Shown here: positions 1-36,261 of the stretch, one piece after another
Numbering within the stretch: the stretch's first letter is position 1
How the letters are laid out: each line of letters begins with the position of its first letter
NCBI GenBank assembly: GCA_021790005.1
Contig: JAJYIP010000003.1
Location: 1 to 36,261 of the forward strand
Reading direction: 5' to 3'
Source: a bacterium
GTDB lineage: Bacteria; Patescibacteriota; Saccharimonadia; Saccharimonadales; UBA4665
Length of the DNA stretch: 36,261 nt
The notes under the pieces: model-generated
Told to the model about the DNA's origin: nothing
What the model saw: only the letters and a program-made list of their open reading frames with translations
Databases searched by the model: none
Program-made: the position numbers and the translations under genes

Positions 1-3000
1 GCGCAATTAGTAGTACAGTTATTCACCGATGGAGATATCGAGGAATTGGCATACATTAGTCCGTTACACGACTGCCAGGTTCCATCCACGCCGCACCTAA
101 ATGATCTGGTAGTCGCGTTATAATACATCGCCCCGTCAACTTCCGTCGGATCGTTCGAAGTTCCGGTTTCGCTATCCAAAACCAGTAGCGACGGTGTAGC
201 TTCACCAGTTGCACCGGCGCCGATATCCACCCTCATATTAGCCGTATCCACAGCCAAAACATTTACACCGCCAGGTGTCTGAACCTGTACAGCAAAAGTA
301 GACGTCGTGGAAGGCTTGACTAACAAATTACCAGTACTGCTAATACTGTCTACCAAGTTACCGGCTCCGTCTAATGCGTTAAAAATATTACCAGTCCCGG
401 AGGGATTAGCCTGCAACACGCCAGCCACAGACCCCGCAGTGGCCGCTTGAATATTAAAGTTGGCATCTTGAGTAACGGTAGAGTTGGCAATCACCGATGA
501 ACTCGAATACGCCGCTATTAGAGCACCAATGGTCAGCGAAGATGTGGCAGAAGCCTGCGTTGCCGTCGGCTGAATAGTGGTACTGACGGAATTATTATAT
601 ATAACCTGGTGGGAAGTTAGGCTGGTATTGGCGTATGTAAAGCCAGGCGTTGTACCAGCTGAAATAGCCGATCCAGCTGACGCATAACCAGCATAAAGGT
701 CCTTGCTACTTTGCGGTGTTAGACTTGGGTAAGTAACCGTAGTACTGGTACTGTTATATAGCGTCGCGCTTGAGTCAACTACCCAGGAACCGCTAGTGCT
801 ACCAGTAGAAAACTCCATGGCAGATAAGTCATTTGGATTACCGGTCGTGCCGCCAAACGTAACAGTAATCGTACTGGCGCCAGTCGCCGTAACAGTACCT
901 TTCCACATTTCAATCGTAGTCGTACCGGATCCGGATCCGCTTGAAGTACCGGTAACTTTAGTCCAAGAAGTTACACCACCGCCGCTAATACTGCTAATGG
1001 TACCATTACCATTTGCCGGATTTGAGAATAACACCATCAGATCATTTAAAGAAGCTGGGTCAACGGCTAGCGTAGTCACGCCATTACCGCTATTAGACCA
1101 CCTATTAACGTAATTAATGGCCACGCTGGTCACCTGATTGGCGCAAGACGAGAAGACAAGCTGGTTGGCATTCGCGGCGCTAGTGGAAAGACATTCACCA
1201 GGGGCGGGAGTAGTCGTAGGGAGCGTAAGGGTATAGCTTGAACCGACAGCTGTCGGGGCGGCAATACCTATAGAGTTGTTGTTACCGCTGTCATTAAACA
1301 GCAATTGACCGCTGACTACATTAGACGCTCCAAGAGTCAGCCCACTGCTAGCATTAAATGCTGCGATGTTGTTACCGCTTGAATTTCTTAGGTCCAGTAT
1401 ATCGGCGGTGCCACTGCTGGCCGCTTGAATAACGCCGGCAACACTACCAGCCGTAGCAGCTTGGACATTAAAGTTAGCTTCCTGGGTCGAGGTCGTATTG
1501 ACTATAACCGACGTACCAGTGTAGCCAGCAATATCTGCGGCAATATTTATATAGTAACCGGCCGTACTCTGGGTGGCCGTCGGATATGTAGGCGTGCCGC
1601 CAGTTACCGCAGTATTATAAGCCACCTGATCTCCGGCAGTAGTAGCTACGTACGAATAGCCAGGAGTGGTGCCAGCGCTCATTGTATACTGCGCCCAGCT
1701 GTAACCGGTGTATAGTTCGCTTGAGTTAGTAGGCGTTAAAGACGGGTAATTTATAGCTGTCGAGGTGGTTGTGTTGTAGTTAAAGCCGCTGTTATCTATT
1801 GCCCAAGTACTGTTAGCGCTGTGCATCGTAAATTCTTCGGTCACCAATTCATTGGTCCCAGGTGTCGCAGAGTAAGTTACCGTCACGCTAGAGGCGCCCA
1901 CGGTTGTTACCACGCCGCGCCACATTTCAATCGTGCCACCGTTCGCTCCGTTAGCGCCACTGGTAACCTTGGTCCAGGTGTTTACACCGCCACCGCTGAC
2001 TTGTGTGACGTTAACATTATTGGTCGCATGAGAATAAAAAATTAAAAGATCGCCAACGTTTACGGGAGATATGGATAGTGTCGTCACGGCAGCACCGGAA
2101 GTATTCCATTCGCCAACATAAGAAATAGATCCAGCCGACACCTGAGTCGCACATGAAGTATATATCAGCTGGTATGCATTACTGGGACTAGTACCAAGAC
2201 ATAATCCGGCCGTTGGAGCATTACTGGGTAAAGTTAGTGTGTAGCTAGCAGCAATAGCCGAAGGAGCAGATAAGGCGATTGAGTTAGCGTCCGTATTGTC
2301 GAAAAAGTTAATATTGCCAGCAATCGTACTAGCGGAACCAAGCGCAACCTGGTTAGTGGCCGTATTGACACTCAAAACAGACTTGGCGGTATTGTTTTGA
2401 ACCTGGAAAGCACTGGCAACGTTGGCTGAGCTCTTAAACGTCGCTGCTCCGTTGTATCCGATACTGGCTACGTTATTACCATTCGAGTTCATGAGATCCA
2501 AAATATCTGCTGTACCACTACCAGCCGCTTGCAATACGCCGGCTACCGAATTAGCGGTAGCTGCCTGGACATAAAAATTAGCCTGCTGAACAGATGTAGA
2601 GTTGTTAATTGCCGTACTGGTGACAAAAGCCGTAAGTATCGCACCAAGGGTATTGGATTCGCCGGAACTAGTTTGGTTGGCCGTCGGCTGATAGGAAGTA
2701 TTGGCATAAGTCGAGCTGTTATATGTTATGACGTTATGCTGGGTACTGGTAATAATGTAATTGAACCCGGTAGACGTGCCGGCTGTCGCCGGTGGATTTT
2801 GAACTTGTCCGTACCCAATATACAGTTCGTCACTTCCTATCGAGCTAAGACTGGGGAATGTAACTGCCGTAGAAGCGGAGTTAATTTGTGCGCCAGCACT
2901 ATCCAAACCCCAAGTCGTTGAAGCGTTAACACCAGCCGCCGTAAATTCGGTAGCAGTTATTTCCTCAGACCCTGGAGCGGCCGAATAAGTAACCGTTATA

Positions 3001-4571
3001 GTAGACGCGCCAGCTGCGGTTACAGTACCATACCACATCTCTACTCGATTGACAGTTCCGTTGCCGTTATTGACTATGGCTTTTGACCACGAGCTGACTC
3101 CGCCACCGCTAATCCCGGTTACAGTTACACCAGCCGTCGGAATTTGAGTAGTCAAAACAACTTCATCGCCAACCGAGGAGGGCGAAATGGTCAGCGTATT
3201 GGTAGCGTTAGCATCCCACTCCGCCACTTCCGTAATACTAGCGTTAGTATTGGAACAGCTGGCAAAAATAAGCTGGGACGCTGAAGAGCTGCTGGTTTCA
3301 ATACATAGTCCAGGGTTTGGCGCCGAACTCGGCAATGTTAAAGTATAGTTTGCATTAGTAGCCGTACTGTTGAGTGTAATGGCGTTAGCGGTTAAGCTGT
3401 TATTGAAAGCTAGTGAGCCGTTAACCAGTCCTGATTGACCAAGCGCAACCTGGTTATTAGCAGTATCGACGCCCAGAACATGATTACCGCTACTGTTATT
3501 GACGTCTAAGGCCGAGGCTGAATTAACGCTAGTCTGCAAAACTGCCCCGGGAGCAGTCGTGCTACCGTTGAGCGAGGCTGTAATACCTTCAGCTTGAAGT
3601 GTAAGTGCTGTTGTTTTGCTACTATTACCAATCGCTACGGCGGACGCATTCTGAGCCCCGATATTGATCGTGCCATTAGTGCCCGTGCCATTAGCTAGAC
3701 CAGCGTCGATGCTGACGTTACCGCCACTACCGTTGGTTCCGCCCCCGGTGCCGCCGGCTAAGTTCAAATTACCTCCCGCCAGAGCCACGGTACCGGTTCC
3801 GGCCGTACCGGCAGATATATTCAAAGTCACACCGGCAGTTGAGGCTGCAGCCGTAGCTACGGCTATATTGTGCGTGGTCGTATTGGCCCCAAACGTCAAA
3901 TCCCCATTATTACCAACCAAAAAAGCGTCCGAGCCAGCAGCTTGCAGATCCAGCAAATCTCCCGTGCCGGTCTTGTTTATGTATATGCTGGCATTAGTCG
4001 AAGCGTCTGTCTGGACACCCTGTCCAATTTGAACGAATTGCGAGCTAGCTATGCCATTAAGCAGTTGAGAATTAAATGCATAAGGGGCACTCGTCATGGG
4101 TTGCATTGGCAACATCTCTCCGTCCGGGCTACAAGCACTAAATGTCGTACAAGTCGTAGATGTACCCGCGACATTCATTGACAGCCACAGTGTACTCTGG
4201 TTCCAGTCAACACCAGTACCAAACGGCGTGACCGACCCCAACTGCACCGAGAAGAAGCCATTGACAACCTTAACACCTTGGGTGTTATAGTTTAAATAAT
4301 CTTCGGTCCAGAGCAGCGTTCCGGCCGGTGTTCCGGTCGTATCTCCGGCACTTTTTCCATCTCCATTAGCATAGATTTTAAACTCGATGTTGTAATAACC
4401 GTCCGGTACGGTAGCGCCCTGTGAATTAAGTAATCGACCCTGGAATTCAACCGTTTGGTTAATGCCTGTAGCCGCTACGGCGTGACCGGATAAAAACGCA
4501 ACAAACAGCAGGGTTGCCAGCGCAACCAACTTTAAATACGGCAACCGGTGTCCTAACAGACGCTCTCCCAA
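1..4571 (-). CDS. Giant secreted repetitive surface protein, C-terminus truncated by the left window edge
   Basis: Minus-strand frame read from ~4571 (TTG start proposed; no in-frame ATG at the N-terminus, in-frame TAA upstream) and consistent with the frame at base 1. N-terminus LPYLKLVALATLLFVAFLSGHAVAATGINQTVEFQGRLLNSQGATVPDGYYNIEFKIY. C-terminal part DSETGTSNDPTEVDGAMYYNATTRSFRCGVDGTWQSC, a motif I associate with CPR surface proteins. Three internal protein-level repeats. The ORF is missing from the supplied track, probably because it runs off the edge. Confidence 0.85.
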   Translation of the reverse strand, partial: MGERLLGHRLPYLKLVALATLLFVAFLSGHAVAATGINQTVEFQGRLLNSQGATVPDGYYNIEFKIYANGDGKSAGDTTGTPAGTLLWTEDYLNYNTQGVKVVNGFFSVQLGSVTPFGTGVDWNQSTLWLSMNVAGTSTTCTTFSACSPDGEMLPMQPMTSAPYAFNSQLLNGIASSQFVQIGQGVQTDASTNASIYINKTGTGDLLDLQAAGSDAFLVGNNGDLTFGANTTTHNIAVATAAASTAGVTLNISAGTAGTGTVALAGGNLNLAGGTGGGTNGSGGNVSIDAGLANGTGTNGTINIGAQNASAVAIGNSSKTTALTLQAEGITASLNGSTTAPGAVLQTSVNSASALDVNNSSGNHVLGVDTANNQVALGQSGLVNGSLAFNNSLTANAITLNSTATNANYTLTLPSSAPNPGLCIETSSSSASQLIFASCSNTNASITEVAEWDANATNTLTISPSSVGDEVVLTTQIPTAGVTVTGISGGGVSSWSKAIVNNGNGTVNRVEMWYGTVTAAGASTITVTYSAAPGSEEITATEFTAAGVNASTTWGLDSAGAQINSASTAVTFPSLSSIGSDELYIGYGQVQNPPATAGTSTGFNYIITSTQHNVITYNSSTYANTSYQPTANQTSSGESNTLGAILTAFVTSTAINNSTSVQQANFYVQAATANSVAGVLQAAGSGTADILDLMNSNGNNVASIGYNGAATFKSSANVASAFQVQNNTAKSVLSVNTATNQVALGSASTIAGNINFFDNTDANSIALSAPSAIAASYTLTLPSNAPTAGLCLGTSPSNAYQLIYTSCATQVSAGSISYVGEWNTSGAAVTTLSISPVNVGDLLIFYSHATNNVNVTQVSGGGVNTWTKVTSGANGANGGTIEMWRGVVTTVGASSVTVTYSATPGTNELVTEEFTMHSANSTWAIDNSGFNYNTTTSTAINYPSLTPTNSSELYTGYSWAQYTMSAGTTPGYSYVATTAGDQVAYNTAVTGGTPTYPTATQSTAGYYINIAADIAGYTGTSVIVNTTSTQEANFNVQAATAGSVAGVIQAASSGTADILDLRNSSGNNIAAFNASSGLTLGASNVVSGQLLFNDSGNNNSIGIAAPTAVGSSYTLTLPTTTPAPGECLSTSAANANQLVFSSCANQVTSVAINYVNRWSNSGNGVTTLAVDPASLNDLMVLFSNPANGNGTISSISGGGVTSWTKVTGTSSGSGSGTTTIEMWKGTVTATGASTITVTFGGTTGNPNDLSAMEFSTGSTSGSWVVDSSATLYNSTSTTVTYPSLTPQSSKDLYAGYASAGSAISAGTTPGFTYANTSLTSHQVIYNNSVSTTIQPTATQASATSSLTIGALIAAYSSSSVIANSTVTQDANFNIQAATAGSVAGVLQANPSGTGNIFNALDGAGNLVDSISSTGNLLVKPSTTSTFAVQVQTPGGVNVLAVDTANMRVDIGAGATGEATPSLLVLDSETGTSNDPTEVDGAMYYNATTRSFRCGVDGTWQSCNGLMYANSSISPSVNNCTTNC
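430..3440 (-). repeat. Three tandem ~1 kb protein-level modules inside the giant surface protein
   Basis: Each module has (F-N/D ... ASYTLTLPS.AP.PGLCL.TS..NA.QLI..SC) then (W...G...TTL.I.P...GDL...F....N....I.SGGGV..W.KV......G..IEMW.G.VT..GASTITVTY) then (YPSLTP..S.ELY.GY) and (ANFNVQAATAGSVAGV.QA...GTADILDL.NS.GNNVA). Approximate positions 3440-2430, 2335-1370 and 1320-430. Confidence 0.8.
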
Positions 4572-4690
4572 ACCTTTACCCCGATGTTTGTGCTTATTTT
4601 TCGCTGTACCCTTAAATTATCCTTACTGGATTTTCCCCTCACGAAGTACACTATTAACTATAAGCGTTTAGTGAATATATTCAACCTGTT

Positions 4691-5692
4691 TTAGCGGATT
4701 GGATGTGGACGAACACCAAGTGTCGGCGTCGTGCTAATTACTCTATCCATCAACTTCTTTTCACGAACTTCGCCCATCCAAAAACTTATGACCAGGGTCG
4801 CCGCTATGGCATACAGTGGCCACAAGACCAAAATTTTGCCCGTCAAAGAATTACTGCCACTACTTGATGAACTGCTGGCAGTGGCCGCACTTGGTTGACC
4901 ATTAATAATTGCTGCAACCGTCAAAAAGGCAATATGCTGCTGGGCATCACTACCCTGAATTATAATTTTATAAACTCCCGGTTTAGCGTAAGCATGGCTA
5001 GCATTTATGGTCGTATTATTGCTTGATGGCAACACCTGGTCCTGGTTATCGCCCCATTGCACATTAATCGCGAACGGACCATTACCGCCAATTATATTAA
5101 TTGGTACGTTCAGGGTCTGTCCCGGAAATACCCCGCGGTAGACCGCATCAGTTTCTAAGATTAGCTGGGTGTTAGTAAAATTAACGTTACTTAGTGAGGA
5201 TATTAGTGGTGGCTGAGCGGTATAGGTAACATTTACGCCACCCGACGACGGACCAGCCTGGTTGAGGACGTCATAGTCTACCGCCGTCAGCTTATTTTGG
5301 CCGTACAAAAGATCGATTTGCACAGAGAAATTATTATTGTTGTCACAGGGAGTTGAGCCGGCGAAAATTCCATTCTTAAAAATTTCCACTAAAGTATTCT
5401 TTGGACAAGTCCCGCTCACAGTTATAGGGCTGGAATTAAACGAGGTAAGATTGCTTGGTGATGTAATCGTGGCGCCGGTTGTTGGTGGCTTTTCTGGCAT
5501 TGTACCACTTAAACTGACCGACTCGGCCTGAGGCGGTGGCGTTGTTGCAAACGCAAATGACGATACGGTCATAGCAGCTAAAACAATGCCGACAAAAAAT
5601 ACCATTATGGCTAATGGCAAATAAGAGGTGTATTCATGCGGGCGAAGTCGTCCGCTATGATATCTGCTTTTTAATTTAGCTTTTACCGCCAT
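4691..5692 (-). CDS. Membrane-anchored surface protein with Ig/PKD-like domains
   Basis: N-terminal TM (LPLAIMVFFVGIVLAAM), Ig-like segment (ITSPSNLTSFNSSPITVSGTCPKNTLVEIFKNG), PKD-like segment (WGDNQDQVLPSSNNTTINASHAYAKPGVYKIIIQGSD), C-terminal TM. Confidence 0.7.
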   Translation of the reverse strand: MAVKAKLKSRYHSGRLRPHEYTSYLPLAIMVFFVGIVLAAMTVSSFAFATTPPPQAESVSLSGTMPEKPPTTGATITSPSNLTSFNSSPITVSGTCPKNTLVEIFKNGIFAGSTPCDNNNNFSVQIDLLYGQNKLTAVDYDVLNQAGPSSGGVNVTYTAQPPLISSLSNVNFTNTQLILETDAVYRGVFPGQTLNVPINIIGGNGPFAINVQWGDNQDQVLPSSNNTTINASHAYAKPGVYKIIIQGSDAQQHIAFLTVAAIINGQPSAATASSSSSSGSNSLTGKILVLWPLYAIAATLVISFWMGEVREKKLMDRVISTTPTLGVRPHPIR

Positions 5693-5716
5693 TGGCGTTT
5701 AACCGTTGATTAAGTT

Positions 5717-6721
5717 TTATTTTGATCTGCTTTTTTGGGCTTTACTCAGTATGTAACGATTATACCGCCGTATACCATAGCGTAGCAAGAAAAATCCACC
5801 GATCAGCACGATAAGCCAAATACCTATGAGCTTGACTGGAATCACCCAAAAAACAACCGTCGCAACTATCGGTTTATTACCGTTGCCGTAGGATAGGCTC
5901 ATGCTCGCCGTATAACGGCCAAACATTATGCGGTTGTTAATATTAACCGGTTGAAGATTTTCGCTGTATAGTCTTTGGCTTGACGGCAAAATATTGCCCT
6001 GTGGCCGATTAATGTTAGTAACATAAAGTTTTTTGTTGAACATGTCTGTAACGGTTAGAGTTCCGGTCGGTATGACATGAACATTACCGTTATTTTTTAG
6101 TAGCTCGTTAAATGTCAGGGGATCTGATTGAAAGAAGCTAGATGTGTGTTTATTTTGAGACACGTAGAACTGGGACAGGCTAAGATTTTCAATCAGTTTG
6201 CCGCTAACCGTCAAAAGTATGAGCGCGCCCAAGCTGGCAGATAAGGCCACGTGGTTTCCACCGCTGTTTGGTGGTGGTGTTGCCGTAAACCTAATCACCC
6301 CATAATGTCCGCCCGGATTAGCATCCTTAGGGATATTAATCGGGATATTTAAAATTTTCATTTGCTGAGGTTGCAAAAGCAAATTGGGTACATAGCCGAT
6401 AAACGACTTCAATGAATACGGATTGGATGGATCGTTACCTAAAACTATCGCCGGCGTTCCACTGTCGCCTTTTGCAATAAAGTCATTAGCCGTACCGTTA
6501 ACTATTAAGGGAGACTTTGAAATGTCTCTAATGTAGATCTTCGCTGTTATAGTTTCGCCAGGATTACCGCTGAGATTCAATAGCGGGGGCGCTATTTCCA
6601 GCGCCTCGCCACTACCCTTGTTGGACTGAGCGGTGGCAGCTGCGGCAATTACGGGCAATAGCTGGGTACTTAACAGTACACTGGCAAGCAATACTAATGT
6701 TATAGATCTGATTGATTTCAT
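5717..6721 (-). CDS. DUF916-like (WxL-interacting-protein-like) membrane protein
   Basis: Signal peptide, LEIAPPLLNLSGNPGETITAKIYIRDISKSPLIVNGTANDF ... LLLQPQQMKILNIPINIPKDANPGGHYGVIRFTATPP, C-terminal TM (VKLIGIWLIVLIGGFFLLRYGIRR) with a basic tail. Confidence 0.65.
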   Translation of the reverse strand: MKSIRSITLVLLASVLLSTQLLPVIAAAATAQSNKGSGEALEIAPPLLNLSGNPGETITAKIYIRDISKSPLIVNGTANDFIAKGDSGTPAIVLGNDPSNPYSLKSFIGYVPNLLLQPQQMKILNIPINIPKDANPGGHYGVIRFTATPPPNSGGNHVALSASLGALILLTVSGKLIENLSLSQFYVSQNKHTSSFFQSDPLTFNELLKNNGNVHVIPTGTLTVTDMFNKKLYVTNINRPQGNILPSSQRLYSENLQPVNINNRIMFGRYTASMSLSYGNGNKPIVATVVFWVIPVKLIGIWLIVLIGGFFLLRYGIRRYNRYILSKAQKSRSK

Positions 6722-6727
6722 ATTTTA

Positions 6728-7867
6728 CTAATACGTTGCCGTACAAATGTAAGTCAAAGTCGTGGTATATGTACCAGCTGGCTGATTACCCGGAACGTTA
6801 ACTATGTATGATACAGTATAAATCTGCGCATCGGTAGGACCATTTGTTCCTGTACTCGAGCTGTTAGCTACGGTGTCGCCAGTATTAAATTTAAATGTGT
6901 TAGCCGTATTATAGCCCGCTAAAGGCAAGCCGGTATAATTAGAACCAGCCGTAGTACCCGATGTTGGTGTTAGTGCCGTACCAACTGCTGGAGTGGTATT
7001 AACTTCTAAGTTCATGCCGAATTGCGGAGAACCAATAATCGAGGTTGTAGCTGTAGTCATAGCGGTAATTGAATTCGTACCCGAAGTTAGTGTTGTACCG
7101 TTCACCGTTATAGCGTAACCATGATTAGCATTGGTTGATGCCGCCATTTGCGACGTGGCCGTGGCGGTAGCGGTTGGCGAGAATAGTTGATTAAACGTCA
7201 CATTACCAGCGGTAGCGGTCGTACAATCCGGAATACCACTAGTTGTACTAACAGTTGCGCCGGTACAGAAAATAAGCGATTCAGGCATGGTACCAGTTAA
7301 CGTGATCGGATTAGCGGTTGAGGCTGCTACATTACCTGAATCAGTTACCGTACCGGTCGCATTAGCAGTCGCGTAAGTTGTAATTCTAACGTAGAAAGTA
7401 GTATTGGTTGCCGTCGGGTTAGTTACACTATCCAATTGAACTGTATATGGTGTTGCCGCCACTGGAGTTACAGCCGTAGCTGAGCTTATGTATGGCGAAC
7501 CATTAGTAGTATTGGTGATGGTAAACCCAGAAAAAAACGAAGATGTGCCGGTACCTACCGTAGCGGCGGTAGTAACCAACCCGGTAGGTAGCGTGCAGGT
7601 ACCGTCTGCAATCGTACAATATTGAAACATGACAGATTGGATAGCAGTAGTACTGGCAAGATCAAACGTAAACAAATGATCTACGACACCGCCCGGATCA
7701 GATCCACCAACAACACCAACAGACTGCAAAGTAAGGCTTCGGTTGGTTATCTGGGCAGCGTGTGCGACTGGAGTATGTGCAAAACTAAGTATCGACAGTC
7801 CGAAGACTAAGACTATAAACCCGGTAATAATTCTGTATAGGTATCGCTTCCTCACGAACATGTACAA
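6728..7867 (-). CDS. Secreted surface/pilin-like protein with WxL-like C-terminal strand, paralog of 7929..9059
   Basis: N-terminal signal/TM, Thr/Ala-rich, C-terminus YIVNVPGNQPAGTYTTTLTYICTATY; long near-identical stretches with the next gene. Confidence 0.75.
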   Translation of the reverse strand: MYMFVRKRYLYRIITGFIVLVFGLSILSFAHTPVAHAAQITNRSLTLQSVGVVGGSDPGGVVDHLFTFDLASTTAIQSVMFQYCTIADGTCTLPTGLVTTAATVGTGTSSFFSGFTITNTTNGSPYISSATAVTPVAATPYTVQLDSVTNPTATNTTFYVRITTYATANATGTVTDSGNVAASTANPITLTGTMPESLIFCTGATVSTTSGIPDCTTATAGNVTFNQLFSPTATATATSQMAASTNANHGYAITVNGTTLTSGTNSITAMTTATTSIIGSPQFGMNLEVNTTPAVGTALTPTSGTTAGSNYTGLPLAGYNTANTFKFNTGDTVANSSSTGTNGPTDAQIYTVSYIVNVPGNQPAGTYTTTLTYICTATY

Positions 7868-7928
7868 ATATTAGCATGAGCGCGATTACACTGTCAAAAA
7901 TCTTACATTTATTTTTATACACAGTTTA

Positions 7929-9059
7929 CTAAAAGGTTGGGGTACAGATGTAAGTAATTGTTGTCGTGTAAGTACCGGCCGGCTGATTACCCGGGACGTC
8001 AACGATATAGGTAGTTGTATAGATCTGGGCATCCGTACCACCGGCACCACCGTAAGCACTGTTGGCAACCGTATCACCGGTATTAAACAGGTATTTATCG
8101 GCTGTGGCATAATTAGTGGTCGGCTCGCCCTTATAGTTAACTCCGTCAGAAGCTGGCGTGATGGCAGCACCGGGGGCCGGAGTTGCCGTGGCGGTAGTAT
8201 TAGCTACCAGATTAATGCCAAACTGAGACGTACCTAGTATTGGGGAGACTGGGGATGCACCGACAATCGCCGTAATCGTATTTGTACCCGAGGTAAGCGT
8301 GGCGCCGCTAGCGGTTATGACAAAGCCACTACCGGCATTGGTAGAAGCGGCCATCTGTGAAGTAGCCGTAGAAGTATAGGTTGGCGAGAATAATGTAGTA
8401 AAGGCAACCGTACCGGCTGTAGCGGTTGTACAATCCGGCACGCCACTGGTTTCACTGACAGTTGCACCGACACAGAACACCAGGGATTCGGGCATCGTTC
8501 CGCTCAGCTGTATTGGTGTAGCGGTTGAAGCCGCCACGTTTCCAGTATCGATGGCAGTTCCGGTTGGGGTAGCAGCCGAAAAGGTAGATATTCTGACGTA
8601 AAAAGTAGTATTCGTCGCCGTCGGGTTAGTTACACTATCGAGCTCAATCTTATATGGCGTTGCCGTGGTGGGAGTTACGGCCGTAGCTGATGAAATATAC
8701 GGGGCTCCATTAGTAGTGTTGGTAATTGTAAAACCAGAGAAGAAGGTTGACGTATTGGTACCAACCGTGGCGGCCGTAGTCAAAAGACCAGTCGGAGTCG
8801 TACAGGTCCCATCAGCAGTAGTACAGTAAAGTAACTGGACGGACTGAATCGCACTAGCCGTGGCTAAATCAAACGTAAATAAATGGTTCACTACCCCGCC
8901 GGGATCAGAACCACCGACAGTAGCGGTATTTTCTAGAGTTAAGCTACGACTTGTAATCTGAGCGGCATGAACCGTTGCCGGCAGCATAGCCACAACCAAG
9001 CCCCAAATCATTAATAAGCTTGTCGCAACATAGAGTGATTTTATAAACTTTTTAACCAT
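7929..9059 (-). CDS. Secreted surface/pilin-like protein, tandem paralog of 6728..7867
   Basis: Shares SLTL...GGSDPGGVV.HLFTFDLA, TTAATVGT.TS.FFSGFTITNTTNG.PYISSATAVTP and the C-terminus YIVDVPGNQPAGTYTTTITYICTPTF. Confidence 0.75.
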   Translation of the reverse strand: MVKKFIKSLYVATSLLMIWGLVVAMLPATVHAAQITSRSLTLENTATVGGSDPGGVVNHLFTFDLATASAIQSVQLLYCTTADGTCTTPTGLLTTAATVGTNTSTFFSGFTITNTTNGAPYISSATAVTPTTATPYKIELDSVTNPTATNTTFYVRISTFSAATPTGTAIDTGNVAASTATPIQLSGTMPESLVFCVGATVSETSGVPDCTTATAGTVAFTTLFSPTYTSTATSQMAASTNAGSGFVITASGATLTSGTNTITAIVGASPVSPILGTSQFGINLVANTTATATPAPGAAITPASDGVNYKGEPTTNYATADKYLFNTGDTVANSAYGGAGGTDAQIYTTTYIVDVPGNQPAGTYTTTITYICTPTF

Positions 9060-9145
9060 TTTTTTTGTTTTTAGCGTTTATGCTTACTAGGGTGATATTA
9101 CCAGTAACATTAATAGAGTGTCAATAGTTTTTATCAGGCGAAGAG

Positions 9146-9895
9146 TTAATAAGTTGCGGTACAGATTATATTTTGTGTAGAAGTGTACTGTCCGCCCGGT
9201 GTGATATCCGTCACATTGACAATATAACTAATCGTATAAATGATATTCCCCGAACTCTGCGCACCCTGCGCAATAACATCGCCACTGACATACCTGTAAC
9301 TGTTAGGTGTGTTGTAGTTCGTAGCCGCCGCGCCACCGGCGCCAAATTGACCAAAGTTAGGGTTGGCGCCAAAAGTAGTCGGAAGGGTGTTGGCAACTAA
9401 ATTGATGCCGTACTGATTGGTACCGATCTGGGGACTGCCGTTGGTAGCCATTGGTGCTATTTTGAAGCCGCCCGAGTTAGTGGGTGGAGTACCGAACAGT
9501 TGGACAATATAACCGTAGCTTGTGTAGTCTGAGACTTCGAATTGGGATGTCGCCGTAGCTGTTGAGGTGGGCGAGAAGGTTGTAAAACTCGGGTTACCAG
9601 TCAAAATGCCAATTGATAGTGCCGGGTCGTTAGTGGTCTGGTGACCAGCTTGAATTTGTACGGCTGTCGGTGCCGATGAAGTACCAACACCAATAATGCC
9701 GCCGGATTCTTGAGCCTGATAATTAGCCGACTGACTCTGCAATAACCCCGTACCACCCAACGATGGCTCAATTAGTTGGTAGTTAGTTGAACTACTAGCA
9801 GCCGAGGCGGCTATACCGCCAAAGGCAACTACCGTCCATGCGCCCGCAAACAGCACATAAACCATCTTTTCTAGTCGTCTTCCCAATCTGCTCAT
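9146..9895 (-). CDS. Secreted surface protein, third distant member of the same family
   Basis: Signal peptide, STATATSQFEVSDYTSYGYIVQLFG, QIGTNQYGINLVANT, C-terminus YIVNVTDITPGGQYTSTQNIICTATY. Confidence 0.7.
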   Translation of the reverse strand: MSRLGRRLEKMVYVLFAGAWTVVAFGGIAASAASSSTNYQLIEPSLGGTGLLQSQSANYQAQESGGIIGVGTSSAPTAVQIQAGHQTTNDPALSIGILTGNPSFTTFSPTSTATATSQFEVSDYTSYGYIVQLFGTPPTNSGGFKIAPMATNGSPQIGTNQYGINLVANTLPTTFGANPNFGQFGAGGAAATNYNTPNSYRYVSGDVIAQGAQSSGNIIYTISYIVNVTDITPGGQYTSTQNIICTATY

Positions 9896-9919
9896 GTTTT
9901 ACTATTATATATATAAAGC

Positions 9920-11005
9920 TTGACTAATATAAATAAGGAAGTCATGGTGGCAAACGCGGGAAGCGCGGATCAAAATAAACAACTCGCACAGCCTGAGGCC
10001 GAGACACTTAAGCCCAGGGACGACAATGTCAATGTCGAAACGAAGCCAGTTGAACACGAAACCAGCCGCCAAAAAATCGACCAGACCGAGTCCAGACGAC
10101 GTCGATTCACCTATCGGCCGAGCCATAAGGCAACATTTATAGGCCTGGGTGTCGTCATTGCTATTCTGGCTATTAATGCCATAATCTTGGGATTTGTTAT
10201 AAAGGGGTCAGGATCAAGTTCTAAACCTATCAGCCAAGGAGTAGCTATTAGTCCCGGCGTACTGAGCAAGCTGGGCGTCAATGACACCCAGATCGGCAAT
10301 GCCAATGAAACTCTAATCGTCGATCCGTCCGCCCAGTTCAATTCCAAACTCAGCGTGGCCGGCAATGTCAGTATTGGCGGCCAGCTCAACCTAAACTCAA
10401 CGCTCAGCACCACAGCAGCTAGTTTAGGGCAGATTAAAGCGGGGAGTGAAACTGTTAATCAAATCAGCATTAATGGCAACGCTACGACGGCCAATTTAAG
10501 CGTTACAGGCAATCTGGGAGTTGGCGGTACTGCCCAATTCCAAAACAGCCTGGATGTTGCGCAGATTTTAAGTGTTGCCGGTAGCGCCGCAGTGGCCAAC
10601 AATTTATCGGTCGGCAACAACCTGACGGCTAAAAACATTTCTACCAACAATCTGACACTAGCCGGCAACCTGGTATTTGGTAACCATCTTATCAGCTCCG
10701 GCGGCACACCGTCGGTTGGACCAGGCGGACCGGCCCTGGGCAATCAAGGTTCAGTCAGTATTAATGGTGACGACTCGGCCGGCACCATTAGTGTTAACGT
10801 AGGCGCCAACGCCAGTAGCGCAGGACCATTGATTAGTCTGGCTTTTACTTCTCAATACACATCCGTGCCCAGAGTTGTCATTACGGCCATTGGCAGTCCG
10901 GTTAACTTCTATCTATACTCTGTTTCAACTGGCGGCTTCACTGTTGCCACTAGCTCAGTTCTGTCTTATAGCCATTTCTATATCGACTATATTGTTGAAC
11001 AGTAA
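9920..11005 (+). CDS. Single-TM surface protein with beta-helix-like repeats and a lectin-like C-terminal domain
   Basis: Charged cytoplasmic N-terminus, TM (ATFIGLGVVIAILAINAIILGFVI), repeats of the type NLSVTGNLGVGGTAQFQNSLDV / SVAGNVSIGGQLNLNSTL, C-terminal SLAFTSQYTSVPRVVITAIGS..VNFYLYSVSTGGFTVATSSV. The listed start is TTG; ATG at 9944 is an alternative. Confidence 0.7.
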   Translation: MTNINKEVMVANAGSADQNKQLAQPEAETLKPRDDNVNVETKPVEHETSRQKIDQTESRRRRFTYRPSHKATFIGLGVVIAILAINAIILGFVIKGSGSSSKPISQGVAISPGVLSKLGVNDTQIGNANETLIVDPSAQFNSKLSVAGNVSIGGQLNLNSTLSTTAASLGQIKAGSETVNQISINGNATTANLSVTGNLGVGGTAQFQNSLDVAQILSVAGSAAVANNLSVGNNLTAKNISTNNLTLAGNLVFGNHLISSGGTPSVGPGGPALGNQGSVSINGDDSAGTISVNVGANASSAGPLISLAFTSQYTSVPRVVITAIGSPVNFYLYSVSTGGFTVATSSVLSYSHFYIDYIVEQ

Positions 11006-11006
11006 A

Positions 11007-11263
11007 TCAAATATTTAAAAACAGCAGGACTTGGTCTTCTTTAACTGTGACAATACCGTTACTGATAGGTATGTTTATTTCTTCACCGTCAGTCTCAATC
11101 ACCACCGCTCCCGGGTTAATGATGGAAAAGAAATCGGCGTGGCCGGGCAAAATATCAAAACGGCCGACTTTATTGGTTGCCGAAACTGAGCTGGCGAGAC
11201 CTTCGTAATAGAGTTCAAAGGGAGCTCTGGCCTGAACATGCAATACCGCCGTCTCATCCTTCA

Positions 11264-11264
<1 letters not shown>
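11007..11264 (-). CDS. atpC: F1-ATPase epsilon subunit (short, N-terminal domain only)
   Basis: NKVGRFDILPGHADFFSIINPG motif; position directly after beta. Confidence 0.85.
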
Positions 11265-13529
<2,265 letters not shown>

Positions 13530-14959
13530 TTTTATCGGCGACAGCCTCGGCTTTGGGCTTTAGCGAATGCTTTTTAAGCAGTTCAGCTTCCAGACGGTCG
13601 AAGTCCTTGTCATCCTTAATTTCATGCGAACGTTTTTTAACCGACTCTTTTAGTCCCTTGATGTCCATATCTGTTTCGGCATTACCAAGCAAAACGGTTT
13701 CAAGGGCCAACTGTTGTTCGACTAAAGTGTAAAGCTCTTCCGGGCGCTGCTGTAAAATTGCATAGAGTTGTTGCCCAAGTTTAAGGTCGGTAGCCGATTC
13801 TTTGGAAAGATTGGAACCAAAGTGAGCAAATTCTTCCGCCCGGTGATAGGCTGCCAGCTTCTGAAACAAAGTACCGGATAAGCGCTTTTGCCGGACAGTC
13901 TGAGCTTGACCGCCAACACGGGAAACCGACAAACCGGCGTTAACGGCCGGACGAATACCTTGACGAAAAATATTAAGATCAAAAATAATCTGTCCGTCGG
14001 TAATCGACATAATGGCAGTCGACAGATAGGCTGTTATATCGTCATTCGGCGTAATTACTACCGGCAACGCTGTCAGTGTTTTCTTGCTATCGAGCAATTT
14101 ACCAGCCCGCTCAAGCAGAGAGGAATGAGCATAGAACATATCCCCAGGATACGAATCCCGGCCCGGATCAACTTCTTGGATTAAAGACAGCTGACGATAA
14201 GCCTCGGCGTGACTGGACAGATCGTCGTAAACAATTACTACATCCTGCCCGCCGTACCAAAGGCTCTCTGCCATAGCGCAAGCCGTGTAGGGTGCCAAAT
14301 AAGATAGTGTTAGTGAGTCAAAGATGTCCGCGACCACAACAATGGTATGCTTCATGGCTCCGGATCTCTCCAGATTGTTCAATAGCGACTCGACATCAAC
14401 CTTACGTTTACCGATCATGGCATAAATCACTATCCGATCGCTACCAGATTGATTGGCGCTCAACTGGCTTAAAAAAGTACTTTTACCGGACTTACCATCT
14501 CCTAGGATGGCGATCCGTTGACCTAAGACAATCGGAAAGAACATATCTACAGCTGCCACGCCGCTGGCTAATTGTTCATTTAACATGCTTCTGGCCATAA
14601 TACCGGGTGCCTGATTGAAAATGCCAGATTTGTCTTTGGCACGCAGCGGACCCTTGCCATCAATCGGCTCGCCCATCGGATTAAGCACCCGACCGATGAG
14701 TTCCTTGCCGACCGGTACCTGCACCGTATCGTCAGCCACTACTGCCAAAGTACCAGGCATGATACGTTCGGAATCCATATTGAACAAGATCACCTTGTCG
14801 TTATAGGCTTCACGCACCAAACCCCGTTGACCATCTTCAAACAAAACTAACGATCCCAGCCTAACGCCCTCAAGACCCTTGACCTCGATTAAGAAACTAT
14901 TAGTGGCAACGACTTCACCGGTTAGATTATCCGCTTCGACCAGTTTCTGAAATTTATGG

Positions 14960-15475
14960 TTATCGAACACTGCTAAAAGCCTCCGCTAGCTTTTCCCGAC
15001 TCTCCATCAGACGACTACGAAATGACCAGTCATAAGTTCGACTACCCAGATTAACTACCATACCGCCCAAAATAGAGGCGTTATATCTGAAATCTATTAA
15101 AAGCGTAGGCGAGATATTGTCCCGGCACCAGCCGGCCAGCTTGTGCTTAACCGCGCCGCTTGGCATGGCGGCCAGAGTAATCCTGACTCTTGGCATGGCC
15201 TTAAATTGCGCATTAAGTTCTTTTAAAAGCTCATCGATCATATTGGCCGTTAACTTACCCGGTTTGGCAGCCTGCTCGAGCATGTCCGCCGCTGCGTCGC
15301 TCAGCATAGGTCGACCGGTAGCTTGCTGGTTTGTTATATGCATTTTAATTTCATTATGCCTAAACCATTTTGCATATACGGCAATTTCGTTCATAAGGGC
15401 CTTGAGGTCTTCCGAAGAAACGATATCCGAGCTAAGTTTAAGCTTCATTATTAATGGCCTGTTTAAATTCATCAT
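14960..15475 (-). CDS. atpH: F-type ATPase delta subunit
   Basis: C-terminal ASILGGMVVNLGSRTYDWSFRSRLMESREKLA resembles the delta C-terminus; operon position. Actual start may be the internal Met near 15448. Confidence 0.7.
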   Translation of the reverse strand: MMNLNRPLIMKLKLSSDIVSSEDLKALMNEIAVYAKWFRHNEIKMHITNQQATGRPMLSDAAADMLEQAAKPGKLTANMIDELLKELNAQFKAMPRVRITLAAMPSGAVKHKLAGWCRDNISPTLLIDFRYNASILGGMVVNLGSRTYDWSFRSRLMESREKLAEAFSSVR

Positions 15476-16049
15476 TATGCTCTTCTAATAGTGACACAAG
15501 GTAGTCGGACTGAGCGCCAAGGTCAACGTCATGCTGCAATGCCTCCATTAAAAACGACATGATTACGTCATACAACTTATTATCTATAACCGACACTAAT
15601 TGCTGTTTTTCTGCCTCGACATCTTCGGCCACCTGACGCTTGAGATCTTCTCGGTATTGGTCCGTATCTTGACGGGTTTGACTAATCTCAGTCTCGGTTT
15701 GCTGCTTATAGTCTTTGAGCATATTTTGCATATCCTGCAGTTCTTTAGTAATTATGTCAGCTGCCAGTTTTTTGATTGTGACATTGATACGCTCGCCCGT
15801 CATAGACAATTCGTGCTCAAGCTGACCGGCTGACTTATCCAAAACCCGGCTAAACTGTTCACTCGATCTCTCAAGCAGTTTTTCCCGCATCGCTTCCGGC
15901 AATTTGTACTGACCATTAGCAGGCAGACTGCGTTTAGGATCTGGCTTGACCGGCCGAAAATGTGCATAAGCGTGTCGGACAGCCACTGCGGCAAGGACTC
16001 CAATTACGAAAACATCTACGTATAAAAAGATTTGCAGCGTCCAGTTCAT
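15438..16049 (-). CDS. atpF: F-type ATPase b subunit-like protein (TM plus long coiled coil)
   Basis: One N-terminal TM followed by a long charged helical region; upstream of delta in the operon. Confidence 0.65.
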   Translation of the reverse strand: MNWTLQIFLYVDVFVIGVLAAVAVRHAYAHFRPVKPDPKRSLPANGQYKLPEAMREKLLERSSEQFSRVLDKSAGQLEHELSMTGERINVTIKKLAADIITKELQDMQNMLKDYKQQTETEISQTRQDTDQYREDLKRQVAEDVEAEKQQLVSVIDNKLYDVIMSFLMEALQHDVDLGAQSDYLVSLLEEHNDEFKQAINNEA

Positions 16050-16882
16050 TAGCTAACCCTCGTTAAAATTAAATACATGGCGACAATAGCCACCGAAACT
16101 ATGATTACAACCAAAGAAGACAGTTGGATAACATTTCTATAAACTGCCGCTTGTGCCATCGGATTGCGTCCAACCGATATGATACTGCCATGGATAAGAG
16201 AATATATAATACTGACAACCGCTATTAGTGTCAGGACAAAAATGACTAGAGTGACAATGATCGGTAAGGTCTTAACCGGTTTGCCGGCAATGGCGTCAGC
16301 CAGATTTTGAATCGACTGCGGAATAAGGGTCTTAACCGGACGTTTGGTATAATAGCCAACACTCACGAGCACTGGTACGCTACCAATATTAACCGTTTGC
16401 TTGGCACCATTAACGCTAACGATCTGTTGGCTGGCAGTAGCGTTAGGAAAGCTGGACTGAGCTGATCCGATAACTTCACCGTTATCTGTCGCCAGCATGC
16501 CCACGCCCGTAATAGGCGAAGCGGCTATAGAGTCGCCGGCTGTTATCTTGCCATTAATGTCCGAAACCAGCACATTATCCAGACCCGATGTTGCCACCTG
16601 AACCTGACCGGATCCAGACGTTAAAGAAACCTGGGCGTTATTGCTGGCAATGACTACTCCGAGCAAACTGTTAGCATTACTGAGATCCGACATCACGACA
16701 TTCGAATTGGATAGTTTAGATATGCTAACGATCGCCCCGGAAGGTATCGTCTGATTAGTGCTATAGCCCTGCGTAATGACCGGATCGGCATGAGCCGTCA
16801 CAATAATAAGAAATGCTACTAACAGACCGGCAAGCAGTCCGGTTATAGGGTTGAAATAGTTTGATCTCTTTAAAATACCCAC
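16049..16882 (-). CDS. Secreted/membrane protein with extracytoplasmic beta-domain and C-terminal c-subunit-like hairpin
   Basis: Signal peptide, beta-rich domain (VLVSDINGKITAGDSIAASPITGVGMLATDNGEVIGSAQSSF), then two or more TMs with a GRNP loop: IIYSLIHGSIISVGRNPMAQAAVYRNVIQLSSLVVIIVSVAIVAMYLILTRVS. Abuts the b subunit start at 16049. Confidence 0.6.
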   Translation of the reverse strand: MGILKRSNYFNPITGLLAGLLVAFLIIVTAHADPVITQGYSTNQTIPSGAIVSISKLSNSNVVMSDLSNANSLLGVVIASNNAQVSLTSGSGQVQVATSGLDNVLVSDINGKITAGDSIAASPITGVGMLATDNGEVIGSAQSSFPNATASQQIVSVNGAKQTVNIGSVPVLVSVGYYTKRPVKTLIPQSIQNLADAIAGKPVKTLPIIVTLVIFVLTLIAVVSIIYSLIHGSIISVGRNPMAQAAVYRNVIQLSSLVVIIVSVAIVAMYLILTRVS

Positions 16883-16985
16883 GCCTTTGTTTTTTTGACC
16901 ATCTATTTAGCATGAATTGCTAATTAAGCCATATTATACAAAACGCTAGCGTTAAATCCCATAGAGAGAGTTGTTTATTCTCTTA

Positions 16986-17072
16986 TGGTGCGCGGAGCGG
17001 GAATCGAACCCGCACGCCCTATTGGGCAACAGATTTTAAGTCTGTCTCGGCTACCAGTTACGACATCCGCGC
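16986..17072 (-). tRNA. tRNA-Leu(UAA), CCA encoded
   Basis: Minus strand GCGCGGATGTCGTAACTGGTAGCCGAGACAGACTTAAAATCTGTTGCCCAATAGGGCGTGCGGGTTCGATTCCCGCTCCGCGCACCA: acceptor stem, class II variable arm, TAA anticodon, TTCGATT T-loop. Confidence 0.95.
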
Positions 17073-17091
17073 TTAAAACAACGATCTTACT

Positions 17092-17165
17092 TGGAGGCGC
17101 CGACCAGAATTGAACTGGCATAAAAGGTTTTGCAGACCTCTGCGTAACCACTCCGCCACAGCGCC
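17092..17165 (-). tRNA. tRNA-Cys(GCA), CCA encoded
   Basis: Minus strand GGCGCTGTGGCGGAGTGGTTACGCAGAGGTCTGCAAAACCTTTTATGCCAGTTCAATTCTGGTCGGCGCCTCCA; GCA anticodon, complementary acceptor stem. Confidence 0.94.
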
Positions 17166-17214
17166 GACCTTAAGATCTAGATTAGTATAGCGTATTAACC
17201 CTGTTATATTCCAG

Positions 17215-18702
17215 TTAGGCTTGATGAATTCTTGTTCCCAGCCAGCGATAGGCAGATAATAGCGCCGCTATTACCATGACAATCGTTAGAGAATAGAAAG
17301 CTTTATGCAAACCATCAGTAAATACCTGGGCTAATTGGCCACTTAGGTTGGCTGAGCCGACAAAGATAGCAAAAGCCAGATGCTTAGATATTGCACTTGA
17401 AGCTATAACAATCGCGATAGAAAACGAAAATACCATCCCGATATTTGCAAAAGTCCTCAGCATGCCCGAGGCTAAACCAAACATTGACTGAGGTGCCGCT
17501 TTCATGACGGCTGCATTGTTAGCCGGGAAAAACGAGCTCGACCCGATTCCATTAATAACACTAGCTAATACCACGACCCAAAGCGCAGTGCTCATACCTA
17601 GATGGGCATAAATCAAAAGAGCGATTACTTGAATCGCCAAACCGGCGGTCGCGGGCAATACCGGGCCCTTTTTATCCGCCAACCGGCCGGCGAACGGCCC
17701 GATTACCGAACCTATGACGTATCCAGGTACAAGCAGTAATGAAGCATGGATCGGCGTTAAGCCACGCGGACCCTGTAAATACATGATCACTAAAAACAAA
17801 ACCGCAAAATTAGCTAGTCCCTGAAACAGTGCCGCTAACAGTGTAGGAGTAAAGGTCGGTACCTTAAACAGTGAGAAATGCAGCATCGGCTCTTTTTGGT
17901 TTCTTTCGATAAAATAAAATGCTGCCAATAATACCAGGCCACCTATAAAATACGCCACGATGGAGGCACTTAGTGATTCGCTCGCAAGCCTAGTTACAGC
18001 CCAGAGCAAACTAAATATGCCAATGCCGAGCGTAACCATACCGAGCCAGTCGACTTTGTGCGGTATCTTAACCGAGCGTTGGTGTAAGGCCTTAAGCGCT
18101 AAACCGATAGCCGCTAAACCAATCGGTACGTTAATCCAGAATATCCAACGCCAGGAGAAATAAGTCACAATTAGTCCACCAAGAACAATACCAAGTACGG
18201 CGCCCATGCTCCAACCGATAGCATTGTAACCATAGGCCTTGCCGCGTTCTTGAGGAGGATACAGTCCGGCAACAATGGCGCCACTATTAGCAGACACAAA
18301 GGCTCCACCAACTCCCTGCAATAACCGGAAGACGATAATCGACAACTCATTCCACGACAAAGCACAAGCTATCGATCCGACCACAAACACCAAAAAGCCA
18401 GCTTCATACATTCTGACCCGACCAAACATGTCGCCCAATTTGCCAACCTGGGTAGCCAGTATGGTAATAACCAGCAAATAGCCGATGACAACCCAAATAA
18501 CAGATGCCAGTCCGACTTTAAGACCTTTCTCTATTTCCGGCAGGGCCAAGACAACAATCGTCGTGTCGATAGCGGTAATCAACACTCCAGTCATAACAAC
18601 AATCATAGCCAGGCCACGATGCTTGGCGATTTCTGAGTGATACTCATTCATATTATTGGACACACCTGTCATTTCAGTGATCAGTATAGCACCGACAAAC
18701 AC
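17215..18702 (-). CDS. MFS drug exporter, DHA2 (EmrB/QacA-like) family
   Basis: LDTTIV-like motif (ITAIDTTIVVLALPEIE), GDMFGRVRMYEAGF, LLQGVGGAFVSANSGAIV, many TMs. Confidence 0.88.
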   Translation of the reverse strand: MFVGAILITEMTGVSNNMNEYHSEIAKHRGLAMIVVMTGVLITAIDTTIVVLALPEIEKGLKVGLASVIWVVIGYLLVITILATQVGKLGDMFGRVRMYEAGFLVFVVGSIACALSWNELSIIVFRLLQGVGGAFVSANSGAIVAGLYPPQERGKAYGYNAIGWSMGAVLGIVLGGLIVTYFSWRWIFWINVPIGLAAIGLALKALHQRSVKIPHKVDWLGMVTLGIGIFSLLWAVTRLASESLSASIVAYFIGGLVLLAAFYFIERNQKEPMLHFSLFKVPTFTPTLLAALFQGLANFAVLFLVIMYLQGPRGLTPIHASLLLVPGYVIGSVIGPFAGRLADKKGPVLPATAGLAIQVIALLIYAHLGMSTALWVVVLASVINGIGSSSFFPANNAAVMKAAPQSMFGLASGMLRTFANIGMVFSFSIAIVIASSAISKHLAFAIFVGSANLSGQLAQVFTDGLHKAFYSLTIVMVIAALLSAYRWLGTRIHQA

Positions 18703-18711
18703 TAGTATTAA

Positions 18712-19029
18712 TTATTTGTATGATCGAACTGAATCCTGAAGTTGGGCCAACAAAAGTCCGGACTGAACATTATTCACGACGTTAGCTCCGGCACTCACAT
18801 TTGTTTTTAACAAAACGGGGTTATGACTGTTTAGACTGACGCTCATACCGTTACCGTTTGCCCGAAACGAGAGGTTTGAACTCATTAAAGATTGATCAGC
18901 TAATTGCCAAGCGAGCGAAAAACCACCACGCATCGCTACTGCAGTAAAGGACACGACCATAAAAAGCATGGCTATTCCCAAAAGCACCGGCATGACGGAT
19001 AAGCGCACATTCTTTACTTCCATTGCCAA
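18712..19029 (-). CDS. Hypothetical single-TM protein
   Basis: Open ORF overlapping the upstream gene by 16 nt on the same strand; one N-terminal TM. Confidence 0.5.
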   Translation of the reverse strand: MAMEVKNVRLSVMPVLLGIAMLFMVVSFTAVAMRGGFSLAWQLADQSLMSSNLSFRANGNGMSVSLNSHNPVLLKTNVSAGANVVNNVQSGLLLAQLQDSVRSYK

Positions 19030-19871
19030 TCCTGTTCCAGTGGCCCAAAACTGGGCACATGTATAGTCCTAATTGCCCGACCGACTATAAAGACGTTATC
19101 GTGAGCATAGGTTTGATGCAAAACCATCGCAAATATGCCCCGGGTATTTTGGACTGCGTTATTGGCATAGACTATATAAGCCTGGCTACCAGCAAAAGTA
19201 CCAGGCTGACCAGACACGTAAGTACCGCCGGATTTAGGGATCGCTTGCGAGAAGACCTGCTGGGCTACGCTATTGAGATTGGCGCCAGAAATGTTAGGAT
19301 TGTTAACTGCACTAACACTAAACTCTTCAATTCCCGAAGAGGCATCAAAATTACAGCTATTACTATTACCCGAAACACTATGCAATCCCGAATCAATCTT
19401 AACGTTATAGCACGGCGTACTAATACCAACCAGCTGGCTAGTTGAAGATATTCTGCCCTGAGCCAAACTCAACGATTGACTCTGAGACAAGGCATACCCC
19501 CAAATGGATATTCCGGCCAGCAGTCCAATGACGGAAATAATGACAGCAATAAGACTTAGGGAGTGTTTGTATTTTGATCGTCCTATGGTACTAAGCACTA
19601 GACCGGCGCTGGCCAGCGCTAGTGACACTATAGGCATAAATAATGCTGCAACCGTGGCGGCGACACCTAAAAAAAGTCCGATGATAGATAAAAGCTCACC
19701 TCTGCGGGCAGTATCGCTTAACGCCTCGCGAGCGTAAGCCGGCAAGACTCCAGCACTGGCCAATGCCAGACTACCGCTTAATAGCGGTGAACCAATCTGC
19801 GCCTGTCCACAATTGCCGCAAAAAGCTGCATCACTTTCTACTGGCAAGCCACAATTTATACAGTCACGCAT
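19014..19871 (-). CDS. Zinc-ribbon membrane protein
   Basis: N-terminal CINCGLPVESDAAFCGNCGQ zinc ribbon followed by TM segments. Confidence 0.7.
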   Translation of the reverse strand: MRDCINCGLPVESDAAFCGNCGQAQIGSPLLSGSLALASAGVLPAYAREALSDTARRGELLSIIGLFLGVAATVAALFMPIVSLALASAGLVLSTIGRSKYKHSLSLIAVIISVIGLLAGISIWGYALSQSQSLSLAQGRISSTSQLVGISTPCYNVKIDSGLHSVSGNSNSCNFDASSGIEEFSVSAVNNPNISGANLNSVAQQVFSQAIPKSGGTYVSGQPGTFAGSQAYIVYANNAVQNTRGIFAMVLHQTYAHDNVFIVGRAIRTIHVPSFGPLEQDWQWK

Positions 19872-19895
19872 CGATACTACTCATGTTAGATTAAT

Positions 19896-20669
19896 TTAAG
19901 CATGAGCTCCGCAGTGAGTGCAAAATAAACCATGCTGGGAGTTAATGACGCCGCAGTGGCGACAGTAATTATTGTTACCCACAACCGCTAGACCATCTTG
20001 CCTGTCAAGTTGTTTGGCTCGAAAGAAGAATATAAACAATCCGACGGCCAGCATGACCGTGATCAAGACTGACATAAGTGTCAGGTATGGATTTAAAGAG
20101 AATAGGCCAAAGTCATAAAAGCCATGCAAGACTATAGCGGCCAATAAAGCTAGGCCGGTCTTAACTAGCGACTCATTATCAACTTTCGCTCGACTCAAAA
20201 AATATCCCACCATAACGGTAGTAGAAGCATGAAATATGGGATCAAGCAACAAGCGCTGCAGTCCGGTCGTGGCGCCAAACTCAATGCTATAAAGAATATT
20301 TTCTGGAATACCAAACGCTAGGCCGGCAATAGCAAAAAATATAATTCCATCAACATGGCTACGAAAAAATTTGCGCTTATATACCAACAAGGCTGTAGGC
20401 AGAAACTTGGCGCACTCCTCGATTGCACCAACCCCGAGACTGGCCCGCAAAATAACATAATATGGCTGATGCACTACCAGTGACAAGTCTTTGGCTGGAA
20501 TCAACCAGCCTTCTAAAAAGACGGCTGCGATCATACCGGCAATACCAAGTCCAAATACCGCCCAAAGATAACCTACGGGCTCTTTCTTGCCCTGATCATA
20601 CTTCAGTAAGTACCATGTTAAAGCTGCTCCCAGTAACAAAAAACTGCTAATAACGGCAACTAATACCAT
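19896..20669 (-). CDS. PrsW-like intramembrane metalloprotease with C-terminal zinc ribbon
   Basis: GAIEECAKFLPTALLV, HVDGIIFFAIAGLAFGIPENILYS, LLDPIFHAS, HGFYDFGL; C-terminal CRHCGVINSQHGLFCTHCGAHA. Confidence 0.82.
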   Translation of the reverse strand: MVLVAVISSFLLLGAALTWYLLKYDQGKKEPVGYLWAVFGLGIAGMIAAVFLEGWLIPAKDLSLVVHQPYYVILRASLGVGAIEECAKFLPTALLVYKRKFFRSHVDGIIFFAIAGLAFGIPENILYSIEFGATTGLQRLLLDPIFHASTTVMVGYFLSRAKVDNESLVKTGLALLAAIVLHGFYDFGLFSLNPYLTLMSVLITVMLAVGLFIFFFRAKQLDRQDGLAVVGNNNYCRHCGVINSQHGLFCTHCGAHA

Positions 20670-20702
20670 GCCGTCTATTTAATCATATGAAGCTTATGCT
20701 AG

Positions 20703-21119
20703 CTAAATCTGGCACCCTTGACAATAACCCCTAACCTCAACCTGGTGACTCTTAGGACGAAAGTTATTGGTTTTAGAAATAGCAGCAATATATTGCTCAA
20801 GCTTATTGGCGCTAATATCTGAAATACTGCCGCAGCTTATACAAACCAGATGATGATGATGGGCTATCAGGCTGTCACTTAATTCCAAACTATACTTAAA
20901 TCCGTTAGTAAGCCGCTGCAACATGCCGATACTCTCAAACAATTTAACGTTACGGTAAACACTGGCGCGATCAAGCGTACCCTCTAATCCCATTAATAGA
21001 TCATGCATCGTCAATGGCCCATGGCTGAGCAAATAGTCAAAAACTTGGATTCTAGACTTAGTCAGACTGAGTCTGTTAATTTTCAGCTGTTTAGTTAAAT
21101 TGATATGACCACTATCCAT
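20703..21119 (-). CDS. Fur-family transcriptional regulator
   Basis: LTKSRIQVFDYLLSHGPLTMHDLL, DRASVYRNVKLFESIGMLQRL, HHHHLVCISCGSISDI. The track starts at a TTG (21155); the ATG at 21119 is preferred because it leaves the inverted repeat outside the CDS. Confidence 0.85.
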   Translation of the reverse strand: MDSGHINLTKQLKINRLSLTKSRIQVFDYLLSHGPLTMHDLLMGLEGTLDRASVYRNVKLFESIGMLQRLTNGFKYSLELSDSLIAHHHHLVCISCGSISDISANKLEQYIAAISKTNNFRPKSHQVEVRGYCQGCQI

Positions 21120-21191
21120 ATTGCAAATATAACATTTTTTGCGACTTTTTTGCAATAATACTAACCATGTAGCAATATATTTAGTAAGCTA
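21120..21191. promoter_or_regulatory. Candidate Fur-family operator / divergent promoter
   Basis: Inverted repeat ATTGCAAA (21120-21127) ... TTTGCAAT (21149-21156), with a further TTGCGA and AGCAAT between regulator and transporter. Confidence 0.45.
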
Positions 21192-22085
21192 ATGTTTGCG
21201 TATACTTTCGCTCTTAACCTCTGGAATCCATCCCACGTCTTAGGCTGGGCTTCGATTGTTATTATGTCAATCGTACTTGGCATGGTGCATGGCATCACTC
21301 CCGACGAACATACCTGGCCAATAACTTTCAGCTATGCCGTTGGCAGCTATTCAACCAAAAAAGGTTTTCGTTCCGGCTTAATCTTTTCCCTGTCTTTCGC
21401 GGTGCAACGTGCCATTGCCAGCGAACTAGCCTTTCTTGGCCTCTACAAGCTATATGAAATTGGTTGGCTTAACTACGTTATTTACATTGTGGTCGGTGCA
21501 TTAATGGCGGCTTCTGGTCTGTTTATTGTTAAACGGAGATCAATTCTGCATTTTGATCTTCCCTTTCTCAAACAACATCATCAAGAAGACAAGGATAACC
21601 AGGTCTGGCTCAATGATCCTAAGCCATGGATGCCGGCAGTACATGGTTTTGTTGCCGGTTGGGGATTTGGTGCATTTGCTTTAATACTCTATACCGTATT
21701 GGCACCAGCCACCCATTCACTAGCCTTCGCTTGGGTTCCGGGGGCACTATTCGGACTGGGGACTATGATAATGCAAATGATAGCCGGCGGACTTTTCGGA
21801 TCCATGGCCCAACACTGGGGCCTTAATGAAGCGGCCATACGTCGCGTATCTCTCAAAACTGCCGGCAATACGCTAACCTGGGGAGGCTTGGCCTTTGTAC
21901 TCGGCGGTAGCATCAGTCTTTTGGTGCCTTCGATTGATAATATCGGCATATCTACCGGCATTCACATCCACAATCTGCACAATATCGGGCTGCCTTTGAT
22001 ACTGGTTATTTTTAGCGTTCTAATCGTCGGACTAACTACCATGGTTGTTGAGATCAAAAAAGCGATAGCTCAAACTCACTACTAA
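21192..22085 (+). CDS. NiCoT/HoxN-like divalent metal transporter
   Basis: Polytopic; GMVHGITPDEHTWPITFSYAVG resembles the NiCoT H-x4-D-H signature; divergent from a Fur-family gene. Confidence 0.6.
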   Translation: MFAYTFALNLWNPSHVLGWASIVIMSIVLGMVHGITPDEHTWPITFSYAVGSYSTKKGFRSGLIFSLSFAVQRAIASELAFLGLYKLYEIGWLNYVIYIVVGALMAASGLFIVKRRSILHFDLPFLKQHHQEDKDNQVWLNDPKPWMPAVHGFVAGWGFGAFALILYTVLAPATHSLAFAWVPGALFGLGTMIMQMIAGGLFGSMAQHWGLNEAAIRRVSLKTAGNTLTWGGLAFVLGGSISLLVPSIDNIGISTGIHIHNLHNIGLPLILVIFSVLIVGLTTMVVEIKKAIAQTHY

Positions 22086-22114
22086 CGATTGTGCTTGCTA
22101 TGACGGTAGCTTTT

Positions 22115-22822
22115 TTAGGAGTTCTTGGCTTTGGCAACAAGAGCAATGTACGCCAAATAGTTGATAAAGTCTGCGGGATTTATGCCGGCTTTTTCTAACT
22201 CTGACACTAATGCGTCCATACGGGCTATATAATCAGGGGCGTAGGCTTCGAGTCTCTTTTGTTTATTTTCGTACATTTTATTGTCCGCTAAAGCCAAAAG
22301 AGCATCAAAGGTCATTGCGTCTTCACGATTTGCGGCAGCCACCCCTAAAGAAATTCCGGTTTTGACATCATTAAAAACTATTCTGCCATCGTCGCTTGAG
22401 ACAGACTCATTCACCGATGCCTTAATTCGTTCCGTAATAATAGCCATATCGCTTCGATCTTTAACTAAAGCCATGGCGGCAAATTCATCGCCCCCCAGTC
22501 GAACAACTATATCAGCATTTGAGCGCATTGAACCGGCGGCAATCTCAATAATTTTATCGCCGGCATAGTGACCAAGCTGATCATTGACTAATTTTAAGTG
22601 ATCGACATCGCCAAATATTAGCCCGACAATATGTCCATCTTCGATAGCCCGGCTATATACATCAGCCCCGAACACCTGAAAGCGGGACGGTTCCATTCGG
22701 CCGGTTTGCAACTCAGAGCCATACTTATTCCATTCTTCTTCCGTTATAAATTGGGTTATAGAAGGAACTTCGCGTGGCTTTTCGACATTATTCATAAGTG
22801 TATATTCTAGTACAAATTGCAA
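22115..22822 (-). CDS. GGDEF-domain protein (putative diguanylate cyclase)
   Basis: FGDVDHLKLVNDQLGHYAGDKIIEIAAGSMR ... VVRLGGDEFAAM; intact GGDEF. Confidence 0.9.
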   Translation of the reverse strand: MQFVLEYTLMNNVEKPREVPSITQFITEEEWNKYGSELQTGRMEPSRFQVFGADVYSRAIEDGHIVGLIFGDVDHLKLVNDQLGHYAGDKIIEIAAGSMRSNADIVVRLGGDEFAAMALVKDRSDMAIITERIKASVNESVSSDDGRIVFNDVKTGISLGVAAANREDAMTFDALLALADNKMYENKQKRLEAYAPDYIARMDALVSELEKAGINPADFINYLAYIALVAKAKNS

Positions 22823-22830
22823 TTTTTTGT

Positions 22831-23166
22831 TTAAAATAGGTCCTCTATTATATTCATGACGGCAAAACTAATCTGATCTAATATAATCACACCATTGTGC
22901 ACCACACCAGTCCATTGGTTTTCTTCAAGCCAGCTGGCACCAGCACGTCTAGCTCTATCAAGATTACTTGGAGCAAGCATATCCAAGCTCGACATCGTAT
23001 CGTCGGCCCAATGAATCGCCATAAAATAAAGGTTCTGGTTTTTAGTTGCAATTAGATCAATTTCATATTTTGAGCGCTTGAAATTAGTTTCAAGTATTTG
23101 AAAACCTCGCATCTCCAAGTACTGGCGGGCAGATTTTTCTGCAGCCTGTCGTTTATGACCAGTCAT
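22831..23166 (-). CDS. YraN/UPF0102-like protein with altered nuclease motif
   Basis: AAEKSARQYLEMRGFQILETNFKRSKYEIDLIATKNQNLYFMAIHW resembles YraN, but the FVEVK segment is FMAIHW. Confidence 0.6.
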   Translation of the reverse strand: MTGHKRQAAEKSARQYLEMRGFQILETNFKRSKYEIDLIATKNQNLYFMAIHWADDTMSSLDMLAPSNLDRARRAGASWLEENQWTGVVHNGVIILDQISFAVMNIIEDLF

Positions 23167-24047
23167 CGTTTTTTGGATATTAAATTCTTATGAAGCGGTC
23201 TCGCGAGAGTAGCGATCGCAATACCAACTAAGACAACAATCGCCACCTCATTGGACTGCGCCGTTGTCCCAGGCGATTGATTTATATTAGTGGGCTGTAA
23301 CTGCCAGATGGTTAGCGATACGAGCTTAGCATTCAAGCCATTTAAGGTTATGCCGACATCCACAATATGCTTGTTAGTTACGGCCAACACGATGGTCTGT
23401 CCAACCCGCAACGTCAATGGTATGCTGCCGTTATCAGTAGAAACTACTATCTTAACGGTTGGGTTATGGTTTGAATCATTAATCGAGGTTACGGTTAGGG
23501 TATGGTATTCAGGCGTGTTATTAGAGTTACCTACACCTGTATCGACCGGAAAACTGTAGACTTCATTGACTTGCGCAACAATAATTGAGCTTTGCTCTAC
23601 ATTATAGCTGCCTATTGGAGTTAGGTTATTGGGCAGATCAATAATTGGTGGTAATGAGCCGACAGCGGGCAAAGTGTTGGGATTGGTACTAGCCTGACTA
23701 CTGCCCAGCTGTTCGCCACTTATGATTTTTGGAGTTATAACAATATGTCTTGGTTGGCTGACAATTAATTGTACCTGGTTGGATTGCGGGCTAGCATTGG
23801 ATGCATTGTTAGCGCCGGCTACTCTATGCGTACTTGAAGAATTTGTCTTCACCTGAACTGGCACACCACAGGCTTGCGGAGTCACATATACAATCTGATT
23901 CGTACCGTTATTTAAAAGCGTAAATATGCAATTCAACGGCAGAATCTGCTGCGTAAAAGTATCATTAATCCCGTCGGCTTGAACCACAGCAAAATTCAAA
24001 CAAGATATTGCTATAGCTAATATCAATATTAGTTTTACTTTTCTCAT
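23163..24047 (-). CDS. Secreted protein with C-terminal TM anchor
   Basis: N-terminal signal peptide, Asn/Thr-rich body, C-terminal NEVAIVVLVGIAIATLARPLHKNLISKKR. Confidence 0.65.
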   Translation of the reverse strand: MRKVKLILILAIAISCLNFAVVQADGINDTFTQQILPLNCIFTLLNNGTNQIVYVTPQACGVPVQVKTNSSSTHRVAGANNASNASPQSNQVQLIVSQPRHIVITPKIISGEQLGSSQASTNPNTLPAVGSLPPIIDLPNNLTPIGSYNVEQSSIIVAQVNEVYSFPVDTGVGNSNNTPEYHTLTVTSINDSNHNPTVKIVVSTDNGSIPLTLRVGQTIVLAVTNKHIVDVGITLNGLNAKLVSLTIWQLQPTNINQSPGTTAQSNEVAIVVLVGIAIATLARPLHKNLISKKR

Positions 24048-25273
24048 AAAGCAGTTAGCGTAATGGTTAGAGCCAGACTATACGAACCGGCCGGCTGTAA
24101 AGATGGAACCGTCTGACTAAGCCCTATGTTGGTTATATCCCAGTAGCAGTAATAACTGGCTGCTGAGCTAGCAGCCGTTAAAGTCACCGGTGTCGTTCCG
24201 GTCATAGCCGTATTTGCACCCGCGCTAATGCCAGAAGTTGTGCAACCATACTCAGGACTAGACTCGGGAGTGATGATTTGCGCTGCTGGAGAAATGGTCA
24301 ATTGCCCGGAGGTGCAACCGGCCGGACTACCAGCCGCATTGTTATAGGCGTAGGTTTGGCCACCACTATCCGACCAAGCCGAAGAAGAGGCGGCAATCGT
24401 CAGGTTCCAGCCGAGATTATCTGCTGGGGTAGTATTGGTCACTCTAACTTGTTCGGAACTAGTACCCAGAGTCCCGGTTGATGTCTGACATGCAAACGCC
24501 TGATTGAGCGATGTCATACCGACGGTCGGGGTGGCGACTGAAGCACCGGTTGCATCAACAATGTCGCCGCTAAATATTGGCGTAGGTGCAATTCTAAATG
24601 CCGCAATCTGCCCGAGCCAGCTTGAACCACTAGCTACGCTAGCTGACGTCGAATAACTGCTTGGACTGCTAACACTAAAATAAGCACTGCCGTACGCCAT
24701 GCGGGCAGACGGCTTGCCACTAATGCTTGAAGATATGATTTGCGTAAAAGAGTTAGTCCAGCCGGTCGGCGCCGTCGTACCATCTGAGGTTACGCTGGCT
24801 AATAGAAGATCGTTATAGTTATTGTTAGTTAATGAACCGGAAGATGCGGTTGCCGTCGTACCAGAAGACGTGACCGAATTGACAACATCCAATGGCGTAA
24901 CATTCTCAATGCCACTGAATTCAAATATTTGCACCGGCTGAGAGGTGCCGGCACTAAAAGTACACGCTATCGTCGTTTCGCCGCCGGCGGCTATTTTATA
25001 GAAAATACCTTGAGACGGATTGACCGATTCATTTTTAGCCGTTGAGAATCCGCTTGGTGACGATATCGTGGCGGTTACGTTTGTCGAACAAATTGCAACC
25101 AGTAGGTTGCCCGCGGTTGCTGCCGTGGAAAATGTTGCACTGCCAGCGGTACCAGAATTACTTTGCACCAAAGTCGTAGCGGCAAAAACTCTGTTCGGCA
25201 TCATAAACGTGAGTAGCGACACTACCAACATAACAGCGGCGGCGGTCAGTGCGCTGCGGCGGAAACAACCCAT
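24044..25273 (-). CDS. Secreted surface protein with C-terminal WxL-like domain
   Basis: Signal peptide; C-terminal VRVTNTTPADNLGWNLTIAASS (WxL-type motif) and terminal strand QPAGSYSLALTITLTAL. Confidence 0.65.
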   Translation of the reverse strand: MGCFRRSALTAAAVMLVVSLLTFMMPNRVFAATTLVQSNSGTAGSATFSTAATAGNLLVAICSTNVTATISSPSGFSTAKNESVNPSQGIFYKIAAGGETTIACTFSAGTSQPVQIFEFSGIENVTPLDVVNSVTSSGTTATASSGSLTNNNYNDLLLASVTSDGTTAPTGWTNSFTQIISSSISGKPSARMAYGSAYFSVSSPSSYSTSASVASGSSWLGQIAAFRIAPTPIFSGDIVDATGASVATPTVGMTSLNQAFACQTSTGTLGTSSEQVRVTNTTPADNLGWNLTIAASSSAWSDSGGQTYAYNNAAGSPAGCTSGQLTISPAAQIITPESSPEYGCTTSGISAGANTAMTGTTPVTLTAASSAASYYCYWDITNIGLSQTVPSLQPAGSYSLALTITLTAL

Positions 25274-25277
25274 ATAG

Positions 25278-26441
25278 CTAGTCCTTATTGCTGGGCGGTA
25301 TCTTAATTACTTGGTCTTCTTTTAGACTATACGGAGGCTTCATATGGTTAGCGGTAACGATTTTCTTCCAACTTATATTGCTATTTTTCGCAATTTTTTC
25401 AACCGTATCACCATGCTTCACGCTATATGATTGCCATTTTTTATTAACAGTACGCTTATGTTTGTTGCGTCTGGACAGCCAAACAATTAACCAAACAATA
25501 GCCACGATTACGACAGCTTCAATAAATGCAGCTAATGGCTGCGGGGTTGCAAAAAACATCTTAGAATTTAGCGAGATCTGGGCTAGATTAGAGTGAGGCT
25601 GCAAACCAAGTTCGGTGTTGGGGTCGCTATTGTATTTTACGATTGCTCGAGCCATATAGAGACCACCCCAAAAAGGATGCGCTACATTATAGCTGTCAGA
25701 CATATCGCTGTTTGGCAAAACTGGCATTGTACCTTCTTTAACCGAAACTGGAGCAAACCCCAGGATTGAGACAAGCTGTAATCTCAGCGAAGCATCTAGG
25801 GAAACATTGCCTTGGTTTTCAATACTTGGCGTAACCTGGTATTCACCATTCTTAGTGGCGGTAACGGTCAGTGATTTTATACTGAGTTTTTTAACAAGCT
25901 TCCCGGGAATGGTCACTACCACTCTAATGGCCGATCTAAAGCTCAAAACAACGCCGTTTTGGCTAGATTGTGCGGCGGTTTGTGATTGGGCCTGTAAAGT
26001 TACGCACCCATCATGCTCACCCACACTTATCTGATTTGAATCTGGCACGGTAAGTGTAAAAGGAACTATCGTGCTTGTGTAGGCTTTTAGGGTTACCGAG
26101 GTGGTTTGCAATTTTATCCAAGCGCCAACATCAGTTTTTGCTTCAACCGCCTGTTTACAAGTAAACTGACCGCCAGTAGCCAATTCGGAATCAACCGCAT
26201 CAAGCGTGATGACTTGCTGCTTGTTAGTATCATTTTCAACTTTTATGCCATTAGTTGCACTTTGTCCAGGTTTTAATTGAAAGATAAAAATTGATTGCGA
26301 TCTAGGATTGGCCGGATTCGGATAAGCCGGACTGCCGCCGATGCCGCCATAGTTAATGGCATATGCTTCAGACAAAAGCAACAGACTTGCCGAGAATAGT
26401 ATAGCTATAAATGTCCCTGCCAGCCTCTTCATATGTTCCAA
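25278..26441 (-). CDS. DUF916-like protein with TM and C-terminal LysM domain
   Basis: SIFIFQLKPGQSATNGIKVENDTNKQQVITLDAVD (DUF916-like); TM; C-terminal YSVKHGDTVEKIAKNSNISWKKIVTANHMKPPYSLKEDQVIKIP (LysM). Confidence 0.72.
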   Translation of the reverse strand: MEHMKRLAGTFIAILFSASLLLLSEAYAINYGGIGGSPAYPNPANPRSQSIFIFQLKPGQSATNGIKVENDTNKQQVITLDAVDSELATGGQFTCKQAVEAKTDVGAWIKLQTTSVTLKAYTSTIVPFTLTVPDSNQISVGEHDGCVTLQAQSQTAAQSSQNGVVLSFRSAIRVVVTIPGKLVKKLSIKSLTVTATKNGEYQVTPSIENQGNVSLDASLRLQLVSILGFAPVSVKEGTMPVLPNSDMSDSYNVAHPFWGGLYMARAIVKYNSDPNTELGLQPHSNLAQISLNSKMFFATPQPLAAFIEAVVIVAIVWLIVWLSRRNKHKRTVNKKWQSYSVKHGDTVEKIAKNSNISWKKIVTANHMKPPYSLKEDQVIKIPPSNKD

Positions 26442-26484
26442 CTTTAGCTTATAAATGCGTTATTAGCTAGTTATTTATCTGGTT

Positions 26485-27150
26485 TTAGGTATGGCTTAAG
26501 GTAATGGTCATTGGCAGGGTATATGATCCGCTTGGCGTCAAGGACGGAACAGCTTGACTTAAGCTGATGCCTTCTACATAACCTTCCCAAGCCGTTCCAG
26601 CACTATCGCTCAGCAAGGTAACACTGGTAACTGTAGTCCCATTGTAAACAGCTGAAGCACCTAAGGTTACAGTTGCAGCGTTGGCCGTGCAAGCGCTATT
26701 ACAATCGTTGGTAATCGTTCCGGCGGCGGGATTAACCGTTAGGTCCCCGGATGTGCAGCCAGAACCAGCAATATTGTTGTATGCATATGTATTGGTGCCG
26801 TTGGTCCAGGTTGCAGACGTGCCACCAGTAGCGGCAAGGGCAATATTCCAGGTAGCAATTCCAGACGCCAGATCAGTAACATTAATTAGATCATTGGCAT
26901 CACCTAGCGTACCAGTACTGGTTTGACATGAAAAGCTATAGTTTACGGGTGAAAATGCTACTGTTGGCGCAGCGACTGGGGTAGTGTCACCAGTCTGGTT
27001 AATGCTGGCCGTTAGTGTACCGGCATTAATGGTCTGGTCAAAAGTTGGGGTCAAACTCGCGTATGTAATCGCACTGGGCGATAGCATCATTAGCAACATA
27101 ATTAACATAGCCGATGCTAGTTTCAGTATCTTATTCACTCTACCCTCCAC
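26485..27150 (-). CDS. Secreted WxL-like domain protein
   Basis: Signal peptide; LINVTDLASGIATWNIALAATGG and terminal TPSGSYTLPMTITLSHT; paralogous to the C-terminal domain of 24044..25273. Confidence 0.65.
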   Translation of the reverse strand: MEGRVNKILKLASAMLIMLLMMLSPSAITYASLTPTFDQTINAGTLTASINQTGDTTPVAAPTVAFSPVNYSFSCQTSTGTLGDANDLINVTDLASGIATWNIALAATGGTSATWTNGTNTYAYNNIAGSGCTSGDLTVNPAAGTITNDCNSACTANAATVTLGASAVYNGTTVTSVTLLSDSAGTAWEGYVEGISLSQAVPSLTPSGSYTLPMTITLSHT

Positions 27151-27256
27151 ATGTTATAGCACTTGTATTATCTATGTGCTTATGCTAAATGATTGGTGCA
27201 TAACAGTCAAGCTTATAATTGACTTAGAGGTCATGGTTTTTTGGTGACGCATTAAA

Positions 27257-27511
27257 CTAAAGCTTTTTATTGAGCTGATTGATACTGTTATTTAATTGTT
27301 GTATGCCCTTGAGACTGTTATTTATTTCCGTCACCTGTGAACTCAAAGTGTTGTATTTGGAGTTTAGTGCGGTAGATAAGCTACGGATCGACATTGCTCC
27401 CCAGATAAAAATTGTTAATATAACGCCCAGCATTAGAACGGCTAACGTAACCATAACTGACATGTAACCGTGATAAAGTCTCGATTTGGCGCGTAGCCCT
27501 TCTTCGTTCAT
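27257..27511 (-). CDS. Small TM plus coiled-coil protein
   Basis: TM (VMVTLAVLMLGVILTIFIWGAM) followed by a heptad-like Leu/Ile/Asn-rich segment. Confidence 0.55.
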   Translation of the reverse strand: MNEEGLRAKSRLYHGYMSVMVTLAVLMLGVILTIFIWGAMSIRSLSTALNSKYNTLSSQVTEINNSLKGIQQLNNSINQLNKKL

Positions 27512-27624
27512 ATGCTTAAGTCCTCCTGGGATTGATTACAATACCGCGCTACTGTTGTCTCTAATATAAGAATAAAGCTTGTTAATGGTCAGTTAGTTTA
27601 ATTACGACTCAACGCCAAACAATA

Positions 27625-27663
27625 AATAAAGAGCCGCTTCAAACGCTGAGGCGACTCTTTATT
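27625..27663. terminator. Intrinsic terminator-like hairpin, possibly bidirectional
   Basis: ATAAAGAGCCGC..GCGACTCTTTAT inverted repeat just downstream of 27257..27511's upstream region and beyond the 3' end of 27677..27973. Confidence 0.6.
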
Positions 27664-27676
27664 AACAAAACCCTAT

Positions 27677-27973
27677 CTAGAAACCGGAAGTTTGCGTACT
27701 TAGTTGACTACTGTCGGTTGCGTTGCCGCTTATACCGGCGCTATTGAGTGTCTGTAAGGCACTGCTAAGCTGTGACGTACTATTAACTTGCGGAGCCGTA
27801 AACGTGGTTGGTGTGCTCGAAGACGTGGTTGGTGTGCTCGAAGACGTGGTTGCCGTTTGACCGGAAGAGACGCGGTTACTGTAGACGTAATAGCCTACAG
27901 CCGCTACGCCGACTAGAAGCACTAATGCCACCAACAACTCGATGAGTGCAAATCCAGTTTGATGCTTCTTCAT
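27677..27973 (-). CDS. Type IV pilin-like (prepilin) small protein
   Basis: MKKHQTGFALIELLVALVLLVGVAAVGYYVY: prepilin peptidase-type G|FALIE motif followed by a hydrophobic helix. Confidence 0.75.
   Translation of the reverse strand: MKKHQTGFALIELLVALVLLVGVAAVGYYVYSNRVSSGQTATTSSSTPTTSSSTPTTFTAPQVNSTSQLSSALQTLNSAGISGNATDSSQLSTQTSGF
27802..27852. repeat. 21-bp tandem repeat within the pilin-like gene
   Basis: ACGTGGTTGGTGTGCTCGAAG at 27802-27822 and 27823-27843, plus partial ACGTGGTTG at 27844-27852; encodes repeated SSSTPTT. Confidence 0.9.
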
Positions 27974-28656
27974 TACTGTTTACCCCCCTTTGTTGATGTA
28001 GTTTGGGTTGATCCCTGATTAGCTGATGTATTCTGAGTGGTACCAGACGACTGACTGCTGGACGATAGCTTAACCCCGTTGGCGGTTGCCACAGCCACGA
28101 TCAGATTCTTAACTGACGTTCTAAATGCCTGTAGGTCCGATATCTCGGTCTTAAGATAGCTCTGGAAAGAAGCCACCATACCCTTTGGATTGCTGGCGCT
28201 ACAGCTAAAGCTGCTATTGGTTTTGAGTGTACCGAAATCTGTTTCGGCTTGAGCTTTGGCAGTATTCATAGCCGCTACCAATTGGCTATAGTTAGCAACC
28301 GTTTTGCCCTGCTTAACATAAAGCGCTTCAACTCTACTCGCAATCGTAGCAAACAAGCTAATCTGATTTTGAGCTCTGGTATCAATACGGTTGATGATAT
28401 TTTTAATCGCTACTTCTCTATTTTTACAAGCTAGAAGCTGGCCCTTAGCTAATCCAGCCTGCCCCTTTTGGCTTGCCTGTGATGGAGTAGTCGAGTGATT
28501 TGCTGCTGACTGATTTGGCTGCACTGGGGCAGTCGAACTAGTTGCTAAAGCGTGAGCGTTAGCTTGAGGCGGCAAGGCAAACACAGCACTACCACTTAGC
28601 ATCACCAACGCCAAGGTTGAACTTACCAGCCCAATCTTGTTGATATGTTTTCGCAT
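27973..28656 (-). CDS. Hypothetical secreted protein
   Basis: Signal peptide; helical body (INRIDTRAQNQISLFATIASRVEALYVKQG); Ser/Thr/Gln-rich tail; directly upstream of the pilin-like gene. Confidence 0.6.
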   Translation of the reverse strand: MRKHINKIGLVSSTLALVMLSGSAVFALPPQANAHALATSSTAPVQPNQSAANHSTTPSQASQKGQAGLAKGQLLACKNREVAIKNIINRIDTRAQNQISLFATIASRVEALYVKQGKTVANYSQLVAAMNTAKAQAETDFGTLKTNSSFSCSASNPKGMVASFQSYLKTEISDLQAFRTSVKNLIVAVATANGVKLSSSSQSSGTTQNTSANQGSTQTTSTKGGKQ

Positions 28657-28776
28657 AGTATTCCTTATATTGCTTACGTTTATGTACTACTAATCATAAA
28701 TTATATGGATAAACCTAGTCAATATATATCCGATTACGTAATCACCTCTCTATATCTTACGGCCTGGCTTTTATGA

Positions 28777-29316
28777 TTAGGCCGATACGCTCAACATATT
28801 GTCACTTAAAAAACTTACGGCCTTTTCGACCGCAACTTTAGCAATTGCAGCATTGAGTAGTTCAATTTTATACGCGTTCTTTACCGTACTGCCGACAATG
28901 TCCAAATAACGCCCTTTTTCATTTTTACTCTTAGAGAGACGCTTAACTTGTCCGGTCAAAATGGCCGCATCGATCATCTCAATGGCTTTAATTGAAACCT
29001 GTAAACATTCCAGTAGTCCGGCTTCGTCCATGAACGTCGCCATTACATTTTCATCCGGTATGGCTACACCGTCATAGATCTGGTGAATCTTGACATGGTC
29101 GCTTTTAAGCAACCAAATGCTGTTAAAAGGATGCTCTCGAAAATTTCTGGCTAGCTCATTGTCCGCGTACAGTGACTTGGGCCAGTATAAATGATGTCGG
29201 TTGACGGTTTCAGAATTCTTAGGAGGAGCAAAGTAGCTTATTTTTTTGGTGTCGATTAGTTCGGGCAAGAGCACAAGTCCAAAACCATTGGTTTCGGGAC
29301 TGTGCTCAAACCCCAT
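28777..29316 (-). CDS. Hypothetical protein (weak HNH-like pattern)
   Basis: Open ORF; RHHLYWPKSLY ... NSIWLLKSDHVKIH spacing recalls HNH-like residues but is not diagnostic. Confidence 0.5.
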   Translation of the reverse strand: MGFEHSPETNGFGLVLLPELIDTKKISYFAPPKNSETVNRHHLYWPKSLYADNELARNFREHPFNSIWLLKSDHVKIHQIYDGVAIPDENVMATFMDEAGLLECLQVSIKAIEMIDAAILTGQVKRLSKSKNEKGRYLDIVGSTVKNAYKIELLNAAIAKVAVEKAVSFLSDNMLSVSA

Positions 29317-29410
29317 CAGTTAAGCCTTTTGATTGTTAGTTTTTTATTTACACCCATATTAATTAATAAGTTAGTTTAATTTTGTTGTCCTGTAAAGTTA
29401 GTTTTAAATT

Positions 29411-29716
29411 TTATTCTATACCCTTAAGAAAACCGTCTCTATAGCCAGTGGCATAGGTTTCAGCTTCCTTGGCTAGATTCTGGCCGTCAATCATGTTACA
29501 AGCAAGCTCGATACCAGAGTGGTGCACACCAATACAATAAAGAACGAAAATAGCTAACTGATCAGGACTTATGTCTGGAAACAATGATCTAATGAATACT
29601 TCTGGCGCATGTTCCTCGGGAACTATCTGGGCGGAAATTCCAAGATAGGGAATGGATGAATTCTTGCCAAACATGTCACTTTCCATAATTATTTTAATAT
29701 AGCGTAGCACAGACAC
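29411..29716 (-). CDS. Hypothetical protein divergent from the Pup ligase homolog
   Basis: Open ORF; listed GTG start at 29716, ATG at about 29686 plausible. Confidence 0.45.
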   Translation of the reverse strand: MSVLRYIKIIMESDMFGKNSSIPYLGISAQIVPEEHAPEVFIRSLFPDISPDQLAIFVLYCIGVHHSGIELACNMIDGQNLAKEAETYATGYRDGFLKGIE

Positions 29717-29779
29717 GCTAAAATAGGCCGTTTAAACGTTACGATATCTTAGTTTATAATAATATTACATGTAATTGTC

Positions 29780-31168
29780 TTGATGGCATTTAAAGGACAT
29801 GGAATGTATCATGTGAGACCTAATGATTTTTACTCCGAGACACCTCCTCCAAGGATTATCGGGACTGAGAGCGAATGCAGCATTCAAAATCCTAACAACA
29901 CTCCGATTCATGATTATATATCCCGTAAGTCCTTAAGAAACAGTGGCCTTAATACAGTTGGCGGATTTTTAGACAACGGTTTTAAAGTTTATGTTGATGT
30001 GGGTTTTCTTGAGATCGATACCCCTGAATGTTTAGGACCCAAGCAAGCAGCCGCCGCAGACTATGCCGCTATTCTATTACTTGGAAAAATAGTTGAGCAG
30101 TCCGGTAAGCCCCATGACGGACTGTACCGATTTACCGGAACTATGATCGCCGAAGACATTAAAACCAATGGTTACCATGAAAACCTCATGATACCTAGAT
30201 CGATAGCCGAAAATGAACAATTGGACACTGTTTTTGCCAGTCATCTCGCCAGCCGCGTTTGGTCTTTTGCCGGAGGGGTTCAGGACAACTTCTGCCTATC
30301 TCAAAAGATTAAAGGTATCATTGAACCATCAATAGAAAGGCATAATTTAAGTAGACGGACAGCCAATAAACCAATGGCTATGATACCGCCCAATGACGAA
30401 GACACCATTGGCAACACGAACGATTGGGCAAGACTTGAGATACGATTTGCCGATACCGGGTTTTCATTAACGGGGCGATACTTAAGTCTAGCGGCCAGTT
30501 CTTTGGTTGTAAGATTACTGGAGCATCAGGATTTAATTAATGCAGAACGTATTATTGATTATTCGTTTAAAAAACAGGTGGTTAGTGCTAATGTATTCAG
30601 TCGTGACCTTAGCTTTAAAAAGACTGTGCCCACTTTAGAGGGCAAAAGCATATCCGCGCTTGACTATCAGGAGGTATTGGCGTCTGAAGCTCAAGCTTTA
30701 TCCTATAAAATAGAATTACCAGATGACGAAGTTGACGCTATCGGTCTCTGGATTGACGTCATTGACCGTCTTCGACAGGCCGATCTTTCAATTGGCGAAT
30801 ACGCAGGCTTATTGTCTGTGCTGGATTTTGCACCAAGGCACAAATATTTAACTACCCGCTTTCCGGAGGAATTAATTCATAGTGGCAACAACGACGTTAT
30901 AACCGCTAATTTGCTGTGGGATCGAGTTTCACCTATAGGAGGAGGAATGAAATACTGGCGTGCAGTTGGGTCTAAATATGTCAGCGAGGATGATGTCGCA
31001 CAAGTACTGACAACCCCGCCCAGAACCCGAGCCTCAATTCGAGCCAATATAATAAAATCAGATGGCTTATCTAAACTTGAAGCCGCAAACTGGTCGTGTA
31101 TCTACAGAAACGGGTTTAAGATTAATTTCGACAGCCCGTATAATTCCTATTCACCACCTCTTTGCTGA
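29780..31168 (+). CDS. PafA/Dop-family Pup ligase (or depupylase) homolog
   Basis: IIGTESECSI (cf. IMGIETEYGV), NGFKVYVDVGFLEIDTPECLGPKQAAAADYA (cf. [20 protein letters not shown]), LYRFTGTM...NGYHENLMIPRSI (cf. LYKNNTD..G.SYGCHENYLI), NFCLSQKI, DWARLEIRFADTGFSLTGRYLSLAASSLVVRLLE. ATG at 29783. Confidence 0.85.
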   Translation: MMAFKGHGMYHVRPNDFYSETPPPRIIGTESECSIQNPNNTPIHDYISRKSLRNSGLNTVGGFLDNGFKVYVDVGFLEIDTPECLGPKQAAAADYAAILLLGKIVEQSGKPHDGLYRFTGTMIAEDIKTNGYHENLMIPRSIAENEQLDTVFASHLASRVWSFAGGVQDNFCLSQKIKGIIEPSIERHNLSRRTANKPMAMIPPNDEDTIGNTNDWARLEIRFADTGFSLTGRYLSLAASSLVVRLLEHQDLINAERIIDYSFKKQVVSANVFSRDLSFKKTVPTLEGKSISALDYQEVLASEAQALSYKIELPDDEVDAIGLWIDVIDRLRQADLSIGEYAGLLSVLDFAPRHKYLTTRFPEELIHSGNNDVITANLLWDRVSPIGGGMKYWRAVGSKYVSEDDVAQVLTTPPRTRASIRANIIKSDGLSKLEAANWSCIYRNGFKINFDSPYNSYSPPLC

Positions 31169-31365
31169 AAATTTCTAACAAATTCTTCGGTATTTGTTTC
31201 TAAAAGTTCATCGATTTCATCTAATAGCTTGTCTATATCTGGATTGGCTTCAGTCTCATCTACGGTACCTTTATTGGCCTGAGTTTTATCGCGAATTGGC
31301 TCATCGTCGTCCTGTCTAGCAGGATAACTTTCGTTTCTTCTATCCCTAATTCGTTCGCGTTCCAT
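31147..31365 (-). CDS. pup: Prokaryotic ubiquitin-like protein (Pup) with C-terminal GGE
   Basis: 72 aa; charged, disordered N-terminus; C-terminal DKLLDEIDELLETNTEEFVRNFQQRGGE closely follows the Pup pattern (DDLLDEIDDVLEENAEDFVR.YVQKGGQ/E); GAGGG ribosome-binding site upstream of the ATG. Confidence 0.9.
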   Translation of the reverse strand: MERERIRDRRNESYPARQDDDEPIRDKTQANKGTVDETEANPDIDKLLDEIDELLETNTEEFVRNFQQRGGE

Positions 31366-31586
31366 ATTCTGCCCTCGTTAGGTTTATTTACAAATTTTCT
31401 CACAGCAACATTTTAATAGCAAACTTGACCAGTCATATTAATTCACTCAGATTAGATAACTCAATACACAAAAGACTTTTAATTACTGTAACTCGTGATT
31501 CCAGCAATTTTACTCAAGGCGGAGTATATTATTCAAAGTGATCTTACTAGGCAAAATGTTTATGCATCTTGTAGAATGTAACTAGG

Positions 31587-32114
31587 TTGAAAAACGACAA
31601 ACTATCTAACAGAATCTATGTATTGGCCGGTTTCGTCCTGGCGGCAGTTATTGCGGGTTTGATACTGATAATTATTCAACATTCAATTCAGAATACGGCC
31701 GTAAAAAACACCACCATTCCAAACCAAACTATAAGTACTAGTCCTTCTAACGCTAGCTCATACGCCATCCTCAGCCCGGCAACCGTTCCCCCTAAAGTAG
31801 CCGAGTGCTCGACAACTATTTCGTTTGCTAGCAATGGCACTTCAGGTCCAATAACATGCTCAAATGGAGATCTTAACACCAAAGAGTGGAAAGCACTGGC
31901 AACAGTCGAACCAACAGTCATGGCTCTTGGCTATACACCAAGTCTATCCCAGGTCGAATCTACAATTTGCACAGATGTTAGAAACACCCAAGCATACTCT
32001 AATATTAATAACTCTTACGCAGTAGAAACGATTGTATATAAAATATCCGCGCTGTATTACGGATGGAATTTTTCGTCCGATCCGACATCTATTTTATCTA
32101 GTGGCAACTGTTAG
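31587..32114 (+). CDS. Hypothetical membrane-anchored extracytoplasmic protein
   Basis: TTG start; N-terminal TM YVLAGFVLAAVIAGLILIIIQ; Thr/Ser-rich body with three Cys. Confidence 0.55.
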   Translation: MKNDKLSNRIYVLAGFVLAAVIAGLILIIIQHSIQNTAVKNTTIPNQTISTSPSNASSYAILSPATVPPKVAECSTTISFASNGTSGPITCSNGDLNTKEWKALATVEPTVMALGYTPSLSQVESTICTDVRNTQAYSNINNSYAVETIVYKISALYYGWNFSSDPTSILSSGNC

Positions 32115-32137
32115 GTAGGACTGCGCGCTGGACTCGA

Positions 32138-32704
32138 CTAATTGTTCCTCTGTCTTAAAAATATACCGATACTAAGAACACTGTCGATTAATAACAAATA
32201 GATCGGGAAGCCGGCTGACACTAATCCAATTTTGGGTACTGCCATAAGCGACATGCCCGAGCCGACCGCGCTAATCAAAAACGATAACCAGGCCTCTTCG
32301 TGCGGCTTTATCCAAGCATGATAAAAAGTTGGCACCCCACCCAATAAATCAGCGAATATATTGGCTAGGATTGCCCAGGACGGATTCATGGTAGACAACC
32401 AGAAGAATATACCAATTAGCGACATTAACTGACTAACTCCATCAATCCAGTTATAGTCAAAACGGCCGTGTCTAAGCGCCATGATTAAAATCAGTGCTTC
32501 TGGAATCGTAGCAACACCTGTCAATAAGGCACTGGTGTATGAGTGCTGGCTTAGTTCAGCGATCGTAGATATTCCCGTAACCAATGTCCAGGTAGACCAT
32601 GACGCCACCCGCGGTCTAACCCCGCCTTTAATCGTCGAAGTCAGGTAAGGAATAAAACCTGAAGCTGCCAATAATGGTCCAACTATACGTAAAAATTCCG
32701 TCAC
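32138..32704 (-). CDS. Polytopic membrane protein, PQ-loop/SemiSWEET-like
   Basis: Multiple TMs with PYLTSTIKGGVRPRVASWSTWTL resembling a PQ-loop repeat. Confidence 0.5.
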   Translation of the reverse strand: MTEFLRIVGPLLAASGFIPYLTSTIKGGVRPRVASWSTWTLVTGISTIAELSQHSYTSALLTGVATIPEALILIMALRHGRFDYNWIDGVSQLMSLIGIFFWLSTMNPSWAILANIFADLLGGVPTFYHAWIKPHEEAWLSFLISAVGSGMSLMAVPKIGLVSAGFPIYLLLIDSVLSIGIFLRQRNN

Positions 32705-32949
32705 TTCAAACTACCGAATAAATAATCGCAACTTCATGACTTCATGATACCGCAATCGCAAATTGATCGACCACACCAGCTTGACACCTTAATGCGCCTG
32801 CTGATATTTAATTCTGTAAATTAAACTACTAGCATTATGATTTTAACGAGACCGTAAGCTCATTGACGGCTATTGTTATTTAGTTTCTATTTGTCCATGC
32901 TTATGTTTATAATACCGATGGATGCGTAAACCTAGGAAATTTATACAAG

Positions 32950-33069
32950 ATGCATGATCTTATAATACTTGCAATTGCGGTGCACAACATTAGCATTCCC
33001 TTATCTCGCTTAATGGCATTTATTGTAGGTAGTTTTGTGTTGGGGCTACTGATTGGCTTACTTTTTTAG
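32950..33069 (+). CDS. Possible small membrane protein (39 aa)
   Basis: ATG..TAG: MHDLIILAIAVHNISIPLSRLMAFIVGSFVLGLLIGLLF; below the ORF track length cutoff. Confidence 0.35.
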   Translation: MHDLIILAIAVHNISIPLSRLMAFIVGSFVLGLLIGLLF

Positions 33070-33218
33070 CACATGGTCAACATGCACCATACTAGCTCGA
33101 TAATAAGGCCTCTAATGCCGGCTGAATCTAGTTAAATTGTAGTAAGTTCATTTTAACCAAACAAAAGCTATAATTTGACTTCCGTATCCGATCTAACGAT
33201 GACCTTTATTATATTAAT

Positions 33219-33342
33219 ATTCCGAATGGAATCTTATAGATCATTTGTAAATATATCTAAAGAATTAGGTTTAAATAGAAATATGCTAGGGGAGTATTTT
33301 TAGGGCGTGGTTACCCTGGACTAATCATTCACGTCAAAAGAT
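33219..33342. repeat. Direct repeat copy 1 flanking the toxin-antitoxin pair
   Basis: ATTCCGAATGGAAT, then 64 bp from its start ATGCTAGGGGAGTATTTTTAGGG, then CTAATCATTCACGTCAAAAGATT. Confidence 0.75.
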
Positions 33343-33386
33343 TGTATATTGTTGACGCCATAACGTCATAGCGCTATACTATTTAT

Positions 33387-33626
33387 ATGAGTAATCTAAG
33401 CGATAAAACTACTATCTATCTAAATCCTAGTGTTAAGAGATTTTTACAGCATAAAGCGGTTACTGAAAGACGCTCCGTATCAGAGATAATTAATGAAGAG
33501 TTCGCTGATATGCTAGACGATCTAGACGACTTAAAGGAAATTGATAATCGCAGAAACGAAGATGTTGTTCCCTTTGAAGCCGTGTTAAATGAACTTGGTC
33601 TTACCTATGACGACCTACAAAATTGA
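33387..33626 (+). CDS. Ribbon-helix-helix-like antitoxin
   Basis: TTIYLNPSVKRFLQHKAVTERRSVSEIINEEFADML; acidic C-terminus; overlaps the downstream toxin gene. Confidence 0.75.
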   Translation: MSNLSDKTTIYLNPSVKRFLQHKAVTERRSVSEIINEEFADMLDDLDDLKEIDNRRNEDVVPFEAVLNELGLTYDDLQN

Positions 33627-33864
33627 GTTTGCTAAAAGTGCACAAAAAGAACTGAAAAAACTCGAACCTACCATAAGACTACGTATTTCTAAATCAATCT
33701 ATAACCTCAGTCATGACCCAAGAAAAGGTAATGTTCGTCCTATGGTGGGCACTAAAAGTTGGAGATTAAGAGTTGCCGAATACAAAATCATCTATGATAT
33801 TTTCGACAAAAAACTGACAATTTTAATTATTAAAGTTGGGCATCGAAAAGATATTTATAGATAA
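33607..33864 (+). CDS. RelE/ParE-family toxin
   Basis: YKIEFAKSAQKELKKLEPTIRLRISKSIYNLSHDPRKGNVRPMVGTKSWRLRVAEYKIIYDIFDKKLTILIIKVGHRKDIYR. ATG at 33607 preferred over 33589. Confidence 0.9.
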   Translation: MTTYKIEFAKSAQKELKKLEPTIRLRISKSIYNLSHDPRKGNVRPMVGTKSWRLRVAEYKIIYDIFDKKLTILIIKVGHRKDIYR

Positions 33865-33902
33865 ATTACACAAGTGTTACTGTGGTGCCGATTATTAGAC
33901 GC

Positions 33903-34017
33903 ATTCCGAATGGAATGTGATAAAAGTATTGTCGGTTTTTCTGGAGATATAGGTATAGTCAGGATTATGCTAGGGTAGTATTTTTGGGGTAAGCTAATTA
34001 TCAACTCAAAAGAGATT
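33903..34017. repeat. Direct repeat copy 2 flanking the toxin-antitoxin pair
   Basis: ATTCCGAATGGAAT, then 64 bp from its start ATGCTAGGGTAGTATTTTTGGGG (21/23 identical to copy 1), then CTAATTATCAACTCAAAAGAGATT. Confidence 0.75.
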
Positions 34018-34325
34018 TAGATTGATAATTTATAGCCAATTTTATCTGCAACTTCATGCACCCAACGATCAAGTCTTTCAAGTTGATGTCCCATAACTAA
34101 ACGCTCGTCATCATCTATTTCTTGTTGCTTGGCTATTTTATCCATAAAATTAAGCAGTCGATTTATGTCTTTTTTGTTAGCTTTTTTTTCCAATTCTTTA
34201 TCAACTCTATCAAAACCATTTATGACAATGGTGGTTATTTTATCCAACTGCTTATTCATTGCTACAAGCTGGGCGTCTACTTTATCAAAACGATCATCAT
34301 AAATAACTGTAGTTTTACCGCTCAT
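34017..34325 (-). CDS. Small coiled-coil protein
   Basis: YDDRFDKVDAQLVAMNKQLDKITTIVINGFDRVDKELEKKANKKDINRLLNFMDKI. Confidence 0.65.
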   Translation of the reverse strand: MSGKTTVIYDDRFDKVDAQLVAMNKQLDKITTIVINGFDRVDKELEKKANKKDINRLLNFMDKIAKQQEIDDDERLVMGHQLERLDRWVHEVADKIGYKLSI

Positions 34326-34412
34326 AGTATTAACTATACTAGCATAAAATACTCATTCGTTCTGGCAGATTAAATATCAATTAAGAAAAATTTAATCTAA
34401 TGCGTTTGCTAT

Positions 34413-34610
34413 TTACATCAGCTCCTTTGCTATCGATTTTGGAATTGGAAATCCCAATTCTTCCTCCAACCATCCGTACTGACCATTGGGATTACACTCT
34501 AAAAAGATAATCTCGCCATCTTTTGTCTCAATTAGATCAAATGCCCCGAATTGGAGACCAAGTTCCCCTAATTATCGCAAGCATTTTTCTCCTATTTAGG
34601 TAGATAACTT
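34413..34610 (-). pseudogene. Remnant of an ATP-grasp (MvdD/RiPP-maturase-like) ligase C-terminus
   Basis: Minus strand reads GEKCLR*LGELGLQFGAFDLIETKDGEIIFLECNPNGQYGWLEEELGFPIPKSIAKELM*; in-frame TAA inside the conserved region and another just upstream; no N-terminal portion found. Confidence 0.7.
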
Positions 34611-34888
34611 TTCAGCATTAAATTTCACTTTAGAATTGACCTTCATGTATATACTCAATTATACATTTGTGCTGTTTGAGTCAAGTATCTTGGATATTAT
34701 TAAACGCTCATAAGAACCTAATGGGTTACTGAGGGGTGAGCCGAAGCAAAAACAAAAATAAGATCAAACTTGACCCCAATATCTGATCAAGTGGTGCAAC
34801 AAACTATGCAAGCTTCTTATCCACAAGCACCGAGTTAGTATCTAGGATAAATGACAATAACTTATTCTTGGTGGGGATATCGACTTGG

Positions 34889-36130
34889 TTAACTATTAAC
34901 AGACATAATCCCAGAAACTATATCTATTAGTTCATCAGCACCTTCTTCACTAAATGCACCATTTGATTTTTCTTGTCCAAGTCGAGGTAACACTGGATTC
35001 AAATCAACACTTATTAGTGGTTTCATAGGCTCATAGGGCATAGATTCTGGTCTCCCGGCTATACTTAGTTCAAATACTCCATTATAAGTGAATACTGAGG
35101 CTGCGACTATAGCACCCGCCTTTGTCTTACCTATTTGTACACTTTTAAATACAGCTCCTAACTCTTTGCCAACTAGAGCTAACCGACCAACAAAGTGCAT
35201 AAGAACTTCGTCACATCTTCTACCTTCACCAATATTTTCAGCAAATATCTTACCAGCTTGTAGTCGATTTAAGATCTCCCTATCATGTTTTTGTTGACGA
35301 CCAAGCCTAATTAGAGCTAATTTTAAAGGAGCGGAATTCGGGAATGGAGACCGGCTAGGGTCAGGGTAGGCAAAGAATGTGTCAAGTTGTCGTCGAACCT
35401 GAGACTCAATTTTTATTATTGGGATCCATGGATAATCATCTCTGGAACGATGCTTTTCATATTCGCCCAACATATCTTCATCACATAGATACTGTGCAAT
35501 TTGGCGGTCTATATCTTTTAGATTAGGGCTCTCATATGCGAATTCTAAGACTTCTATATCTTTTATGGGTTTACGAGCTATAATTTGAAAAACTAAATCC
35601 CTAATGATTCTTTCCCTATCGTCTGGCGATACATCTATAACTTCACTTAACTCGAACTGCATGGACTGCGAAGACATACTTGCAAGTTCAGCCGCAACCA
35701 CATTGCGTGTTACAGCAAATAGGCTAATCCTATCGCCAGTCCATTTATCGTCTCGGACAGCTGGTCTAGCAAGTAATAGGCTAACTAATCTACCGTCGTC
35801 AAGAATACAAGGTGGGATAAGTGTGCTTGTGTCATAAAGCTCTGAAGATTTAGCTTCGCCAATGGTTGTCAATAAAACAGTTTTGGTGGTATGCTCGTCG
35901 AAACGCTGAATACTTTTACGAATAAGCTGTTGTTCGTATGCCTGCGCTAAAGAAGATTTTTGGACTTCAGATTGTGTATCAATAAAATGCTGAATTATAC
36001 CAGTGCGTTGTGCACTAGCTTTTAATCTGTGTTTTGAGCCTGAGTCCACTTGTTCACGAAGCGCTTCAATTAAAGCATGTCGTACTGTTTCGTCGTCTGC
36101 GGTAGTAACATAAAAATTATCATCATACAT
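34889..36130 (-). CDS. Hypothetical protein, 413 aa, no recognised domain
   Basis: Long ORF with typical coding composition; no motif recognised. Confidence 0.65.
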   Translation of the reverse strand: MYDDNFYVTTADDETVRHALIEALREQVDSGSKHRLKASAQRTGIIQHFIDTQSEVQKSSLAQAYEQQLIRKSIQRFDEHTTKTVLLTTIGEAKSSELYDTSTLIPPCILDDGRLVSLLLARPAVRDDKWTGDRISLFAVTRNVVAAELASMSSQSMQFELSEVIDVSPDDRERIIRDLVFQIIARKPIKDIEVLEFAYESPNLKDIDRQIAQYLCDEDMLGEYEKHRSRDDYPWIPIIKIESQVRRQLDTFFAYPDPSRSPFPNSAPLKLALIRLGRQQKHDREILNRLQAGKIFAENIGEGRRCDEVLMHFVGRLALVGKELGAVFKSVQIGKTKAGAIVAASVFTYNGVFELSIAGRPESMPYEPMKPLISVDLNPVLPRLGQEKSNGAFSEEGADELIDIVSGIMSVNS

Positions 36131-36261
36131 TTCTTGCCCAAGCTGTACATAACTACACTGTCCGCCATCACGTCGAGCAAAACTTGCTATTGGTAGTATG
36201 GTGTCACCCCCGACCGTAACGGCTAAAAAAGGTATGTCTGTTAGCTCTTCTGAACGCTCAG

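Follow-up and report, generated by a model that had tools for sequence, protein, structure and literature searches.

The protein encoded by gene B is, with a probability of about 60%, a membrane WxLIP that holds the two secreted proteins encoded by genes A and C outside the cell and carries its LysM domain inside, perhaps on lipid II. The topology of B (a membrane anchor with the LysM inside) and its display role outside are well supported, and the locus, a relative of the WxL/DUF916 surface kits known from gut bacteria, probably holds adhesin-like proteins on the outer face of the membrane. Since the LysM appears to point inward, display at the surface may be linked to the synthesis of the wall inside the cell.

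Gene order and genomic setting

The source genome (724 kb in 38 contigs, 87% complete) contributes the window, that is, the whole stretch of 36,261 nucleotides that was analysed, as contig C12. Genes A, B and C form an operon on the minus strand, located at 24044-27150 and followed by the gene for membrane protein D (Table 1); B and C are separated by 4 bases, and C and D overlap by 4 nt. A GTG at 27138, preceded by the Shine-Dalgarno sequence GGAGGG, is the likelier start of gene A and gives a protein of 217 aa. The interval of the first-pass annotation also took in gene D, which was absent from its description; several relatives (L039, L040, L041, L102 and L106) likewise encode a D-like protein after C or B.

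Table 1. Coordinates of the display genes and of their features within the window
Feature	Position	Strand	Description
Gene A	26485..27150	(-)	Small secreted WxL-like protein, signal peptide and one domain, 221 aa
Gene A, first WxL-type motif W-N-I	26842..26850	(-)	ATWNIALAAT, W at 26850
Gene A, terminal strand MTITL	26497..26511	(-)	Site of WxL motif 2; W absent
Gene B	25278..26441	(-)	WxLIP-like; signal peptide, DUF916, second beta domain, TM, LysM; 387 aa
Gene B, DUF916 / WxLIP_PGBD (PF06030)	26034..26312	(-)	29.5 bits, Pfam cutoff 27.3
Gene B, transmembrane helix	25473..25535	(-)	
Gene B, basic flank RRNKHKRTVNKKW	25434..25472	(-)	Follows the TM; cytosolic according to the positive-inside rule
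Gene B, LysM (PF01476)	25296..25427	(-)	42.3 bits, cutoff 20.9; predicted cytosolic
Gene C	24044..25273	(-)	Secreted, 409 aa; the large one of the two WxL-like proteins
Gene C, C-terminal WxL-like domain	24047..24568	(-)	W-N-L at 24401-24409; LTITL at 24056-24070
Gene D	23163..24047	(-)	Signal peptide and TM protein; shares 4 nt with C

Beyond gene D, the same strand carries a UPF0102 (YraN-like) gene, which overlaps D by 4 nt, and then a GGDEF gene (together 22115-23166); both possibly share one transcript with the display genes. A few kb downstream of the display genes, the minus strand encodes a PrsW-family intramembrane protease (19896-20669, 87.8 bits) carrying a zinc ribbon at its C-terminus. 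The region upstream of A (27257-28656, minus strand) comprises an 84-aa TM protein, a 227-aa secreted protein and a protein of 98 aa in which a type IV pilin N-methylation motif scores 23.7 bits. The promoter scan gave no more sites than were found in shuffled sequences; terminator-like sites numbered 11, with 5.9 expected. The genome also contains a full-length MurG candidate, which scores 170 bits, under the model cutoff of 250.

A second DUF916-type locus was identified at positions 3-9895 of the window, on the minus strand. It includes a gene with a weak WxLIP_PGBD match (5717-6721, 15.9 bits) and a TM, and three secreted proteins (6728-7867, 7929-9059 and 9146-9895) that have a similar terminal strand in common and no WxL. 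Also part of the locus are a TM protein and another secreted protein, which is large and extends past the contig start. Similarly to the A/B/C locus, this second locus and its relatives pair secreted proteins ending in the terminal strand with a DUF916-like TM protein; unlike it, they lack both the LysM and the W-x-L motif, and DUF916 is only weakly detectable. Among relatives this type is commoner than the LysM form (G000:C25 and L044-L053).

WxL-like domains of A and C

The first-pass annotation had described two secreted proteins with WxL-like motifs and like terminal strands, and between them a DUF916-like protein with a TM and a LysM domain; A, C and B correspond to this description, all on the minus strand. 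The C protein is composed of an N-terminal beta domain, the display part, and of a C-terminal WxL-like domain with the motif GWNLTIAAS (W at 24409), and ends with SYSLALTITLTAL; the A protein ends with SYTLPMTITLSHT. The C-terminal domains of the two proteins are paralogous, with 45% identity. WxL motif 1 is kept in this domain type, W being present in 36 of 37 homologous domains and followed by L, I or V, and the residue at W-8 is N, not D; at motif 2, I or L stands in place of W, so that two W-x-L motifs, as in PF13731, are not found. Since the domain lacks both the Pfam match and the second motif that formally mark PF13731, it is named WxL-like; its layout is that of WxL proteins, i.e., a C-terminal domain of approximately 160-190 aa in small and large secreted proteins.

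No Pfam family matched A or C, direct detection of WxL by Pfam and NCBIfam was also empty, and the Pfam WxL family (PF13731) had no match in the whole genome, even at E=10; searches of PDB sequences returned no solved WxL or A/C relative. WxL identity was assessed by profile-profile alignment (hhalign) with column-shuffled controls, using reference WxL domains taken from Firmicutes plasmids. Direct comparison of the A/C domain with Firmicutes WxL, small against small, gave 50-89% with scores of 33-45 (shuffle maximum 22), with both motif regions in register; with the large Firmicutes subset by itself, A/C gave no alignment, the score being near zero. PF13731 matches are present in 12 of 380 genomes of the phylum, five of them over the cutoff, and nine same-phylum proteins with Pfam WxL matches were aligned as an intermediate set. 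This set aligned at about 97% with Firmicutes WxL and at 96.7% with the A/C domain (score 65, shuffle maximum 17.5).

Because the intermediates match both ends and motif 1 is retained, the conclusion from sequence comparison that the A/C domain is a divergent, distant WxL-type relative is well supported. The domain could instead be a surface beta-sandwich of other descent, with a DUF916 protein simply as its neighbour, as the missing Pfam WxL match and the moderate direct score, near zero with the large Firmicutes subset, would allow; this reading is already disfavoured and very improbable, because the intermediates align at about 97% with Firmicutes WxL and with A/C alike, motif 1 and the terminal strand are in register, and the pairing of a small and a large protein and the synteny with DUF916 fit the definition of a WxL cluster.

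A 13-row profile of the A/C domain, searched against the 380 genomes of the phylum, found matches in 17, and nearly all the strong ones had exactly two copies, one in a small protein (about 212-260 aa) and the other in a large one (about 360-2450 aa), both ending in the domain. All 14 genomes with strong matches contain a B-type gene; B adjoins A and C in each of them except G173, which has A-B and C on two contig ends. Thus the pattern is not due to chance, since the paralogous domain recurs as a small and a large pair around B. LysM ends every complete B protein of the A/C type. In 11 further genomes, the B-type gene has between one and three LysM repeats and lies mostly beside small proteins of the Pfam WxL type and sometimes beside a PMT-like glycosyltransferase; counted from the table of B-type genes, the LysM-fused form is present in about two dozen of the 380 sampled genomes. 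A B relative without LysM (G074:C58, 49.6 bits to PF06030) lies beside three proteins that match PF13731 weakly, below the cutoff. A contig named Ca. Peregrinibacteria (L056) carries A and B homologues; it was the one named relative in a contig search with a single B sequence as query, and an alignment query would reach further. Viral contigs gave no relatives.

At the WxL/B-LysM loci of other genomes (L160-L165, L169 and L170), the WxL protein and B are separated by multi-TM genes. A match of one of these to the PMT_2 mannosyltransferase family (31 bits) suggests glycosylation of the displayed proteins. Three large proteins in the WxL position (L169:1296-3398, L170:917-3097 and L171:1658-3196) have repeated GWT-type, tail-collar-like N-terminal segments, and had no Pfam match.

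The B scaffold and the orientation of its LysM

On sequence grounds, B is a true DUF916 protein, the family now being named WxLIP_PGBD. Besides the Pfam match (Table 1), its domain 1 aligned with domain 1 of Firmicutes WxLIP proteins at 96% (hhalign score 61, maximum of 15 over 40 shuffles) and had no match with their second domain. DUF3324 (HBD, PF11797) was not detected in B by Pfam, and the second domain of B alone gave 2-7% by hhalign; the alignment of full-length B with WxLIP extends into the DUF3324 region at 97%. The C-terminal transmembrane helix that characterizes WxLIPs is present in B. AlphaFold2 models from shallow alignments of 2-3 rows (the window and L056) were poor, with a pLDDT of 51 (A) and 47 (B). 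Profile similarity was found for both families named in the first-pass annotation: its assignment of a WxL/DUF916-type locus holds for the DUF916 of B, for the divergent WxL C-termini and for the canonical gene set, and lacks a Pfam WxL match.

The same annotation had proposed that the LysM fusion anchors the scaffold directly to peptidoglycan, of self or host; this part is contradicted by the predicted topology, and no finding bore on the peptidoglycan of a host. The LysM of B lies C-terminal to the TM, separated from it by a strongly basic flank, and the order of signal peptide, ectodomain, one TM and LysM by itself places the LysM inside. Net charge was compared over the 15 residues after and before the TM in 27 B proteins (five others were left out, and in L103 the TM escaped the hydropathy-based finder), and was higher after the TM in 25 of them (mean 3.9 vs 0.2). 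As a control, small TM-LysM proteins of the same phylum, which were retrieved with the same LysM profile and have the same LysM subtype as B, showed the reverse bias in 13 of 16 cases (2.7 before, 0.6 after); the difference between the two groups has a Mann-Whitney p of 2e-7, not corrected for relatedness.

A natural fusion points in the same direction: in L110 (G116:C44, 6183-8282, plus strand), DUF916-TM-LysM-LysM-TM-LytR_C form one 699-aa protein, whose LytR_C (PF13399) scores 34.8 bits (cutoff 22.2). In LCP proteins, LytR_C forms the outer domain. Several B proteins have long K/R tails at the end, and the LysM of B is richer in K/R than five other LysM domains of the same genome (8.2 vs 2.2). 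The charge bias and the L110 fusion thus predict a cytosolic position for the LysM of B, through which anchoring to the wall is unlikely.

Most bacterial LysM domains act outside the cell. This general rule, together with the good Pfam match, the intact GDT motif of the window copy and the occurrence of the same subtype in small YneA-like TM-LysM proteins, which are outside by their charge pattern, would favour an extracellular LysM that anchors the scaffold to the bacterium's own or the host's peptidoglycan. A signal peptide and a single TM, however, leave the C-terminus inside, the basic flank follows the TM in nearly all homologues with a bias opposite to that of the small proteins, the L110 fusion adds a TM and LytR_C beyond the LysM, and K/R tails end several B proteins; the LysM is thus placed, by prediction, on the inner side of the membrane, and an extracellular position is improbable.

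Possible ligand of the LysM and relation to known systems

In the proposed mechanism, which follows that of Firmicutes, A and C would bind through their WxL-like domains to the DUF916 ectodomain of B, whose helix would lie in the cell's own membrane and hold both proteins on its outer face, with the variable N-terminal part of C exposed as an adhesin-like module. The LysM, predicted from charge bias and natural fusions to face the cytosol, may then bind either lipid II, a wall precursor that contains GlcNAc, or proteins of wall synthesis, which is the weakest step of the scheme, and this binding would couple surface display with the sites of wall synthesis or position it there.

In Bacillus subtilis, the cytosolic LysM of SpoVID sequesters lipid II (PMC10659427). 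B resembles SpoVID in having a C-terminal LysM at the cytosolic side of the membrane, as predicted here, and in a possible lipid II readout; unlike B, SpoVID belongs to the sporulation coat and has neither DUF916 nor a TM, and the homology is limited to the LysM. YneA and the small TM-LysM proteins (PMC13396833) also have a LysM beside one TM, and those from CPR genomes are of the same LysM subtype as B, but in these proteins the LysM that comes after the TM faces outward, and the charges around the TM are distributed the other way.

The threonine of the GDT motif is kept in 10 of 18 homologues, the B of the window among them. In YneA, the substitutions D46A and T47A lowered peptidoglycan binding (PMC13396833), which makes a glycan ligand plausible for the window B, though not in general; the loss of the threonine in the other 8 homologues makes it uncertain. 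B could thus be a membrane WxLIP as proposed, with a LysM that has lost glycan binding and only dimerises B or binds a cytosolic partner protein. This alternative, which is unlikely though it deserves consideration, is in line with the loss of the threonine alongside a different signature (W, N and P-Y) that is near-invariant in the B subtype, and with the binding of a protein, SpoVK, by the SpoVID LysM; the retained GDT of the window copy argues against it, as does the location of the conserved N and P-Y loop, which by inference from PMC4083421 sit at the sugar contacts of LysM.

The canonical WxL cluster consists of small-WxL, WxLIP and large-WxL genes (PMC10599100), the pattern of small and large WxL proteins being described also in PMC9772566, and this set is present as A-B-C here and across the phylum, if WxL-like domains are counted. 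As in the Firmicutes (Csc) clusters, small and large secreted proteins share a C-terminal domain, the DUF916 protein has a C-terminal TM, and WxL motif 1, a terminal amphipathic strand and a large protein with a variable N-terminus are found; AlphaFold2 models of the Firmicutes proteins predict a DUF916 strand that completes the WxL sandwich (PMC10599100). Unlike in those clusters, the WxL domain is below Pfam detection and has lost the second W, DUF3324 is not recognisable, a LysM is added after the TM, the phylum is a different one, and no LPxTG protein was noticed beside the locus.

WxL/DUF916 clusters have been described almost only from Firmicutes, and insertion of the WxLIP helix into host membranes has been proposed (PMC10599100); the helix, basic flank and LysM of B, followed once by a further TM and LytR_C, argue instead for the bacterium's own membrane. 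A literature search outside subscription journals found no paper linking WxL or DUF916 to Patescibacteria, Saccharibacteria or CPR. The kits described here recur across the phylum, with the LysM on the scaffold in the two dozen or so genomes counted above. Tentatively, and with considerable doubt, the WxL scaffold of Patescibacteria/CPR can be viewed as a transmembrane coupler, capturing WxL adhesins outside and reading a wall precursor, e.g., lipid II, inside through its LysM; if this were true, display would be tied to active wall synthesis, and the WxLIP helix would anchor in the membrane of the bacterium and not in that of its host. The locus represents a testable case of a membrane-tethered LysM that would act on the cytosolic side, and is a candidate for the attachment system of bacteria that are thought to live on hosts.
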